This document shows, piece by piece, positions 1-64,000 of a stretch of DNA of 64,000 nt. Origin of the DNA: Candidatus Aquicultor sp. (GTDB lineage: Bacteria > Actinomycetota > Aquicultoria > Aquicultorales > Aquicultoraceae); contig DASXVE010000019.1 of the NCBI GenBank assembly GCA_036504445.1, positions 62,001 through 126,000 of the forward strand. The letters are read 5' to 3'. A program made the translations under genes and the position numbers. Positions within the stretch are counted from its first letter, which is position 1. Every line of letters starts with the position of its first letter. Under the pieces are notes generated by a model, which was not told where the DNA came from, did no database searches, and saw only the letters and a list, made by a program, of their open reading frames with translations.

Positions 1-226
1 TAAGGATTCTCTCGCGATTGGCGATGACGCGCTCCGGATTATCGCCAACGTGCAATCCCAGATTAAGCGATGAAAAGGCACCCTCGCTCACCCCGCCACG
101 GCGCCCGGAAAAGGCCACGAGGATTTTGTCCCGAGCAAGAAGAGGCTCCGCTACAAGAACATTAAAACCGTCTCCCGCTTCAAGCATTAAACTATAATTG
201 GATTGTGCGCACGCTTCTTGGGCCAC
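1..226 (-). CDS. pgeF: Peptidoglycan editing factor / YfiH-family laccase-domain protein, N-terminal part (runs off left edge)
   Basis: This is the first 75 codons of a PgeF/YfiH (multicopper-oxidase-like, DUF152) protein. The reading frame contains a stretch reading FSGRRGGVSEGAFSSLNLGL, followed by HVGDNPERVIANRERIL, which is the typical N-terminal motif of the family. Members act on purine nucleosides or edit misincorporated muropeptides; which activity applies here cannot be told. I chose the GTG at 226 because GGAGG lies 10 nt upstream, while the later in-frame ATG at 187 has no ribosome binding site. It follows ftsZ, as in many Gram-positive dcw clusters, but a terminator separates the two. 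Confidence 0.85.
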   Translation of the reverse strand, partial: MAQEACAQSNYSLMLEAGDGFNVLVAEPLLARDKILVAFSGRRGGVSEGAFSSLNLGLHVGDNPERVIANRERIL

Positions 227-379
227 TGTGCCGTCGCCTCCATTGCGACATCATTGCTTCATGCAAGTATTTTCGAAAAACCTCTCAACTATATTCTGGT
301 ATGAAAACCGCGACTGACTATTTATACTTAACAGCATCCGCAATGAAGCTCATTGAAAAACAGATTAACCTATAAAAAT

Positions 380-409
380 AATGCCGCCGGCTTAATGCTC
401 GGCGGCATT
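380..409 (-). terminator. Intrinsic terminator after ftsZ
   Basis: Perfect 10-bp stem (AATGCCGCCG / CGGCGGCATT) with a 10-nt loop, followed on the minus strand by a T-rich run (ATTTTTATAGG). It lies 23 nt beyond the ftsZ stop codon and should end the dcw transcript before pgeF. Confidence 0.85.
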
Positions 410-432
410 TCATCTTAAATATTGTGTTAACC

Positions 433-1494
433 CTAGCGTTTTCTTAAAAACGTTGGGATATCGAGATCTTCCGTATCAAATGTCGGGATATTTGAAACAT
501 GTTCCTCGGGTTGCGCTTTCTGAACAAACTCGAGTTTCTCTTGTTTCCTTAAATCAAATCCGGTCGCGATAACCGTAACCCTGACTTCATCGCCAAGTGT
601 GTCATCGATAACCGCACCGAAGATAATATTCGCTTCAGGGTGAGCCGCGTTCGCAACAACCTCTGCCGCCTCATTAACTTCAAACAGACCGAGGTCTGAT
701 CCGCCGGAGATGTTCAAGAGAACACCTTGCGCACCTTCAATCGATGCCTCAAGCAGCGGGCTGGATATCGCGCTCTTTGCCGCTTCGACCGCACGGTTTT
801 CACCGCTTGAAACGCCGATGCCCATAAGCGCTGAGCCGGCATTCGACATAATCGTGCGCACATCGGCAAAGTCGAGATTTATTAAGCCGGGGACGGTGAT
901 TAAATCGGTTATGCCCTGGACGCCTTGACGGAGAACGTCGTCGGCCATCCGGAACGCCTCAACAATTGAGGTCTTTTTCTCCGCAACATGCAGGAGTCTA
1001 TCGTTTGGAATAATAATGAGGGTGTCGACTGTTTCACGAAGCTTCATAATGCCTTCGTCGGCTTGCATCGAACGCTTACGACCTTCAAAACTAAACGGTC
1101 TTGTTACTACGCCTACCGTTAGGGCCCCGATCTCTTTCGCGATTCCCGCGATAACCGGGGCTGCACCTGTACCGGTGCCACCACCTTTGCCGGCGGTTAC
1201 GAAAACCATATCCGCGCCCTGCAGAGCTTCTTTGATATCATCTCTGCTTTCTTCGGCAGCCTGAAAGCCGATTTCAGGATCGGCTCCCGCTCCAAGGCCT
1301 TTGGTCAGATTAGCGCCTATGTGGACTTTGTAGTCTGCATCAGACATTAGAAGCGCCTGTGCGTCGGTATTGCATGCGATAAACTCTACGCCCCTGAGGC
1401 CCGCTTCGATCATCCTGTTAACCGCGTTGGTTCCGCCCCCACCGACTCCGACTACTTTAATAACTGCTAGGTAATTTGCGCCCGCATCTAACAC
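433..1494 (-). CDS. ftsZ: Cell division protein FtsZ
   Basis: Tubulin-like GTPase that polymerises into the cytokinetic Z ring. The GTP-binding signature GGGTGTG is at about residues 104-110, with N-terminal [13 protein letters not shown] and T7-loop region [11 protein letters not shown]. The C-terminus ends in [11 protein letters not shown], the conserved peptide that binds partners such as SepF or FtsA. A longer frame is open to a TTG at 1512, but AAGGAGG sits 7 nt before the GTG at 1494 and only 4 nt before an upstream TTG. The GTG also gives the usual family length (353 aa), so I prefer it. It is the last dcw gene before a terminator, separated from ftsQ by about 250 nt that may hold its own signals. 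ftsA is not present beside it. Confidence 0.97.
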
Positions 1495-1656
1495 CAAGAA
1501 GCCTCCTTCCAACCCTCAACTAGTGATTTAGTGTTGTAGCCTCTATCTCTAGTACATATATAGTGCTACGCATTCTGAATCTCAGCAATAACCTTATCCT
1601 ATCCAAGCAAAAAAAGCAACCTCATTTCATAAAACTTTTGCATGGAAATGATTGCC

Positions 1657-1691
1657 ATTCTAGCAGCACTTTGCCCCTGAGCAGCTAGAAT
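1657..1691 (-). repeat. Inverted repeat between ftsQ and ftsZ
   Basis: Arms ATTCTAGC and GCTAGAAT (8 bp, perfect) enclose 19 nt. There is no T-run on either side, so this is not a clear terminator. It could be an intercistronic processing or attenuation element in the ftsQ-ftsZ spacer. The rest of the spacer shows no promoter I would defend. Confidence 0.35.
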
Positions 1692-1748
1692 AAAGCGTGG
1701 TAAACGGTGTTCCCCGTCAAAGCTGGCCCTTGGATAGCGAGCTAGCGC

Positions 1749-2540
1749 TTACGGTACGGAATCCATGCGTTTAATAACGGGATCTGAATGAGGATAACTT
1801 CGTATATCAATAAACACTACTTGCTTGCCCTGCTTTTTTAAGATTCCTGCGAGCACTGTATTTTTATCTTCAGCCTGTTTCGCTTCTCCGTAGAGTATCT
1901 CAATATTTGCTCGATTGTACAGGGACAACTTATCGATAGATGATGCCGAGAGCAGATTAATTGAATTTCTGAGGGATGCCGGCATTGAGTTCAGGCATAA
2001 GATGGCATTTTCAAGCGAGCTATTCACGATACGGTGACCGATTTGCACCTTGGCAACCGGAATATCTGTAATAATCGGTATGGTTACACCGTCAGAATTT
2101 GGACGCTCGGCGATTACACACTTATTTGCATCGATCATATAGAACTTATTTGCGTGCGAAATGAGAGCTATCGGTGTTCTCTCAACAATATCAACGCGCA
2201 AAGTATGCGGTAAAGCACGCTTGACTTGAGCGTCCTGAACCCATGGGTCTTTGAGAAGTTTCCGGCGAATATCTTTGACCGGCACATTTAAAAGGCTGGT
2301 ATTCTCGGTCACACCGCACGCGGCAGCTATTTTGGACGATGGGATAAACTTGTTTCCAGCTACGTCTATGTTGGTGATATTGAACAGACTCGAGTTGTAG
2401 AGCCAATACACGAGAGTAATAATAATAAAGATTGATCCGAACAAGACCGTGACTCTAAGGCGGCGTTGCCGCTTGATGTGTGCGATTTTTCGATACCGTT
2501 CTTCCGCCTTAGAGCGCGCCAGACTTCTGCCTTCAACCAT
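1749..2540 (-). CDS. ftsQ: Cell division protein FtsQ/DivIB
   Basis: Bitopic divisome protein: a basic cytoplasmic N-terminus (SLARSKAEERYRKIAHIKRQRRLR), one membrane segment (VTVLFGSIFIIITLVYWLY), then an extracytoplasmic POTRA domain starting FNITNIDVAGNKFIP. It bridges FtsL/DivIC-type proteins and septal synthases. Three start codons cluster here (GTG 2549, ATG 2546, ATG 2540). AGCAGGTG lies about 6 nt before the ATG at 2540, which I prefer. It sits directly downstream of murB in the dcw operon. Confidence 0.9.
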   Translation of the reverse strand: MVEGRSLARSKAEERYRKIAHIKRQRRLRVTVLFGSIFIIITLVYWLYNSSLFNITNIDVAGNKFIPSSKIAAACGVTENTSLLNVPVKDIRRKLLKDPWVQDAQVKRALPHTLRVDIVERTPIALISHANKFYMIDANKCVIAERPNSDGVTIPIITDIPVAKVQIGHRIVNSSLENAILCLNSMPASLRNSINLLSASSIDKLSLYNRANIEILYGEAKQAEDKNTVLAGILKKQGKQVVFIDIRSYPHSDPVIKRMDSVP

Positions 2541-2591
2541 TTGCATCACCTGCTACTTCTTAAACTATGATGTGTGTTATGACTGATTACA

Positions 2592-3557
2592 TCACCGGTC
2601 GTTCGTAACTGCAATCAATGCCTCATCGAACTCACCGAGGAACTCTATCTCAGGCTCGAGAATGATACCGTGAATATCAAACACTCGCTTTTGAACAGCT
2701 CGTAGGAGCGAATATACATCAAACGCGGTTGCGTTTTCAAGGTTAATGATAAAATTTGCATGCTTCGTCGAGACCTCTGCGCCACCAATCCGCATGCCTT
2801 TGCAGCCTGCATCCTCGATAAGCTTTCCGGCAGACGTGCTGATCGGGTTTTTGAAAACGCTTCCGGCATTCGGATATCTAAGCGGCTGGCTGCTTTTGCG
2901 TGCGGCGAAGTTGTCTTCCATGCGACGCTTAATACCATCTTCATCCGCCGCTGCGAGCGCCATTGTCGCCTCGACAATGATATCGCCACTGCTAAAACCG
3001 CCGTTCCTGTACTCAAACTTAAGCGCATCTTTTTGCAGCGCAATCAGCTCGCCCGCACTTGTATATACTACAACGTCTCGCACGATATCAGCCATACAGC
3101 TCCCGTGCGCACCAGCATTCATCACCAGCGCACCACCGAGGCTTCCAGGTATCCCGACAGCGAAACTCAAATCCGCGAGCGAGCATCTTACCGCGGTCTG
3201 CACGAGTAAGGGCAATGAAATGGCGGCGCCTGCCCGCAGGTAGGAACCGTCAACTCTTTTACGCATAAAGTCACTGCCAAGACGCATCACGATACCCGGG
3301 AAGCCCGCATCTGATACAAGCAGGTTTGAGCCCTTACCTATAATGAAAAGCGGCAGGCCCCACTCTTTTGCTGTGGTCGCCACGATATGGAGCTGCTCTA
3401 TCGAATCAGCAATCGCGAACAGCCCGGCAGGCCCGCCTACGCGCATGGTTGTTTCTTTCGCGAGAATCTTATCGCGAACTACATTGCCTTTCAGGTGTTT
3501 CTCAAGCGTCTCGAACGCCCGGTTGATGTACCTGCCGCTCAACCATGCTCCCTTCAC
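2592..3557 (-). CDS. murB: UDP-N-acetylenolpyruvoylglucosamine reductase MurB
   Basis: FAD-dependent reductase that converts UDP-GlcNAc-enolpyruvate to UDP-MurNAc with NADPH. The FAD-binding PCMH region carries GKGSNLLVSDAGF and VGIPGSLGGALVMNAGAHG. The catalytic serine lies in NAGSVFKNP, and the C-terminal glutamate in LEPEIEFLG. Length (about 321 aa) is normal. The start is uncertain: GTG at 3557, or a TTG six codons later that is better spaced from AAGGGAG. murA is not in the window. Confidence 0.95.
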   Translation of the reverse strand: MKGAWLSGRYINRAFETLEKHLKGNVVRDKILAKETTMRVGGPAGLFAIADSIEQLHIVATTAKEWGLPLFIIGKGSNLLVSDAGFPGIVMRLGSDFMRKRVDGSYLRAGAAISLPLLVQTAVRCSLADLSFAVGIPGSLGGALVMNAGAHGSCMADIVRDVVVYTSAGELIALQKDALKFEYRNGGFSSGDIIVEATMALAAADEDGIKRRMEDNFAARKSSQPLRYPNAGSVFKNPISTSAGKLIEDAGCKGMRIGGAEVSTKHANFIINLENATAFDVYSLLRAVQKRVFDIHGIILEPEIEFLGEFDEALIAVTNDR

Positions 3558-3629
3558 CTATTTAAACGGTTTTATCTGTACGCAGTTGCGAATAATTTCT
3601 CGTTCAATTTTCTATTTTAGGGCTTGTTT

Positions 3630-5024
3630 TTAGTGGTGCGCCACCATGTTGAAGAAATCTTCCCCAATAGCGCTGATATCACCGGCACCCATTGTCAGGA
3701 CTAGATCCCCCTCTTTTACCGTTTCAAGAAGAAACTTAGGTATCTCGGTCTTTTTTGGTAAATAGACGACATTCTTTCGCGGGCTTTCCGCGAGCACCGC
3801 GTCCACAATGACTTTGCCCGTCACACCCGGTATCGGCTCTTCGCCCGCAGCGTATACATCGGTAAGGACAACGATATCCGCATCTTTAAACGCCGCCCCG
3901 AATTCCTTGCCCAGGAACTTAGTCCGCGAGTATCTGTGGGGTTGAAATACACATATGAGCCGTTCCCAATCGCCGCCCCGTGCGGCGTTAAGCGTCGCCT
4001 TCACTTCGGTTGGATGGTGTGCGTAATCATCTACGAGCGTTAGCTCGGGCGTTTTCCCTATTATTTGGAACCGCCGTTTCACCCCTGCAAATTGATGCAA
4101 GGCTGCAAATACGGCGTCCTTATCAAGACTAAGGCTCATGCTGAGGGCTACTGTTGCCAGCGAATTGTATACGTTATGAACGCCCGGGACACCTAAATCG
4201 ATTGTGCCGATCAAGGTGTCGCCCTGGTAAGCATCGTATGTGCTACCGAGCCGCTTCTGCTGGATATTGCGAGCTATAAAGTCGAGCTTTATCCCATCAT
4301 TTCCCTCGTACTCTATGCCATAGGTAACAAACCGCTTCTTAGAACGATTCATCAAGCGCCCGACACCAGGGTTATCGGCGCATGCAACTACAAAACCTTG
4401 CTCGGGAATCGACTCGACGAAAGTATAAAAAACGTCTTCGATCTCATCGAGCGATTTATAATGATCTAAATGATCCGCTTCAATGTTGGTGATAACAATT
4501 ACTTCAGGGTTAAGATATAACAGCGAGCCGTCGCTTTCATCGGCTTCGGTGATCAAGAACTCGCCGCTACCGTGTTTGGCATTGCTCCCTATATCATTTA
4601 GTTCGCCGCCGATGAGAAACGTCGGATCGAGCGCCGCTTTCTCAAAAGCGCATGAAACCATCGATGTGGTTGTCGTTTTGCCGTGAGTACCGGCTACCGC
4701 AATACTGCGTAAATCCCGACCGAGCCACGCAAGCATCTCGGCCCTTCGGATAATCGAAATATCGGCTTGCCTGGCAGCCCGTACTTCCGGATTTGCTTCG
4801 GGAATCGCAGTTGAAACGACCACAACGTCAGGATTTTTAATATTGTCGCTGTTGTGGCCTATGTAGATCGTCGCTCCCAGTTCTTTAAGCGCCGCGGTAT
4901 AGCGTGAGTCTTTCAAATCAGAACCGCTGACTGAATGCCCTTTTTCAAGTAATACTTTAGCGATACCGCTCATACCTGCACCGCCGATACCTATGAAGTG
5001 AATATGCATCAAATTTTCAACCAT
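3630..5024 (-). CDS. murC: UDP-N-acetylmuramate--L-alanine ligase MurC
   Basis: Cytoplasmic Mur ligase adding L-Ala to UDP-MurNAc. The N-terminal Rossmann motif is IHFIGIGGAGMSGIA, the ATP-binding P-loop AGTHGKTTTT is at residues 111-120, and the central domain has EADESDGSLL and ITNIEADHLDHY. The C-terminal domain begins near LVDDYAHHPTE. 464 aa is the usual size. GAGGAG sits 8 nt before the ATG. It lies between murG and murB. Confidence 0.97.
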   Translation of the reverse strand: MVENLMHIHFIGIGGAGMSGIAKVLLEKGHSVSGSDLKDSRYTAALKELGATIYIGHNSDNIKNPDVVVVSTAIPEANPEVRAARQADISIIRRAEMLAWLGRDLRSIAVAGTHGKTTTTSMVSCAFEKAALDPTFLIGGELNDIGSNAKHGSGEFLITEADESDGSLLYLNPEVIVITNIEADHLDHYKSLDEIEDVFYTFVESIPEQGFVVACADNPGVGRLMNRSKKRFVTYGIEYEGNDGIKLDFIARNIQQKRLGSTYDAYQGDTLIGTIDLGVPGVHNVYNSLATVALSMSLSLDKDAVFAALHQFAGVKRRFQIIGKTPELTLVDDYAHHPTEVKATLNAARGGDWERLICVFQPHRYSRTKFLGKEFGAAFKDADIVVLTDVYAAGEEPIPGVTGKVIVDAVLAESPRKNVVYLPKKTEIPKFLLETVKEGDLVLTMGAGDISAIGEDFFNMVAHH

Positions 5025-5060
5025 TATTGTGTCTCCTCTAATTTTGCGTCTCTTGGTTCA

Positions 5061-6215
5061 TTAGTAGCTACTTCCCAATTTGTTTTCTATAGGTTGTTCG
5101 TTCTTCTTACTCTGCGCTACCTCAAATACCAGATCGGCAAGCTCACCCGCCGCACGAGGCCGACCAAACTCCAGTGATGCGGCAGACATAGCTGCGAGCT
5201 TCTCCTTGTCAAAGACGAGCTCTTCTGCCGCGCCGCACAACGAATCGCTCGTAACATCTTGATCCAGGATCACTTTTGCGGCGCCCATACGCTCAAGCTG
5301 GCGCGCATTTTCTGCCTGGTGATTATCGGTTGCATAAGGGTACGGGATCAAAATAGCTGGTAGCCCGATAGAGGAAATCTCTGCTATCGTTGTAGCCCCC
5401 GAACGACAGACTAAGAGATCAGCCACCGCATAAGCCCCACCCATATCATCTATATATGGATATGTGCTGTAAGCGAGCGAATCTCCTGCCGATCTCAATG
5501 CGTCAATCGACTCCCTCACCGGATCATAGTTTATCTTACCCGTAGAGTGGATTATCTGCAAGCCATCGTTGTGTCGCCAATGGTCATACAATCCTACTGC
5601 TGATTCATTGATCTTTTGGGCCCCCCGGCTACCGCCAAATATCAGCACGACTTTTCGCGATTCTTCGATCGAATATGCTCGCGCCGCTTCCTGCCTGTCA
5701 ACCCGCATAACCTCTTCCCTGATGGGATTACCGGTAAACACTATCCGCTTGCCTGTTGGAAAATGGCTTTCCATGCCCGGATACGATACCGCGATTGCCG
5801 ATACAACCTTCCCGAGCACCCGGTTAACCAAACCCGGAACAGCGTTTTGCTCATGGATAATCGTAGGGATTTTCCGGAGTACGGCGGCACCCACAACGGG
5901 CATGCTTACATACGCCCCCATTCCGATGACGACATCAGGTTGAAAGTTTTTCAATATGCCGGCCGCTTCAATTGTGCCCCGGCCCGCCGAGAAAAATGTC
6001 GCAAGCGCTTTAACCGATGGTTTTCTTGGTAAGCCTCGGGCATCGACGACTTTAAAATTAAGGCCTGCCTGCGGCACAATCGTCGCTTCAAGACCGTTTG
6101 TGGTTCCGATATAGAGTATATCTATATCATTTTTTATTTTTTGAAGTGCTTTGGCGAGGGCTAGGCCTGGATACACGTGACCCGCTGTCCCGCCGCCGCT
6201 TATTACTACTCGCAT
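5061..6215 (-). CDS. murG: UDP-N-acetylglucosamine--undecaprenyl-pyrophosphoryl-MurNAc-pentapeptide transferase MurG
   Basis: Membrane-associated GT28 glycosyltransferase that converts lipid I to lipid II. The glycine-rich lipid-binding loop SGGGTAGHVYPG is at residues 6-17. IIHEQNAVPGLVNR and the C-domain loops GGSRGAQKIN and CRSGATTIAE are family hallmarks. The first 89 bp lie inside the 3' end of ftsW in a different frame, so the GGTAGH motif is encoded on DNA that also encodes FtsW's tail. GGGAG is about 10 nt before the ATG. Confidence 0.96.
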   Translation of the reverse strand: MRVVISGGGTAGHVYPGLALAKALQKIKNDIDILYIGTTNGLEATIVPQAGLNFKVVDARGLPRKPSVKALATFFSAGRGTIEAAGILKNFQPDVVIGMGAYVSMPVVGAAVLRKIPTIIHEQNAVPGLVNRVLGKVVSAIAVSYPGMESHFPTGKRIVFTGNPIREEVMRVDRQEAARAYSIEESRKVVLIFGGSRGAQKINESAVGLYDHWRHNDGLQIIHSTGKINYDPVRESIDALRSAGDSLAYSTYPYIDDMGGAYAVADLLVCRSGATTIAEISSIGLPAILIPYPYATDNHQAENARQLERMGAAKVILDQDVTSDSLCGAAEELVFDKEKLAAMSAASLEFGRPRAAGELADLVFEVAQSKKNEQPIENKLGSSY

Positions 6216-7626
6216 GTGATTTTGTTCTCCCGGTTTGTTTAGTTTCTATTGTGCCTGATTTTGACCTTGAAGTGCTAGTAGACCTGGAATCTCTCGATGT
6301 CGAAGCGCTCGAAGCCTTACCCCTCTTGTTTGTTGAACTGCTCTTCTTGGGTTTACCCCGCGTGGCACTGCTACTTGAGCTCCGCTTTTTCGCCCTCGTC
6401 CTTCGCTTTGCTACATGCTCATCTTCAAGATCATGGCTGTCGCCGACGATGTGGAGTTCGGGCTTAGACCTGCGGCCACGCGTTGTGCGCTCGTTTTCTA
6501 GGGCGATACTAAGAAGAATCCCCACGCACGCAAGATTCACCATAAGTGATGAGCCGCCATAGCTGATGAACGGCATCGGGATACCTGTGACCGGCAATAC
6601 GGCGGTGACCGCACCCATATTGACCAGGGCCTGCAGTGCGATCATCGAAGTAATACCCGCGCCAAGGTAGCGCGAAAAGGTATTTTTGCTTTGAAAGGCG
6701 ATCCTGATCCCGTAATATGCAAACACTGTGAAAAGCCCAACTGTGAAGACTGTGCCGATAAGACCGAGCTCTTCCCCAATAATTGCGAAAATAAAGTCGG
6801 TATGCGCCGCAGGCAGATAAAAATATTTTTGCCTGCTCATGCTAAGCCCAACGCCAAATAGGCCGCCCGAACCAAATGCTATGAGCGATTGGCGTATGTG
6901 GTATCCAGCGCCAAGTGGGTCGGCATTAGGATTTAAAAAGGCGGTAAAGCGTTTAAGCTGATAATCACGAGATAAAATAGAAAATGCGCCAACAATGGCG
7001 CCGGCAATTCCGATCACAGCGATCATGCGAAGTTCGAGGCCGGATATAAAAAGCAGCGTAAAAGCGCCCAGGCACATGGTCAACGTTGTACCCAAGTCCG
7101 GTTGCAACATTACGAGAACGACAAAAGCTCCGACAATCAAACCATATGGGGAAAATAATTCCTGGATATCTTTAATTTTGCCTTTTTTCTTTGCTAAAAA
7201 ATCCGCAGTATATAGTATGATCGCAAATTTAGCGAATTCGGATGGCTGAAGGCGAAACCCACCGATAGGGATCCAGCGGCTCGATCCGTCGACCTCGTGG
7301 CCGATGCTGGGAATCAAAACACCGACTAACAGAGCTGCAACACAATACAAGGCGGGCTTTGTGAGCTGCTGCAACCGGTGTACCGGAATTCGCGAGAATA
7401 CAAAAAGAGCAACCGAACCCACAATCATCCACAAAAATTGTTTTTTAATGTAGTAATAACTGTCCCCGGTGCCGGCAAACGCCCGAATCGAGCTTGCCGA
7501 GAGTATCATGATGAGCCCGAAAAGCACCATAATATAGACGACGCCGAGCATCCAGTGATAGTTCTTCCTATCCTGGGTTGATTTTCGATTGTGATGTTTT
7601 CTACCCTTAGCTTTGCTCGATGTCAT
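6127..7626 (-). CDS. ftsW: Septal peptidoglycan glycosyltransferase FtsW (SEDS family) with long basic C-terminal tail
   Basis: SEDS-family lipid II polymerase of the septum, partner of the class B PBP encoded upstream. About ten membrane segments run from residue ~28 to ~377. QPSEFAKFA, the catalytic-region Asp in AAHTDFIFAIIGEE, and PFISYGGSS are diagnostic. The ATG at 7626 is preferred; a TTG four codons earlier is possible. It overlaps the end of murD by 20 bp. After the last membrane segment come roughly 120 residues rich in Ser, Lys, Arg and Thr (runs such as KRRTRAKKRSSSSSATRGK). This tail should be cytoplasmic and disordered, and it is longer than in most FtsW proteins. Its last ~29 codons overlap murG. 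Confidence 0.95.
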   Translation of the reverse strand: MTSSKAKGRKHHNRKSTQDRKNYHWMLGVVYIMVLFGLIMILSASSIRAFAGTGDSYYYIKKQFLWMIVGSVALFVFSRIPVHRLQQLTKPALYCVAALLVGVLIPSIGHEVDGSSRWIPIGGFRLQPSEFAKFAIILYTADFLAKKKGKIKDIQELFSPYGLIVGAFVVLVMLQPDLGTTLTMCLGAFTLLFISGLELRMIAVIGIAGAIVGAFSILSRDYQLKRFTAFLNPNADPLGAGYHIRQSLIAFGSGGLFGVGLSMSRQKYFYLPAAHTDFIFAIIGEELGLIGTVFTVGLFTVFAYYGIRIAFQSKNTFSRYLGAGITSMIALQALVNMGAVTAVLPVTGIPMPFISYGGSSLMVNLACVGILLSIALENERTTRGRRSKPELHIVGDSHDLEDEHVAKRRTRAKKRSSSSSATRGKPKKSSSTNKRGKASSASTSRDSRSTSTSRSKSGTIETKQTGRTKSHASSNKRRRDSGSRVSRPSPRQSTSKNKK

Positions 7627-8992
7627 TGCCTTCCCCAAGCGCTGTTACGACTCTTTGGAATGCATCACCGCGCTCGGCGTATCCCGAGAATGCGTCGAAA
7701 CTGGCGCATGCCGGCGAGAACAGTACAATCCAACCGGATTTTGCACGTTCAAATGCCAGCTTAGCCGCACCATCGACGGTCTCCGCATACTGCCTGGCTG
7801 TGAAATCGGGCATTTTGCCTACAATTTCGCGCCCGGCTTCACCGAAGCCGATGATTGCTTGTACGTTGCTGTGAATACTTTGGGCAAGGGGCTTAAAACT
7901 ATTTCCTTTATTTCTTCCGCCAACAAGAAGGATTGTCGGTTCTTTAAACGCCGTGAGCGCCTTAATTGTGGCGTCGACGTTCGTTGCTTTCGAATCATCG
8001 TAGTAGCGAACACCGTCAACCGTAGCAACATATTCGATCCGGTGTTTGAGCCCGCCAAAAGCGATGACTGTATCGCGAATCACCTTAGGGCTGATACCGG
8101 CGGCACAACAGGCGCCGGCTACCGCCATCACATTATCGAGATTATGGCTCCCAAGAATTTTGAGTTCCTCGGTTCCGCAAATATCTGTATCTATATCATC
8201 GCCGAGCCGAACCGTAATTCGTCCGTCTTTTATAAAGACGCCGCACTCCGGTTTGGTAAACTTGCTGGTTGCTATAACGGTTGCACGGATATCGGAAACA
8301 AGCCTCGCAACGACGGGGTCGTCTATATTTACGACGGCAAAATCATCCGACTGCTGATTCATAAACAGACGCGCTTTAGCTCTCATATAATCTTCAAAAT
8401 CCGGGTGCCAGTCGAGATGGTCCTCGGTTACATTAAGAAGCACCGATATTTTCGGTCGAAATTCGTTAATCGTATCGAGCTGAAAACTGCTCACCTCAAC
8501 GATGAGCGTCTCTATATCTTTATTATCGACAGCGCCTACCAGCGGCGTTCCGATATTGCCGGCGACTGTTGCAGCCTTTCCCGCATTCTTGAATACTTCA
8601 CCTATGAGCGTTGTCGTTGTCGTCTTGCCGTTTGTACCGCTAATTGCTATGACAGGCACGTCGGTAAGGTTATATGCGAACTCGATCTCGCTTAAGACCG
8701 GGATGCCTCGCCTTTTGGCTGTCTCGAGAACCAACACGTTGCTCGGAACACCGGGGCTTACGACAACCGCGTCAACATTATCGAGCAGCTTTTCTCCCTG
8801 GTTGCCGAGAACAACTTTAACGCCTGCTTTACTAAGTTCATCTGCGATATCTTGTACAGCTACGCTCGTAGCCGTATCGGAAGCCAACACATCTGCCCCC
8901 AATTTCTTAAGGGCAAGCGATACGGCTTTCCCACTTTTTCCTAATCCAAGTACGAGAACATGCTTACTTGCAAAATCCAATGCGCTAACCAC
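7607..8992 (-). CDS. murD: UDP-N-acetylmuramoylalanine--D-glutamate ligase MurD
   Basis: Mur ligase adding D-Glu to UDP-MurNAc-L-Ala. N-terminal Rossmann fold VLVLGLGKSGKAVSLAL, P-loop ISGTNGKTTTTTLI near residue 120, central NVTEDHLDWH, and C-domain VRYYDDSKATNVDATIKAL. 461 aa is normal. The GTG start lies 8 bp inside the end of mraY with only a weak ribosome binding site, which suggests translational coupling to mraY. Confidence 0.96.
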   Translation of the reverse strand: MVSALDFASKHVLVLGLGKSGKAVSLALKKLGADVLASDTATSVAVQDIADELSKAGVKVVLGNQGEKLLDNVDAVVVSPGVPSNVLVLETAKRRGIPVLSEIEFAYNLTDVPVIAISGTNGKTTTTTLIGEVFKNAGKAATVAGNIGTPLVGAVDNKDIETLIVEVSSFQLDTINEFRPKISVLLNVTEDHLDWHPDFEDYMRAKARLFMNQQSDDFAVVNIDDPVVARLVSDIRATVIATSKFTKPECGVFIKDGRITVRLGDDIDTDICGTEELKILGSHNLDNVMAVAGACCAAGISPKVIRDTVIAFGGLKHRIEYVATVDGVRYYDDSKATNVDATIKALTAFKEPTILLVGGRNKGNSFKPLAQSIHSNVQAIIGFGEAGREIVGKMPDFTARQYAETVDGAAKLAFERAKSGWIVLFSPACASFDAFSGYAERGDAFQRVVTALGEGNDIEQS

Positions 8993-10031
8993 CCCGTGTT
9001 GCCATCATGAAGTAAATTCCAAAGCCTATGCCTGCAAATACACCGGATATGATCCAAAACCGCATCATAATCTGCGTTTCAGACCACCCCAACATTTCAA
9101 AGTGATGGTGTATCGGCGCCATTTTTAAAATTCTTCGTTTAAAATACCTGTAGCTGACGATTTGTCCGATAACCGATAACCCCTCGATCACATAAATACC
9201 ACCGATCAACACGAGCAGCAGCTCAGTTTTCGTTAAAATCGCCATTATCGCAATGGCGCCGCCAAGACCCAGCGACCCGGTGTCTCCCATAAAAATACTT
9301 GCCGGATAGCTGTTGAACCACAAGAAGCCAATGCACGCACCGCCTATCGCCGCGCAGATAATGGCCAGATCAAGGTTGTTTTGCCGGAACGCGATGCCGG
9401 CGTAGGCAAGCATCGCTATCATGACGGTGCCGGCGGCAAGTCCGTCCAAACCATCGGTCAAGTTAACGGCATTCGCCCCTGAAACGATGATTAAAACAAC
9501 CATCGCGATATAGAGCGTCGGCACCACGATATTAATATTTGCGACAGTAAAAGAAAACGAGAGCCAATCTAGCGGAACAACCAGATTGGTAAGTGGAATT
9601 TCAACAGATGTCCCAAGATGCGCGAAGTTAACCGCAGCAACTCCCGCGATTACTCCGATGACCACTTGCCAGATGATTTTTGTGCGAGCCTTTATACCGA
9701 GCGAGCGTGCCTTAACTACCTTGCGGTAATCGTCTATAAAACCGACAAACCCGCACGCCAATAGCGTCAACAGCGCGACAATGCTTCTGCTATGAAAACT
9801 CGCTGTCAATAAGTACGCCACCACGACGGTCAGGATAATAATGACGCCGCCCATTGTCGGCGTTCCCGACTTTATCAGGTGCTGTTGCGGTCCATCGATA
9901 CGGATGACCTGCCCAACGCCTTCTTTTCTGAGTAACCTGATCCATAGCGGCGTTAAAACTGCCGTTATTACGAGAGCCAGCACAGCTGTCAGGAAAATCT
10001 GATACGTCGGATATCTTAGAATATGTACCAT
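8985..10031 (-). CDS. mraY: Phospho-N-acetylmuramoyl-pentapeptide transferase MraY
   Basis: Polytopic membrane enzyme making lipid I from UDP-MurNAc-pentapeptide and undecaprenyl phosphate. About ten membrane segments. Active-site motifs: DDYRKVVKARSLGI, NLTDGLDGLAAG (aspartate pair) and MAPIHHHFEMLGW (HHH motif). 348 aa. Translation of murD starts inside its last codons. Confidence 0.97.
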   Translation of the reverse strand: MVHILRYPTYQIFLTAVLALVITAVLTPLWIRLLRKEGVGQVIRIDGPQQHLIKSGTPTMGGVIIILTVVVAYLLTASFHSRSIVALLTLLACGFVGFIDDYRKVVKARSLGIKARTKIIWQVVIGVIAGVAAVNFAHLGTSVEIPLTNLVVPLDWLSFSFTVANINIVVPTLYIAMVVLIIVSGANAVNLTDGLDGLAAGTVMIAMLAYAGIAFRQNNLDLAIICAAIGGACIGFLWFNSYPASIFMGDTGSLGLGGAIAIMAILTKTELLLVLIGGIYVIEGLSVIGQIVSYRYFKRRILKMAPIHHHFEMLGWSETQIMMRFWIISGVFAGIGFGIYFMMATRGG

Positions 10032-10130
10032 CGCTACTACTGTCCCTTGTAAAGTTGCATATCAACTACTTTATTTTTCAACGTGTATTTCAACATATTG
10101 CTTCTAGCTAGCTTTACACTTAATTTACAT

Positions 10131-11528
10131 TTAGATTTTTACGAGCGTTCGCACTACCGCCTCTAAGCCCATCCCGCGCGACGCTTTTACCAGTACAACG
10201 TCTCCGGGCTCGATGAGCTGGCGTAACAGTTGGGCTGCCGTATCTGCGTCCGGGCACGTAATAACGGTCTTTTGGTTCATGCCTGACTTTAGAGCACTAT
10301 CAGCCATAACTTGAGATTCCTCACCAACGGCAACTAAGATACTTACGCCGAGCGAAGCGACAATTTCACCAACCTGTTTGTGTGCTTCGTTCGATACCCT
10401 GCCAAGCTCTAGCATGTCGCCGAGAACCGCAATATGCCTGCCCTTTGTCCTGACGTCCATTAGCGTTGCCAACGCAGCCTGCATGGACGTCGGATTGGCG
10501 TTGTAGGCGTCGTTTAAGATTAGCATATTTTCATCGAGCGCAAAAATCTCCATGCGCATAGCCGATGTTCTGCAATTCGAGAGCCCGATCCTTATATCAT
10601 CCGGTGTTAAGCCGACCGCGGTTGCAGCCGCTGCAACCGCCAGTGCATTATAAACATTGTGTCTGCCGGGAATCGGTAATCGCACGGTATAGGCAGAGCC
10701 ATTGTTAACCGTCAGCGAGAATTTTGCCTTTCCAAGCTCGTCGACCTCAATTTTGTTGCCCTTTACATCGCCTTCCATGATGCCATAAGTTACAACACGA
10801 CCGTGCGCGCGCTGTGCGATATCCGATGTCCAAAGATCATCCGCATTTAGGACTACGACACCATCTTCGGGAATAGCCTCGATAAGCTCCGCTTTGGCGA
10901 ACGCAGTCGCTTCTTCCGAGCCTAAAAGCTCGATGTGGGCTTGCCCGATATTGGTCACGATTCCGATATCCGGTTGCGCGATATCTGCGAGTTCGCGAAT
11001 CTGGCCGGGGCCCCGCATAGCCATTTCGACCACCATGGCTTGGGTTTTTTCATCCGCCCGCAAGATGGTCAGCGGGACGCCGATTTCGTTATTATAATTT
11101 TTATCCGTACTGATAACCCGCATCTTATATGCAAGCACACAGTTTAGCATGTCTTTTGTCGTTGTCTTGCCGGTACTTCCGGTTATCCCGATTACTTTAA
11201 CCGACAGCTTTTTTCGATAATGGGTCGCTATTGCCTGAAGCGCTTTAAGCGTATCGCCGACTTCAATCACACACTGCGACCCCACAAGCGACAGATAATA
11301 TTCTTTGTTACTTGCTTCCTTTTCCACCAAAACACCCGCCGCACCGGCAACAAGGGCATCCTGTATAAACTGGTGCCCATCGCCGTTGCCTTTAAGGGGA
11401 ATAAATAATTCCCCTCCCTTGATCGTGCGGCTATCGATACTTATGCCTGATATTTTTGTTGTATCCGTACCGTTAAGCAGCACACCTCTGGTGCTCTCAA
11501 CTAGCTCGCGTACCCTCAGCGGGATCAC
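10131..11528 (-). CDS. murF: UDP-N-acetylmuramoyl-tripeptide--D-alanyl-D-alanine ligase MurF
   Basis: Mur ligase adding D-Ala-D-Ala to the tripeptide precursor. Contains ISIDSRTIKGGELFIPLKG at the N-terminus, P-loop GITGSTGKTTTKDML, NIGQAHIELLGS, and C-domain LNDAYNANPTSMQAAL, all typical of MurF. It starts with GTG, and the GTGA overlap with the murE stop (4 bp) indicates coupled translation. A 99-nt spacer without visible signals separates it from mraY. ddl is not in the window. Confidence 0.97.
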   Translation of the reverse strand: MIPLRVRELVESTRGVLLNGTDTTKISGISIDSRTIKGGELFIPLKGNGDGHQFIQDALVAGAAGVLVEKEASNKEYYLSLVGSQCVIEVGDTLKALQAIATHYRKKLSVKVIGITGSTGKTTTKDMLNCVLAYKMRVISTDKNYNNEIGVPLTILRADEKTQAMVVEMAMRGPGQIRELADIAQPDIGIVTNIGQAHIELLGSEEATAFAKAELIEAIPEDGVVVLNADDLWTSDIAQRAHGRVVTYGIMEGDVKGNKIEVDELGKAKFSLTVNNGSAYTVRLPIPGRHNVYNALAVAAAATAVGLTPDDIRIGLSNCRTSAMRMEIFALDENMLILNDAYNANPTSMQAALATLMDVRTKGRHIAVLGDMLELGRVSNEAHKQVGEIVASLGVSILVAVGEESQVMADSALKSGMNQKTVITCPDADTAAQLLRQLIEPGDVVLVKASRGMGLEAVVRTLVKI

Positions 11529-12988
11529 AATACCATCCCCTTAAGATATTCCCGCGCAATTTTCGCATCATCAAACGGTATTTTATTTCCTGCAATTTCT
11601 TGGCCTTGTTCATGGCCTTTACCTGCTATTACTACAAAGTCGCCCTTTCGCGCTCCTTGCAATGCTCTTTCAATCGCTTGTTTTCTATCCTCTTCTATGG
11701 TATAATTATTTGTTTTTAGCTCCCTAACGCCTTCTACAATCTCCTCAATAATACCCATTGGCGCTTCGCTGCGAGGATTATCAGAGGTAATTACCACATC
11801 ATCGCTAATTGTGACGGCGGCCTTACCCATAAGCGGCCGTTTCCCCCGGTCGCGATCGCCGCCGCACCCAAACACCGTAATGAGACGGCCCTGTGTTAGC
11901 TGGCGTGCCGCCGTAAGCACCTTTTCCAGGCTGTCCGGAGTGTGCGCGTAATCAACGATGACGCTAAAATCCTGGCCGCAATCAATACGCTCAAATCTGC
12001 CCGGGACGCATGTTAGCCCCTCAAGCCCACCCTTAATGACAGGCAAATCGATACCAAGGGCTAAAGCGGCGCCTGCCGCACCCAGAGCGTTATAAATATT
12101 GTATGACCCCGGCATCTGGATTCGGATTTCACTCGCACCTGCCGGTGCGTTCAATGTAAAGAACGAGCCGTCCGCGAAAAGTTCGATATTTGCGGCGTTA
12201 AGTTCTGCTTCATCCTTAGTGCTATAACGCATTTGCCCTGATCTGTCGGGGCGAACGAGTTTGCGGCCGTATGGGTCGTCAATGTTAATAATATGCGTCG
12301 TTTTGCACTGCAACGTCGCATCGAATATCTTTTTCTTCACGTCAAAATATTCGCCGATGGTGTTGTGATAATCGAGATGATCTTGGCTAAGGTTAGTAAA
12401 AACAAGCGCGTCAAAATCGCACGCGGCAACCCGCGAAAGATCGATCGCATGCGAAGAAACCTCAATAACGGCAGCCTCCACACCCGTGTCGACCATCTTT
12501 TTAAATAGCATTTGCATATCGAGGGATTCCGGGGTTGTTCTATCGACCGGTACCGTCTCATCGCCGATCCGGTACTCAACCGTTCCAAGCAAACCGGTTT
12601 TTATGCCGGCCGTGTGAAGGATAGCATCGATCATAAATGCGGTGGTCGTTTTACCGTTTGTGCCGGTTATGCCGACCAACTTAAGTTTTGCCGTGGGAAA
12701 ATCAAAATAAGCGCTCGCGAGCTGCGCCATCGCTATGCGGCAATCCTCTACGATTACCTGCGGTAGCGAAATATTATCGATGGGTTCTTCGACGATTAGC
12801 GCCACAGCTCCCGCCATCTCAGCATTGCCGGCGAATGTGTGGCCGTCAGCCGCGAAACCGCGAATACAGAAGAATAGATCTCCTGCTTCGACTTTTCGCG
12901 AATCATATGCCAACCCGGTTATTTCTATATCTGAACTACCCTTGACGCTACGGTAGCTTATGTTCGTGATTAAATCTTTTAGACGCAC
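11525..12988 (-). CDS. murE: UDP-N-acetylmuramoyl-tripeptide synthetase MurE, meso-diaminopimelate type
   Basis: Mur ligase adding the third stem-peptide residue. P-loop GITGTNGKTTT (residues 107-117), FTNLSQDHLDYH in the central domain, VDYAHTPDSL and FGCGGDRDRGKRP in the C-domain. Residues 403-406 are DNPR, the motif that selects meso-diaminopimelate over lysine in characterised MurE enzymes, so the wall should be A1-gamma (DAP) type. It is translationally coupled to murF. Confidence 0.97.
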   Translation of the reverse strand: MRLKDLITNISYRSVKGSSDIEITGLAYDSRKVEAGDLFFCIRGFAADGHTFAGNAEMAGAVALIVEEPIDNISLPQVIVEDCRIAMAQLASAYFDFPTAKLKLVGITGTNGKTTTAFMIDAILHTAGIKTGLLGTVEYRIGDETVPVDRTTPESLDMQMLFKKMVDTGVEAAVIEVSSHAIDLSRVAACDFDALVFTNLSQDHLDYHNTIGEYFDVKKKIFDATLQCKTTHIINIDDPYGRKLVRPDRSGQMRYSTKDEAELNAANIELFADGSFFTLNAPAGASEIRIQMPGSYNIYNALGAAGAALALGIDLPVIKGGLEGLTCVPGRFERIDCGQDFSVIVDYAHTPDSLEKVLTAARQLTQGRLITVFGCGGDRDRGKRPLMGKAAVTISDDVVITSDNPRSEAPMGIIEEIVEGVRELKTNNYTIEEDRKQAIERALQGARKGDFVVIAGKGHEQGQEIAGNKIPFDDAKIAREYLKGMVL

Positions 12989-13057
12989 GCTCTCCTCCGC
13001 TCATTATGATAACAGGCTCCAGCCGGAATTTCGAATTGAACTGGTAAAGCCTGTGTT

Positions 13058-14761
13058 TTAATCCGGCGGTATCTTCAGGTACCGAAGCGCAAATTCCCCG
13101 ACTTTACTGAATACCGGTGCTGCGACAGAGCCGCCGTAAATATTCGCTTGGGGCTCATCAATAACAACGGCAATCACTAGCTTCGGGTCTTCAATCGGCA
13201 CCATACCGATAAACGATGCCACATATTTGCCCTTGTCGTAACCGCGTCCGCCCACCTTAGCTTTCTGCGCGGTACCGGTTTTTCCGCCAACGCGGTAGTT
13301 AGCTATCTTGGCTTCCCCACCCGTACCTTTCACTACTGCGCCCTCAAGGATCCGTTTCATCTGACGGCAAGTTTCCGGGTCGAGCACCGGCTCTTCCTTC
13401 ACGATCCGGGCGCTCGCTATAACTCTCCCCCGGCTATTCGTCTCATCAAGTAAAAAATGCGGCCTTACCGGTATGCCGTCATTGGCAATCGCCGCATATG
13501 CCGTCGCCATTCGCAGTTGTGTGGTGGATATTCCCTGGCCAAAAGGAATATTCGCTAGCGACATTTTCGACCAATTATCTTCCGACGGGTAAAAACCCCG
13601 CGCCTCGCCGGGAAAATCTATCCCACTTTTCTTTCCAAAAGCGAATTTTTCTAAGTATTTTATTATCTTTTCTTTACCCATCAACATGCCAACTTTTACC
13701 ATTCCGACGTTGCTGGACTGTTGGATAATTTGCGACAGCGTATACGTTACCGCCGGTCTCGGGTGCGAATCTTTTATCCTTTTACTTCCAACACGAATTG
13801 TCGGCTCAAGATAAAATGATGTCGATGGGCGGCACACGCTTTCCTGTAATGCGCCACACGCGATCATCGTTTTCAATGTCGAACCGGGCTCATAGAGATC
13901 CGTGACTGAAATATTGCGAGCATTTCCATTCTTTATGGTTTTAAGATCGTTTGGGTTAAAGCTCGGAGTTCCAGCCATAGCATAAATCTCGCCCGTTTCC
14001 GGGTTCATAACCATAACGTTACCGGATTTCGCTTTATATTTTTGGATGGTGGCGTTAAGCTCGGTTTCCGCACGGTACTGGATTTGCGTATCGATTGAGA
14101 TCCGAATATTCCAACCGTCTTTCGGCCGGGTAGAGCTCTCAATAGTCTGCGGTATCGGATGACCTTTTGCATCGCGTTCGGCAATTATGCGGCCGGGCGT
14201 CCCGTAGAGAACATCGTCGTAATAGTTTTCGATGCCGCCGAGGCCGTGATTATCCATACCGGTAAAGCCGACTACTTGAGCCCCAAGCGTATTATTGGGA
14301 AAATAGCGGTCGCTTTCTTTTATGAAGCCGACCCCTTTTATATCTTCTTTCTTTACGACATCTTTAACGGCTTGAACTGTTTTTGAATCGGTCTTCCTGA
14401 CCAAATACGCAAAGCCGGTTTGCTTTATGAGCTTATTCGTCAGCTCGCGCTCGTCTTGTTTTAAAATGGGAGCGATCTTTCTCGCAAATGCCTCCTTATC
14501 GTCAATAAGGTACGGTGTCACATAGATCGTGTCCATCATAACGCTGACGGCAAGCTTGTCGCCGTTTCGGTCGAGTATCGCACCGCGTTTGGGCGGCAAC
14601 TCAATCGAGCTCATACGCTGCCGCTCCGCCTCTTTACGATACTCAGTAGCCGTTATGGCCTGAATTTGCACTAAGCGAACCGAAACGCTTATGAGGCATA
14701 TGAAGATGATGATAAATAGGGACCTGAGTCTCCTATCGACAATAGTTCTATTCTTGCCCAC
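13058..14761 (-). CDS. ftsI: Class B penicillin-binding protein (FtsI/PBP2 type, septal transpeptidase)
   Basis: Septal peptidoglycan DD-transpeptidase. A short cytoplasmic N-terminus and one membrane segment (LFIIIFICLISVSVRLV) precede the PBP dimerisation domain (RGAILDRNGDKLA). The transpeptidase domain carries SxxK at S294-K297 (STLK), SxN at 349-351 (SSN) and KTG at 494-496. There are no PASTA repeats, unlike SpoVD- or PBP2x-type relatives: the protein ends soon after the transpeptidase fold at 567 aa. GTG start, with GAGG 5 nt upstream. It pairs with the SEDS protein FtsW of the same operon. Confidence 0.95.
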   Translation of the reverse strand: MGKNRTIVDRRLRSLFIIIFICLISVSVRLVQIQAITATEYRKEAERQRMSSIELPPKRGAILDRNGDKLAVSVMMDTIYVTPYLIDDKEAFARKIAPILKQDERELTNKLIKQTGFAYLVRKTDSKTVQAVKDVVKKEDIKGVGFIKESDRYFPNNTLGAQVVGFTGMDNHGLGGIENYYDDVLYGTPGRIIAERDAKGHPIPQTIESSTRPKDGWNIRISIDTQIQYRAETELNATIQKYKAKSGNVMVMNPETGEIYAMAGTPSFNPNDLKTIKNGNARNISVTDLYEPGSTLKTMIACGALQESVCRPSTSFYLEPTIRVGSKRIKDSHPRPAVTYTLSQIIQQSSNVGMVKVGMLMGKEKIIKYLEKFAFGKKSGIDFPGEARGFYPSEDNWSKMSLANIPFGQGISTTQLRMATAYAAIANDGIPVRPHFLLDETNSRGRVIASARIVKEEPVLDPETCRQMKRILEGAVVKGTGGEAKIANYRVGGKTGTAQKAKVGGRGYDKGKYVASFIGMVPIEDPKLVIAVVIDEPQANIYGGSVAAPVFSKVGEFALRYLKIPPD

Positions 14762-14835
14762 ATACGCCTCGCTCTTCTAGCGCCTTACCATATCACATGT
14801 GTCTTTTCCACCGTATTCCAGGAGTGAATACGCCA

Positions 14836-15300
14836 TCATTGATCGCCCCCCGGGCGTAGGGATACGCTTACGGGACGTGCCGATGCCTGTCCGATGCCTG
14901 ACTGGACCCCGGCTATTCGAAGATATGACACTTTTGGAGCTTTGACCATGGATAGTTTATTTGTCGCTATAGACTCTACGCGTTGTGGCGATTCAAGAAT
15001 TGCTTTTTCTGCAAGCAATTTGTCATGTATCTGCTGTGCCACTTGGATATCTTTTTTGAGTAACTCGGTTTGATAGCTCATCTGTGACACCAGTGCCTGT
15101 TGGGCGACATTGATTATCATGCCCACCGTAATTATCGATACCGTAATAACGAATACGGGAAACGATATTTCTGGGGCCGACCTGCTTTGACGCCGTTTTT
15201 CTTCAACGGATTTAAGATTCCTTTTTGGCTTAGGCTGCTCTTTTTGCCGCACATGCTGCTGCTTAACTGCTACTTTTCGTGCTGCTTGTATTGTACTCAC
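14836..15300 (-). CDS. ftsL: FtsL-like septum formation protein
   Basis: Small bitopic protein (154 aa) with a basic cytoplasmic N-terminus, one membrane helix (FPVFVITVSIITVGMIINVA) and a coiled-coil-prone extracytoplasmic stretch (LLKKDIQVAQQIHDKLLAEK), followed by a basic/Ser-Pro tail. Sequence conservation in FtsL is low. The call rests on this architecture and on the position between rsmH and ftsI, where ftsL is found in nearly all dcw clusters. The GTG start is 3 nt after the rsmH stop codon, so coupling is likely. Confidence 0.82.
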   Translation of the reverse strand: MSTIQAARKVAVKQQHVRQKEQPKPKRNLKSVEEKRRQSRSAPEISFPVFVITVSIITVGMIINVAQQALVSQMSYQTELLKKDIQVAQQIHDKLLAEKAILESPQRVESIATNKLSMVKAPKVSYLRIAGVQSGIGQASARPVSVSLRPGGDQ

Positions 15301-15303
15301 CTC

Positions 15304-16242
15304 TTATACTTTTTCCGCAGCCCGTAAGCGGGCGCTTTCCGATCTTTTATTATCAGCGATCTCACTTGGTGTTGGTCTTACGGCTTTCTTTGTAATTGCT
15401 CGTAACTGCGGTTTACTACCGCATGTACAGATCGGTAAGCCAGGTGGGCACGTGCAGCCTTTAGATAGGTCGTTTATTACGGATTTGGCTACCCTGTCCT
15501 CAAGAGAGTGGTAGGAAATAATGACAAGCCTACCACCGGGTTTGAGCCATTTAACAGCGTCGCGAAAGCTTTGCTCGAGAATTTTGAGCTCGCCGTTAAC
15601 CTCAATCCGTATGGCCTGAAAGGTTTGTTTTGCCGGATGCCCTCCGTGGCGCCTTGCAGGTGCTGGTATTGCCTCCTTGATAACATCTACCAGCTCGAAT
15701 GTCGTAAGTATTGGACGATTTTGACGTCTTTTTACAATAAAATCAGCAATTCTTCTTGACCAGCGCTCCTCACCATATTCCTTGATGATTCGCTCCAATT
15801 CCCCCTTTGGGTAGGTATTTACCACATCGCTCGCCATAAGGTTCTGCGTTTGATCCATGCGCATATCTAGCGGCGCATCGAATCGATAGCTAAATCCGCG
15901 CTCCGGTCGATCGAACTGTACACTTGATACCCCAAGATCGTACAGGATGCCATCGATCGCATAGAGGCCGACGCCCGCGATAATGTGATCTAGTTCAGAA
16001 AAATTGCCTTTGACTAAAGAATAATTTTGCTGGCTGAAGCGTGCTAATCTAATCCTTGCTGCGTCCAGTGCTACGTCGTCTTGATCGATTCCTAGTAAGA
16101 AGCCGTTTGGCATTATTGAATCTAATATTGCCTCTGCATGTCCTGCCCCGCCCAAAGTGCAGTCTATGACTGTGCTACCATCAGTGCAATGTAAGTACTT
16201 CAAGACTTCAGCCAGCAAAACTGGTTTATGAAAATATTCCAT
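15304..16242 (-). CDS. rsmH: 16S rRNA (cytosine(1402)-N4)-methyltransferase RsmH (MraW)
   Basis: SAM-dependent methyltransferase acting on C1402 of 16S rRNA. The opening HKPVLLAEVLKYL and the SAM-binding CTLGGAGHAEAIL are hallmarks. ILYDLGVSSVQFDRPERGFSYR, LDMRMDQ, RIEVNGEL and IISYHSLEDR follow in family order. 312 aa is normal. It starts 9 nt after mraZ. Confidence 0.97.
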   Translation of the reverse strand: MEYFHKPVLLAEVLKYLHCTDGSTVIDCTLGGAGHAEAILDSIMPNGFLLGIDQDDVALDAARIRLARFSQQNYSLVKGNFSELDHIIAGVGLYAIDGILYDLGVSSVQFDRPERGFSYRFDAPLDMRMDQTQNLMASDVVNTYPKGELERIIKEYGEERWSRRIADFIVKRRQNRPILTTFELVDVIKEAIPAPARRHGGHPAKQTFQAIRIEVNGELKILEQSFRDAVKWLKPGGRLVIISYHSLEDRVAKSVINDLSKGCTCPPGLPICTCGSKPQLRAITKKAVRPTPSEIADNKRSESARLRAAEKV

Positions 16243-16251
16243 TGTGATTAC

Positions 16252-16686
16252 CTACACGCCGAATCCTTTTATTGCGTCGGCGATTCCCGGCGCTGATTGA
16301 TCGACGTTCGCGGTAAATTCCTCGTATTTCTCCTTTGCCCAGATTTCGATTTTATTAGAGAGGCCGACGACCACGATTTCGCGATCAAGCCCCGCAAACT
16401 CACGCAAATTTTGTGGAATGGAGATTCTTCCCTGGCGACTAACTTCGCCTTCGATCGCGCTTCCGATAAAAAACCGCTGGAAATTGCGCACATTAACATC
16501 AGACAGTGTTGGCAGCTGGTTGATTCTTTCAACCAGTGCAAACCAATCCTGCTTGGTATACACTGTGAGGCACGTATCAAACCCTTTTGTTATGAAGAAA
16601 CCTTCTGCTAGAGCCTCCCTAAACCTGGCAGGCAAGATTACTCTTCCTTTTTCGTCTAGCGAGTGGTAGTACTCTCCAAAAAACAA
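16252..16686 (-). CDS. mraZ: Transcriptional regulator MraZ
   Basis: AbrB-like DNA-binding protein that forms a ring and represses the dcw promoter in characterised bacteria. Two tandem SpoVT/AbrB-like repeats are visible: HSLDEKGRVILPARFREAL and GEVSRQGRISIPQNLREFA, each with the DxxGR(I/V)xxP signature. It starts with TTG, with AAGGGG 9 nt upstream; no ATG alternative gives the conserved MFFGEY N-terminus. Just upstream lie three direct repeats that fit its known operator, so it probably autoregulates the whole cluster. Confidence 0.95.
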   Translation of the reverse strand: MFFGEYYHSLDEKGRVILPARFREALAEGFFITKGFDTCLTVYTKQDWFALVERINQLPTLSDVNVRNFQRFFIGSAIEGEVSRQGRISIPQNLREFAGLDREIVVVGLSNKIEIWAKEKYEEFTANVDQSAPGIADAIKGFGV

Positions 16687-16717
16687 GTTATTGTCCCCTT
16701 AGCGTTCAAGCTATAAA

Positions 16718-16744
16718 CCACTTTACTCCACTTTATTCCACTTT
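16718..16744 (-). promoter_or_regulatory. MraZ-box array (three AAAGTGG repeats) at the dcw promoter
   Basis: On the minus strand AAAGTGG occurs three times with an exact 10-bp period (16738-16744, 16728-16734, 16718-16724), so all copies lie on one helix face. A further copy occurs upstream at 16790-16796. This matches the AAAGTG-type direct repeats bound by MraZ. A possible promoter (TTGCAA, 17 nt, TAAAGT) is interleaved with the array, as expected for repression. The promoter assignment is weak; the repeats themselves are clear. Confidence 0.82.
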
Positions 16745-16796
16745 GCAACTACTTTTCGCCAAAACGATCCAATATCCCTTCTCTTTGCGCCACTTT

Positions 16797-17024
16797 TTTT
16801 CAAGGTACACGCGAACGTAGTTTCGCATTTTTCGTGTATTCATGCTGTGTAGGATTACCGCAGCATCCGCTAATATTTTTCTTAATTTTTCTTAATTTTT
16901 TGTAAAAAAGCGCCGGTATTACTCCTTAAGCACCAACAGTCATAAGATTCCGAATGCGAAAAATACACTTATGTAATCATAAACAAGAAAATATTAGAGT
17001 GATATATATGCGGGGGTATTCAAC
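16797..17024. other. AT-rich intergenic region between the HAD gene and the dcw promoter
   Basis: No gene is seen in the 338-nt gap upstream of mraZ. Apart from the MraZ boxes it holds a 10-bp tandem duplication of CTTAATTTTT (16881-16900) beside further A/T tracts, which read as A-tracts upstream of the dcw promoter on the minus strand. There is also a short dyad GCGAA/TTCGC (16811-16826). I found no convincing terminator for the HAD-gene operon here. Confidence 0.5.
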
Positions 17025-17495
17025 CTACTTGCGCAGCGTGGCGATTAATCTGTTGGTGTTGATGAGAAGGTTAAAGGCATCCTCTGCCCGTTTTACGACA
17101 AGATCCGCCGCCTGCAGCGTCTCAGAAGCACATCCCTCATCACCTATGACGGCAATTGAAAGCTGCGCCGCTTGAAGCATCTCTGCGTCGTTCGAGCCAT
17201 TACCTATAGCAATACAAGTCCCTGCGCCAATACTCCGCACATAGCCGGCTTTTTGAGCCGATTCGCCGGGGGTATGCACGCGCTCGAAATGCGCCGGTAC
17301 TATTTCCATCTGCGACTCGACCCGGCCGTGGGTATCTGCGGTAACGATATGGATATGCACATACCGAGAAAGGACTTTTATAAGGTCGGCTACCATCGGC
17401 GATACGAGCCCGTCTACGGCAATCGTGCCGTTCATATCGAGAACCAGGTTATTAAATTCAAAGTCCCCCCTACCGGGGATGCTCACTTTTATCAT
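17025..17495 (-). CDS. HAD-superfamily protein resembling a soluble P-type ATPase domain
   Basis: 156-residue HAD fold without a cap. Motif I is LVLDMNGTIAVDG (D20, N22), motif II lies at T53 in IVTADT, a lysine follows at K83, and motif IV is GNGSNDAEM (G99-D104). The nucleophile loop has Asn where ordinary HAD phosphatases have the second Asp. It thus resembles the DKTGT loop of P-type ATPases and the small 'soluble P-type ATPase' family (COG4087). Substrate unknown. It is the last gene of an operon with the double-cubane reductase and its activase, 15 nt after the activase stop. Confidence 0.75.
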   Translation of the reverse strand: MIKVSIPGRGDFEFNNLVLDMNGTIAVDGLVSPMVADLIKVLSRYVHIHIVTADTHGRVESQMEIVPAHFERVHTPGESAQKAGYVRSIGAGTCIAIGNGSNDAEMLQAAQLSIAVIGDEGCASETLQAADLVVKRAEDAFNLLINTNRLIATLRK

Positions 17496-17510
17496 GGTAT
17501 CCTCTATAGT

Positions 17511-18257
17511 CTACTCAGCGTCGCGTGCGGTCAGTGCCGCGCCCAGCGCCCCCGCAAGCTCGGGATGCTCGTATATGTAGACCGGCCGGCCCAACTTCTG
17601 CTCAAGCAACTGCCGTATGCACGGGTTTCGTCCGACTCCACCGGAAAGCACTATATCGTCATTGATCCCGACGCGGTGCAGCATAGAATTTATTCTATCA
17701 ATGATCGACTGATGCAGCCCCAGCCCGATATTGCGTGGATTTTCTTTTTTTGCAAGCAGCGAGATTACCTCGGATTCTGCAAAAACCGTGCACATGCTAT
17801 TTACCCGTACCGCGTTTTCGGCTAAAAGTGACTCCGGACCAAATTCATCAAGCGTAAAACCCAGTGTTTTCGACATAATCTCAAGAAATTTTCCTGTTCC
17901 CGCAGCACAACGGTCATTCATCTGAAAATCGGCGACCCGGCCGGTTGCATCGAGCGAAATTACCTTACTATCCTGCCCGCCGATGTCTACTATCGTGCGG
18001 CACTGGGTAAACAGGTACCGGTTGCCTATACCGTGAGCTTTGATTTCAGTTATGACCCCGTCGGCAAAATCTTCACGCGCGAAGTGGCGACCGTAACCGG
18101 TCGCCACTATTTTTTCCGCGTTATATGCCTGAACAAGCTCTAGGGAGCGGTCGTGCGGATTAAACCCGGTATCGACTACTTTATAATCCTCAATGCCCTG
18201 ACCGTTCAAGGCGACCAGCTTAATAGATCGAGACCCGATATCAATCCCTACAAACAT
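17511..18257 (-). CDS. ATP-dependent activase of a double-cubane / 2-hydroxyacyl-CoA dehydratase-type enzyme (BadF/BcrD/HgdC family)
   Basis: ASKHA-fold ATPase whose dimer carries one [4Fe-4S] cluster and delivers low-potential electrons to its partner. Nucleotide-binding motifs: GIDIGSRSIK (phosphate 1), DIGGQDSKVI (phosphate 2) and LSGGVGRNP (adenosine). The predicted cluster cysteines are C117 in NDRCAAGTGKF and C156 in NSMCTVFAESE. 248 aa, normal for E. coli YjiL-like or HgdC-like activases. It follows the reductase gene directly, so the two should work as a pair. Confidence 0.92.
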   Translation of the reverse strand: MFVGIDIGSRSIKLVALNGQGIEDYKVVDTGFNPHDRSLELVQAYNAEKIVATGYGRHFAREDFADGVITEIKAHGIGNRYLFTQCRTIVDIGGQDSKVISLDATGRVADFQMNDRCAAGTGKFLEIMSKTLGFTLDEFGPESLLAENAVRVNSMCTVFAESEVISLLAKKENPRNIGLGLHQSIIDRINSMLHRVGINDDIVLSGGVGRNPCIRQLLEQKLGRPVYIYEHPELAGALGAALTARDAE

Positions 18258-18276
18258 TATATGCGCTGCTCCTTTA

Positions 18277-19548
18277 TTACTTTATTGTCTCAAGAAATGC
18301 CTCGACTCGAGTTGAGAGCTGCCCCGCATCTTCCATACTATAATCAGTCTCAATCTTTAAGACCGGAATATTCGCGTCTTTGAGAGCCTTCTCAACACTA
18401 TTATACTCGACCGTAAACGGATCGCAGAACTGCAGGGAGTAATGAATGACGCCGTCTACATTATAATCTTCAACTAATTTCTTGATATTATCAATGCGCT
18501 CTTTGTTTGGCGTAAAGCAAGCACAGTCGAGCTTCATATAGCGATCGGCAATTGCCTTGATCTTAGCCTCTTCCGTTGTGGCCGTCGCATCAACCATATC
18601 TCTGAAGTAACGATGGCCGATACATGATTCCTCGGCTACGATAATGGCGCCGGCCGATTCCACGATAAATGGCAATTTCCAGTTCGGAACCGCCATCGGA
18701 CAACCGGACATGAGAATTCTCGGTGCGTTTGCCGGAGCAACGCCTTTACCCTCGACTACCCTTTGCTCGAGCTCTGCGGCGATCTTGTTAACTGAATCGG
18801 TAAAGCGTATCGGATCATCATAGAATGCTACCTGCTGGATAAGGAGCGCATCCCTACCGCTGATCGGAGCCGGGTTTGCTTTTCTGGCATCGTTCATGCG
18901 CTTAAGCGCGGCACGCTTCGCGTTGACGATCCCAATTCCCTTTGCGAGCGCTTCGGCGTCGATGGTGTTACCGGTGAGCTCTTCTACTTTGTTTTTGAAT
19001 TTCTCGACCTCTTTGAGCCACAGCTCGTGGCTCGCCTCGTCTTTCATCTGCGGCGTGTGCATAGTATATACATTGGTGTATTCACCAAGCACTTCATAAG
19101 CTTTTTTCTTGCCATCGCAAGTGGTCTCGCCGACAATCATGTCGCTCGACTCGAAATACGGACAGACTTTGCCGAGTTTAAAGCTCATAAACGATTTAAT
19201 GAGCGGACACAGATTTCTTGGTAGAACAGCGTCTGCCTCAGGGCTCGGCCAATCGGCGCCACCGCAGATACCAACACATGCCGCACCACCGGCAAGTGCG
19301 ATTTCCTCGGGCACATAGAGGCAAAACGTACCCAGCACCTTGCCCCCTGCTTCACGCAGGTCGTTGAGTTCCTTGATTCGAAGCCCATGAATCTCTGACA
19401 TGACGAAATCAAGGTACCCCATCCCTTCCGGCCTTTTTGCCTGGCTCGTATAAACGTCGCCGTAGGCTTGTGGGATGACCGCTAGGAGCTGATCGTGTGC
19501 TTCTAAATCAAGCCCCAGCTTTTGCCACATCTTTCGATAATCGGACAT
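18277..19548 (-). CDS. Double-cubane-cluster anaerobic reductase (YjiM/DCCP-like; 2-hydroxyacyl-CoA dehydratase D superfamily)
   Basis: Single large subunit (423 aa) of the HgdB/BcrB/DCCP superfamily. Eleven cysteines lie at 76, 91, 95, 114, 129, 144, 283, 309, 342, 344 and 375, in motifs such as GTFCLYVPEE, RNLCPLIKS, GETTCDGKKK and SGCPM. Classical 2-hydroxyacyl-CoA dehydratases need two different subunits and usually a CoA transferase. Here only one subunit plus an activase is present, as in the DCCP/DCCP-R pair of Carboxydothermus. I infer a homodimeric enzyme with an [8Fe-9S]-type cluster reducing a small unknown substrate. AGGAGG precedes the ATG, and a good promoter and a leader hairpin lie upstream. 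Confidence 0.85.
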   Translation of the reverse strand: MSDYRKMWQKLGLDLEAHDQLLAVIPQAYGDVYTSQAKRPEGMGYLDFVMSEIHGLRIKELNDLREAGGKVLGTFCLYVPEEIALAGGAACVGICGGADWPSPEADAVLPRNLCPLIKSFMSFKLGKVCPYFESSDMIVGETTCDGKKKAYEVLGEYTNVYTMHTPQMKDEASHELWLKEVEKFKNKVEELTGNTIDAEALAKGIGIVNAKRAALKRMNDARKANPAPISGRDALLIQQVAFYDDPIRFTDSVNKIAAELEQRVVEGKGVAPANAPRILMSGCPMAVPNWKLPFIVESAGAIIVAEESCIGHRYFRDMVDATATTEEAKIKAIADRYMKLDCACFTPNKERIDNIKKLVEDYNVDGVIHYSLQFCDPFTVEYNSVEKALKDANIPVLKIETDYSMEDAGQLSTRVEAFLETIK

Positions 19549-19573
19549 TTCCTACCTCCTGGTCGTCTTTCAA

Positions 19574-19597
19574 AAAACCGCGAACACAACCGGTTTT
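19574..19597 (-). promoter_or_regulatory. Terminator-like hairpin in the double-cubane operon leader
   Basis: Arms AAAACCG and CGGTTTT (7 bp) around a 10-nt loop, followed on the minus strand by further Ts (CGGTTTTTTG). It lies between the operon's promoter and its first ribosome binding site, where an attenuator would sit. No competing antiterminator helix was worked out. Confidence 0.4.
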
Positions 19598-19614
19598 GCC
19601 TGATACTAATAGTT

Positions 19615-19643
19615 ATAATAGCATTCCGTTATCAATAGGACAA
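19615..19643 (-). promoter_or_regulatory. Sigma-70-type promoter of the double-cubane operon
   Basis: On the minus strand: -35 TTGTCC (19638-19643), 17-nt spacer, -10 TATTAT (19615-19620) preceded by TGC (extended -10). The predicted start near 19608 gives a leader of about 60 nt containing the hairpin described above. Confidence 0.65.
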
Positions 19644-19835
19644 GTTTATAATCATTATTATATTAGCATATTGTTATTAAATGGTAAGTTATTGATGAAT
19701 CTTGCCGCACAAAAGACAGGATTATAGGAGTATAGCGAAAGTATAGCTTTAGACTTAAAGCATGAGGAAAGACTTAAGAAACCCTGAATCGTGAACTTAG
19801 ATTAGCGATTTGGATGAAGATTGCACGCCGCCGCT

Positions 19836-20207
19836 CTACATAAGATCGAGTTTCTCGGCAATATCGGCAAGCGTAACTGACGCAATGAGCTTGCCGTTAT
19901 CGACCACGGGGAGCCTTGTGAGGCGGTATTTATCCATTATCGAAATGAGCTCGATAATATCCATCTCCGGGTTTGCAACCGGCGGATTAAGCTCCATGAA
20001 TTCCCACACTTTCCTATCGGTTGGAAAGCCCTGTGCTACAACATCATACAGAATATCGGAATCGGTGATGACTCCAAGTAAACGGTCACCATGGGTGACG
20101 AAGAGAAGTGCGGCTCCGCGCTGCAGCATCACTGCCGCAGCGTTTGCAATTGTCGTGGTTGATCTGATTGTTACTAACTCAGCGACCATAATATCTTGAA
20201 CGTGCAT
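19836..20207 (-). CDS. CBS-domain-pair protein
   Basis: 123 residues forming one Bateman module: CBS1 (VQDIMVAELVTIRSTTTIANAAAVM ... LLGVITDSDIL) and CBS2 (VWEFMELNPPVANPEMDIIELISIM ... LIASVTLADI). Such stand-alone modules bind adenine nucleotides and act as energy sensors or regulatory subunits. No partner domain is fused and no obvious target is adjacent. GGAGGAG precedes the ATG. The spacer towards the double-cubane operon shows only a small dyad (19746-19761). Confidence 0.88.
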   Translation of the reverse strand: MHVQDIMVAELVTIRSTTTIANAAAVMLQRGAALLFVTHGDRLLGVITDSDILYDVVAQGFPTDRKVWEFMELNPPVANPEMDIIELISIMDKYRLTRLPVVDNGKLIASVTLADIAEKLDLM

Positions 20208-20319
20208 ACGACTCCTCCGAGAAAAGACACTGGCATATTATAACTGTAATAATATGTAATTATAGAATCGACAAATATTCCTTTGGTCTTGAGTCGTAAA
20301 TTGCCGGTAGAGTGTTTGC

Positions 20320-20583
20320 TTAGTGTTTTCCAAAAATTGCGGCCCAAATGGCAAGAATTACGATCGCGCCAATTACAGCCAACACGATGCTCGTGGTGTT
20401 AATACCTGTTATACTGCTGCCGTTGATGGCTTTCCCGATGTAGCCACCGATTACTGCGCCAACAATACCAAGAAATACCGTGGTAATCACACCGCCCGGT
20501 TGTTTACCCGGGATAAGAAGTTTGGCAATGGCCCCGGCGATAAGACCGAGAATAATCCAAGCTAGAATACTCAAATAAATCAC
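20320..20583 (-). CDS. GlsB/YeaQ/YmgE family small membrane protein
   Basis: 87 residues, three hydrophobic glycine-rich segments: LAWIILGLIAGAIAKLLIPG, TVFLGIVGAVIGGYIGKAI and SIVLAVIGAIVILAIWAAIF. The segment pattern and the PGKQPGG turn identify the 'transglycosylase-associated' family. These proteins are stress-associated in several bacteria, but no biochemical role is established. It lies just downstream of the 56-residue gene, probably co-transcribed. Confidence 0.85.
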   Translation of the reverse strand: MIYLSILAWIILGLIAGAIAKLLIPGKQPGGVITTVFLGIVGAVIGGYIGKAINGSSITGINTTSIVLAVIGAIVILAIWAAIFGKH

Positions 20584-20598
20584 CCTTTAAAACGAAGC

Positions 20599-20769
20599 CT
20601 ACGCTGCTTTGCTCTCGACAATCGAAGCAATCAGGGTATCTATTTTCGCCACAAATAGCTCAGATTCCTTGCTGAAATCCCGATTAATTTTTCTCCCTTC
20701 CTCCACCATGGATTCCCAGGCGTGACATTTTGCATTTGAGCGTGCGAGACCACGTCTTCTCGTGCGCAT
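20599..20769 (-). CDS. Hypothetical 56-residue basic protein
   Basis: A small open frame beginning MRTRRRGLARSNAKCHAWES, followed by an amphipathic helix-like stretch (KESELFVAKIDTLIASIVES). The ATG has a strong ribosome binding site (GGAGGAG, 5 nt spacing), which supports real translation. The frame could open 14 codons earlier, but without a ribosome binding site. No family recognised. Its position 15 nt before the GlsB/YeaQ-like gene suggests a two-gene unit. Confidence 0.55.
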   Translation of the reverse strand: MRTRRRGLARSNAKCHAWESMVEEGRKINRDFSKESELFVAKIDTLIASIVESKAA

Positions 20770-20871
20770 GGTAACTCCTCCAAGACAGGTTATTTCCCAA
20801 ACAACGTCCAACTAAACATATGTTTGATAGCTTGCTTCCTCATTTTACTGAAGTTGCAGAGGTGCTCTCAA

Positions 20872-21405
20872 TTACGCAATTTCCCGATCGCCGAAGCGGT
20901 TGAAATGCACTTTCTCGCGATCGTACTCGCCGGAACGATGCGGTGATTTTTTCTCTGCGGGATAACCCACAGCGATTATGCAGCAAATACCAAAATTATC
21001 TGGAATTTGGAGCAACTTTCGCGCGTAGGTTTCGGCATCTTCAGTATTATGTTGCATACCACGGACTTGTATCCATGAACTTCCAAGGCCCATCTTGGCT
21101 GCCGCAAGGTTTATGTGCTCGGCCGCAACGGAGGCATCTTCGATCCAGGAATTCGATGCCGTTTTATCCGCCAAGACAAGAATATCTATCGGAGCCGATG
21201 CGGCCTGCGCCGAGTATGGTGTCAATGTTCCAATTTCTTTCTTTAAGGGTTCATTGTCAACTACAATGAATTCCCATGATCTCTTACCCCATGCAGACGG
21301 GGCGTACATCGCCGCAAGTAATAATTCCGTGATCTGCTGATCGCTTACAGGCTCGTCGGTAAACTTACGAATTGTTCTGCGGGCTTCCATAGAACGCAAA
21401 GCCAT
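20872..21405 (-). CDS. Nitroreductase-family FMN protein
   Basis: 177 residues. N-terminal FMN-binding signature RRTIRKFTDEPVSDQQITELLLAAMYAPSAWGKRSWEFIVV, dimer helices in the middle, C-terminal GICCIIAVGYPAEKKSPHRSGEYDREKVHF. The family uses NAD(P)H and FMN to reduce nitroaromatics, quinones or other small acceptors; the substrate cannot be told. Transcribed divergently from the Ser/Gly-rich protein gene. Confidence 0.88.
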   Translation of the reverse strand: MALRSMEARRTIRKFTDEPVSDQQITELLLAAMYAPSAWGKRSWEFIVVDNEPLKKEIGTLTPYSAQAASAPIDILVLADKTASNSWIEDASVAAEHINLAAAKMGLGSSWIQVRGMQHNTEDAETYARKLLQIPDNFGICCIIAVGYPAEKKSPHRSGEYDREKVHFNRFGDREIA

Positions 21406-21491
21406 TGGCTATCCCCCATTTCATGCGCAATGACATCCATAAGTTTGATTTACCGCAACACATTTTTTATAAACACACCCGCAATATGCCG

Positions 21492-21507
21492 GTTCGGATT
21501 ACCGAAC
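21492..21507. promoter_or_regulatory. Operator-like dyad in the nitroreductase / secreted-protein divergent region
   Basis: GTTCGG-ATTA-CCGAAC, perfect 6-bp arms with a 4-nt centre. It covers the position of the -35 element of the plus-strand extended -10 promoter, so a bound protein would block or activate it. Which regulator binds is unknown. Confidence 0.4.
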
Positions 21508-21518
21508 ACCGAGTTATT

Positions 21519-21527
21519 TGCTATAAT
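21519..21527 (+). promoter_or_regulatory. Extended -10 promoter of the Ser/Gly-rich protein gene
   Basis: TGCTATAAT on the plus strand: a consensus -10 hexamer with the TGn extension. The -35 is poor (TTACCG at 21499-21504, 17-nt spacing), as is usual for extended -10 promoters. It lies 38 nt upstream of the TTG start. Confidence 0.65.
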
Positions 21528-21564
21528 AGGGGTAGGTTCGAGCGTTTTAATAAAGGAGTGGGCC

Positions 21565-22143
21565 TTGAAAAAAAAGCTGACCTTTAAGAACTTGCTCTAC
21601 TTTATCTCTGCAGCACTTGTTTTTGCCAGCATATATATGTACACCGGTATTGATCACGGCCAAGATCAGCAACTACAATCATCTTCTATCAAATTTACCG
21701 ATCGCCAGAAGAAAGCGAAAAATACCAAGCGCAACCCATACGTAATCTGGAATGGCTCAAACGAAATGCCTCCCGGTCTGGATAATAAAAAAGAGCTGAA
21801 ATCGAACTCATCAGACGATCAGAATTCGACAGCGCAGGGTCAAGGCGGTTCACAATCGCAAGCTTCAAGCAGCGGTGGCATCCAACCTCCCACTCAATCA
21901 ACAGCGCAAGGAGGAAGCTCGTCCGGTATTGATGTTAGTAAAGGCGAGGGTATTACACCGGCTACGCCACCACATGGTGGCAGTTCTCACTCAAGTGGTA
22001 GTAGCTCCGGAAGCGATATGAGCTCACCCGGTGTGGGCTCGAGCGCTGCCGGTGGCAGCGTTACCGAGTTGAACCCTGGCGAAAGCGGCGGTACGGGTGG
22101 CAGCGGCAGCAGTGCGTACGGTGGAGCGGATATGGGCTTTTAA
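21565..22143 (+). CDS. Membrane-anchored Ser/Gly-rich low-complexity surface protein, function unknown
   Basis: 192 residues starting at a TTG, with AAAGGAG 6 nt upstream. A longer frame to 21430 lacks a ribosome binding site and would run through the promoter. MKKKLTFK is followed by one membrane helix (NLLYFISAALVFASIYMY), then a basic stretch (FTDRQKKAKNTKRNPYVIW) and about 120 residues dominated by Ser, Gly, Gln and Pro with no predicted fold. No lipobox, no LPXTG motif. It looks like an extracytoplasmic spacer or wall-embedded protein. No family recognised. Confidence 0.7.
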   Translation: MKKKLTFKNLLYFISAALVFASIYMYTGIDHGQDQQLQSSSIKFTDRQKKAKNTKRNPYVIWNGSNEMPPGLDNKKELKSNSSDDQNSTAQGQGGSQSQASSSGGIQPPTQSTAQGGSSSGIDVSKGEGITPATPPHGGSSHSSGSSSGSDMSSPGVGSSAAGGSVTELNPGESGGTGGSGSSAYGGADMGF

Positions 22144-22156
22144 GCGATAGGAGCTT

Positions 22157-22888
22157 CTAGGATTTCGTTGCGACATGCATAGCAACCGCACCAAACATGA
22201 AATTGCGATAGTTCACTTCAGCCCAACCTGCTTCTTTCATCATCTTCACGAGCTCTTTTTGTGGCGGAAATACCTGAATGCTATCGGATAGATACTTATA
22301 AGCCTCGTAATTATTCGACGCAAGCCTTCCTATGAGCGGCACAACAATCGATAGGTATGCGCGGTATCCGGCTCGGAGGAGCGCATCCTCAGGTTGATTT
22401 GACTCTAAGCAGACGAGTGTGCCGCCAGGTTTCGTGACCCGGCAAAATTCAGCAAGCACCGCTTTATAACCGGGGGTGTTTCGAAGACCCCACCCTATCG
22501 TAATTGCATCAAAAGAATTGTCATCAAAAGGCAGTTGATCGACCGAGGCGGCAATAAAGGTAATGCCCGACTCGATGCCGGCCTTCTCAGCCTTTTCTTT
22601 TGCCTTTTCGAGCATATCCTGGCTAAAATCAACGCCGGTAATTTCCGCCCCTGTTATCGACCTGAGTGCGAACGCAAGGTCACCGGTTCCGGTACATGCA
22701 TCAAGCACTTTAGAACCTGCCGCAGCACCGGTATTTTGCGCGGCGAGCGTACGCCATTTCTTATCCTGGCCGAATGACATAAGATGATTTAGCAGGTCGT
22801 AGCGTTGAGCGATGATATCAAACATATCGCGCACACGCTCAGGTGGTTTAATGGCTTTTTTGGCATAAGGTTTCGTGGTTTCAGTCAT
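22157..22888 (-). CDS. menG: Demethylmenaquinone methyltransferase (MenG/UbiE family)
   Basis: SAM-dependent C-methyltransferase of menaquinone synthesis. Signature 1 is FDIIAQRYDLLNHLMSFGQDKKWR, the SAM motif is VLDACTGTGDLAFAL, and signature 2 includes ITIGWGLRNTPGYKAVLAEFCRVTKPGG. 243 aa. Ubiquinone synthesis is unlikely in this lineage, so a menaquinone role is inferred. No ribosome binding site is visible. A good -10 element ends 7 nt before the ATG, so the message is probably leaderless. It converges with the Ser/Gly-rich gene, 13 nt apart. Confidence 0.93.
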   Translation of the reverse strand: MTETTKPYAKKAIKPPERVRDMFDIIAQRYDLLNHLMSFGQDKKWRTLAAQNTGAAAGSKVLDACTGTGDLAFALRSITGAEITGVDFSQDMLEKAKEKAEKAGIESGITFIAASVDQLPFDDNSFDAITIGWGLRNTPGYKAVLAEFCRVTKPGGTLVCLESNQPEDALLRAGYRAYLSIVVPLIGRLASNNYEAYKYLSDSIQVFPPQKELVKMMKEAGWAEVNYRNFMFGAVAMHVATKS

Positions 22889-22895
22889 AAAATCT

Positions 22896-22923
22896 ACTAT
22901 ACCAGAAGTGCGATTGCGGGCAA
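22896..22923 (-). promoter_or_regulatory. Promoter of menG (leaderless)
   Basis: Minus strand: -35 TTGCCC (22918-22923), 16-nt spacer, -10 TATAGT (22896-22901). Only 7 nt separate the -10 hexamer from the ATG, placing the predicted transcription start at or next to the start codon. Confidence 0.6.
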
Positions 22924-22979
22924 TATAGTATCACCGCTGTAAAAGTGTATCGGAATAATTTGCGCATACCGGTTCATAC

Positions 22980-23011
22980 GTGTAGACAGCGTTGTCATAT
23001 GCTGTTTACAC
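22980..23011 (-). terminator. Hairpin after recD2, possible terminator
   Basis: Arms GTGTAGACAGC and GCTGTTTACAC pair over 11 positions with one mismatch, loop 10 nt, starting 8 nt beyond the recD2 stop codon. There is no clean T-run, so it may terminate inefficiently or only protect the 3' end. Confidence 0.45.
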
Positions 23012-23019
23012 CGATTAAT

Positions 23020-25278
23020 CTATTGCTCACACGCTATGTTTAACGCAGACAACCGTTCGGATAGATATGTAAAGCGTTCCTGAATCTTATTATTTCTTAC
23101 CGCTATCGCGAGCGCCTTCTTGCTGCCTACAATTACTACAAGCTTCTTTCCCCTGGTGATCGCGGTATAGAGTAAGTTGCGCTGGAGCATCATGTAGTGC
23201 TGGGTGTGAAGCGGAAGAATAACGACCGGATACTCACTCCCCTGCGATTTGTGCACCGAGCACGCGTAGGCCAGAACCAACTCGTCGAGTTCAGAGTGTT
23301 CGTACGCCACGCGCCGGTCGTCAAAGTTTACCGTTATGAGCCGTTCAACGTGATCGACCGCTTGGATCGTGCCGATGTCGCCGTTATAGACATCGATGTC
23401 GTAATTATTGCGTATCTGCATGACGCGGTCGCCGACACGAAATACTCGGTTGCCCCTGGTAATTGATTCACCGCGCGGGTTTAAAAGCTCCTGGAGCTCT
23501 TTGTTCAAGTTTGACGTGCCGACAAGGCCCATATGCATCGGAGTCAGCACCTGCATATCGTGCGGTTTGAACTTAAAGCTCTTCGGTATATTTTTTGCGA
23601 TCAGGCTTTTGATCGTCCTTAAGACATCCTCCGGGTTCTCCCGCTCGATTATATAGAAATCGCCCTTAGAGCCTTGTGCCGTTTCATACGGCATGTTCCC
23701 CGAATTAACCTTGTGCGCATTAGTCACGATCATACTTTCCTGCGCCTGGCGAAAAACTTGCGTGAGGCGGATGACGTCGGTGCTGCCCGACGCAATAATA
23801 TCGCGCAACACGTTTCCGGGACCCACTGAAGGAAGCTGGTCGATATCACCGACGAGAATTAATTGGGCTTGAGACGGCAGCGCTTTGAGCACATTGTAAA
23901 AGAGAACAATATCGACCATCGATACTTCATCGAGAATGAGAATATCGGTTTCCAGGGGATTCTCTCGATTCCGTTCAAAGCTAAACGAGCGCGGGCTAAA
24001 TTCGAGCAAGCGGTGAATGGTTTTTGCCTCCATCCGGGTGGCTTCGCTCAGGCGTTTCGCCGCACGTCCGGTTGGAGCGGCCAACAAAACGGTGTGCTCT
24101 TTCCGTGCAAGAATCTGAATGATACCGTTAATCAGAGTGGTTTTCCCCGTACCTGGTCCGCCGGTAATGACCATGACTTTGGCTTGCATAGCGTGGCGTA
24201 TCGCCTGCTTTTGCTGCTCGGCTAGATTTATACGAAACTTTTTCTCAAACCACGCTATCGCTTTTTCACTATCGATATCGACGGATTTCCCTTCCGCTGT
24301 GAGCAGTCGCTCAATCTGTTGAACCGCACCAACTTCTGAAGCATAAAGCGAGCGCAAGTAGATCAGCTCATTTTGGGAACCTGTCGAAAACCCGGTGTTT
24401 ACATCACTAAAGCGGGAGTCCGTCTCGGGCACGGGCTCAGCCGCAACAAGCCCCTGGGCAAGCAATTCATCGATTGCCCGATCGATCATGTTCTCATCGA
24501 TCTCCAGCACTTTCGTGGCGCGCTCGACCAACATACGGCGCGGGCAGCAGACGTGACCGTCCTCACTGACCTCGCCTAACGTATGCAGAATACCGGCTTC
24601 CGCGCGTTGTGGCGAAGTGGGTTCGATTCCAAGGTTAGCGGCGATTTTATCGGCGGTCTTAAAGCCGATGCCGAAAATATCAACCGCCAGGCGGTACGGA
24701 TTATCGCTTACCACATCGATTGCTTTGTTTCCGTAGTATTTATATATCTTAATAGCATAAGTTGTTGTTACGCCATGCGACTGCAAAAAGAGCATAACGT
24801 ATTTTATCTCTTTTTGCTCCTGCCAGGCGGTACATATCCGGTCGGCGCGGACCGCGCCTATGCCGTCGACTTCAGTGAGGCGTTCGGGTTGCTCTTCGAT
24901 AATTTCGAGTGTCTCAAGACCAAAGCTCTTTACCATGCGAGACGCCATGACCGGCCCGATACCCTTAATCATGCCGGAGCCGAGATACTTCTCGATGCCG
25001 ACCAGTGTTGCCGGTTTTACCGTCGTATAGGACTCAACTCTAAATTGCTCACCGTATTTTCGGTCGGTTATCCAGCAGCCGTTCATCCTGATGTTCTCAC
25101 CCGGTTGAACGCCGATAAGGTTGCCGACTGCGGTGACGAGCTCTCGGTAACCACGAATGGCAACGCGCACAACGCTCCAACCGTTTTCTTCGTTGGCGTA
25201 GACGAAGTGCTCCAGGGCACCTTCCAATGTTGTTTTAATTGTGTCTTTACCGTTAAAGGATAACTGATTTTTTTCCAT
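23020..25278 (-). CDS. recD2: RecD2-type ATP-dependent DNA helicase (SF1B)
   Basis: 752 residues. N-terminal OB-like region, then helix-hairpin-helix-rich segment (LGSGMIKGIGPVMASRMV, LTEVDGIGAVRADRI, DIFGIGFKTADKIA) typical of RecD2 rather than RecBCD RecD. The motor follows: Walker A GGPGTGKTTLING, Walker B LILDEVSMVD, motif III VGDIDQLPSVGPG and motif VI YTAITRGKK. 5'-3' helicase acting outside RecBCD in genome stability. 60 nt separate it from the flavodiiron gene upstream. Confidence 0.95.
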   Translation of the reverse strand: MEKNQLSFNGKDTIKTTLEGALEHFVYANEENGWSVVRVAIRGYRELVTAVGNLIGVQPGENIRMNGCWITDRKYGEQFRVESYTTVKPATLVGIEKYLGSGMIKGIGPVMASRMVKSFGLETLEIIEEQPERLTEVDGIGAVRADRICTAWQEQKEIKYVMLFLQSHGVTTTYAIKIYKYYGNKAIDVVSDNPYRLAVDIFGIGFKTADKIAANLGIEPTSPQRAEAGILHTLGEVSEDGHVCCPRRMLVERATKVLEIDENMIDRAIDELLAQGLVAAEPVPETDSRFSDVNTGFSTGSQNELIYLRSLYASEVGAVQQIERLLTAEGKSVDIDSEKAIAWFEKKFRINLAEQQKQAIRHAMQAKVMVITGGPGTGKTTLINGIIQILARKEHTVLLAAPTGRAAKRLSEATRMEAKTIHRLLEFSPRSFSFERNRENPLETDILILDEVSMVDIVLFYNVLKALPSQAQLILVGDIDQLPSVGPGNVLRDIIASGSTDVIRLTQVFRQAQESMIVTNAHKVNSGNMPYETAQGSKGDFYIIERENPEDVLRTIKSLIAKNIPKSFKFKPHDMQVLTPMHMGLVGTSNLNKELQELLNPRGESITRGNRVFRVGDRVMQIRNNYDIDVYNGDIGTIQAVDHVERLITVNFDDRRVAYEHSELDELVLAYACSVHKSQGSEYPVVILPLHTQHYMMLQRNLLYTAITRGKKLVVIVGSKKALAIAVRNNKIQERFTYLSERLSALNIACEQ

Positions 25279-25338
25279 CTTAATGTGTGCTCTTCGATTA
25301 TTATGGTTAGCGATGATTGGCTTTCATTAGTGGGACCG

Positions 25339-26553
25339 CTAGAAATTCTGGTGGTACTCTTTTACTTTTTGGGCAAATTCACGGCCCCAGTTGTAGACCT
25401 GTTCGTGATCCTCTGCCTGCGGCCTAAACTGGACTTCCATCCCGGGTTCAAATTTCTCAAGACCTATTTTATCGATCTCCTCATAAACGCCCTTAACACC
25501 GCCTTTGCCCCAACCGTAGCTGCCAAACGCACCGGCAATCCGGTTCTTCGGCCGCAGCCCTCGCAAGTATGTTAGAAATGCGCTGAGCGTTGGAAACATC
25601 AGATTGTTGAGCGTCGGTGTCCCGATTAAAAAGCCCCGTGACTTATAGAGTTCTTTTATTGCAACGCTCATTGCCGTAGCCCTTAGTTTGATGACCTTGC
25701 AATCAACACCTTCGTCCATAATGCCCTGTGAAATCGGCTCAATCATGAGCTCGGTACTCTGCCACATGGTATCGTAGATAATCGCGACACGCAGATCGGC
25801 TTTGCCGGTAGCAAGGCCAAGGTACCTCTGCAGGATTTTATCCGGGCCTTGGCGCCAGATAACGCCGTGATCTGGCGCGATCATGTCGATTTCCAGCTCG
25901 AGCTTTTGTATCTCTGCAATTTTATTCTTTATGAGCTGGCCGAACGGCATAAGGATGTTTGAGTAATAATCGACGATTGCGTCTTCCAGATCAGCCTCGG
26001 ATTCACTCTCGATATACTCATCGTCGAAGCGCGCGGCTGAAGCGATATGCTGGCCGAATCCATCCTGGCTGAACAGTATCTTATCTTCCTTGATATAGGT
26101 CATCATCGAGTCGGGCCAGTGGAGCATCGGGGTTTCCATAAACAGTAGCGTCCGCTTACCGATTGCAAGGGTATCCCCTGTTTTTACGGTTTTTATGTTC
26201 CACTTTGAGATGTCGAAGAAGCGAGCAAGGCCGTTTTTACCCTTCTCGGTCATATAAACGGTTGCCGTCGGCGCTATCTCGAGAATCTTATCTATGCTTG
26301 TGACATGGTCGTTTTCGATATGGTTAATGACCAGATGTTTGATTTTCACTGGATCGACGATTCTTTTAATATGTGTGATTGTTTCTTTGGCGAAGGTGTA
26401 CTTTACCGTATCGATAAGCGTGATTTCCTCATCCATAATCAAGTAGTTGTTGTAGCTGGTACCTCGCGGCGTTTCATAGCCGTGAAAATCACGAATCGAC
26501 CAATCGAGCGCTCCAACCCAGTACACACCATCTTTTAACTCAACAGCACCCAT
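25339..26553 (-). CDS. Flavodiiron protein (FprA/A-type flavoprotein; O2 or NO reductase)
   Basis: Two-domain class A flavodiiron protein (404 aa). The N-terminal beta-lactamase-like domain has the diiron motif HIENDHVTS, further ligands in MLHWPDSM and DGFG, and H in APDHGVIWR. The C-terminal flavodoxin-like domain includes IIYDTMWQSTELM, GTPTLNN and FGSYGWGKGGVKG. It reduces O2 to water or NO to N2O in anaerobes, fed by rubredoxin or similar. No rubredoxin gene is adjacent. I start at the ATG with AAAGGAG 5 nt upstream rather than six codons earlier. HVTS replaces the commoner HSGS after the diiron motif. Confidence 0.93.
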   Translation of the reverse strand: MGAVELKDGVYWVGALDWSIRDFHGYETPRGTSYNNYLIMDEEITLIDTVKYTFAKETITHIKRIVDPVKIKHLVINHIENDHVTSIDKILEIAPTATVYMTEKGKNGLARFFDISKWNIKTVKTGDTLAIGKRTLLFMETPMLHWPDSMMTYIKEDKILFSQDGFGQHIASAARFDDEYIESESEADLEDAIVDYYSNILMPFGQLIKNKIAEIQKLELEIDMIAPDHGVIWRQGPDKILQRYLGLATGKADLRVAIIYDTMWQSTELMIEPISQGIMDEGVDCKVIKLRATAMSVAIKELYKSRGFLIGTPTLNNLMFPTLSAFLTYLRGLRPKNRIAGAFGSYGWGKGGVKGVYEEIDKIGLEKFEPGMEVQFRPQAEDHEQVYNWGREFAQKVKEYHQNF

Positions 26554-26596
26554 AGACACTCCTTTTAGCATATGCGCAGCAATAATTTCGTTAATC

Positions 26597-28273
26597 TTAT
26601 TTTGAAGGAATCCACCAATTGTTTAAATTCCAAAGTGGCCCTTCTAAGGTTGTGTTATTTATTATTCCATGAACCTTGTTATTATATGCAATGAGCTCAA
26701 TACGCTGATATAGCGGGATTAATACAATATCATTGCTAATTTGCTCTTGTATAGTTCTGAATGCGCTTCGAAGCTTGTCTTGCTCCAGCGTCGTCTGCGT
26801 TGCGTAGAGCAATTGCGTTACGTCGGGGTTGGCATAACGATAGTAGTTCTGCCCGGTCGGCGGCACTTGATTCGCTGCGAAAAACGGTGCGAGGTCGAGT
26901 TCGGGGTCGGAAAACCAAGCCCATAGCCCCATCTGAAAATCACCGTCTGGAAGTTGCCTGTTCAGAAAATCAGACGCCGGTACACTTCTCACCTTAAGCC
27001 GTATGCCGACCCGCTCAAGATCATTTTCTAATACACGAGCAGCCGCTTCTCGAGAGGGGTCGCCGGCGGTCGTGCTCAACGTCACCGTTAGTTCCGTTCC
27101 CGCCCGCTCAAATATACCGTCACCGCCTCTATGGTACCCTGCTTTTGTTAGATACTGCTGGGCTAAGGTGGGGTTATAGGTATACTTGCGCCATGCGGGA
27201 GTATAAAACGGTTGTTGTTCGGGCATGATCATGCTCTGCAGTACTTCGGGTATGCCTAAAACGGCTTTCGAGAGCTCTCTGCGATCTATAGCATATGCGA
27301 TCGCTGCACGAACGTTAGGCTCGGTAAGCGGGGGTTTTGATAGATTAAACCCGAGCTGTTCCCATACCAGACCGGTAGAAGCGTCTATCTTGATACTCTT
27401 GAGCTTACTTAAACGCTTGCCGGAAGCTTTGTCGAATGCCGGAATAATAACATCAAGCTTGCGTTTGGTAAGTTGTTTGATTTGTTCGGCGGGCTTCGGT
27501 ATGAATTTAAAGACGACTTTGTCGAGATACGGCTCTTTTTCCCAGTACCCGGGATTACGCTCAAGGGTCAGGTGATCGCCGTGCTTCCATTCGCTAAATC
27601 TATAAGGACCGCTCGCGAAAGAAAGTATATCATTGAGGTCCTGGTCTATATTGTGACCCTCTAGTTTATGTTTAGGTAATATCGGGTAGGTTGTGAACAG
27701 CTCTTTATAGCGTGCATACGGCTCCTTAAAGACGATTCTGACCGTTTTCTCATACGGTGTATCGATGCGCAAGATCTTATCATAGCCGGAGCGGTCCGCT
27801 ATCTGCTTATTCGGATCCATGATAACCGCCCAGGTGAACTTAACATCTTCAGGGGTGATCGCAACCCCATCGCTCCACGATGCGTCTTCCCTGATATCGT
27901 AAGTAACCGTAAACGGATTCGTGGTAACCAAACCGTTCTCAACCGTAGGAACCCGCTCGGCTATGCGCGGCGCATAGCTCAACTGCGGAGTCTGAGCGAG
28001 CAAGCCCCATAAAATGTTTGATGTAACAAGTTTTGTCGCCATCGTAGTGCCCGCCGGCATAAACGGATTGAGCGTTGTTGGTTCTTTCTCAACGCCAATG
28101 GTCACCGTGCCCCCTCTTTCAGGGCGAAACGACGACACGCTCTTGCTCGTCTTCTTAACAGACTTTTGGTTGCTTTTGATATCTATATAGCTGCCTACGA
28201 GAATCGCAGCGAGCGAGACGACAATTAATAAAACCGGGAGTAGCCGTGATAGCAGTTTTTTCAAAGCAGACAT
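26597..28273 (-). CDS. Extracellular solute-binding protein, family 5 (oligopeptide/nickel type)
   Basis: About 558 residues with a hydrophobic N-terminus (LLPVLLIVVSLAAILVGSYI) that has no lipobox cysteine, so it is membrane-anchored or secreted rather than a lipoprotein. The SBP_bac_5 fold is seen from VTIGVEKEPTTLNPF and YDIREDASWSDGVAITPEDVKFTW to RAAIAYAIDRRELSKAVLG and LAQQYLTKAGY. Ligand unknown (peptides are commonest). No permease or ATPase gene is nearby, so its transporter must lie elsewhere or it has another role. The start is uncertain: AAGGGG lies very near the chosen ATG, and upstream alternatives lack a ribosome binding site. Confidence 0.88.
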   Translation of the reverse strand: MSALKKLLSRLLPVLLIVVSLAAILVGSYIDIKSNQKSVKKTSKSVSSFRPERGGTVTIGVEKEPTTLNPFMPAGTTMATKLVTSNILWGLLAQTPQLSYAPRIAERVPTVENGLVTTNPFTVTYDIREDASWSDGVAITPEDVKFTWAVIMDPNKQIADRSGYDKILRIDTPYEKTVRIVFKEPYARYKELFTTYPILPKHKLEGHNIDQDLNDILSFASGPYRFSEWKHGDHLTLERNPGYWEKEPYLDKVVFKFIPKPAEQIKQLTKRKLDVIIPAFDKASGKRLSKLKSIKIDASTGLVWEQLGFNLSKPPLTEPNVRAAIAYAIDRRELSKAVLGIPEVLQSMIMPEQQPFYTPAWRKYTYNPTLAQQYLTKAGYHRGGDGIFERAGTELTVTLSTTAGDPSREAAARVLENDLERVGIRLKVRSVPASDFLNRQLPDGDFQMGLWAWFSDPELDLAPFFAANQVPPTGQNYYRYANPDVTQLLYATQTTLEQDKLRSAFRTIQEQISNDIVLIPLYQRIELIAYNNKVHGIINNTTLEGPLWNLNNWWIPSK

Positions 28274-28387
28274 GCCCCCCTTGTGGCTCAGCATTACTAA
28301 TGATGGCAGAAGCTGCCCGCTACGCAGGCTGCCATAACAGGCTCCAATCAATCTTACAATTAATCGGCGCTAATTTAAACCATACTA

Positions 28388-28413
28388 AAAAGCGTTCCTC
28401 GCAGGGAACGCTT
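28388..28413 (-). terminator. Intrinsic terminator of secG
   Basis: Perfect 10-bp stem (AAAGCGTTCC / GGAACGCTTT) with a 6-nt loop, followed on the minus strand by TTTTTAG. It could also work on the plus strand (TTTATTTTAG), but no plus-strand gene precedes it. Confidence 0.85.
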
Positions 28414-28482
28414 TATTTTAGAGTTATTTATGTAGCGCTGTACAATGCGGCATTACGGCATATATTGCTCGATGCTCGAGAT

Positions 28483-28722
28483 TTACAGACCGCCTTTTTG
28501 GCTGACATAGTACAAGATCAGCGATGTAACGCCAAACCCGGATGCAATCCCAACCGTTATGCGGTTTAAGTTCTTCTCGATAATGCTTGTGCCCGAAAAG
28601 GTAGTCGGCAACGCGCCGCCAAATGCGCTTGATAAGCCGGTGCCCTTGCCTGAATGAAGCAGAATGGCCACTATAAGCCCTACTGCGAGAATCGCATGGA
28701 TAATTTCAACTAATACGATCAC
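28483..28722 (-). CDS. secG: Protein translocase subunit SecG
   Basis: 79 residues with two membrane helices (EIIHAILAVGLIVAILLHSG and ITVGIASGFGVTSLILYYV) joined by the family's cytoplasmic loop GKGTGLSSAFGG...FSGTSIIEKNLNR. Accessory subunit of the SecYEG channel. GTG start, with GGGGG upstream. It has its own promoter and terminator, so it is monocistronic although it follows gpmI, an arrangement common in Gram-positive genomes. Confidence 0.95.
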   Translation of the reverse strand: MIVLVEIIHAILAVGLIVAILLHSGKGTGLSSAFGGALPTTFSGTSIIEKNLNRITVGIASGFGVTSLILYYVSQKGGL

Positions 28723-28752
28723 GTTAGACCCCCTGAGTTAAATAACATTTGA

Positions 28753-28781
28753 ATGATAACATAGCTTCACCGGCTCGGCAA
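28753..28781 (-). promoter_or_regulatory. Promoter of secG
   Basis: Minus strand: -35 TTGCCG (28776-28781), 17-nt spacer, -10 TATCAT (28753-28758) preceded by TGT, an extended -10. It lies 30 nt upstream of the GTG. Confidence 0.65.
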
Positions 28782-28837
28782 CTATTTCAGCACGGCACGT
28801 GATGTATTATTATCTATCGTCTCCGGTTAAATATCAA

Positions 28838-30409
28838 TTATTTCCGCTCTATAAGCGACTTGCCGGTCATTTGTCCAGGTTTTTCGACATGCATAACATC
28901 AAGAACCGTTGGAGCGACATCCGCCAGAATGCCATCGGCGCGTAACGTAAAATCACCGCTCATAATGGCGTAAAACGGCACACGGTTTGTCGTGTGCGCT
29001 GTAAACGCTTGGTGATGTACAAAATCAAGCATCTTATCGGCGTTGCCGTGATCGGCTGTTATGAAAATTACGCCGCCTTCTGCGCGAGTTGTCTCAACAA
29101 CTCTACCGGCACACTGGTCAACCACCTCAACGGCCCGTATGGCTGCTTCAAACACCCCGGTGTGTCCGACCATATCGCCGTTTGCATAGTTAACAACTAT
29201 GAAATCATACACGCCCGACTTTATTGCATCAACAACAACATCGGTGACCTCAAATGCACTCATCTCCGGTTTCAGATCATAGGTTGCCACCTTTGGAGAT
29301 TGTACGAGCACCCGGTCCTCGCCTTCTTTCGGGGTCTCTACCCCGCCGTTAAAAAAGAACGTAACGTGGGCGTATTTCTCGGTTTCGGCTGTATGGAGCT
29401 GGCGAAGCTTGTGCGTCGCTAGGACATCGGCAAGAATATTGTCGAGCTCTTGAGGCGGAAACGCGATCGGCGCATTAAATGTGGCATCGTACTGCGTCAT
29501 GCAGACGTAATGCATGTGAGGGTGTATTCCCCGGTCAAAACCGGTAAAATCCTCATGGATAAAGGCCCTGGTGATTTCCCGGGCACGGTCGGACCGGAAA
29601 TTAAAAAATATAACCGAATCGTCGTCCTTTATTGTGGCTAGCGGCTCGTTTGTAGCTTTATCGAGAATCACCGTTGGTTCCACAAACTCGTCGACAACGC
29701 CCTCATCGTAGGATTGCTGAACGGCTTGAGCTGCGGAATATGCGGCCTTACCCCGCCCGCGCACCATGGCGTCATATGCTCGCTTGACCCTCTCCCAGCG
29801 GTTATCACGGTCCATGGCATAGTACCTGCCCATTATGGCTGCTATCTGCCCGATTCCAACTTGGGCCATCTTATCCTCAAGTTCGGCAATATACGTGAGC
29901 GCGCTCTGTGGAGGCACGTCGCGACCATCGAGAAACGCATGGACAAAGAGCTTCTCGACGCCACGCATCTTAGCGAGATCGATCAGCGCAAATAAGTGCG
30001 TATCCATGCTGTGAACACCGCCGTTCGAGAGTAGACCCAAAAGGTGAACCGCTTTACCTTTATTTTTGGCCTGATCCATTGCCTCAATAAGAACTTTATT
30101 GGTAAAGAAATCCCCGTCTCGGATTGACTTGCCGATGCGGGTGATATCCTGGTAGACGACACGTCCTGCCCCGAGGTTTAAGTGCCCTACCTCGGAGTTG
30201 CCCATCTGGCCCTCCGGTAATCCTACCGCTTCGCCCGCGGCGCCAAGGGTTGTAAATGGAAACTCGGCGCGGTAACGGTCCAGGTTTGGCGTGTTGGCAT
30301 CGGCAATCGCGTTGCCCACCTTATCCGGATTTTCGCCCCAGCCGTCAAGAATGCACACGACAACCGGCCTGGGGCGTTTTTGTTCGGCTATATTACTACT
30401 TGTTTCCAA
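28838..30409 (-). CDS. gpmI: 2,3-bisphosphoglycerate-independent phosphoglycerate mutase
   Basis: Glycolytic 3-phosphoglycerate/2-phosphoglycerate mutase of the alkaline-phosphatase superfamily, using two Mn ions. The catalytic serine is S72 in GQMGNSEVGHLNLGAGR. Other hallmarks: VVVCILDGWGEN, DGRDVPPQSAL, MGRYYAMDRDNRW, FFNFRSDRAREI, and metal ligands in NYANGDMVGHTG and ITADHGNAD. 523 aa. It starts with TTG, with AGGAAGG 7 nt upstream. It follows tpiA by 12 nt in the gap-pgk-tpiA-gpmI operon. Confidence 0.96.
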   Translation of the reverse strand: METSSNIAEQKRPRPVVVCILDGWGENPDKVGNAIADANTPNLDRYRAEFPFTTLGAAGEAVGLPEGQMGNSEVGHLNLGAGRVVYQDITRIGKSIRDGDFFTNKVLIEAMDQAKNKGKAVHLLGLLSNGGVHSMDTHLFALIDLAKMRGVEKLFVHAFLDGRDVPPQSALTYIAELEDKMAQVGIGQIAAIMGRYYAMDRDNRWERVKRAYDAMVRGRGKAAYSAAQAVQQSYDEGVVDEFVEPTVILDKATNEPLATIKDDDSVIFFNFRSDRAREITRAFIHEDFTGFDRGIHPHMHYVCMTQYDATFNAPIAFPPQELDNILADVLATHKLRQLHTAETEKYAHVTFFFNGGVETPKEGEDRVLVQSPKVATYDLKPEMSAFEVTDVVVDAIKSGVYDFIVVNYANGDMVGHTGVFEAAIRAVEVVDQCAGRVVETTRAEGGVIFITADHGNADKMLDFVHHQAFTAHTTNRVPFYAIMSGDFTLRADGILADVAPTVLDVMHVEKPGQMTGKSLIERK

Positions 30410-30421
30410 GGTGATGCCTTC

Positions 30422-31210
30422 CTATTTCGCATTCTTAATAATGCCGGCAAAACTCTCCGCATCGAGACTGGCTCCGCCGACAAGTGCACCGTTGATGCCA
30501 GGTTGAGCCATAAAATCAGCAATATTGCCGGGCTTTACGCTACCGCCATACAGCACAGGCACCATAGCGGCCACATCATCGCCAAATTTTGCAGCAAGTG
30601 TTTTTCGGATCGTATTGATGATGCTTTCCGCATCGTCCGGAAGTGCGGTTTTGCCGGTACCGATCGCCCAAATCGGCTCGTATGCGATGATTACATCCTG
30701 CATATCCTCGGCAGTTAACCCATCGGTGCCACCGTTTATCTGCGATCCGATAAACGAGTTAGCCTGCCCTGCTTGTCGCTGCTGAAGCGATTCGCCACAG
30801 CACATGATCGGTGTAATGTCGTGCGCGAGGGCCGACTTCACCTTCTTGTTAACCGTCTCGTCGGTTTCCCCAAAATACATGCGACGCTCTGAATGACCGA
30901 TGATTACATACTTGCAGTCGAGATCTTTGAGCATGAGCGGTGAGATCTCACCCGTATATGCGCCCTCTTCTTCCCAAAACATGTTCTGCGCACCGAGCTT
31001 GATCGGCGGTTTATCCTGCCAGAAAACGGTGTATACGCTTTTCAAATCGGTGGACGGCGGGCAGACGATAACCTCTACACCGCTTACCATATCGTTAAAC
31101 ACATCCATCCCGTCGAGCTTATCCTCGAGCGCCTGGACCAGTTCTACAGCTTCCCGAGGTGTTTTATACATCTTCCAGTTGCCAGCTATAATCCTGCGTT
31201 TACCCTGCAT
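30422..31210 (-). CDS. tpiA: Triosephosphate isomerase
   Basis: Interconverts dihydroxyacetone phosphate and glyceraldehyde 3-phosphate. N-terminal GNWKM with the catalytic Lys, YVIIGHSERR (catalytic His), IAYEPIWAIGTGK (catalytic Glu), and the phosphate-binding LYGGSVKPGN and GALVGGASL. I start at the ATG preceded by AGGAGG (262 aa). The frame is open 19 codons further upstream, but with no ribosome binding site and no conserved sequence. Confidence 0.97.
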   Translation of the reverse strand: MQGKRRIIAGNWKMYKTPREAVELVQALEDKLDGMDVFNDMVSGVEVIVCPPSTDLKSVYTVFWQDKPPIKLGAQNMFWEEEGAYTGEISPLMLKDLDCKYVIIGHSERRMYFGETDETVNKKVKSALAHDITPIMCCGESLQQRQAGQANSFIGSQINGGTDGLTAEDMQDVIIAYEPIWAIGTGKTALPDDAESIINTIRKTLAAKFGDDVAAMVPVLYGGSVKPGNIADFMAQPGINGALVGGASLDAESFAGIIKNAK

Positions 31211-31270
31211 TCTTTTCCTCCTATTAGTCGGCTCTTCTAATCGGCCGCATTCTGGCATTTCGTGCAAACA

Positions 31271-32449
31271 TTATTTATCCATTAACGCTTCAACGCCCGG
31301 TAGCGGCTTGCCTTCAAGCAGCTCGAGGCCGGCACCGCCGCCGGTCGAAACAAATGAAACCCTATCTTCAAGGTGATATTTCTTAAGCGCAGCGACCGAA
31401 TCGCCGCCGCCGACGATGCCGGTCGCACTCGACTCTGCAATTGCTAATGCAATTTCCTCTGTGCCGCGCGAGAACTGATTGATCTCGAACACGCCCATCG
31501 GGCCGTTCCAGAAGATTGTCTGGGCGCTACCGATAATACCCCGGTAGACTGCGATGGTATCCGGGCCGATATCTAAGCCCATCCAGCCATCGGGGATGGA
31601 ATCGACCGATACTACCCGCGCCTCCGCATCGGGGCTTATCTCTTGCGCAATCACAACATCGGACGGTAAATAAATGGCGATATCCTTCTCGTCGGCTTTT
31701 GTGAGCACCTCACGGCAATAATCGAGCTTGTCCTCTTCCAGCAGCGATTTCCCGACATTATAGCCCTTTGCCTTTAGGAAGGTAAAGCACATCCCACCAC
31801 CAATGAGAAGCGCGTCGACGATATCGATAAACCTATCGATAACACCGAGTTTATCTGAAACTTTGCTGCCCCCGAGGATGGCGACGAACGGTCGCTTTGG
31901 GTCTTTGAGGAGCGAAGTAAGCGTGTCGACTTCTTTCCCAAGCAGGAATCCGGCAACCGCCGGCAGATACTGGGCAACCCCTACAACGGACGCGTGTGCG
32001 CGATGCGATGCGCCGAACGCGTCATTGACGTAGACATCGGCAAGGCTTGCGAGCTCTTTTGCGAACTCGGGATCGTTTTTCTTTTCGCGTGGATCGAAAC
32101 GCAGATTCTCGAGAAGCAGTACATCGCCCTGCTTCATTTTCTCGACCGCTTCCCTGACTTGCGGGCCGACAACCTCGTCGACCTTCTCGACTTCTCTGCC
32201 GAGTAAATCTGCGAGCGCCTGCGCCACCGGATCGAGCCTAAACTGCTCTTCCTGGCCTTTAGGCCTGCCCAGGTGGCTCATGAGCATAACCTTTGCGTTA
32301 TGATTTATGAGGTATTCGATGGTTGGCAGCGCCGCTTTGATTCTGCTGTTATCGGTGACGACGCCGTTTTGGATCGGTACGTTAAAATCAACGCGGACCA
32401 ACACCCGTTTGTTCGTTTCATCAATGTCTCGAACTGTTTTCTTATTCAA
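31271..32449 (-). CDS. pgk: Phosphoglycerate kinase
   Basis: ATP-generating glycolytic kinase. VLVRVDFNVPIQNG and LMSHLGRPKG (substrate-binding basic patch), ENLRFDPREKKNDPEFA, GGSKVSDKLGVID, WNGPMGVFE, and GGGDSVAAL with STGGGAGLELLEGK at the C-terminus. I start at the TTG with GGGGAG 6 nt upstream, giving 392 aa and the usual N-terminus MNKKTVRDID. The upstream extension covers a large hairpin and is not conserved coding sequence. Confidence 0.96.
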   Translation of the reverse strand: MNKKTVRDIDETNKRVLVRVDFNVPIQNGVVTDNSRIKAALPTIEYLINHNAKVMLMSHLGRPKGQEEQFRLDPVAQALADLLGREVEKVDEVVGPQVREAVEKMKQGDVLLLENLRFDPREKKNDPEFAKELASLADVYVNDAFGASHRAHASVVGVAQYLPAVAGFLLGKEVDTLTSLLKDPKRPFVAILGGSKVSDKLGVIDRFIDIVDALLIGGGMCFTFLKAKGYNVGKSLLEEDKLDYCREVLTKADEKDIAIYLPSDVVIAQEISPDAEARVVSVDSIPDGWMGLDIGPDTIAVYRGIIGSAQTIFWNGPMGVFEINQFSRGTEEIALAIAESSATGIVGGGDSVAALKKYHLEDRVSFVSTGGGAGLELLEGKPLPGVEALMDK

Positions 32450-32488
32450 GATCAACTCCCCCGTCACTAAAACAAAGTACCTATACGT

Positions 32489-32554
32489 TGATAGCAGATG
32501 ACAGCCGGGCGCTCTATATGCCTTCATACGAGTGCCCGCCATCATCTGCTATCA
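32489..32554 (-). repeat. Long inverted repeat in the gap-pgk spacer
   Basis: Arms TGATAGCAGATGA and TCATCTGCTATCA are perfectly complementary over 13 bp. Inside them GGGCGCT and AGTGCCC pair with one mismatch on the transcribed strand, giving a 66-nt stem-loop. There is no T-run. It ends 20 nt from the gap stop codon and about 40 nt before pgk, where an mRNA processing or stability element would sit. Confidence 0.7.
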
Positions 32555-32573
32555 TTACGGCAAACTGTTATGT

Positions 32574-33590
<1,017 letters not shown>

Positions 33591-33622
33591 TCATAAGTTG
33601 ACTTAACTTTTCCCTATCGGGC

Positions 33623-34564
33623 TTAACGCGAAACTTGGTGTAGGCTTTTCGCCAAACTGGATATGCGTCTGGCCCGGTGATAGACGGCTGATTTGCTTAG
33701 AGGTGGGTCGAAAAGTTCTCCAAGCTCTCTCAGGCTAACATATGGGTATTCGACACGTACCTTTGCGAATTCCTGCAAACTAGGCGGTAATTTTTCAAGC
33801 CCTAGCCTTGAATCGATAAGAGTTATGTCTTCAATTTGCTCGCCCGCAGCGTTAACGACTTTGTTCACATTAGCCGTATCGCAGTTGACAAGACGGTTGA
33901 CTTGACTGCGGACTTCTTTTATGATGCGCTCGTCCTCCCATTTAAAGAGGGCGTTATACGCACCGATAAGCGCGAGAAATCGGAGTATTTCTTCGCTGTC
34001 TTTCATATATACTGCAAAATTCTTTTTGCGATCGCTGATTTTTGAGTGCAACTCAAACCTGTTTACCAGCGCTTGAAGATCGGCTGCAAACTCGGCGTTG
34101 TCCGTAGTGAGTTCGAAGTGGTAATCGCCTTTTGGATTGCTTATAAACCCGCCGCCTAAAAAGGCGCCCCGCAAATATGCGAGCGCGCAGCAGTCTTTGC
34201 GCACCAGCCGGTGCATAATGCCGGTAGTAACCACCATGTGATCGTCTAGAATACCGAGTTCATTCAGCGCTTGTCCGATCATCTCCTGGTGCGGTACATG
34301 AATGAGGTAATTGTTTACTTTGTGGAGTACCGATCTTCGAACGATCGATTCAACGTGAAGACCGAACGTATCGGTAAGATATTTATATAAAAGCCGTGCA
34401 ACCGCAGCGTTCTCTGTTGATATATCGAGTGAAAAGCGCTCGCTGCCGAGAATATGCAAGCTGCCGTCCATGTGGATAATGGCCGACGTCTCGGCCCGCT
34501 GACAGCATGCGTTTTTAGGCGTAAGCTTCGCGAGCTCGCTCTTTACTTCAGCTGAAAACGACAA
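33623..34564 (-). CDS. whiA: DNA-binding protein WhiA
   Basis: Conserved Gram-positive regulator: an N-terminal LAGLIDADG-like domain split in two (MSFSAEVKSELAKL ... GAFLGGGFISNPKGDYHFEL) and a C-terminal helix-turn-helix (LRELGELFDPPLSKSAVYHRARRI). It controls sporulation and division genes in Streptomyces and affects division in Bacillus. 313 aa. TTG start with a modest ribosome binding site. It lies in the rapZ-yvcK-whiA order found across Actinomycetota and Bacillota. Confidence 0.95.
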   Translation of the reverse strand: MSFSAEVKSELAKLTPKNACCQRAETSAIIHMDGSLHILGSERFSLDISTENAAVARLLYKYLTDTFGLHVESIVRRSVLHKVNNYLIHVPHQEMIGQALNELGILDDHMVVTTGIMHRLVRKDCCALAYLRGAFLGGGFISNPKGDYHFELTTDNAEFAADLQALVNRFELHSKISDRKKNFAVYMKDSEEILRFLALIGAYNALFKWEDERIIKEVRSQVNRLVNCDTANVNKVVNAAGEQIEDITLIDSRLGLEKLPPSLQEFAKVRVEYPYVSLRELGELFDPPLSKSAVYHRARRISSLAKSLHQVSR

Positions 34565-34649
34565 TGTAAGTAATCACCTACCGTTTATAACAGGGCTACG
34601 GTACTTGTTAATGAGTTAACGTTGTTGGAAAAGCATTATACCTACGATA

Positions 34650-35588
34650 CTACACAAGCTCTCGTAAGATTGCAGCGAGTTTGCCGGCATCATGGCATGA
34701 CGGCTTGTTCTCATCAATAACATCAGCCATCACGATGCTTACGCCGAGCGTCTGGATTTTCTCACAATTAACCGATACCGGATACCTGCGCTCTTCGGCA
34801 TAATCGATAAGCTTATCTTCCGGTATCACCGCGGAATTTACAACAGCGATATCTATCCAGCGAAGCGAACCGTGATCGACAATTGCATCGATGTGATCGC
34901 AGGCGGTAAACAAGTCGGTCTCGCCGGGTTGCGTCATCACATTGCACGCATAGATTTTAATCGCCTTCGACTCGGCGAGGGCTTTACCGATACCGGGCAC
35001 GATCAAATTCGGTAGGATGCTGGTGAACACACTACCGGGGCCGATGATGATCTGATCGGCTTCATGAATTGCCGTTACCGCATCCGGGTAAGCCTGGGCG
35101 TCTGCGGGATCGAGGCGTACCTCTTTAAGCGGTTGTGTTGTCTGTGCGATTTTTACTTGGCCGGAAATCGGCTGACCGTCAAACGTGTCGGCATGCAGCG
35201 TTACTTTGCCTGTCGTCGACGGAAGCACCCTTCCTTGTACGCCAAGCAGCACGGCGGCTGCATCGACACCCCGGTCGAACTCGCCGTGGATATCGGCAAG
35301 CGCGGCGATAATCAAGTTGCCGAGATTATGCCCTTCGATTCCGTCCCCTTGTTTGAACCGGTATTTAAACAGCGAAGCCATATACTCGTCTTGTGCGAGA
35401 GCAATCAGGCAGTTGCGAATATCGCCGGGCGGTAGAATGCCCATCTCACGGCGAAGTCTTCCTGAGCTTCCGCCATCATCGGCAACACTTACAATCGCCG
35501 TTATATTATTCGTATAGTGTTTTATGCTGCGAAGCGCTACCGGCAGCCCGGTGCCCCCACCGATTGCTACAACCTTAATCCCCGACAT
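34650..35588 (-). CDS. yvcK: YvcK/CofD-like gluconeogenesis factor
   Basis: 312-residue Rossmann-like UDP-sugar-binding protein. N-terminal VVAIGGGTGLPVALRSIK, then VSVADDGGSSGRLRREMGILPPGDIRNCL, GHNLGNLIIAAL, and IGPGSVFTSILPNLIVPGI. In Bacillus it is needed for growth on gluconeogenic carbon and for correct cell-wall enzyme localisation. Position between rapZ and whiA supports the call. Confidence 0.95.
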   Translation of the reverse strand: MSGIKVVAIGGGTGLPVALRSIKHYTNNITAIVSVADDGGSSGRLRREMGILPPGDIRNCLIALAQDEYMASLFKYRFKQGDGIEGHNLGNLIIAALADIHGEFDRGVDAAAVLLGVQGRVLPSTTGKVTLHADTFDGQPISGQVKIAQTTQPLKEVRLDPADAQAYPDAVTAIHEADQIIIGPGSVFTSILPNLIVPGIGKALAESKAIKIYACNVMTQPGETDLFTACDHIDAIVDHGSLRWIDIAVVNSAVIPEDKLIDYAEERRYPVSVNCEKIQTLGVSIVMADVIDENKPSCHDAGKLAAILRELV

Positions 35589-35596
35589 GTCTTAAC

Positions 35597-36472
35597 CTAC
35601 TTCTTCCGACCCGAATCACGGTGACGAACGACCACATTGTAATCTTTTTCTTGTAGGAACTTCACGGTTTCCTCGGCGATAGCAACAGAGCGATGCGTAC
35701 CGCCGGTGCAACCGATAGCAACCGTCAAATGCGTTTTGCCCTCGACGATATAGCGGGGCAGCAGAAACGCTAAAAGCCCTTTAAATTTACGCAGGAACGT
35801 CTGTGTTTCGCTTCGGTTGAGTACGAAATCGCGCACTTTCTCGTTTGTACCGTCAAAATGCTTAAGCGACTCGACATAGTGCGGGTTCGGCATGAACCTC
35901 ACGTCCATGACCAAATCGGCGTCAAGCGGCATGCCGAATTTGTACCCAAACGACATGACGGTAATCATGACGCCTTTCTTTTGCTTGTCTTTCTTGAGGA
36001 TGGTTGTGCGTATCTTATCTTTTAACTCAAAAGGCGCAAGATCGCTTGTGTCGATTATGAGATTGGCTTGGCCACGAAGCTGGCCCATCATTTCGCGTTC
36101 GCGCTTAATGCCGTCGATAATGGCGCCCTCTTCTGAAAGCGGGTGACGCCGGCGGGTTTCTTTAAACCGCTTAACCAGCACTTCACCGGATGCTTCGAGA
36201 AAAACGATCTGGTACTTGATCCCAAGCGTTTTCAGCTTTAATAGCTCTTCGAACAGGTCGTCAAAAAACTCGCCTCCGCGTGCGTCGCACACAACGGCAA
36301 CCTGTTTCACTTTACTGCCGGGCAGCGTACAGAGTTCCGCCATCTTTGGGATAAGCGACGGCGGCAAATTATCAATACAGAAAAATCCCATGTCTTCAAA
36401 GCATTTGATTGCTTCTGATTTGCCCGCGCCCGATAAACCTGTTATTACGGCAAATTCTACGTTCGGATCCAC
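35597..36472 (-). CDS. rapZ: RapZ/YvcJ-family nucleotide-binding protein
   Basis: P-loop ATP/GTPase, 291 aa. Walker A ITGLSGAGKSEAIKCFEDMGFFCIDNLPP; C-terminal domain with GTHRSVAIAEETVKFL, which binds RNA in E. coli RapZ. In enterics it guides RNase E to GlmZ; in Gram-positives its target is not settled. GTG start; it precedes yvcK by 8 nt. The 129-nt spacer upstream may hold the promoter of the whole rapZ-to-gpmI unit, but no element is convincing. Confidence 0.94.
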   Translation of the reverse strand: MDPNVEFAVITGLSGAGKSEAIKCFEDMGFFCIDNLPPSLIPKMAELCTLPGSKVKQVAVVCDARGGEFFDDLFEELLKLKTLGIKYQIVFLEASGEVLVKRFKETRRRHPLSEEGAIIDGIKREREMMGQLRGQANLIIDTSDLAPFELKDKIRTTILKKDKQKKGVMITVMSFGYKFGMPLDADLVMDVRFMPNPHYVESLKHFDGTNEKVRDFVLNRSETQTFLRKFKGLLAFLLPRYIVEGKTHLTVAIGCTGGTHRSVAIAEETVKFLQEKDYNVVVRHRDSGRKK

Positions 36473-36566
36473 TACCTCTCGCCTCTCTAGCTCTCTAGTA
36501 AATTATCTATCCTATCTATATCTTCGTCGTGCGGTTCGCAATCTTGATGGTTTCCTCGTGCTTCTG

Positions 36567-36594
36567 CGAGATATTTTCGATCGGCTATATCTCG
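36567..36594 (-). repeat. Small inverted repeat after ogt
   Basis: Arms CGAGATAT and ATATCTCG (8 bp, perfect) around 12 nt, just beyond the ogt stop. Without a T-run it is not a standard terminator. It may mark the boundary between the uvrC-ogt unit and rapZ. Confidence 0.35.
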
Positions 36595-36601
36595 TGAGTC
36601 A

Positions 36602-37099
36602 TTATTCCACACCTATGCCTTCCAATGACAGCAGTCTCTCTTTCCAGCCGCGCTTTCCGCTCCAACCGCCGACGCTGCCGTCGCTCTTTAACACCCGGTG
36701 GCACGGTACTACAATCGGAACCGGGTTTTTAGCCATCGCGTTGCCTACCGCTCGCGCCGCTTTTGGTCGACCGCACAGCGATGCCAGCCCGGCATATGTC
36801 GTCATCTTTCCATAAGGTATAGCTTTAAGGTTATTATACACGGTGCGCTCAAACTCAGTTGCATTGCCGTAATCAACCTGGTAAGCGAATTGCACCGGCT
36901 CTCCGGACAAGTATCTACCTATGGTTGAGATTAGGTCATCCCCTATTGTTTCATCGTAGGCACATGCACCGAACTTACGCTCAATTTCCTGTTCAAGCGC
37001 CTCCTCGGATTGCTGCGGAAAGATGAGCCCGGCAAGCCCGTTGTCGCTCATTATAATAGCGCCTGTTCCCCATTCGGTCGCATACGTATTAAACCACAT
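36602..37099 (-). CDS. ogt: Methylated-DNA--protein-cysteine methyltransferase
   Basis: Suicide DNA repair protein removing O6-alkyl groups from guanine. The acceptor cysteine is C133 in IVVPCHRVL. The helix-turn-helix part includes FERTVYNNLKAIPYGKMTTYAGLASLCGRPKAARAVGNAM with the arginine finger. 165 aa. Its ATG overlaps the uvrC stop codon (TAATG), so the two repair genes are translationally coupled. Confidence 0.95.
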   Translation of the reverse strand: MWFNTYATEWGTGAIIMSDNGLAGLIFPQQSEEALEQEIERKFGACAYDETIGDDLISTIGRYLSGEPVQFAYQVDYGNATEFERTVYNNLKAIPYGKMTTYAGLASLCGRPKAARAVGNAMAKNPVPIVVPCHRVLKSDGSVGGWSGKRGWKERLLSLEGIGVE

Positions 37100-38937
37100 T
37101 AGTTTAATCCCCCAGTTTGTTGAAAATGCCTATGCACGCGTTCGGCAATAATACTTGGTAGCCCCGGCACATTCTTTAGTTCTTCAAGGCTTGCATCGGC
37201 GATAGCGCCCGGTGAGCCAAAATGCTTGACCAGAAGGCGTTTCCTACCGTCACCAATGCCCGGAATCTTGTCGAGCGTCGATTCGACCATCGCCTTTCCG
37301 CGAAGCTTCCGGTGATATGTTACCGCGAATCTATGCGCTTCATCGCGTATCCTTTGCATGAGCTGCAATGCGTCCGAGCTCCTGTCGAGCTTAATCGACT
37401 CGGCTTCGCCCGGCACAAATATCTCTTCTTCCCGTTTTGCTAAACCCACAACCGGAATGTATTCAAAGCCGAGCTCCTGCATGACCGTAAGCGCCGCGGT
37501 AAGCTGCGGTTTGCCCCCGTCGACAATAACGAGGTCGGGCTCGCTGGCAAATGACGGGTCGAACTGGTCGTTATAATGACCGAACCGCCGTTGGATAACC
37601 TCTTGCATCATCGCAAAATCATTGATGCTTACATCATAGTCTATCTTAAATTTCCGGTAATCGCCCTTTGCCGCCCGGCCGTGCTCAAATACGACCATCG
37701 AACCTACTGAGTTGCTCCCTTGAATTGTCGATATATCAAAGCACTCGATTCGCTCCGGGGGCTCAACTAAGCCAAGTGCGTCAGCGAGCGATTGGAGCAC
37801 CCGTGCGGAAGCTTCCTTTTGCCATGAATGGCGAACTACCGACATTATTAGCGCGTGCTGTGCGTTAGCGGACGCCATATCGATAAGCTCGCGCTTGTCT
37901 CCCCGCTGCGGTACCTTAACCGCAACCTTTGTACCGCGCTGAGTGCTAAGCCATTTCTCGATAACATTCATCTCCTCTATCTCGAAAGGCAGAAGTACTT
38001 GTGACGGGATCGACGTTGCGCTCATATAGTGATGCTTCATAAATGCGCTAAGCACGTCTTCCCCGGTCTCGCCTTTATCCATGATAAAGTTCTCACTACC
38101 GATAAGCTTGCCGTCACGAACAATCGATAAGTTGGCACATCCCAAAGAGCCATCGAAGCTCAAACCGACGACGTCGAAATCTTCGCCCGTCTCACTAACA
38201 ATCCTCTGTTTCTGCAACACCAGCAAGGCTGCCTCAAGGCGGTCACGCACGCGGGCGGCACGTTCGAACTCAAGATTCTCCGAGGCCGCGCTCATTTCTT
38301 CTTCCAGCTCACTGATGACAATCTCGGGTTTGCCTTCCAGGAACAATTCCACTTCGCCTATCATTGCCCAGTACTCCTGTTTTGAGATTGCGTCAATACA
38401 AGGGCCTAAACACCGCTTGATATGGTAATTCAAACACGGTGTGCCGGTCGTCTTACCTGCTTTCGAGCGCTTACACGTGCGAAACGGAAATATCTTGCGA
38501 AGCGTATCAAACGTCTCCCGTACGGCACTTACGCTCGTGTACGGCCCGTAGTATTTTGTCCCCTTACGATGCGGTTCCCGGGTAATCATAACCCGCGGAT
38601 AATCATCTCTCCAGGTAATTGCGATATACGGGTAGCTCTTATCGTCGCGATACGACACGTTAAATGCGGGACGGTACTTCTTTATGAGATTGCACTCAAG
38701 CACCAGCGCTTCTAGCTCGCTCGTCGTTACATAAAACTCAAAATCGATAATCCGCTCGACGAGCGCTTTTGTCTTCGGCGTTAAGTCGCCGTTTTGAAAA
38801 TACGAACGCATGCGCGAGCGCAAGGATTTCGCTTTACCGACGTAAATCACCTTTTCGTCGGCATCTCGATAGATATATACGCCAGGCTCGGTCGGAACGC
38901 TTTTTAGTTGTTCAATCAGTCGTGCTTTATTATTCAT
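37099..38937 (-). CDS. uvrC: Excinuclease ABC subunit UvrC
   Basis: Nucleotide excision repair endonuclease making both incisions. GIY-YIG domain (PGVYIYRDADEKVIYVGKAKSLRSRMRSYF) at the N-terminus, UVR motif around EEEMSAASENLEFERAARVRDRLEAAL, RNase H-like domain (ERIECFDISTIQGSNSVGSMVVFE ... DLVIVDGGKPQL), and tandem helix-hairpin-helix at the end (LDKIPGIGDGRKRLLVKHFGS). 612 aa. The start codon overlaps the stop of the Rrf2-HAD gene (ATGA). Confidence 0.97.
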   Translation of the reverse strand: MNNKARLIEQLKSVPTEPGVYIYRDADEKVIYVGKAKSLRSRMRSYFQNGDLTPKTKALVERIIDFEFYVTTSELEALVLECNLIKKYRPAFNVSYRDDKSYPYIAITWRDDYPRVMITREPHRKGTKYYGPYTSVSAVRETFDTLRKIFPFRTCKRSKAGKTTGTPCLNYHIKRCLGPCIDAISKQEYWAMIGEVELFLEGKPEIVISELEEEMSAASENLEFERAARVRDRLEAALLVLQKQRIVSETGEDFDVVGLSFDGSLGCANLSIVRDGKLIGSENFIMDKGETGEDVLSAFMKHHYMSATSIPSQVLLPFEIEEMNVIEKWLSTQRGTKVAVKVPQRGDKRELIDMASANAQHALIMSVVRHSWQKEASARVLQSLADALGLVEPPERIECFDISTIQGSNSVGSMVVFEHGRAAKGDYRKFKIDYDVSINDFAMMQEVIQRRFGHYNDQFDPSFASEPDLVIVDGGKPQLTAALTVMQELGFEYIPVVGLAKREEEIFVPGEAESIKLDRSSDALQLMQRIRDEAHRFAVTYHRKLRGKAMVESTLDKIPGIGDGRKRLLVKHFGSPGAIADASLEELKNVPGLPSIIAERVHRHFQQTGGLN

Positions 38938-40049
38938 AGTAAACCTTGTTGCTTTAAATAATCCATTACCTCGTTAAAATTCTGGTATGGGATATACGGA
39001 ATCCCTTGTTCATCACAGTGCTCGCGCAGCCTGTGTTTTGCAAATACCAGATCCGCATGCTCGGCCGCACACCTGTCGGAGTTGCCATCCCCTATATAGA
39101 TCACGAAATCGGCGCCCTCGCGCTTGGCATCTATAACCGACTTTTTACAATTTGCACAACGATCGCATTCAGGATGCTGGTTGTTAAACTCGATTACCAT
39201 AACGCCGTTATCAAAACGCAGGTGGTTGGAGTGGTGCGCAAGATGTGACAACCCGTGGCGGTCCATTATGCGCTCGATGTAGTAGTCAAACCCGTCACTC
39301 ACTAAATATACCGGTATGCCCGCCTGCCGGCTCGCCTGTACAAACTCGGCGAAGTGCGGATCGATTCCTACGGCATCGACAAATTCTAAAATCTCACCCT
39401 CGCTCGCGTCTACGAGCGCCCAACACCGCCGGTAGAGCTCAACCATCGACATGGAACCGTTGTGATACTCGCGGTCGATATCCGCCCATCTTGTGCCCAG
39501 CCATTTGGTGAAAATGGAATCGGAAACATCTTTTGTGCTGATCGTACCGTCAAAATCGCAAAATATTATGATATTGCGCGGGACAGCGCCTCTCGTGCCG
39601 CGGCTCCCGTTTTTATCGGCAGATTCATCCTGCGGTGCCGGCTCCGAATTTTCAGCGGCACCGGCGACTAAATCAGCTAAACTCGTTTCGCTAAGTTTAG
39701 CGCTGATAAATTGCTGAATATCGCTCCATACCGGCTGGAGCGCACAATTCGTCGCAACGCAACTCGCCCCGTTCTCAAGACAATCACCTATTATAACGCT
39801 TTCATCAACGGCTTGCGCGATATCGAAAAGACTAATTTCGTGTGAGGCTCTAGCAAGTGAAAACCCGCCGCTCGGCCCCCGCCGGGACGTCAGAATCCCT
39901 GCTTTTACGAGATATTGTAGAATCTTCGCGACAAATGTGACGGAGATCTTCTGCGCTGTCGCTATCTCACCGATCTCACAGACGTACCCACGCTTCGCAA
40001 GGTAAAGCGTACTTAATATCGCGTATTCGAGCTTTTTTGTAACCTGCAT
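38934..40049 (-). CDS. Rrf2-family transcriptional regulator fused to a MtnX-like HAD phosphatase
   Basis: One uninterrupted 371-residue frame with two domains. Residues 1-130 are an Rrf2 winged helix (LEYAILSTLYLAKRG, ISVTFVAKILQYLVKAGIL, GGFSLARASHEISLFDIAQAV) with three cysteines at 90, 97 and 102, the IscR/NsrR-type Fe-S spacing region. Residues 131-157 are a Ser/Glu/Gly-rich linker. Residues 158-371 are a HAD-IB phosphatase: motif I FCDFDGTIS (D165, D167), S251 in VSDGFDYY, motif IV GDGNSD (320-325), plus CxxCxxC at C295, C298 and C301, as in MtnX-like proteins. I infer a redox- or Fe-S-sensing regulator linked to a phosphatase. TAGGAG precedes the ATG. It overlaps uvrC by 4 bp and has a palindromic operator upstream. 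I do not recognise this fusion as a described family. Confidence 0.85.
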   Translation of the reverse strand: MQVTKKLEYAILSTLYLAKRGYVCEIGEIATAQKISVTFVAKILQYLVKAGILTSRRGPSGGFSLARASHEISLFDIAQAVDESVIIGDCLENGASCVATNCALQPVWSDIQQFISAKLSETSLADLVAGAAENSEPAPQDESADKNGSRGTRGAVPRNIIIFCDFDGTISTKDVSDSIFTKWLGTRWADIDREYHNGSMSMVELYRRCWALVDASEGEILEFVDAVGIDPHFAEFVQASRQAGIPVYLVSDGFDYYIERIMDRHGLSHLAHHSNHLRFDNGVMVIEFNNQHPECDRCANCKKSVIDAKREGADFVIYIGDGNSDRCAAEHADLVFAKHRLREHCDEQGIPYIPYQNFNEVMDYLKQQGLL

Positions 40050-40109
40050 GCTTCTCCTAGCTTCCAGGCGGTTTACCTAAGCCTTCGAGTGCGCCGCAGC
40101 CTGCCCGCG

Positions 40110-40142
40110 TTTAATTCAGGACTAAATTAGTCCTGAATTAAA
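40110..40142. promoter_or_regulatory. Perfect 33-bp palindrome, likely Rrf2 operator
   Basis: Left arm TTTAATTCAGGACTAA, single central A, right arm TTAGTCCTGAATTAAA: 16-bp perfect arms. The core GACTAAATTAGTC resembles half-sites known for IscR-like Rrf2 proteins. It starts 1 nt downstream of the -10 element of the Rrf2-HAD promoter, so binding should block transcription initiation (autorepression). Confidence 0.8.
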
Positions 40143-40143
40143 A

Positions 40144-40170
40144 CTTATACTTCGTCCAGGCGGATGTCAA
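40144..40170 (-). promoter_or_regulatory. Promoter of the Rrf2-HAD / uvrC / ogt operon
   Basis: Minus strand: consensus -35 TTGACA (40165-40170) and -10 TATAAG (40144-40149) with a short 15-nt spacer. The spacer is suboptimal, which may matter if the regulator also activates by distorting DNA. The palindrome follows immediately. Confidence 0.6.
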
Positions 40171-40182
40171 TGTAAAGGATGC

Positions 40183-40207
40183 CGGTAGGCTGCCGGACAG
40201 CCTACCG
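40183..40207. repeat. Strong hairpin between divergent Rrf2-HAD and surface-protein genes
   Basis: Arms CGGTAGGCTG and CAGCCTACCG (10 bp, perfect) with a 5-nt loop. No T-run follows on either strand. It lies upstream of the -35 of the Rrf2-HAD promoter and about 120 nt before the plus-strand gene. Operator or insulator function is possible but unsupported. Confidence 0.45.
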
Positions 40208-40327
40208 CAAAACGCTACTATCCTCCGTAGTAATGCCGCATAAAATATGCTACTGTATGGGTAATCAAGCCGAACTCATCGTTGTTGCGGCGCACTGCTT
40301 TGTAAAACAATGCATGGAGGAATAATC

Positions 40328-41152
40328 GTGATAAAGAAGCTGCTGGTCTTTTCCTTTGCACTGCTGATTGGCGCTATAGCTCTACAACCGCTGGCTTTTG
40401 CCGCCCCCGTACCGGATAAATTCTACCTCAGAGCTTGGCCTGAATATCAGACCGGGCAGGTATCGCTTCTGGAAACGGTAGTGTACCCGCAAACTACCCC
40501 CCTCCCTATAGAGGTAAAAATAGCAATGCCGGAAGGCGCAACTGTTAACTGGGCCGGCGAGATGCTGGGGCAGGTATCACAAGATATTCAAGCCCAACCC
40601 ACAGTCGTCCACAAAGGCACCTACGATGAAGTAACGTTTGCGCTTACCAAAAGCAGGACCGGACAGGTTGAAACCACGTGGTCGGCCCTCCAAATCAACG
40701 GAAACGACAGGGCGCTCAATTTTATCTGGACACAGCAGTACCCGGCCAACCAAACGATCTTTGAATTCCGCGAACCGTCACAGGCGTCCGATATCAAAAT
40801 GATGCCGCCTGCTGCCACGGTTAATACTTCGTCTGACGGCTCTAAATTTTATGAAACCGCCCCCATAAATCTACCCGTCGGTAAAACGCAAACCTATAGG
40901 GTAACGTATAGGCGGCCGGTAAAGGGCCCTTCAGAGAACGCGCAGCAGTCGCAACCAGGCTCTCAACAGCAATCGCCGCAAGGTGCACAACCAAGCGGTC
41001 CATCAACCGCTACAAGCATCCTGGTCATGCTTGTAGCCGGTCTCATCGTCTTTATGATTTATGCGCAGAAAAGCAACCAACGCAGATTAATGAGCGAGAT
41101 CGACGGCGATACCGATAATACTGCAAACGCTGCAGATACAGATGGTGCTTAG
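40328..41152 (+). CDS. Secreted, C-terminally membrane-anchored protein of unknown function
   Basis: 274 residues. I start at the GTG with GGAGG 7 nt upstream (the frame opens six codons earlier). A signal peptide (KKLLVFSFALLIGAIALQPLAFAAP) precedes a beta-rich domain of about 180 residues (YLRAWPEYQTGQVSLLETVVYPQ ... TQTYRVTYRRPV). A Gln/Ser/Pro-rich linker, one membrane helix (SILVMLVAGLIVFMIYA) and a short acidic cytoplasmic tail follow. The topology puts the beta domain outside the cell. No family recognised. It is transcribed away from the Rrf2-HAD gene and ends 8 nt from lepA, tail to tail. Confidence 0.7.
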   Translation: MIKKLLVFSFALLIGAIALQPLAFAAPVPDKFYLRAWPEYQTGQVSLLETVVYPQTTPLPIEVKIAMPEGATVNWAGEMLGQVSQDIQAQPTVVHKGTYDEVTFALTKSRTGQVETTWSALQINGNDRALNFIWTQQYPANQTIFEFREPSQASDIKMMPPAATVNTSSDGSKFYETAPINLPVGKTQTYRVTYRRPVKGPSENAQQSQPGSQQQSPQGAQPSGPSTATSILVMLVAGLIVFMIYAQKSNQRRLMSEIDGDTDNTANAADTDGA

Positions 41153-41160
41153 CTCTTTTT

Positions 41161-42960
41161 CTACTTTTCTTCTACCTTCAATACCTGCATGAAGGCTTCT
41201 TGGGGCACTTCTACGCGGCCGACCGTCTTCATGCGGCGCTTGCCTTCTTTTTGCTTCTCCAGAAGTTTACGCTTTCTGGAGATGTCGCCGCCGTAGCACT
41301 TTGCCAGGACGTCTTTGCGCTTAGCCCGCACTGTTTCGCGGGCGATAACCTTACTTCCAATCGCCGCCTGAATGGCGACTTCAAACATCTGTTTCGGGAT
41401 GATCTCGCGCAGCCTGTTAACCAGCTCGCGGCCGCGATTGTAGGCTTTGTCTTTCGGCACGATCGACGAGAACGCGTCGACCGGTGTGCCACCCAGCATG
41501 ATATCGAGCTTAACCAGCTCGGTTGCCTTGTAACCCCTGTGATCGTAATCGAGCGATGCATAACCGCGCGTACGGCTCTTGAGCTGGTTGAAAAAGTCGA
41601 GTAAAATCTCGCCGAGCGGCAGGTCGTACTGTAGTTCAACGCGTGTCTCACTGAGATACTGCATATTTTTGAATTCGCCGCGCCTGTCCTGGCAGAGTTC
41701 CATGATCGTACCGACATAATCGTTCGGCGTAAGCACGACCGCTGAGACAAACGGCTCTTCCATGAGCTCGATTATATGCGGGTCGGGCATCTCGGACGGA
41801 TTGCGAATTATTGTCCGCTCCCCGTTGGTTTTCGTAACCCGGTAGGCGACGCTCGGCGCAGTTGCGACAAGCTCGAGATTATATTCACGCTCGAGGCGCT
41901 CTTTAATAATTTCCATGTGCAAAAGGCCGAGAAAACCGCAGCGGAAACCGAACCCGAGCGCTGATGACGTTTCGGGTTCATAAACCATGGCCGGGTCATT
42001 GATCTGTAGTTTTGCCAAGGCATCCCGCAGATCTTCGTATTGACTGCCGTCAACCGGATAGAGACCGCAAAAGACCATCGGCTTTACCTCTCGGTAACCC
42101 GGAAGCTGCTCGGTTGCGCCGTGTTTGGCGTTGGTAATCGTATCGCCGACTTTACTGTCACGCACATCTTTAACACCCGCGATCAGGTAGCCGACCTCGC
42201 CCGCCGAAAGCCCGTTTACACGATCCATCTCTGGGCGCAGCACACCGATCTCTTCAACCTCGGCCACACGGCCGGTCGCCATCATTTTGATTTTGTCGCC
42301 CTTCCTGATCGAACCGTCGACGACCCTAATAAAGACGATTACACCGCGGTATGCATCGAAGAACGAGTCGAAGATAAGCGCTTTAAGCGGCGCATCCGGG
42401 TCGCCTTTCGGCGCCGGGATGTTCTTGACGATGGCTTCGAGAACATCAATCGTCCCCTCGCCCGTCTTGGCGCTCACGCGCAGTGCATCGTGCGCATTGA
42501 TTGCGAGGCTTTCCTCAATCTCTTTAGCGGCACGATCGGGATCGGCGCTCGGCAGGTCTATCTTATTAATAACCGGAACGATCTCTAAATCGTTTTCAAG
42601 CGCTAAAAATGTATTGGCCAGCGTTTGCGCTTCGACCCCTTGAGCGGCGTCGACAACAAGCAGCGCACCTTCGCACGCGGCGAGGCTTCGCGACACCTCA
42701 TAGGTAAAGTCGACGTGACCGGGAGTATCGATAAGGTTTAGGATATACTCATTGCCGTCTTTGGCCTTGTAGTTGATGCGAACCGCCCGGGCCTTAATGG
42801 TAATGCCGCGCTCGCGCTCGAGGTCCATCGAATCGAGGACCTGGTTGGTCATCTCGCGTTCAGTCAGCGTATTCGTAGCCTCAAGCAACCTATCGGCCAG
42901 CGTTGATTTGCCGTGGTCTATGTGTGCGATAATACTAAAATTTCTTATATATTCTTGCAT
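41161..42960 (-). CDS. lepA: Elongation factor 4 (LepA)
   Basis: Ribosome-associated translational GTPase. G1 [16 protein letters not shown]3 DTPGHVDF, G4 NKIDLP, then EF-G-like domains and the LepA-specific C-terminal domain ([28 protein letters not shown]). 599 aa, normal. It begins 1 nt after the murJ stop codon, so the two genes form an operon. Confidence 0.97.
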
Positions 42961-42961
42961 C

Positions 42962-44605
42962 TTACGTTGGATTCACCCTTGCACGAAGAACTCTTCGCGA
43001 TATCTTTCTAATAAAATCGACCTCTTTTACCCCGAGCAAAAGAGCTACTCCTAAATATGTTACGCCTCCCAGGCCGGCAGCTAGAACTATTTCGAGCAAC
43101 CACGTTATAAATTGCGGCATACCCAAGCCGCCGATACCGTCATAAACCAGGAAGATTACAAAACCTGTCGGTATCGCAGCAACAATGTGTTTCCCCATAG
43201 CTGTAAGAATCGCGCGCGCGCCGATTGTACCGATCTTGTGTCTAAGCACGTAGAGTTGAGCGACGACGGCGAATGTAAGCGCAAGCGCGTACGAAAGCGG
43301 CAAACCGCTCGCGCCGAGCCATCCAACAAACAGGAAGTTGAACGCCACCTGCATCGGGACGCTGATGGCGCCTATGATAAGAGGCGTTTTTGTATCCTGC
43401 AGAGAATAATAAATCCTGGTCAGCATATTGTAAAGTGAGAATGAGAGCAATGCAAATGCAAAAGCGGTCAACATCGAGGCCGTAGTAGCCGTAGCGCTGG
43501 CATCGAATTTTCCATGTTGCAGCGTAAGCGCGATAATCGGCTGGGCCATAATCGCGAGATACACAGCCGATGGGATTACGATAAACGAGGTCGATCGCAG
43601 GCCCATCGACAGCGTGCGCTTGAAACTCGTAAAGTCGTTGCTGTTCGCAAAACGTGAGAGTTCCGGAAAGATTGCCGTGGTGATTGAAACGGCGAAGATT
43701 GCGTACGGGAGCTGGAAAAATGCGAGCGCCTGCATATATCCGGTCGCGCCGCTCGTATACGATTGCAGGAGCATATAGATGATGTAATTGTTGAGCTGCA
43801 CCGTCGCCGCGAACCCGAGCATCGGCAAACCCAATTTCGCTACCTGTTTTACCGCAGGATGGCGAAAATTAAGCGCCGGTCGAAACGGAAGCCCTGCTTT
43901 GATAACAGATGGTATTTGCACGAGGGCCATTGCGATAACGCCCGTTGTCGTGCCGATTGCAAGCAGCAGCAACGCGAGATCCGGGTTGCTGCCGACCAGC
44001 GGTAAGTAGAGACCAAACACGGTCGCAATAACCACAAGGTTGTTCAGGATCGGCGCCGCCATCGGCATTGTGAACTTACGGTGCGAGTTTAACACACCGC
44101 TAAAGACTGCGGTGATCGCATAAAACATGATCTGAAACGCGAACACCCTGAAGAACATGATCATAAGCGGCGTCTCTCTTGCCGGCTCGCGCAGGGTCAT
44201 TAAATGCACAAAAAACGGCGAGAAAATCGCCCCGATGAGGCTTAGCGCTGCGGCCAAGATAAAGATTATGTTGGTGAGGTTGCTGATCATGAAACGGGTC
44301 TCGTCATCACTTTTGTCCTGCAGATACTGCACATATACAGGGATAATGACCGAGCCGAGAACACCGCCCATCAGAAGCTCGAAAATGATATTCGGCATGA
44401 CGTTTGCGGTAAAAAAGGTATCGCTGAGGACGGCACCGCCAAGAGCAAACGCCAAAGCCATATTGCGCATGAAGCCGGTCAGTCGGCTAAATGTCGTTGC
44501 GACCGACATCTTGGCCGTAGACTTTGCTAGAGACGGTGCCTTGTCTGTTTTGTTTTGCGCTACGGTTTGTCCTTTGGCGGCCGCTATAGCATCTTCGTTT
44601 TGCAT
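42962..44605 (-). CDS. murJ: Lipid II flippase MurJ
   Basis: MOP-superfamily membrane protein of 547 aa with about 14 membrane segments. The MviN signature region appears as [43 protein letters not shown] and the later [25 protein letters not shown]. It completes the lipid II pathway encoded in the dcw cluster. An extended -10 promoter lies upstream. Confidence 0.94.
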
Positions 44606-44657
44606 GCCGTAATCCTAATCTTTTTATCGCATCTGGTGTTTTAAAATGGTCCTAAAG

Positions 44658-44666
44658 ATTATAGCA
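44658..44666 (-). promoter_or_regulatory. Extended -10 promoter of murJ-lepA
   Basis: TGCTATAAT on the minus strand, a consensus extended -10, 52 nt upstream of the murJ ATG. The -35 region is weak, as expected for this promoter class. Confidence 0.6.
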
Positions 44667-44722
44667 TAGGTGCGGGAATAATTAGTGAGGCGCCGTATAG
44701 GCGAGCACATGACTAATATGTA

Positions 44723-44751
44723 TTGCAGTACGTGCGTCTATGTGATAAAAT
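44723..44751 (+). promoter_or_regulatory. Promoter of rpsT
   Basis: -35 TTGCAG (44723-44728), 17-nt spacer, -10 TAAAAT (44746-44751), 29 nt before the rpsT start codon. It is divergent from the murJ-lepA promoter. Confidence 0.7.
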
Positions 44752-44780
44752 TCTTGTGTTTTACATGAAGGAGGATAACT

Positions 44781-45047
44781 TTGGCAAATATAAAGTCGCA
44801 GATCAAGCGCATCAAAGTCGCTGCACGCCAACATGATCGTAACAAGAGTTCAAGGTCGGCGCTTAAGACGTACATCACTAAGTTCAACACCGCAGTAGCT
44901 GCCGGTGATCGTACAGCTGCGGAAGCTGCTCTCAACACCGCTGTGAAGAACCTCGACAAAGCGGCCGAGAAAGGCATCATTCACAAAAACAACGCAGCAA
45001 ACAAAAAGTCGCGCTTGACCAAGAAGTTCAACGCAATAGCCAGCTAA
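44781..45047 (+). CDS. rpsT: 30S ribosomal protein S20 (bS20)
   Basis: 88-residue basic helical protein with the family's repeated Lys/Arg-rich helices (MANIKSQIKRIKVAARQHDRN, LDKAAEKGIIHKNNAANKKSRLTKK). It starts with TTG, with GGAGG 6 nt upstream. Non-AUG starts are known for S20, where they serve autoregulation in E. coli. Promoter and terminator flank it closely, so it is monocistronic. Confidence 0.96.
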   Translation: MANIKSQIKRIKVAARQHDRNKSSRSALKTYITKFNTAVAAGDRTAAEAALNTAVKNLDKAAEKGIIHKNNAANKKSRLTKKFNAIAS

Positions 45048-45081
45048 TAGCGGCTGTCTGCTCTACATCTTAATGTAATCT

Positions 45082-45109
45082 AATAAACCGATGTATATAT
45101 CGGTTTATT
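45082..45109 (+). terminator. Terminator of rpsT
   Basis: Perfect 11-bp stem AATAAACCGAT / ATCGGTTTATT with a 6-nt loop, 34 nt after the rpsT stop codon, followed by TTGGTTTATC. Confidence 0.7.
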
Positions 45110-45204
45110 TTGGTTTATCTGCAAAGTGCCGGGTTGCTTAAGGCGCAGTAATAACGAACGATTGTCTGTTGCATGCGGGCCGATAAGTAATACGAAACTT
45201 ATTA

Positions 45205-45233
45205 AAACAAACCGAAACTACATCGGTTTGTTT
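45205..45233. terminator. Bidirectional intrinsic terminator related in sequence to the rpsT terminator
   Basis: Perfect 11-bp stem AAACAAACCGA / TCGGTTTGTTT with a 7-nt loop and a run of eight or more Ts on the plus strand, and TTTTAATAAG on the minus strand. It ends the minus-strand gene whose stop codon is at 45237, and would also catch read-through from rpsT. Confidence 0.8.
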
Positions 45234-45236
45234 TTT

Positions 45237-45872
45237 TTACTCTTTAGACGGAATAATATCGATTTCGAGGGGTACTGAGCGCTGCAGGAAGCCGCCCATA
45301 GATTCGAGGATCATAGTACCGCTATAGGTGCCGGGTTTGGTCCCGATTGGAATATCAAGAGATAGGTTTAGCCACACACCGCGCTCGCGCTCTAGAGGAA
45401 AATTCACCACACTGAACCGTTCTTTCCCTGTTCCCTGGCTCAGATACGCCGAGCCAATAAACGGTGCAATTGTGCCATCGAAGCGCACTGTAAGACCGAT
45501 ATACTGGTTGATTAGATTCCGTATACTAATCACGCGACGCAGATCGCTCGAAGTACCAGTCGCCATTTTTCCGAAGTCGAGTGCGGCCAGTTGATTATTG
45601 GGGAAACTCGAGGCTTCTTGGCTGCGTACCCGTGCTCGGTACACTGTAGGTTTCTTAGCATACCACACATCTTTAGTCACGCCCACGTTAACCCCCAGCA
45701 CCTTTTCAACATTGATCTGCGGTTTATCGCTCACTTGCGTGATCGTCGGACTGGAAGACAGATGATTGGTCATCACTAGCTTTGCGAATACCATAATAGC
45801 TAGAACGGCGAGAGCAAGATACAGTATAACCGGTTGTTGCCCGAGTGCTATCCTTTTTCTATGTTCCCCCAC
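45237..45872 (-). CDS. Membrane-anchored protein with an Ig-like beta domain, function unknown
   Basis: 211 residues. A basic N-terminus and one membrane helix (VILYLALAVLAIMVFAKLVM) precede an extracytoplasmic beta-rich domain. Its last part (NLSLDIPIGTKPGTYSGTMILESMGG) has the 'PIGTKPGTYSGTI' pattern of Ig-like/NEAT-like adhesive domains. GTG start, with GGAG about 7 nt upstream. No family assigned. It stands at the edge of the polysaccharide region and may be an exported surface component. Confidence 0.65.
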   Translation of the reverse strand: MGEHRKRIALGQQPVILYLALAVLAIMVFAKLVMTNHLSSSPTITQVSDKPQINVEKVLGVNVGVTKDVWYAKKPTVYRARVRSQEASSFPNNQLAALDFGKMATGTSSDLRRVISIRNLINQYIGLTVRFDGTIAPFIGSAYLSQGTGKERFSVVNFPLERERGVWLNLSLDIPIGTKPGTYSGTMILESMGGFLQRSVPLEIDIIPSKE

Positions 45873-46071
45873 CAGTGTGCTCCGTTTCGATAGTCTAACA
45901 AATTCGCCATGCGCTTACTATAGTTATGGTAGCACCACGAGCACTATATTTCAATTATTTTCCAGCTACACAGAATCACTTAAAGCTAAAGTCAAAGCTA
46001 GATAATCCAGGTTTACGGGTAGTGGAACTACTCAGTATGTGGTTGGAGTTAATATATATTTCGGGTTTGCT

Positions 46072-46629
46072 TTACGTATTAGACGCAGGCACAAGGCCTT
46101 GAGCTGAGGGTTTCGTCTTGCGCAAAATGATGAACCTTTTGGCCAGGTAGAATGCCAGAGCAAACAAGATAAACCCAGCCAGATCGACCAGTACGTCCCT
46201 GAACATTCCGGTTCTATCCCCTACAAACGTTTGGTTGAACTCATCAAATCCGGCAACCAGCGTTACACCGAAACCGGCAGCAAGATAGCGCGTGCGCTCT
46301 GTTCTAATATATCGACCGAGCACAAGGAGTAACGACAAACCGAGGATACCGTACATGATAACGTGCGCCCCTTTTCTTATCCAGAAATGGATGAAATTTA
46401 CGGGGTCTTTGCGGTTATCTGTCGGTTTATGATTGCCGTCGTAATCAAAATGTATTCGCGGCATCGCTTGCACGATATGAACAAGACCGGTATATTCGCG
46501 AATTTTTGGGCGCAAATCTTGCTGCTTGAATGTTTGATTTGAGAAATACCAGATGGTTGCAAGGCACACTACAAGCAGCAGCCAGCGCCAGATATTCTGC
46601 TTTGAACTGCAGGTGAAAATATTATGCAT
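46072..46629 (-). CDS. VanZ-like family membrane protein
   Basis: 185 residues with four to five membrane segments. Family motifs: WYFSNQTFKQQ after helix 1, WIRKGAHVIMYGILGLSLL, and DEFNQTFVGDRTGMFRDVLVDLAGF. VanZ confers low teicoplanin resistance in enterococci, but most relatives have unknown surface roles and are often found beside polysaccharide genes, as here. It ends up 21 nt after the aminotransferase gene, probably co-transcribed. Confidence 0.9.
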   Translation of the reverse strand: MHNIFTCSSKQNIWRWLLLVVCLATIWYFSNQTFKQQDLRPKIREYTGLVHIVQAMPRIHFDYDGNHKPTDNRKDPVNFIHFWIRKGAHVIMYGILGLSLLLVLGRYIRTERTRYLAAGFGVTLVAGFDEFNQTFVGDRTGMFRDVLVDLAGFILFALAFYLAKRFIILRKTKPSAQGLVPASNT

Positions 46630-46650
46630 AGACCATTAATAGCATGAATG

Positions 46651-47862
46651 CTACCGAGTAGCTACCGCTAAAACCTTTCGCACGGCATTGCAGGTGTCTT
46701 TCATATCGCTATCGGTAAGCGTGGGGTGAACGAGAAACATCAAGCTTGTTTCGCCGAGCTCCCGGGCTACGGGAAGTCGCATTGGCGGTCGCATGCCGTC
46801 AAATGCCTTCTCAAGGTAGATTTCCGAACAGCTTCCGGTCTGGCACGGGATTCCTTCACCGGCGATTTCCATCATTATTCGGTCTCTGCTCCACTTGGGT
46901 TTTAGGGCCTCCGGGCGAACAAAGACGTAATACTTATAGTAAGCGTGTTCGATGCCGGCAGGCGGAACCGTCAATCTAAGGCCGGGGATATCTTTGAGCC
47001 CTTCGCTTAATATGGTTGCATTGCAGCGCCTGGCCTCGACCCATTCGGGGAGCTTCCTGAGAATTACGCGGCCGATGGCCGACTGCATTTCGGTAAGGCG
47101 CCAATTCGTACCGAACGATTCATGTACCCACCGGAACCCGGTGGGGTGTTCCCGGTTGTACGCGGCATCATAGCATTTGCCGTGATCTTTATACTCCCAG
47201 GCTTTACGCCATATATCCTCGTTGTTTGTCGTGAGCATGCCGCCCTCGCCGCCGGTTGACATGATCTTATCCTGGCAGAACGAAAATGCGGCGACATCGC
47301 CGAACGAGCCTACCGGCCGGCCTTTATATGTTGCGCCGTGTGCCTGCGCGCAGTCTTCGATAACATAAATGTCGTGTTTTTTAGCGAGGCTGACGATCGG
47401 GTCCATATCACACGGCCAACCCGCGAGGTGCACCGCAATGATGGCCCTGGTTTTCTCGGTAATGACTTTTTCTATCGTATCCGCAGTGATATTCTGGCTG
47501 TCGCGATCGACATCGGCCATTACCGGGGTTGCTCCGCGCATGACGGCGGCGCTTGCCGAAGCGATAAATGTCCGGGGTGTTACGATTACTTCATCGCCAG
47601 GGCCGATACCGAGCGCATAGAGCGCTAATTCAAGTGCAACTGTGCCGTTTGCTAAAGCGATTGCATACTTGCACGAGGTATACGATGCGAATTCCTGCTC
47701 AAAAAGCCGCCCTTCTTTTCCGGTCCAGTAATTAACCTTGCCGGATTGAAGTACCCTTCTTGCCGCTTCCAGAGTCTCTTCATCGAAATGCGGCCAAGTG
47801 GCAAAAGGCTTGGTTCGCACGGGAGTATTGTGTTTTGCATCGCCATTATCTATCAGTTCCAT
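46651..47862 (-). CDS. DegT/DnrJ/EryC1/StrS-family sugar-nucleotide aminotransferase
   Basis: PLP-dependent aminotransferase converting a keto-sugar nucleotide to an amino sugar. The PLP lysine is K199 in AAFSFCQDKIMSTGGEGGML. EDCAQAHGATYKGRPVGSFGD and the N-terminal ALANGTVALELAL are family motifs. 403 aa. The exact sugar is unknown; no dehydratase or epimerase gene is nearby to narrow it. Probably supplies an amino sugar to the polysaccharide repeat unit. Confidence 0.92.
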   Translation of the reverse strand: MELIDNGDAKHNTPVRTKPFATWPHFDEETLEAARRVLQSGKVNYWTGKEGRLFEQEFASYTSCKYAIALANGTVALELALYALGIGPGDEVIVTPRTFIASASAAVMRGATPVMADVDRDSQNITADTIEKVITEKTRAIIAVHLAGWPCDMDPIVSLAKKHDIYVIEDCAQAHGATYKGRPVGSFGDVAAFSFCQDKIMSTGGEGGMLTTNNEDIWRKAWEYKDHGKCYDAAYNREHPTGFRWVHESFGTNWRLTEMQSAIGRVILRKLPEWVEARRCNATILSEGLKDIPGLRLTVPPAGIEHAYYKYYVFVRPEALKPKWSRDRIMMEIAGEGIPCQTGSCSEIYLEKAFDGMRPPMRLPVARELGETSLMFLVHPTLTDSDMKDTCNAVRKVLAVATR

Positions 47863-48139
47863 CGTGACCCGTCTTTATCGCAACAGTTGCTGTCATCACC
47901 CTTTTACCCAATCGCGGTGTGGAATCAGACTTTCGCATTAATGCTAGTCGTAAGTTTTACCGTATCGGTGCATTTCATTTGCATGCTTGGCGCAGACTCG
48001 TTTAGAAGTGATGTGCTTTCTATAGTTTTTACCGCAAGACTGCCATGTTTAACGCTGTCATAGATAATTAGCTGATATCGCAGATGTCTTCTTGTATGCG
48101 CTTGAATACCAAGTGCGGCTTCTATAGATTACCGCGGGT

Positions 48140-49153
48140 TTACTGTTCGCTCTCTTCCAGCACTTCGTTGATGGTCAAGAAGCGGTGATTTTGCGAGTGT
48201 AGTCTTCTTAATGCGGTAAGTGAAAAAGGAGTCAACAACTTGGGGTGTGACATTAGGGTAATGATTGGCTGGTCGATTTGCCGCACCATCGACGTGAGTT
48301 TCGATGGCACAATTTTATCTAATGTGCAGGGATAATGCAGCGACGTAAGCCTCTTCAACGCCGAATCGTGAGCTGGAATACCAAATCCATCACCAAATAT
48401 GGCAAACTGGTCTTTATGTAGGAGCCTTGTTACCGTTCCGGTGATTTTACTAATAAAACTTGGGATATACGATGATATAGGAATCTCAAAAAACGGTCCG
48501 TTCTTATCCTCGATTGCCGGATCATCTAAGAACCGATATATGGCTGAATCGGGTGCATCCATAAAGTCATAGCTATGCGTACCGTCGTTGCGCTTAAGCC
48601 CCTTTGCGACAGTACTGTCAACCTTAATGCCACTCTTAATAAAACCTTGCTTAAGCTTTTCAAATGGTTGGACACACTGGCCACCTGCCCTAAATGCTAT
48701 GACCGTGTAAACCGGGTCGACTTCACGCGCAGTAGAATGCAAAAGCTCGACGCAGCTTACAAACAAATCCGTGACCTTCTCGTCGGGTAAGTCGTGCAAA
48801 CGGTAATACCTGAATGTCGGAAATTCCCACTCTTTGCCGTTTCGCTTCGCATCAAGCCATTGAGGATGAAGATGTAGCTCGATCCTGTTTCCTGTTGAGA
48901 CAAGGCGCTGCAACTGGTCCTTTAGGAGTTTTGCTTCTTCAGCCGTCTCATTGCTTTCAAGCAAGCGCATATAGTAAAGTGCATCGACGAAATAAGTGCT
49001 TTTGATGCCAAAAGAATCGCAACATTTAAGTAGCTCATCCACCGGTTTTATGATGCAATTCTCAAGCGTACCCAGCCTTAGGAGAAACATTTCATAATCA
49101 AATGTGAATAATATTGCTTTGTTCGGTTGCATATCTGGTGTGTTTCCGTCCAA
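48140..49153 (-). CDS. Polysaccharide deacetylase-like (NodB fold) protein
   Basis: 337 residues. The opening ILFTFDYEMFL carries the NodB Asp, HLHPQWL carries the metal-binding histidines in a shortened HxHPxW form, and AFRAGG is the arginine motif. This is the divergent NodB subfamily common in exopolysaccharide clusters, and catalytic competence is not certain. TTG or a later ATG may be the start. No terminator or clear promoter was found in the flanking 277-nt and 198-nt gaps; the right-hand gap has a TATAAT with a weak -35. Confidence 0.75.
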   Translation of the reverse strand: MDGNTPDMQPNKAILFTFDYEMFLLRLGTLENCIIKPVDELLKCCDSFGIKSTYFVDALYYMRLLESNETAEEAKLLKDQLQRLVSTGNRIELHLHPQWLDAKRNGKEWEFPTFRYYRLHDLPDEKVTDLFVSCVELLHSTAREVDPVYTVIAFRAGGQCVQPFEKLKQGFIKSGIKVDSTVAKGLKRNDGTHSYDFMDAPDSAIYRFLDDPAIEDKNGPFFEIPISSYIPSFISKITGTVTRLLHKDQFAIFGDGFGIPAHDSALKRLTSLHYPCTLDKIVPSKLTSMVRQIDQPIITLMSHPKLLTPFSLTALRRLHSQNHRFLTINEVLEESEQ

Positions 49154-49351
49154 CGCCTTCCATCCTTAAGACCCCGGCAATATTAATATGAAACTTACCT
49201 TTATTTAGAAAACAGTGCGTCAACCAACTTTTCAAACATACTACATAATAACCGATATTATACACTTCGATACCTTAGTAAGAAAGGCTGCCGTTCCGGT
49301 TTGCTTTCATGCGTGAGATTCGCGCTCACCTGCTTCTTCGTGCTTTTTATC

Positions 49352-51025
49352 TTAATATCTATGCCATTTGCGCCGTCTATAATAAGCATCGATTATATGA
49401 AGAGAATTCACGCGATTGAACGTATGTATGCGAGTAATGTTCTTATCCCAGTTAGGTTTTGCGCTAGAAACAAGCACTTCGTCGTAGGTGTTTTCGTCAA
49501 GTGCCGTTATCTCGTGAATATTGATTCCATAACCATATCTAGTGCTGTTATTTTGCGAAACTCGATAGAGCGATCCGTTATTAAGAAACAGCTTCCCTGC
49601 GGGGCGTGAGGTTTTGCAATCCGATATGATGGGGTTTAGCGGATGGGATTGCCACTCGTTGCTAAATAAATCATCGGCATAGAACAAAAACAGTTCATCC
49701 CACGAGGAAGCGCCGTCGGTTTCGACAACGTTTGCAAACATCCACCACTTGTTTTTGTGATAGTAAAGCGTAGCGTCGGCGGCCCAGATGTCTTCCATGA
49801 GATTCATTTGAAATTCCCATTTATCGGGAAACTTAGTGCATTTATACAATTCCACTGTTCTGTTTGCAGATGATTCAGGAATCATATAATAGTCGTTTTC
49901 ATGCTCGAACACAAACGGGTAAGAAAGATGGTAGGGCTTTTCTAGCACAATTTCCGGTTCCCCGTAGTTGCCATTGTCATCCATAACAATCAACGAGATG
50001 TGTCCTTTTCGTGTGCTATACGGATACTCTTCAACGTATATATAATATTTGTTGTCTTTGTAGATAACGTGCGGGTCCGCCCAAAATCTGTCTTTGGGCG
50101 GAATGATTTTTTTGTATCTGTATAAGGACGACGAGAATCCCTCTTTCAGATCGAACATTAATATCCAATGTTGTGTGAAAAGTCTGTTTTCGCAGAATGA
50201 TCTCGCTCTTTCTTTTAATTTTCTAAGTACGAGTTTGACGAGTTCATAATTTGTGGGATCCGTATATAGTCTCTCCGAATATAGCAACGGATGTCTGTTG
50301 TCATAATCAACTTTGGTGAAAAACGCTTCTTCGCCAATTTCATGTAGTTCTTTTATTTTTCTTGTAATAAACGACGGAGACTTCCAGAAGCAATTATTGA
50401 TAGTATCGGTCACCGACATATTGAAAGTGCACGAGAACGACCTGCATAACACTTTGCTATTATCCGGATCATCCGTCAATATTTGCAGAACGGAACCGGT
50501 CTCAGGCCAGTTCTCCATGCTTTCCCAAAAGCCGGGAGGACCTCCCCTGTTAATGCAATTATCGCCATGGTGATAAGACCAAACGCCGTACCTTGCGGCA
50601 TTTAGAATGCACCCATTAAGCGCACCGAATCCGAGGTTGACCAGAATGTCGATATTGTGGCTCTTTACTTGCTCTATGTCTTCATGGCAGAAATAGTTTG
50701 ATGACTCTTTCCGCTCCACATTTACATTTAGTGTCGGTGCTCCCGCCAAAAGCTGCTCGCAATTCTCCTTTTTGTTTGCGTTAGCTATAAAGTATTTTCG
50801 CTCTATCAATTTTTTATAGATTAATTCGAGACTCTTCCTTGCCAGCAAGCTTGTAACGCCATTAATTCTTGCAGCATTCGGCTTATCCCGTAAACTGTTT
50901 TTGATAACAACGAGATCGATACGTGCATAGGCGCTGCCTTTAATGTTCTTTATAACTTGGTATACCCAGGCAGGCGTATCATAGCTATCCAGCAATAAAC
51001 CGATTCTGAGTTTGTTCATATCCAT
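49352..51025 (-). CDS. Two-domain protein: formyltransferase-like N-terminus and GINT1/five-bladed-propeller-like C-terminus
   Basis: 557 residues. The first ~230 resemble the hydrolase/formyltransferase fold: LRIGLLLDSYDTPAWVYQVI, DILVNLGFGALNG, and YGVWSYHHGDNCINRGGPPGFWE, which parallels the N-x-H ... PRxRG active-site region of methionyl-tRNA and sugar-amine formyltransferases. The asparagine is not obvious, but HHGDN is. From ~270 on, repeated motifs (FWADPHVIYKDNKYYIYVEEY, SYPFVFEHENDYYMIPESS, WAADATLYYHKNKWWMFAN) match the glycan-transferase domain of plant GINT1-like proteins and GH43-like propellers. It likely modifies or transfers an amino sugar of the polysaccharide. AT-rich codon use. 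Confidence 0.72.
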   Translation of the reverse strand: MDMNKLRIGLLLDSYDTPAWVYQVIKNIKGSAYARIDLVVIKNSLRDKPNAARINGVTSLLARKSLELIYKKLIERKYFIANANKKENCEQLLAGAPTLNVNVERKESSNYFCHEDIEQVKSHNIDILVNLGFGALNGCILNAARYGVWSYHHGDNCINRGGPPGFWESMENWPETGSVLQILTDDPDNSKVLCRSFSCTFNMSVTDTINNCFWKSPSFITRKIKELHEIGEEAFFTKVDYDNRHPLLYSERLYTDPTNYELVKLVLRKLKERARSFCENRLFTQHWILMFDLKEGFSSSLYRYKKIIPPKDRFWADPHVIYKDNKYYIYVEEYPYSTRKGHISLIVMDDNGNYGEPEIVLEKPYHLSYPFVFEHENDYYMIPESSANRTVELYKCTKFPDKWEFQMNLMEDIWAADATLYYHKNKWWMFANVVETDGASSWDELFLFYADDLFSNEWQSHPLNPIISDCKTSRPAGKLFLNNGSLYRVSQNNSTRYGYGINIHEITALDENTYDEVLVSSAKPNWDKNITRIHTFNRVNSLHIIDAYYRRRKWHRY

Positions 51026-51271
51026 CCTGGCTTACGCAACTCCGTTCCAATTGCAACCGATATCTATATTCATCGGCAATCGGTTGTAATCATTTGAGGA
51101 CATTAGGTCCGACTCAGAAAAGATCTGACAATCAACGATCGCCCATATTTCCTCTATTATCAGGACAAACCAATACAGAAGCCGGCAATCTTACCGATAT
51201 TAAATAATTAAGAGGCTTGCATGTTATGGCTAGATATAAAAGCTGGAAAAACTCTTGAAAGGTCTATTTAA

Positions 51272-52444
51272 ATGCCGAACCGTTTGAATATTTTATTCGT
51301 AACATCGTGGTATCCAAACGATCAAGTTCCTATCAGCGCGCTCTTCGTTAAAGAGCATGCGAAAGCAGCAGCCTTACACAATAATGTGGTTGTCTTATCT
51401 ATTGGAGATAAGTCGCCCGAGGTTAATGGCTTGTTCGATGTCGATATACGCATAGAGGATAATATTAAAACGATCAGGCTGACTCATAGAGCTTTTTCGA
51501 TATCCAAATTAACCGCAAGCTCGAGCTTTCTTAACTCGCTACGCTATATATTCAAAATAAGAAAAGATGGATTCAAGCCGGATATTATACATGCTAACAT
51601 TTTCGCGGCCGGAGTCCCCTCTGTTCTGTTTGGAAAGCTGACCGGGACTAAAGTAGTAATTACCGAACATTTTTCGGGGTTTGCACGAGGAACTTTAGGA
51701 AGACTGGACATAGCGAAAGCCAAATTCGCATTTAACCATGTGGATATGATTCTCCCCGTTAGCAGTGTTCTGCAGCAGAGCATCGAGAGCTATGGCGTAA
51801 GGGGCAACTTCAGAATTGTACCAAACGTAGTCGATACCGACTTGTTTAAGCCTAATCCTGACTGCGAGCCGAACAGCACAACGTCCGTTAAGCAAATACT
51901 AATGGTCGCCGAACAAGTACCGGTTAAAGGGATTCCCTACGCACTCGAAGCCATTAAACTCTTAAAGTCGAAAAGAAATGATTTTGTCCTGAACATATTT
52001 GGCGATGGCGAAAAAAGAGCTGAATATGAAGAGCTTTCATCATCCCTCGGACTAGAAGACTGCGTAAAATTTCACGGCGCACAACCAAAACCAACAATCG
52101 CCGAGTATATGCAAAAAAGCGACTTTATAATGCTGTCCAGTCTATATGAAACCCTATCCTGCGTATTGATTGAGGCAATGGCCTGCGATACCCCAATTGT
52201 TGCATCACGAGTCGGCGCAGTACCATCGTTAGTGCCGGAACATGCAGGTATATTAGTTGAGCCGGGTAATATTGCGGAGCTGGCAGACGCCATCGAGCAT
52301 ATGCTCGACAACAGCGATTCATATAAAAAGAACGATATTTCCGACTATGTGAGGTCTAAATTCAGCACTGAAGTAATCGGCGAAGAGCTTAATAGTATCT
52401 ACCACGAGGTCTTTGCTGCGAAGAAACGTAAGTTTTTCAAGTAA
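51272..52444 (+). CDS. Glycosyltransferase family 4
   Basis: 390-residue GT-B enzyme. N-terminal ILFVTSWYPNDQVPISALFVKEHAKAA, acceptor-domain loop TEHFSGFARG, C-domain VAEQVPVKGIPYALEAI, FGDGEKRAEYEEL, and the nucleotide-sugar EX7E region LSSLYETLSCVLIEAMACDTPIVAS. Donor and acceptor unknown. It opens the plus-strand low-GC pair with the flippase gene, 23 nt apart. Confidence 0.92.
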   Translation: MPNRLNILFVTSWYPNDQVPISALFVKEHAKAAALHNNVVVLSIGDKSPEVNGLFDVDIRIEDNIKTIRLTHRAFSISKLTASSSFLNSLRYIFKIRKDGFKPDIIHANIFAAGVPSVLFGKLTGTKVVITEHFSGFARGTLGRLDIAKAKFAFNHVDMILPVSSVLQQSIESYGVRGNFRIVPNVVDTDLFKPNPDCEPNSTTSVKQILMVAEQVPVKGIPYALEAIKLLKSKRNDFVLNIFGDGEKRAEYEELSSSLGLEDCVKFHGAQPKPTIAEYMQKSDFIMLSSLYETLSCVLIEAMACDTPIVASRVGAVPSLVPEHAGILVEPGNIAELADAIEHMLDNSDSYKKNDISDYVRSKFSTEVIGEELNSIYHEVFAAKKRKFFK

Positions 52445-52467
52445 TTGCGGTTTACAGGAGGAAAGTT

Positions 52468-53826
52468 TTGGCTAGCGTCAAAAAAAATGGTGTGATAACG
52501 ATTGCGGGCCAAGCCTCGCTTTTTATCACAAGCCTACTGATAACGATACTGCTTGCCAGAATTCTCGGCCCTACAGCCCGAGGGGAATACGCTATCTTGA
52601 CTCTTATTCCGTTTATTATTTTGAGAATAAGCTCACTTGGATTGGAAGAATCAAATACGTACTTCACCGCCAATAAACAGTTCGCGCATAAGGATATCGC
52701 TGCCAATTCATTAGTAATGGCCATAATAATTAGTGTTGTTGTAGTGCTGATTTGCTTTGGCTTATTCTCGACCGGCTTCTTTCAAAATTTCCTTAGCCAT
52801 ATAAATGTGAGCGTTCACTATTTTGAGCTTATTTTGATTGCCGTTCCTTTAATCTTGCTCCAAAACTTCTTTGTCAATATATTGCTTGGAAAATCAGACT
52901 TCGTAAAATATAATCTAGCGGTCGTTTCGCAAGGCATCGTGCAACTCATAGCTATAGTTATCTTAGTATTGTTGGCGACCCATTCATTGTCTGCGGCGGT
53001 CTACTCCTATCTGCTGGCCATCGGCACAGCAGCTATTCTTTCTATGATTTTAGTCTATACAACCACGGAGTTTAAATTCGTACTGAGCAAGAATTATCTC
53101 AAAAAGTCGACCAGTTACGGAAGCCGCCTCTACATCGCAAACATTACACAATATCTAAACTATAGATTGGACATGATCTTCGCTGCGATGTTATTAACCA
53201 CAACATCTGTCGGATATTATGCAATAGCAACGGGTGTTGTCGAAAGATTATGGATGATTCCCGGCGCATTGGGAATCGTTCTTTTCCCGAAAGTATCCAA
53301 TAGCGCTCATGATGAATCGACAGCTAAGCTAACATCGAGGGTCACTCGTAATTCACTTACAATAATAATTATACTAGCAATACTGCTGGCAATCGCATGT
53401 GAACCATTAATCTCCATATTGTTCGGAGCACGATTCTTGCCCGCGGTGCAGCCATTGTTGATTCTATTACCGGGCGTCATCATGCTAAGTGTCAGCAAGG
53501 TATTAGTTGGTGACCTGGCCGGTCGGGGACGGCCCGAATTTGCCATGGGTTCGTCCATTGCCGGCATGTTGGTCAGTGTCCCCCTCTATATCTACTTGAT
53601 TCCAAAATGGGGTATTAACGGTGCTGCGTTTGCGTCTTCGGTATCTTACAGCGTATCTACTATCGTCGTTATGGTCGCATTCAGCCGTTTGACAAACACG
53701 CGATTCTCGGATTTTCTCCTATTTACGCTGGATGACCTTCCTATTTATATGAACATCTTAAATGGAGCTAAAAGAGTCTTTAAGCAGAATTATTTGCGGC
53801 TTATAAGCTATTTTCAGGGTGTTTAG
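52468..53826 (+). CDS. Wzx-type polysaccharide flippase (MOP superfamily)
   Basis: 452 residues with about 12-14 membrane segments. N-terminal GVITIAGQASLFITSLLITILLARILGPTARGEYAILTL is typical of PST/Wzx transporters, which move undecaprenyl-PP-linked repeat units to the outer face. Start TTG, with AGGAGG 6 nt upstream. It should work with the Wzy-like polymerase and WbaP-like initiator of this locus. It ends 64 nt from a convergent deacetylase gene. Confidence 0.9.
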   Translation: MASVKKNGVITIAGQASLFITSLLITILLARILGPTARGEYAILTLIPFIILRISSLGLEESNTYFTANKQFAHKDIAANSLVMAIIISVVVVLICFGLFSTGFFQNFLSHINVSVHYFELILIAVPLILLQNFFVNILLGKSDFVKYNLAVVSQGIVQLIAIVILVLLATHSLSAAVYSYLLAIGTAAILSMILVYTTTEFKFVLSKNYLKKSTSYGSRLYIANITQYLNYRLDMIFAAMLLTTTSVGYYAIATGVVERLWMIPGALGIVLFPKVSNSAHDESTAKLTSRVTRNSLTIIIILAILLAIACEPLISILFGARFLPAVQPLLILLPGVIMLSVSKVLVGDLAGRGRPEFAMGSSIAGMLVSVPLYIYLIPKWGINGAAFASSVSYSVSTIVVMVAFSRLTNTRFSDFLLFTLDDLPIYMNILNGAKRVFKQNYLRLISYFQGV

Positions 53827-53852
53827 TGTTGCCTAGCGGTCTTTAGGCAACA
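53827..53852. terminator. Hairpin between convergent flippase and deacetylase genes
   Basis: Perfect 9-bp arms TGTTGCCTA / TAGGCAACA, loop 8 nt, directly after the flippase stop codon. No T-run on either strand, so it is a plausible but non-canonical terminator for both converging genes. Confidence 0.5.
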
Positions 53853-53890
53853 TGGGTAATATGGCGGGCAGAAAAAGTATGCGGCGCACA

Positions 53891-55294
53891 TCATGTGCTG
53901 ATTTCTCCGACAATACTCCTATACCAATGCTGCTGTTGTCGAGTTATAAGTGAGCTGTTGTGCCACAGAAGCGTAAAATCGCCGTTGAATTTCCTGCACG
54001 TGCTATTGAAACCGGCTATCGATTCCTGAGCCTTTTCAAATGACAACCCCTTGTAATCAAAGAGCGTTCCTTCCATGACAATAAGCGGGCGTTCGCGCAA
54101 CTTTAAGGGTACTCGAGCGATAAGATCAAACACGGGATATTCGTAACATACGCCGCATCTGAAGCCCGGTAGCTCCGCAAACGTCAGCGTGCTATCGTAA
54201 CCGACACCGGCTTTCTCAAGATTCTGCCAGGTGGTAGGGTTCGACCAGCGTAAGAAATGCTGGCGCGACCCCCACACCGGTTGATTTATTCCAAGCTTTT
54301 CACATACACCCAGCAGGTTTTTGAACTCGGAGCGTGTTATTGCCGCGTCGCAAAATGTGTTGTAGCTAGTATGCAGACCAATTTTATGGCCCCTGTCGAA
54401 GAAGCTTTTCAGAAGTTTTTGAATCCAGGAGTCATCCAGCGTATATGCACCATCGATCAATCCGGCCGTGTTTCCTGCGATTACAAAAAAAGTGCTGCTG
54501 ATATTGAATTCTTCACTTACCCGCATGACAAAATCGAATGTGTTATTAACATCGTAGTCGAAATTCCCCTGCCTCGTGTAAGGAACGGCGCGAAGCCGAC
54601 GATATGCGAGTGCGGGCTCTTTACGCCGCATGATGTCGGCGGCCGCCGACATCAGCACACGCTTTGGTCCCTGAGATCCCGACATCGGCCAATCGACATC
54701 GTGACTGAGAAGCACTCCGGCGTGTCGTTGTTTGCGCTCCAGCCACGGCCACTGCTGTTTGAGCGCCCACCATAATATCTCAAGATATTCATTTACTATA
54801 GGCCTAGAGAGAAGTTGTTCTCTAAAACCGGTCGTTGCCACGGCTGGAAACCGCATGTGGAAGTCACGCTCCGGCCTTACGGCCTCTTCGTAGCGCGTAA
54901 GCATGAAAAACATGCTACCGAATATATCTAAACCCAAAGTAAGCCTGCACGGTGTTTGCGCAAAAATCAGTTCGGAGTTCTGTGTGTTTGCATACAGCAC
55001 GGGCACCCGCGGTGAGGTGACCCGGGCGTCGACAGGTGTTCGTGAGATATCCCATATACCGAGGGGGTTCTTTGGCAAAGCGCTCATCGTAAGCCACTGC
55101 CCCACCGGCACTTTAAAAAGAACCTCCGCTACAAGCAACTCCTTGCCTTCGGGGTCGCCTTCGAACAGGATATTAATATCATCGCGTTGCTCCTCTTGGG
55201 TTTGGTACTCCAGCCCGAGAAAATCGCGAAATATTACATCAAATATGTAGCGACGTTCAGCCTGATATGCCGGCGAATGAACGATTGTAAGCAT
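53891..55294 (-). CDS. Polysaccharide deacetylase-family protein with N-terminal DUF7033-like region
   Basis: 467 residues. An N-terminal ~130-residue domain (YIFDVIFRDFLGLEYQ ... GLDIFGSMFFMLTRYEE) precedes a NodB-type domain: LLSHDVDWP (Asp pair), ISSTFFVIAGN, HKIGLHTSYNTFCD (metal His) and a late LLWHNSSL. This architecture is found in many surface-polysaccharide loci. It starts immediately after the stop of the upstream glycosyltransferase (0 nt spacing), so the genes are co-translated. Confidence 0.82.
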   Translation of the reverse strand: MLTIVHSPAYQAERRYIFDVIFRDFLGLEYQTQEEQRDDINILFEGDPEGKELLVAEVLFKVPVGQWLTMSALPKNPLGIWDISRTPVDARVTSPRVPVLYANTQNSELIFAQTPCRLTLGLDIFGSMFFMLTRYEEAVRPERDFHMRFPAVATTGFREQLLSRPIVNEYLEILWWALKQQWPWLERKQRHAGVLLSHDVDWPMSGSQGPKRVLMSAAADIMRRKEPALAYRRLRAVPYTRQGNFDYDVNNTFDFVMRVSEEFNISSTFFVIAGNTAGLIDGAYTLDDSWIQKLLKSFFDRGHKIGLHTSYNTFCDAAITRSEFKNLLGVCEKLGINQPVWGSRQHFLRWSNPTTWQNLEKAGVGYDSTLTFAELPGFRCGVCYEYPVFDLIARVPLKLRERPLIVMEGTLFDYKGLSFEKAQESIAGFNSTCRKFNGDFTLLWHNSSLITRQQQHWYRSIVGEIST

Positions 55295-56467
55295 CTAGCC
55301 CCTTCTCGATTCTAATAAACGGTTGTAAATATCAACAGTGCTCTCAAGCATCTTCTCTATACTATATGAAGCCCCAACGAGCTCGAGTGAGACACTGCTG
55401 AAACGTTGCCTAAGCTCCGAATCACGTATTAGCGTGTCGAGCGCTTTGCTTAAGTCGTCCGGGGCGTCTCTGGGCACTAATAAGCCGTTTACTTTGTCGC
55501 GAACCAATTCGCTATTGCCGCCCACCGATGTTGCAACGATCGGCAATCCTTCCGCCATAGCCTCGAGTAATACATAAGGCAGTCCCTCGTATCGGCTGGG
55601 CAACACAAAGATGTCAAAAGCGCTAAGAACGTCCGATGCAAGCGGGTGATACCCGGCAATATGAATGCTTCCCGCGTGCGGACTGGTTTTGACAAGCTGT
55701 TCAAGATCACCGTGTTTAGGCCCGTCTCCCAGTAAAACCAAGGAGATATTAGTAGGGCCCGGCTCAAGCCTACAGTATGCTTGAATCAAGATCTCCGGCG
55801 CTTTTTGATAGTCTAGACGACCGCTAAACCCAATGACAATATCCTCAGGTGCAACACCGAGAGAGCTTCGATATTCCTCGCGGCGCTTCAGCGAATTCTT
55901 ACCAATACCAACACCGTTCACTACGGTATTCACCAGGTTGGTCGGTATCCCGAGTTCTATCGCATGTCGAGCTTCGTGATTCGAGACGGCAATAATTGCA
56001 TCTGTAAGGTACGAACCGAGGATCCTTTCAATCAGATTGTACACGAACCTTTGTTTACCGCTTAAACCGGGCGACAGAGTAACGCATGCATGAGGAGTAT
56101 ATACGATTTTTGCCGGGCCTGCACCGGTTATCTTCAGTAGGCGTACCAACGCCCCCGCTTTTGAGCTATGCCCATGGATGATATCGAAAGGTCCATACTC
56201 CTTGACGTACCTTCTGATGGCAAGTAAGGCCGTCAAGTCTGCATATGGGTTGATCGAGCGCTGCATCGGGATAACCCTTGTGGTAATCATCCCGTCCAGC
56301 GCTTTGATTCTCTGGAAGAAGCGGTCCTCTAGCCGAGATTCGGAATATATAAGATGAACTTCATGGCCACCGGTCGCTAATCCATGCGCTAAATCTAAGA
56401 TATGTCGCCCTACACCGCTTCCGGCAGCCTCTGTCAGTAACAGAACCTTAAGTTTTTCTTTTTTCAT
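55295..56467 (-). CDS. Glycosyltransferase family 4
   Basis: 390-residue GT-B enzyme. N-terminal TEAAGSGVGRHILDLAHGLATGGHEVHLIY, IIHGHSSKAGALVR, C-domain IGFSGRLDYQKAPEILIQAY, LLGDGPKHGDLEQL, and EX7E region PSRYEGLPYVLLEAMAEGLPIVATSVGG. The closest pattern is the PssE/WcaA-like hexosyltransferases of capsule loci; specificity unknown. Co-transcribed with the deacetylase. Confidence 0.92.
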   Translation of the reverse strand: MKKEKLKVLLLTEAAGSGVGRHILDLAHGLATGGHEVHLIYSESRLEDRFFQRIKALDGMITTRVIPMQRSINPYADLTALLAIRRYVKEYGPFDIIHGHSSKAGALVRLLKITGAGPAKIVYTPHACVTLSPGLSGKQRFVYNLIERILGSYLTDAIIAVSNHEARHAIELGIPTNLVNTVVNGVGIGKNSLKRREEYRSSLGVAPEDIVIGFSGRLDYQKAPEILIQAYCRLEPGPTNISLVLLGDGPKHGDLEQLVKTSPHAGSIHIAGYHPLASDVLSAFDIFVLPSRYEGLPYVLLEAMAEGLPIVATSVGGNSELVRDKVNGLLVPRDAPDDLSKALDTLIRDSELRQRFSSVSLELVGASYSIEKMLESTVDIYNRLLESRRG

Positions 56468-56542
56468 AAACCTAACTCTTTCTTCCCGTTTGTGCTTCTA
56501 CCACCCATCACAAGAAGGCAAACAGCATATGGCCATGCACGT

Positions 56543-57631
56543 TTAGCGCAGTAATTTCTCGATTACAGACCAAATATCGCGACCGCACCTATCCCACGTG
56601 AACGAAGCAGCCCGTTCAAGTCCCCTTGCTTTCAGCTGCTCCCTGAGCCCCGTATCCTGCTTGAAACGTTGAATCTTATCGGCAATATCGCGAGGATCGT
56701 ATGGGTCACAAAATAGTGCTGCGTCCCCACAGACTTCCGGCAACGAAGCGGCGTTTGCAGCGATAACAGGACAACCGCACGACATCGCTTCAATCGGCGG
56801 TAAACCAAAACCTTCATACAATGAAGGGAACGCAAAACAGTGCGCGTTCTCGTAAAGCGCTTTAAGCTCCATGTCACTTACTCTGCCGAGGTACGTAATC
56901 CGGTCTTTTACCTCTAACCCGTTACTGTTAAAAACCTTGCTGTTAATCCCGCCGGCCACAACAAGTTCAACTTCCGGGTCGCCCAAAGCCTCAACAGCAT
57001 CAATGAGGCGAAGGAAGTTTTTACGCGGGCTAAGTGAGCTAACAGCTAAAACAAAACGTTTGTTGATTAGACCGTGTCTTTCCAGTATGGATATATCTGA
57101 TTGCAGCTGCGTGAAATGATCGATACCGGGATATGCGACCGTAACTCGTTGTTCGCTAACATTGCAGTAGTGTGATAACTCTTTCCTTGAAAAATCTGAG
57201 ACGGTCACCAGCTGTCTAGCCCTTTTGCACAAGCTAAAAAACATAATCTGATACCACGACCTGAAAGCCAACGAAAACTCAGATGGGCATGTGTACGGTG
57301 CCGCATCATGAATCAAGGCAAGTTGGTTTCTTTTGATGATCGGCGCGGGTCCACATAAGCTTACCAACACCTTCCCGCGTGCATATAACGGCAGCTCGAA
57401 CTGCTCCCAGAGGTGTCCCGTAAGGTGGCCGACGACCTTGACTGAGATATTCTTAAAATCAGTCTTATACTTCAGGTCTTTTTCCGCCGCCAGGGTGAAC
57501 GAGTATGAATTCGCATCAATTATTCCTGCGCCGATCAAATTATCGAGCGCTCTTACGACTTCCAAAGCGACTCTTTGCACACCTGTTACCGATTGTGAAA
57601 GAAACCTTCCGTTGATAATGATCTCTTGCAT
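56543..57631 (-). CDS. Glycosyltransferase family 4 (mannosyl/rhamnosyl-transferase-like)
   Basis: 362 residues. N-terminal [51 protein letters not shown] and [16 protein letters not shown]. The C-domain has [35 protein letters not shown], and the EX7E segment [25 protein letters not shown]. The 'SPRKN ... [14 protein letters not shown]' set is typical of mannosyl- or rhamnosyltransferases. The ATG is 1 nt after the polymerase stop, with AAAGGAG upstream. Confidence 0.92.
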
Positions 57632-57632
57632 A

Positions 57633-58952
57633 CTATGAACCGCTCCTTTGCCTAAATTCCGCACGTTGATGTTGCCGCTTGAAAGCCATGCGGTCTGTCG
57701 GCATCACCGGTCGCCTGATCTCCCTGCGTTGGTAGCGAGACAGGCTTACTGCAATCCCTACACATGCTAAAAAAACAAACGGTAAGACAAAAATGGTTAA
57801 GAAATAGTAATTGATTCGGGTAATCGACCATAATCCCGGATAAATGATAATGAAAGTTAAAGCGGCGAGAGATATATCGCCCGAGAACCGTTCGCCAACC
57901 TTATACGCGATACCCAATAGGGCGCCTATGATTAAACTCATCGCAAAAGCGAATATGCCCCAGTCGAACCACCATAAGCCTAGAACGTTAACTGTTCCGA
58001 ATGAACTCGTCCAATATGGGTTCAAGCTATAACCCACAAAGCCGCCTATCGTATCACCCATCAGTGTCGTACTGAGAAACTGATAGCTAGGATCATATCC
58101 TAGTAGCACCAAGGCGTTATTTAGATCAGCGGCAAAATACCCCTGAATCAATAGATCGAGAATATGCTTCTGAGTGTCGGCCGAAAATAACCCGAAGCCG
58201 GTAGTAGTTGCGTACCATAATCCACCACGCAATAGTTCCCCGGTCCAAATAATGACGCCGATAATGCCCACGGTTCTTAGTATCGTTCGCCAGCTAAGAC
58301 GAAATGTATCGGGTTTACTTAGTAAGTATGATGCCAAAACGACCGAGATAAAATATACGGGAAACATTCTTGCGGAAAACAAGAGTGCATGCAAAACGCT
58401 GACTGCTCCTATAATGATTAAGCGCAACCTGGCCTTACCGGCCGCCGTCCGGTCCATACGCGGATGAAACACAACCATGGCATAGATTGCGGCAGGTACG
58501 ATAAACAGATTATTGAGAGAGCTCAAACCTACGATTCGCAGCTCTTTTATCTCGACGCCAACATTCGCCATGTTGCCCGCGTCAAACGCTTCCTTTATCA
58601 TGCCCGGATTTAGAATGACTTCACGGATATAGATTAACTCCCCAATAACGCTTAGCAGCAGAGAAAATGCAGCCAGCGAGAATAAAAACCGGATCCAGGC
58701 GGCCGGCGGTATCTTTTCCTGACGTTTCTCATCTTTCCATAGCGTTTGGTATATGGTTTTTCCTAAGAGGACACCTACCAACAAGCATATCCAAAGCAAC
58801 GAGAAATTGAGTATCGCGTTGAAACTTATATAGCGCGGTGCCGCTCCATAGATCGTAGGGACATCCGGCATGAAGGCCCACCACAGAGCTAACTGTAAAC
58901 CGAAAAGGCCGGAAATTATCCAAAACGGGTCAAGCATGTAATGCTTACGCAT
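57633..58952 (-). CDS. Wzy-like O-antigen/oligosaccharide repeat-unit polymerase
   Basis: 439 residues with about 11-12 membrane segments and a large periplasmic-type loop around SADTQKHILDLLIQGYFAADLNNALVLLGYDPSYQF. Such proteins are poorly conserved; the call rests on the topology, on the VGYSLNPYWTSSFGTVNVLGLWWFDWG region typical of EpsG/Wzy polymerases, and on its place among glycosyltransferases. I start at the ATG preceded by GGGGAA, which overlaps the end of the GumK-like gene by 8 bp. Confidence 0.8.
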   Translation of the reverse strand: MRKHYMLDPFWIISGLFGLQLALWWAFMPDVPTIYGAAPRYISFNAILNFSLLWICLLVGVLLGKTIYQTLWKDEKRQEKIPPAAWIRFLFSLAAFSLLLSVIGELIYIREVILNPGMIKEAFDAGNMANVGVEIKELRIVGLSSLNNLFIVPAAIYAMVVFHPRMDRTAAGKARLRLIIIGAVSVLHALLFSARMFPVYFISVVLASYLLSKPDTFRLSWRTILRTVGIIGVIIWTGELLRGGLWYATTTGFGLFSADTQKHILDLLIQGYFAADLNNALVLLGYDPSYQFLSTTLMGDTIGGFVGYSLNPYWTSSFGTVNVLGLWWFDWGIFAFAMSLIIGALLGIAYKVGERFSGDISLAALTFIIIYPGLWSITRINYYFLTIFVLPFVFLACVGIAVSLSRYQRREIRRPVMPTDRMAFKRQHQRAEFRQRSGS

Positions 58953-60054
58953 GCGAATTCCCCACCAATGCGTGTGCCAGCTCATCCCATGAGCGGATAT
59001 CATCTAGGCATACCTGCGAGCGGTCATACTGGGCAGCCGCGTCCAATACCTGGCATATGCTGTCATCGTCGCCTGGACGATAATAAAAGATATTCTTGCG
59101 ACTTGAAGAAAGGAACTCCGGCGCGACGACGGGCATGCGGCAGTATGAATATTGCATCACTTTTAAGCTATCCCCTAGCGATTCCGCCCCCGGATAGTAG
59201 CTGCGTATAGCCAAACCGATATCTGCATGTTTAATAAACGGAATCGTGTCAACAAAAGCCATTTCGCCGTACGTTTTAATATTTGGGCCTTCCGGGACTT
59301 GCTTAATGGGACCGATTATATGAAAAGCCCAGGTAGGAAAAAGACGGCCGGCACGCTCGATAAAATCCAGATCGACATGAGAGACACCTACGAATACGGC
59401 ATTAACACCGGACGACTCTCCGTAAGGGTTTGGGTAGTCCTCGTCGAACAGTTCCTTGTTAATACCGTGCAATTGCAATTGCACGTTTGCGACTTTGCCC
59501 TCGAATATCTTGAGCATGCTGGCATTTGGAACGCTTATCAGGTCAAAACTCGATGCATTATCTTCTTCCGCTTGGATTACCACAGGATGACTTCTTAGTA
59601 AACGGAGGTCATCCGATACCCGGTAAATAAAGCGTGCTTGCGGACATAAACGCTTAAGGCGAGGCAAAAGCATAAGCGCGGGTCCGCTCTCCAGGACAAT
59701 AATGTCTGCGGAACGTAAGAAGGATTCCGCTTGCCCTAACGGTAGTGACGCATAGCGCTCGAATAAACACGCGCTTAGTTTGTTTAGGCCGGCAATCCTC
59801 AGATTTGCGGGATGCCATGGTGTAAACCAGACATAGCTCCAAAGCCCTTTTTGCTCTGCTACCATTTTATTTCGGATGCGCAACAGATTGTACCTAAGCC
59901 GTTCGTCTCGCCTAAGGATTGATAAAAAACTCAACGGACTCGTAAGAAAAAGTACTTCCGAACCCTGGCGGTGGAATGCATCGGCAAGCCAGTGAAACCC
60001 GGCCTTCTTTTTCGATCGCCAGTAATGTCCTGTTATTAAAACAACGCGTTTCAA
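58945..60054 (-). CDS. GumK-like glycosyltransferase
   Basis: 369-residue GT-B protein. The opening VVLITGHYWRSKKKAGFHWLADAFHRQGSEVLFLT resembles the N-domain of GumK-type (GT70) glucuronosyltransferases, which share the 'AGFHWLA' acceptor segment. The C-domain contains AVFVGVSHVDLDFIERAGRLFP, FHIIGPIKQVPEGPNI, and AESLGDSLKVMQYSYCRMPVVAP. Start TTG, with AAGGTG 8 nt upstream. If GumK-like, the polymer may contain a uronic acid; that is inference only. Confidence 0.75.
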   Translation of the reverse strand: MKRVVLITGHYWRSKKKAGFHWLADAFHRQGSEVLFLTSPLSFLSILRRDERLRYNLLRIRNKMVAEQKGLWSYVWFTPWHPANLRIAGLNKLSACLFERYASLPLGQAESFLRSADIIVLESGPALMLLPRLKRLCPQARFIYRVSDDLRLLRSHPVVIQAEEDNASSFDLISVPNASMLKIFEGKVANVQLQLHGINKELFDEDYPNPYGESSGVNAVFVGVSHVDLDFIERAGRLFPTWAFHIIGPIKQVPEGPNIKTYGEMAFVDTIPFIKHADIGLAIRSYYPGAESLGDSLKVMQYSYCRMPVVAPEFLSSSRKNIFYYRPGDDDSICQVLDAAAQYDRSQVCLDDIRSWDELAHALVGNSHA

Positions 60055-60237
60055 GTAGTTACACCTTAGCCTGCTATCGTGCGATTATGATACATATAAT
60101 ATCGGTCAGCCGGTGTAGAACCTTATGTCAGATGTTACGCTAGTAGCGCTTTCACCAAGAAAGTTTGTGGTCGTTAAGGGGATTAATGAGGATATCGGGG
60201 AGCGGCATAATGTTTCTATGTCTTTCCGGTTTATCGA

Positions 60238-61764
60238 CTAGTATGCGCCTGTCTTGTCTAAAACAGCACTTACGGTTCGAATCAGGAGCGTAATGTCGAG
60301 CCAAAGCGACCAGTTACGAACGTACCATGCCTCTAGGTCGACCCGTTCATCGTAGCTGATGTTGTTGCGCCCACTCACTTGCCATAGGCCCGTTATGCCT
60401 GGCCTTACCATAAAATAGTACGCAATCGAATAGCCAAATCGCTCGATTTCTTTTTCAACGATCGGGCGTGGTCCTACCAGGCTCATTTCACCCTTAAGCA
60501 CATTAAATATCTGCGGCAGCTCATCGAGACTTGTCTTGCGCAGGAACTTGCCCACGCGGGTTGTCCGGGGATCATTTTTCAGCTTAAAATCGCGCTTCCA
60601 TTCTTTCTTTAGCGCGGGATCTTTGGCAAGCAGCTCATCGAGAATCTCCTGTGCGTTCACGAACATTGTCCTGAACTTATAACAGCCAAACAAATCACCG
60701 TGCATACGCACACGCCGGTGGGAAAAAGCGATAGGTCCCGGTGAATCAAGCTTAATCGCAATGACGATAAGCGCTAGGATCGGCAATATCACCAGTAAAA
60801 TCGCAATGCTGGCAATTACATCGAAGGTGCGCTTAACAAACCTGTTAAGTGGTCTCGCCAGATTATTTCTAAAGTGAAGCGAGAGCACTTTATCGCCAAA
60901 AGCATTATCAGCTTCAACACCCATAACGGGAACGCCGTGTAAGTTCGGGATAACCGTAACGGATACGGCTTCGCGCTGAAGCCGGTTGATGAGGCCGACC
61001 ATAGTTTTCGATGGGATACTCGGTGCGGCTACTATCAAATGGCCGGCACCCGTCTGTGCCATTACCCTATCCGTGTCTCTAAAGCTTCCCAGAACCAAGA
61101 ATGCTTTACCATTCAAGAGTACCGGCTGGTGCTGTTTAGAAGGGTCCTCATCCAAAAAACCCACGATCTTATAGCCAAGGTATTTTTGTTCAAGCAACGC
61201 ATTCCCAACTGCTATGCCGGTACGTCCCGATCCAAGAATAATCACGTGCTCAATACCAATGCCTACACGTGAGACAATAGCTCTGATGGATTGCCGTCCC
61301 AGCGGCAACAGAATCAGCGTAAAACAATATCCCATCATCAAAGCAAAGCGAGATATTGTGTCGCTTAGCTTACCAAGCGATATTACTGCCAAAACCAGAA
61401 TGAAACCTAGGCTCACAGCCCTGATAAGGTACCTGGTTTCCTGCCAAAAACGAAGCCGTTTTGAATAAAGCCCTTCATATGCAATACACAATATACATGT
61501 AAACATGACAATCCAAAGTTTATCGAGCAGCATTTGTGAAGGCATCGATGCAAAAAGCGGAGACACCGACGGTAATAAATTGAGCCGAATGATAAAAGCA
61601 AGGGACAGCGCAATATACAGGATGCATGCATCGGCGATGATTAAAGTCAGCGTCGCTAAAGAGTGCGAAATCCGTCTACTATATATGTGTTTAAGCGGCT
61701 CCTTGAATGTGTGCTCATGAGTTAGAACACCCGTCGCCGCTAATTCTTGCGATGCTTTCGCCAT
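60238..61764 (-). CDS. Undecaprenyl-phosphate sugar phosphotransferase (WbaP/exopolysaccharide initiating enzyme)
   Basis: 508 residues. Five N-terminal membrane segments, a central CoA-binding-like Rossmann domain (EHVIILGSGRTGIAVGNALLEQ ... IVGFLDEDP), then a membrane re-entrant helix and the bacterial sugar transferase domain (KRTFDVIASIAILLV, PGPIAFSHRRVRMHGDLFGCYKFRTM, SLDELPQIFNVLKGEMSLVGPRP, YFMVRPGITGLWQVSGRN). It transfers hexose-1-phosphate to undecaprenyl phosphate, starting the repeat unit. GAGGG precedes the ATG. Confidence 0.95.
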   Translation of the reverse strand: MAKASQELAATGVLTHEHTFKEPLKHIYSRRISHSLATLTLIIADACILYIALSLAFIIRLNLLPSVSPLFASMPSQMLLDKLWIVMFTCILCIAYEGLYSKRLRFWQETRYLIRAVSLGFILVLAVISLGKLSDTISRFALMMGYCFTLILLPLGRQSIRAIVSRVGIGIEHVIILGSGRTGIAVGNALLEQKYLGYKIVGFLDEDPSKQHQPVLLNGKAFLVLGSFRDTDRVMAQTGAGHLIVAAPSIPSKTMVGLINRLQREAVSVTVIPNLHGVPVMGVEADNAFGDKVLSLHFRNNLARPLNRFVKRTFDVIASIAILLVILPILALIVIAIKLDSPGPIAFSHRRVRMHGDLFGCYKFRTMFVNAQEILDELLAKDPALKKEWKRDFKLKNDPRTTRVGKFLRKTSLDELPQIFNVLKGEMSLVGPRPIVEKEIERFGYSIAYYFMVRPGITGLWQVSGRNNISYDERVDLEAWYVRNWSLWLDITLLIRTVSAVLDKTGAY

Positions 61765-61820
61765 AATAAACCCTCGTAATTATGGTTGGGCTATTAGATA
61801 TTTAAATGCTGAGATTTGTA

Positions 61821-61839
61821 TCGGCATAATCCATGCCGA
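61821..61839 (-). repeat. Small hairpin in the leader of the initiating-transferase gene
   Basis: TCGGCAT-AATCC-ATGCCGA, 7-bp perfect stem and 5-nt loop, 57 nt upstream of the start codon. Possibly a 5'-UTR structure or a regulator site; the promoter is not clear (a weak TTAACT / GATTAT pair overlaps it). Confidence 0.35.
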
Positions 61840-61963
61840 CTATGAGATAGTTAATTGCATGCGATGTTCTTACTAAGTGGGGGTTCGGTTTGAGATGCTT
61901 CTAAGATGCGATGATTTCTTCGAGAGTTACTTGTTTAGTCTATCGGCTTAGAAATTATTTAAT

Positions 61964-62017
61964 ACCGGTTGTTTAGCGCTCGATATCTAAACAAGCAAGC
62001 CTCGTATTAAAACCGGT
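61964..62017 (-). terminator. Nested inverted repeat downstream of the sortase gene
   Basis: Inner arms TTGTTTAG / CTAAACAA (8 bp, 10-nt loop) and outer arms ACCGGTT / AACCGGT, about 16 nt after the sortase stop codon. A third copy of TTGTTTAG lies at 61931-61938. It probably marks the 3' end of the sortase transcript, but lacks a T-run. Confidence 0.45.
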
Positions 62018-62032
62018 CACTGTTGCAGAGGA

Positions 62033-62713
62033 TTATTTGACCGTCCCTAGCGGTTGCACAGAACGCATCTTTGAGATTATCAGAAGGCGTTTAGCGGCGG
62101 AATATATCGGGTCGCATGTTGATAGAATCAGTTGCGAGTTTCCCCCCTCTGTTATGTCACGCCAATCATCAGGGTTAACCCGCTTTATATCGCTGACCTC
62201 ATAAGAGAAAGCGGCTTTTTTTGTATACAGAATCAACTCATCATTAATCGCTATCTTGTGCAGGTCGTGAAAAGGTGCCCCGAACATCGTTCGATGACCC
62301 GAAACAAGCGTCGTGCCTCTATCACCGATGCGTGCTGTTTTCGAGACACGGACCGGTCCAGTGGCTAGATTTGTCCACGATTCACCCTCGATAACGCTAA
62401 GCTTGAGGTTTATCTTAGGTATCGATAGGAGGGCAACATTTTCCCCGGGCTTAATCGGACCTCGGTCCACCAGGTCGGCGGCTTGTGCCTGCACGCTCTC
62501 GGTAGTATCGGCAGTTTGGCCTTTTACCCCTGTGGATAGTGTCCTGCTTTGCGACTCCGGGAGTTTCTCTGATTTTATCAGCGATTGCCATTGCTTTGTC
62601 TCGTTCCACTGATAATAGGTTGCATTAAGCCAAAATATCGCGGGAATAGCAATAAGCGCGACCCCGAGAACCATCATAATATTTGTTATTATGCGTAAGC
62701 GATTTTTACTCAT
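62033..62713 (-). CDS. Sortase (class D/E-like)
   Basis: 226 residues with an N-terminal membrane helix (NIMMVLGVALIAIPAIFWL), a Gln/Thr/Ser-rich stalk and a sortase barrel. Catalytic triad visible: H140 in LVSGHRTMFGAPF, C200 in LILSTCDPIYSAAKR, R209 nine residues later. IPKINLKLSVIEG is the typical first strand. The TCDP...R pattern suggests class E or D. No LPXTG-like substrate was found in this window. It stands between a DUF4012 gene and the polysaccharide operon, so it may anchor a surface protein related to the polymer. Confidence 0.9.
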   Translation of the reverse strand: MSKNRLRIITNIMMVLGVALIAIPAIFWLNATYYQWNETKQWQSLIKSEKLPESQSRTLSTGVKGQTADTTESVQAQAADLVDRGPIKPGENVALLSIPKINLKLSVIEGESWTNLATGPVRVSKTARIGDRGTTLVSGHRTMFGAPFHDLHKIAINDELILYTKKAAFSYEVSDIKRVNPDDWRDITEGGNSQLILSTCDPIYSAAKRLLIISKMRSVQPLGTVK

Positions 62714-62786
62714 GTGCTAACCAATCCCCCAACTATTTCACGTTCCGGTCTCTGGTTTAACCGCTATTGCATCATCGCCCATATCA

Positions 62787-64000
62787 TTAGCGCTTAACCT
62801 TAAGCGCTCCGGTCAGGTTGAAATCGAATTCGATATCTTTAATAAGAGGCGCGCAATATGTCGCTTCTTCCCCGTTCCGCTTATATCCGTCAGGTATCGA
62901 CGAAAAGCCTCCGGGCGCAGTAATTGTAACAGTAAGCATCGGCGTATTTATAACAGGTTGTGCCTGAACACCAATGTGATAGCCCGGCGCAACAGCGTTG
63001 GAGCGCACAACATCAGGTAGCGTATAGACTAATTCTACTGTCGAGCTCGTACCCGGTGCTACCTTCACGTATTGTGAAAAAACCGTTTTATCGAGTTCCC
63101 TGCCTACCTCTATCTGAGAGTCTCTATCATTCTCACGTGCACTATTTAGTTGTGCGGTTTTCGGCACATAGACGCTGAGCCAAGTATTGTCGTATCCTCG
63201 GGGAACTACATGACCCTCCCCGGCGACATAATCGCAAAGCGTGCTCACCGGTGCTTTGTTCTCAATCGATATCCTGGCAACTGCCCGGGCAGAGCCGTCT
63301 TTATTGAGTACTACGCGGTAATCAATCTTTTGGTCCAAATAGACGTCGAGCTTATTCGCACCATGATTCTGTAAAACCACCTGCAGATAATCCCCGGAGG
63401 TTGGCTTCAAAGAACCGCTGTAGCCAAGACGCTCTAGTAACCGCTGCTCCTGGGCATGCTTGCTGTAAACAATCATGTGCTTTTCATCTAGCGCCCGGCG
63501 GATTTGCTGCATGATGCCCATCGTGTCGGTGTTTCCGGACAACATGCGCGTCCAAACCGCTCGTGCTACATCTGCTAAATAACTTTTGCGGTCCCGACGG
63601 TCTTCGTACTGGGCATACGCTTTCACCAATGTCTCGTCGATTACATTGTGCTCATCGATAGTGTAGGGATGATGATTCGCGTCGGTTGTTGTGACCGGGC
63701 CAAGTGCTACAAGTAGATACTGTAAGCCTACCGGGTCTAGGCTAATGACCCCATCTACTTTCACGCCCGTTGCGTTGGTGTAAAGGTTTGAGACTATGTA
63801 GCCGGTTCTTGAGAAATCGGGGCTCATATTGGTATTAAGCCACAGTGAAGTCGACTTAAAGCGCCCGTATCGCACCATGAATTCCTGCGGCATGACAACC
63901 GGTTTCAAGCTGTCAAGCTGCAATTTATGTATCTCGTCGAACTCCTCAAGGCTAATCTTGCCGTGATCGATTGTGATAATACCATAATTGCCGATTATGC
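62787..64000 (-). CDS. DUF4012-family extracytoplasmic protein (5' end beyond right edge)
   Basis: The frame is open to the window edge, so the true start lies outside and more than 404 residues are encoded. The N-terminal part seen (GNYGIITIDHGKISLEEFDEI) corresponds to the 'GxxTxDxGK' segment of DUF4012. SPDFSRTGYIVSNLYTNATGVKVDGVISLDPVGLQYLLVALGPV, QKIDYRVVLNKDGSARAVARISIEN and the C-terminal beta domain follow. These proteins are secreted or membrane-anchored, found near polysaccharide genes of Actinomycetota and related phyla, and distantly resemble LytR-CpsA-Psr-like regions. Function unknown. It ends 73 nt before the sortase gene. Confidence 0.85.
   Translation of the reverse strand, partial: IIGNYGIITIDHGKISLEEFDEIHKLQLDSLKPVVMPQEFMVRYGRFKSTSLWLNTNMSPDFSRTGYIVSNLYTNATGVKVDGVISLDPVGLQYLLVALGPVTTTDANHHPYTIDEHNVIDETLVKAYAQYEDRRDRKSYLADVARAVWTRMLSGNTDTMGIMQQIRRALDEKHMIVYSKHAQEQRLLERLGYSGSLKPTSGDYLQVVLQNHGANKLDVYLDQKIDYRVVLNKDGSARAVARISIENKAPVSTLCDYVAGEGHVVPRGYDNTWLSVYVPKTAQLNSARENDRDSQIEVGRELDKTVFSQYVKVAPGTSSTVELVYTLPDVVRSNAVAPGYHIGVQAQPVINTPMLTVTITAPGGFSSIPDGYKRNGEEATYCAPLIKDIEFDFNLTGALKVKR

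Follow-up and report, generated by a model that had tools for sequence, protein, structure and literature searches.

A protein that joins an N-terminal winged helix of the Rrf2 type to an MtnX-like phosphatase domain of the HAD-IB subfamily is encoded by a single gene in several members of the family to which Candidatus Aquicultor sp. belongs. It is best read (probability about 0.6) as a phosphatase that acts as repressor of its own operon, in which uvrC is the downstream gene. The fusion itself, its conservation and synteny, its un-fused origin, the promoter and the dyad that follows it were computed from the genome sequences. Throughout, the window means the whole stretch of 64,000 nucleotides that was analysed, and G000 is the genome of Candidatus Aquicultor sp. 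from which it comes.

In the scheme proposed here, a housekeeping MtnX-like HAD-IB phosphatase that once stood alone before uvrC would have gained an N-terminal Rrf2 repressor domain in the ancestor of the family, and the fusion would since then have acted as its own repressor. A dimer, as expected from the Rrf2 family, would bind a GAC-N7-GTC operator that is predicted to overlap the start of transcription, immediately past the -10 box in the gene's own promoter, and its binding would limit transcription of the fusion and of the uvrC gene that follows. The HAD half, judged from its intact catalytic residues, would remain an active phosphatase. The signal, if there is one beyond the level of the protein, would not be a conserved Fe–S cluster and may be whether the HAD site is occupied; the HAD domain may gate DNA binding. 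DNA binding, repression, dimerisation, phosphatase activity and the coupling of the two halves are thus what we infer.

The Fusion Gene and Its Domains

The gene is a single frame on the minus strand of the window with an ATG start and a TGA stop (Table 1). The first-pass annotation, which gave no strand, had described one open frame joining an Rrf2 domain to a HAD domain, and both the frame and the positions that it assigned to C90, C97, C102, D165 and D167 were confirmed in the sequence. The N-terminal third belongs to the Rrf2 superfamily (PF02082, 109.8 bits against a cut-off of 30; TIGR00738, 112.2 against 73.3) and the C-terminal part, from residue 160, to the MtnX-like HAD-IB subfamily (TIGR01489, 111.6 bits against 81.55; PF12710, 66.4 against 27). 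HAD motifs I (DFDGT), II (S251), III (K302) and IV (GDGNSD) can all be located in G000 by alignment to the MtnX structure 2FEA. This is also the solved structure nearest to the HAD half, and those nearest to the Rrf2 half are proteins of the IscR and NsrR types. An AlphaFold2 model of the window protein alone had a mean pLDDT of 40 and was uninformative.

Two further features had been pointed out at the outset. The CxxCxxC motif of the HAD domain is present, but it is shared with stand-alone homologues and is not specific to the fusion. The Ser/Glu/Gly-rich linker exists in G000 but is peculiar to it: the linkers of the other four orthologues are shorter by about 20 residues and vary in length and sequence.

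The Rrf2–HAD fusion is real and not an assembly artefact. Four further assemblies carry the same fused frame, which excludes a frameshift or chimera and, with it, the alternative of two separate genes divided by a frameshift or stop in the linker. Separate translation of the HAD domain from an internal start was also considered and rejected, since the stretch from residue 111 to motif I has no ATG, GTG or TTG codon in either G000 or G010.

Table 1. Coordinates of the features discussed (window positions unless a locus is named)
Feature	Position	Strand	Basis or remark
uvrC	37099..38937	-	start overlaps the fusion stop by 4 bp (ATGA)
Rrf2–HAD fusion gene, 371 aa	38934..40049	-	Pfam and NCBIfam matches; one frame in four further orthologues
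MtnX-like HAD-IB phosphatase domain, residues 160–338, with D165/D167	39036..39572	-	TIGR01489 4.7e-32; nearest solved structure 2FEA
Linker, residues 130–159	39573..39662	-	Ser/Glu/Gly-rich in G000 only
Rrf2 winged-helix domain, residues 4–129	39663..40040	-	PF02082 1.4e-31
C90/C97/C102 segment (would-be Fe–S loop)	39744..39782	-	sequence
33-bp palindrome, predicted operator	40110..40142	.	16-bp perfect arms, 1-bp centre; core GAC-N7-GTC at 40120–40132
Predicted -10 element TATAAG	40144..40149	-	same five-orthologue pattern
Predicted -35 element TTGACA	40165..40170	-	TTGACA-(15/16)-TATAAG upstream of 5/5 orthologues
raiA RNA	L159 256-508; L160 293-539; L161 3516-3768; L162 3497-3758		RF03072

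Distribution and Origin

The fusion occurs as one frame in five of the 11 genomes of the family (G000, G006, G007, G008 and G010, of genera g1, g4 and g6), hereafter the five orthologues. In its carriers it sits between lepA and uvrC, and wherever the contig reaches the gene order is rpsT–murJ–lepA–fusion–uvrC–ogt–rapZ–yvcK–whiA–gapA (the contig of G008 stops just upstream of the fusion and that of G010 just past ogt). uvrC lies downstream of the fusion in all five, with a 4-bp overlap in G000 and, in the others, a gap that ranges from tens of bases to about 110 bp, and is probably co-transcribed with it. Among the family genomes the fusion gene is absent from genera g2, g3 and g5. In g2, lepA and uvrC are directly adjacent; in G009 (g5) and G005 (g3) the genes upstream of uvrC encode S-layer-type secreted proteins.

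The state that preceded the fusion is likely represented by G011, a member of a sister family in the same order, in which an un-fused HAD gene stands directly before uvrC and behind pabB/pabC-like genes. In the uvrC tree, with moderate support, g6 groups with g2 and g4 with g5. Genera with the fusion therefore occur in both deep clades of the family, which points to a single gain in its ancestor and to losses in g2, g3 and g5. The fused Rrf2 domains also group together in a single clade, separate from the remaining Rrf2 groups in the family. On these trees the fusion probably arose once, in the ancestor of the family, and has been lost several times since.

Across 396 genomes of the phylum, no instance of the two-domain architecture was found beyond these five. 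An MtnX-like HAD domain is present at E <= 1e-20 in 43 of the 396 and, the five fusions aside, no Rrf2 domain was detected in those HAD frames or in the surrounding stretch fetched with them. A search for related loci across genome contigs matched only a Planctomycete Rrf2 protein; 344 plasmid records matched the query in part, none covering 80% of it; and literature searches returned no description of an Rrf2–HAD or Rrf2–enzyme fusion. The claim of the first-pass annotation that no described family has this domain order accordingly stands within the libraries and literature searched. To that extent the pairing of Rrf2 with HAD is new, while fusions of a regulator with an enzyme are of an already known kind.

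The Winged Helix and Its Cysteines

The winged helix proper (residues 1–80) of G000 is 57–60% identical to that of the orthologues. Identity drops to 27–36% in the segment that bears the cysteines (residues 81–130), the least conserved part of the protein. For the closest pair (G006–G008), dN/dS is about 0.1 in each domain. All three of C90, C97 and C102 are kept in G000 and G010, only the first in G007 and G008, and none in G006; the 23 stand-alone Rrf2 proteins that the tree includes from the family all retain the three. The three conserved cysteines that distinguish Fe–S regulators of the IscR/NsrR/RirA type are hence a feature of two of the five orthologues, and the window protein also misses the corresponding equivalog cut-offs (IscR, 70.8 against 207.55; NsrR, 40.2 against 182; RirA, 81 against 193).

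At the position of the recognition helix that matches Glu43 of IscR, all five orthologues have Ala, and IscR with the E43A change can bind type 1 sites in its cluster-free form (PMC5411485). The IscR of R. sphaeroides ligates its cluster through one cysteine only (PMC4618611), so that a cluster is still conceivable in G007 and G008. Judged from these residues, the fusion is probably not an Fe–S sensor. Such sensing is not a property common to the fusion family, although G000 itself could bind a cluster, and the earlier suggestion of Fe–S or redox sensing as the general mechanism is not upheld. Of the residues whose conservation it had proposed to check, D165 and D167 proved invariant while the cysteines did not.

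The HAD Domain: Activity and Substrate

The HAD domain of G000 is 58–62% identical to those of the orthologues. D165, D167, S251, K302 and D325 are invariant in nine homologues, stand-alone ones included, and C295, C298, C301 and C327 are invariant as well, also in the stand-alone homologues. With its catalytic residues intact, the HAD half would be an active phosphatase. This activity is not certain, as D321 of motif IV is replaced by Asn (GNG, not GDG) in four orthologues and in the stand-alone protein of G011, G000 having Asp.

Two candidate functions were considered. The canonical MtnX role is disfavoured because no RuBisCO-like MtnW was found with PF00016 in the 11 family genomes, a control with B. 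subtilis being positive; MtnW is the enolase that supplies the substrate of MtnX in methionine salvage. The scores against MtnX equivalog models are also below cut-off (119.6 bits against 292, and 107.9 against 303.2). Phosphoserine phosphatase SerB was likewise set aside (34.4 against 144.15 bits); no genome of the family exceeds the serB cut-off, and no clear pattern emerged.

The stand-alone HAD homologues of G037, G052 and G066 (loci L085, L086 and L090) adjoin genes for a class III aminotransferase and an F420-ligase-like protein and dnaX–recR. This recurring neighborhood may serve as a hint to the substrate.

Promoter and Predicted Operator

Upstream of all five fusion genes, TTGACA is followed after 15–16 bp by TATAAG and, 9–14 bp further on, by GAC-N7-GTC, the chance of which is about 0.004–0.014 per 45-bp stretch. 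A consensus promoter scan misses this promoter because of its 15–16 bp spacer and of a -10 element that ends in G. The middle of the dyad changes symmetrically (GACT...AGTC in G000 and G007, GACA...TGTC in G006 and G008), as would be expected of a dyad under selection. Outside G000 the dyads are short and singly no better than shuffled sequence, so the case for an operator rests on their position and on their repetition across species that are themselves related. RisR, an Rrf2 repressor of M. xanthus, has its DNase footprint on a GAC-N7-GTC site that is flanked by AT-rich sequence and covers the -10 region (PMC9973013). Within each of G006–G008, the fuller motif is matched exactly between genes at the fusion's own promoter and nowhere else; the second exact copy of G008 and most one-mismatch copies in these genomes lie inside coding frames. 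The first-pass annotation had raised the possibility that the phosphatase's product feeds back on repression, and the conserved operator-like dyad at the gene's own promoter is in part consistent with it.

The intergenic region that contains the palindrome is shared with a divergent gene (40310-41152, plus strand) for a 280-aa protein that looks secreted and membrane-anchored. This protein has no Pfam match and no homologue at the same place in the four orthologous loci.

G000 contains three further copies of the palindrome, making four near-identical ones in 2.57 Mb. One is situated between leuA and leuC, and none of its orthologous regions has a palindrome. Another lies between ahcY and an aldolase–mtnA pair. 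The third is a near-copy (L098 5599-5615; G000:C34:221598) in the gap where lipA and a UPF0145 gene converge; a run rich in T comes after it, and it looks more like a bidirectional terminator than an operator. A link to methionine salvage through the copy 5' of aldolase–mtnA was considered and rejected, as the aldolase occurs in G000 only and mtnA is present with or without the fusion (12/12 genomes). Since the leuC copy is not conserved either, no wider regulon is claimed.

Some observations on these genes stand apart from the fusion. G000 carries a PNP–ahcY–class II aldolase–mtnA cluster (L099 3108-7196) that resembles a DHAP shunt for salvaging methylthioadenosine or 5-deoxyadenosine; within the family, its class II aldolase occurs in G000 only. 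The mtnA genes of G007, G008, G005, G006 and G009 (L159, L160, L161, L162 and L164) have an in-frame TGA precisely at the conserved catalytic cysteine, where HCNAGALAT becomes H-stop-NAGALAT; G000, G010, g2 and G011 have Cys. This sequence pattern suggests a methylthioribose-1-phosphate isomerase that contains selenocysteine, and no Rfam SECIS family was matched. Close to mtnA, four of the relatives have a raiA RNA that scores 161–164 bits, over the gathering threshold (Table 1).

Alternative Explanations and Significance

The main alternatives concern the nature of the signal and that of the palindrome. A sensor–enzyme whose DNA binding, and perhaps also its phosphatase activity, is governed by a cluster on C90/C97/C102 is unlikely: the three cysteines of G000 and G010, a palindrome core similar to the sites of RisR and other Rrf2 repressors that carry a cluster, and two further palindrome copies of G000 near the Fe–S enzyme genes leuC and lipA would fit it, but three of the five orthologues have lost cysteines and yet keep the helix, the HAD domain, the promoter and the dyad. 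Moreover, residues 81–130 are the part that has diverged most while the family's other Rrf2 groups all keep their cysteines, the copy near lipA lies downstream of that gene and not at its promoter, and the copy near leuC has no counterpart in relatives. We also think it improbable that the palindrome is a transcript hairpin, a terminator or a small dispersed repeat instead of an operator. It would form a strong RNA hairpin (z -6.2), a terminator scan reports it as a plus-strand hit, and one of its four near-identical copies in G000 lies between convergent genes, a position that would hardly suit an operator; against this, no plus-strand gene ends at the palindrome, four copies are few for 2.57 Mb, and the dyad of the other four genomes is too short for a strong hairpin and nevertheless stays after the -10 box.

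The remaining alternatives differ in what the HAD half does for the repressor. Replacement of the motif IV Asp by Asn in four orthologues, together with the fact that other Rrf2 proteins take their signal at the C-terminal part that has decayed here, would suit a HAD half retained purely as a ligand-binding domain, its enzyme function gone; this is quite unlikely given the invariance of D165, D167, S251, K302 and D325, the same Asn in the stand-alone enzyme of G011 and the Asp of G000. That the protein is a plain level-sensing autorepressor joined to an ordinary phosphatase, with no information passing between the domains, deserves more credence, though short of even odds. It is a special case of the self-repressing phosphatase favored here, from which it differs only in denying the coupling, so that the confidence given to the two overlaps. 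In genomes of genus g4 the operator occurs essentially only at the gene's own promoter, the linkers differ in length and sequence, and genera without the fusion gene live without it, all of which agrees with uncoupled domains; the arrangement in a single chain would then be left unexplained. A bolder and rather doubtful extension is a new class of metabolite-gated repressors in which the HAD domain reads a phosphorylated substrate and directly controls the winged helix, an enzyme having replaced the ancestral Fe–S input. If it were true, the decay of the cysteines from genus to genus would be a record of one sensor replacing another.

These genomes offer a clean natural series (separate enzyme, fused with the cluster cysteines, fused without them, gene lost) in which to ask how an Fe–S repressor fold could be adapted to a different input. 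Since self-repression may respond to something that the enzyme half handles, the gene is also a pointer to the substrate of a widespread branch of MtnX-like phosphatases.

Comparison with Known Systems

The fusion shares a winged helix with a glycine-rich wing with IscR, NsrR, CymR and the RisR of M. xanthus, from all of which it differs in carrying a 210-residue HAD domain, in its unconserved cluster cysteines and in scoring below every NCBIfam Rrf2 equivalog cut-off. It would resemble RisR further in a predicted autoregulatory dyad of the GAC-N7-GTC type at the -10 region (PMC9973013), and S. coelicolor NsrR in the recognition-helix residues T/S..A-K (PMC5411485). The IscR of R. sphaeroides (PMC4618611) is likewise an Rrf2 repressor with fewer than three conserved cysteines; it has no enzyme domain, and a cluster has been shown there, whereas the fusion is known from sequence and in G006 is devoid of even the first cysteine. 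With MtnX and the MtnX-like HAD-IB proteins (TIGR01489, 2FEA) the whole domain, the catalytic motifs and the CxxCxxCK motif are held in common; from MtnX itself the fusion is set apart by its score (119.6 against the equivalog cut-off of 292), by the absence of MtnW from the 11 family genomes and by the attached repressor.

The closest parallels in organization are BirA, NadR and PutA, each of which combines in one chain an enzyme and a repressor of its own gene or pathway, with the DNA-binding domain at the N-terminus, and in which the identity of the gating metabolite is known. The fusion described here would follow the same plan with DNA-binding and enzyme families that differ from theirs.
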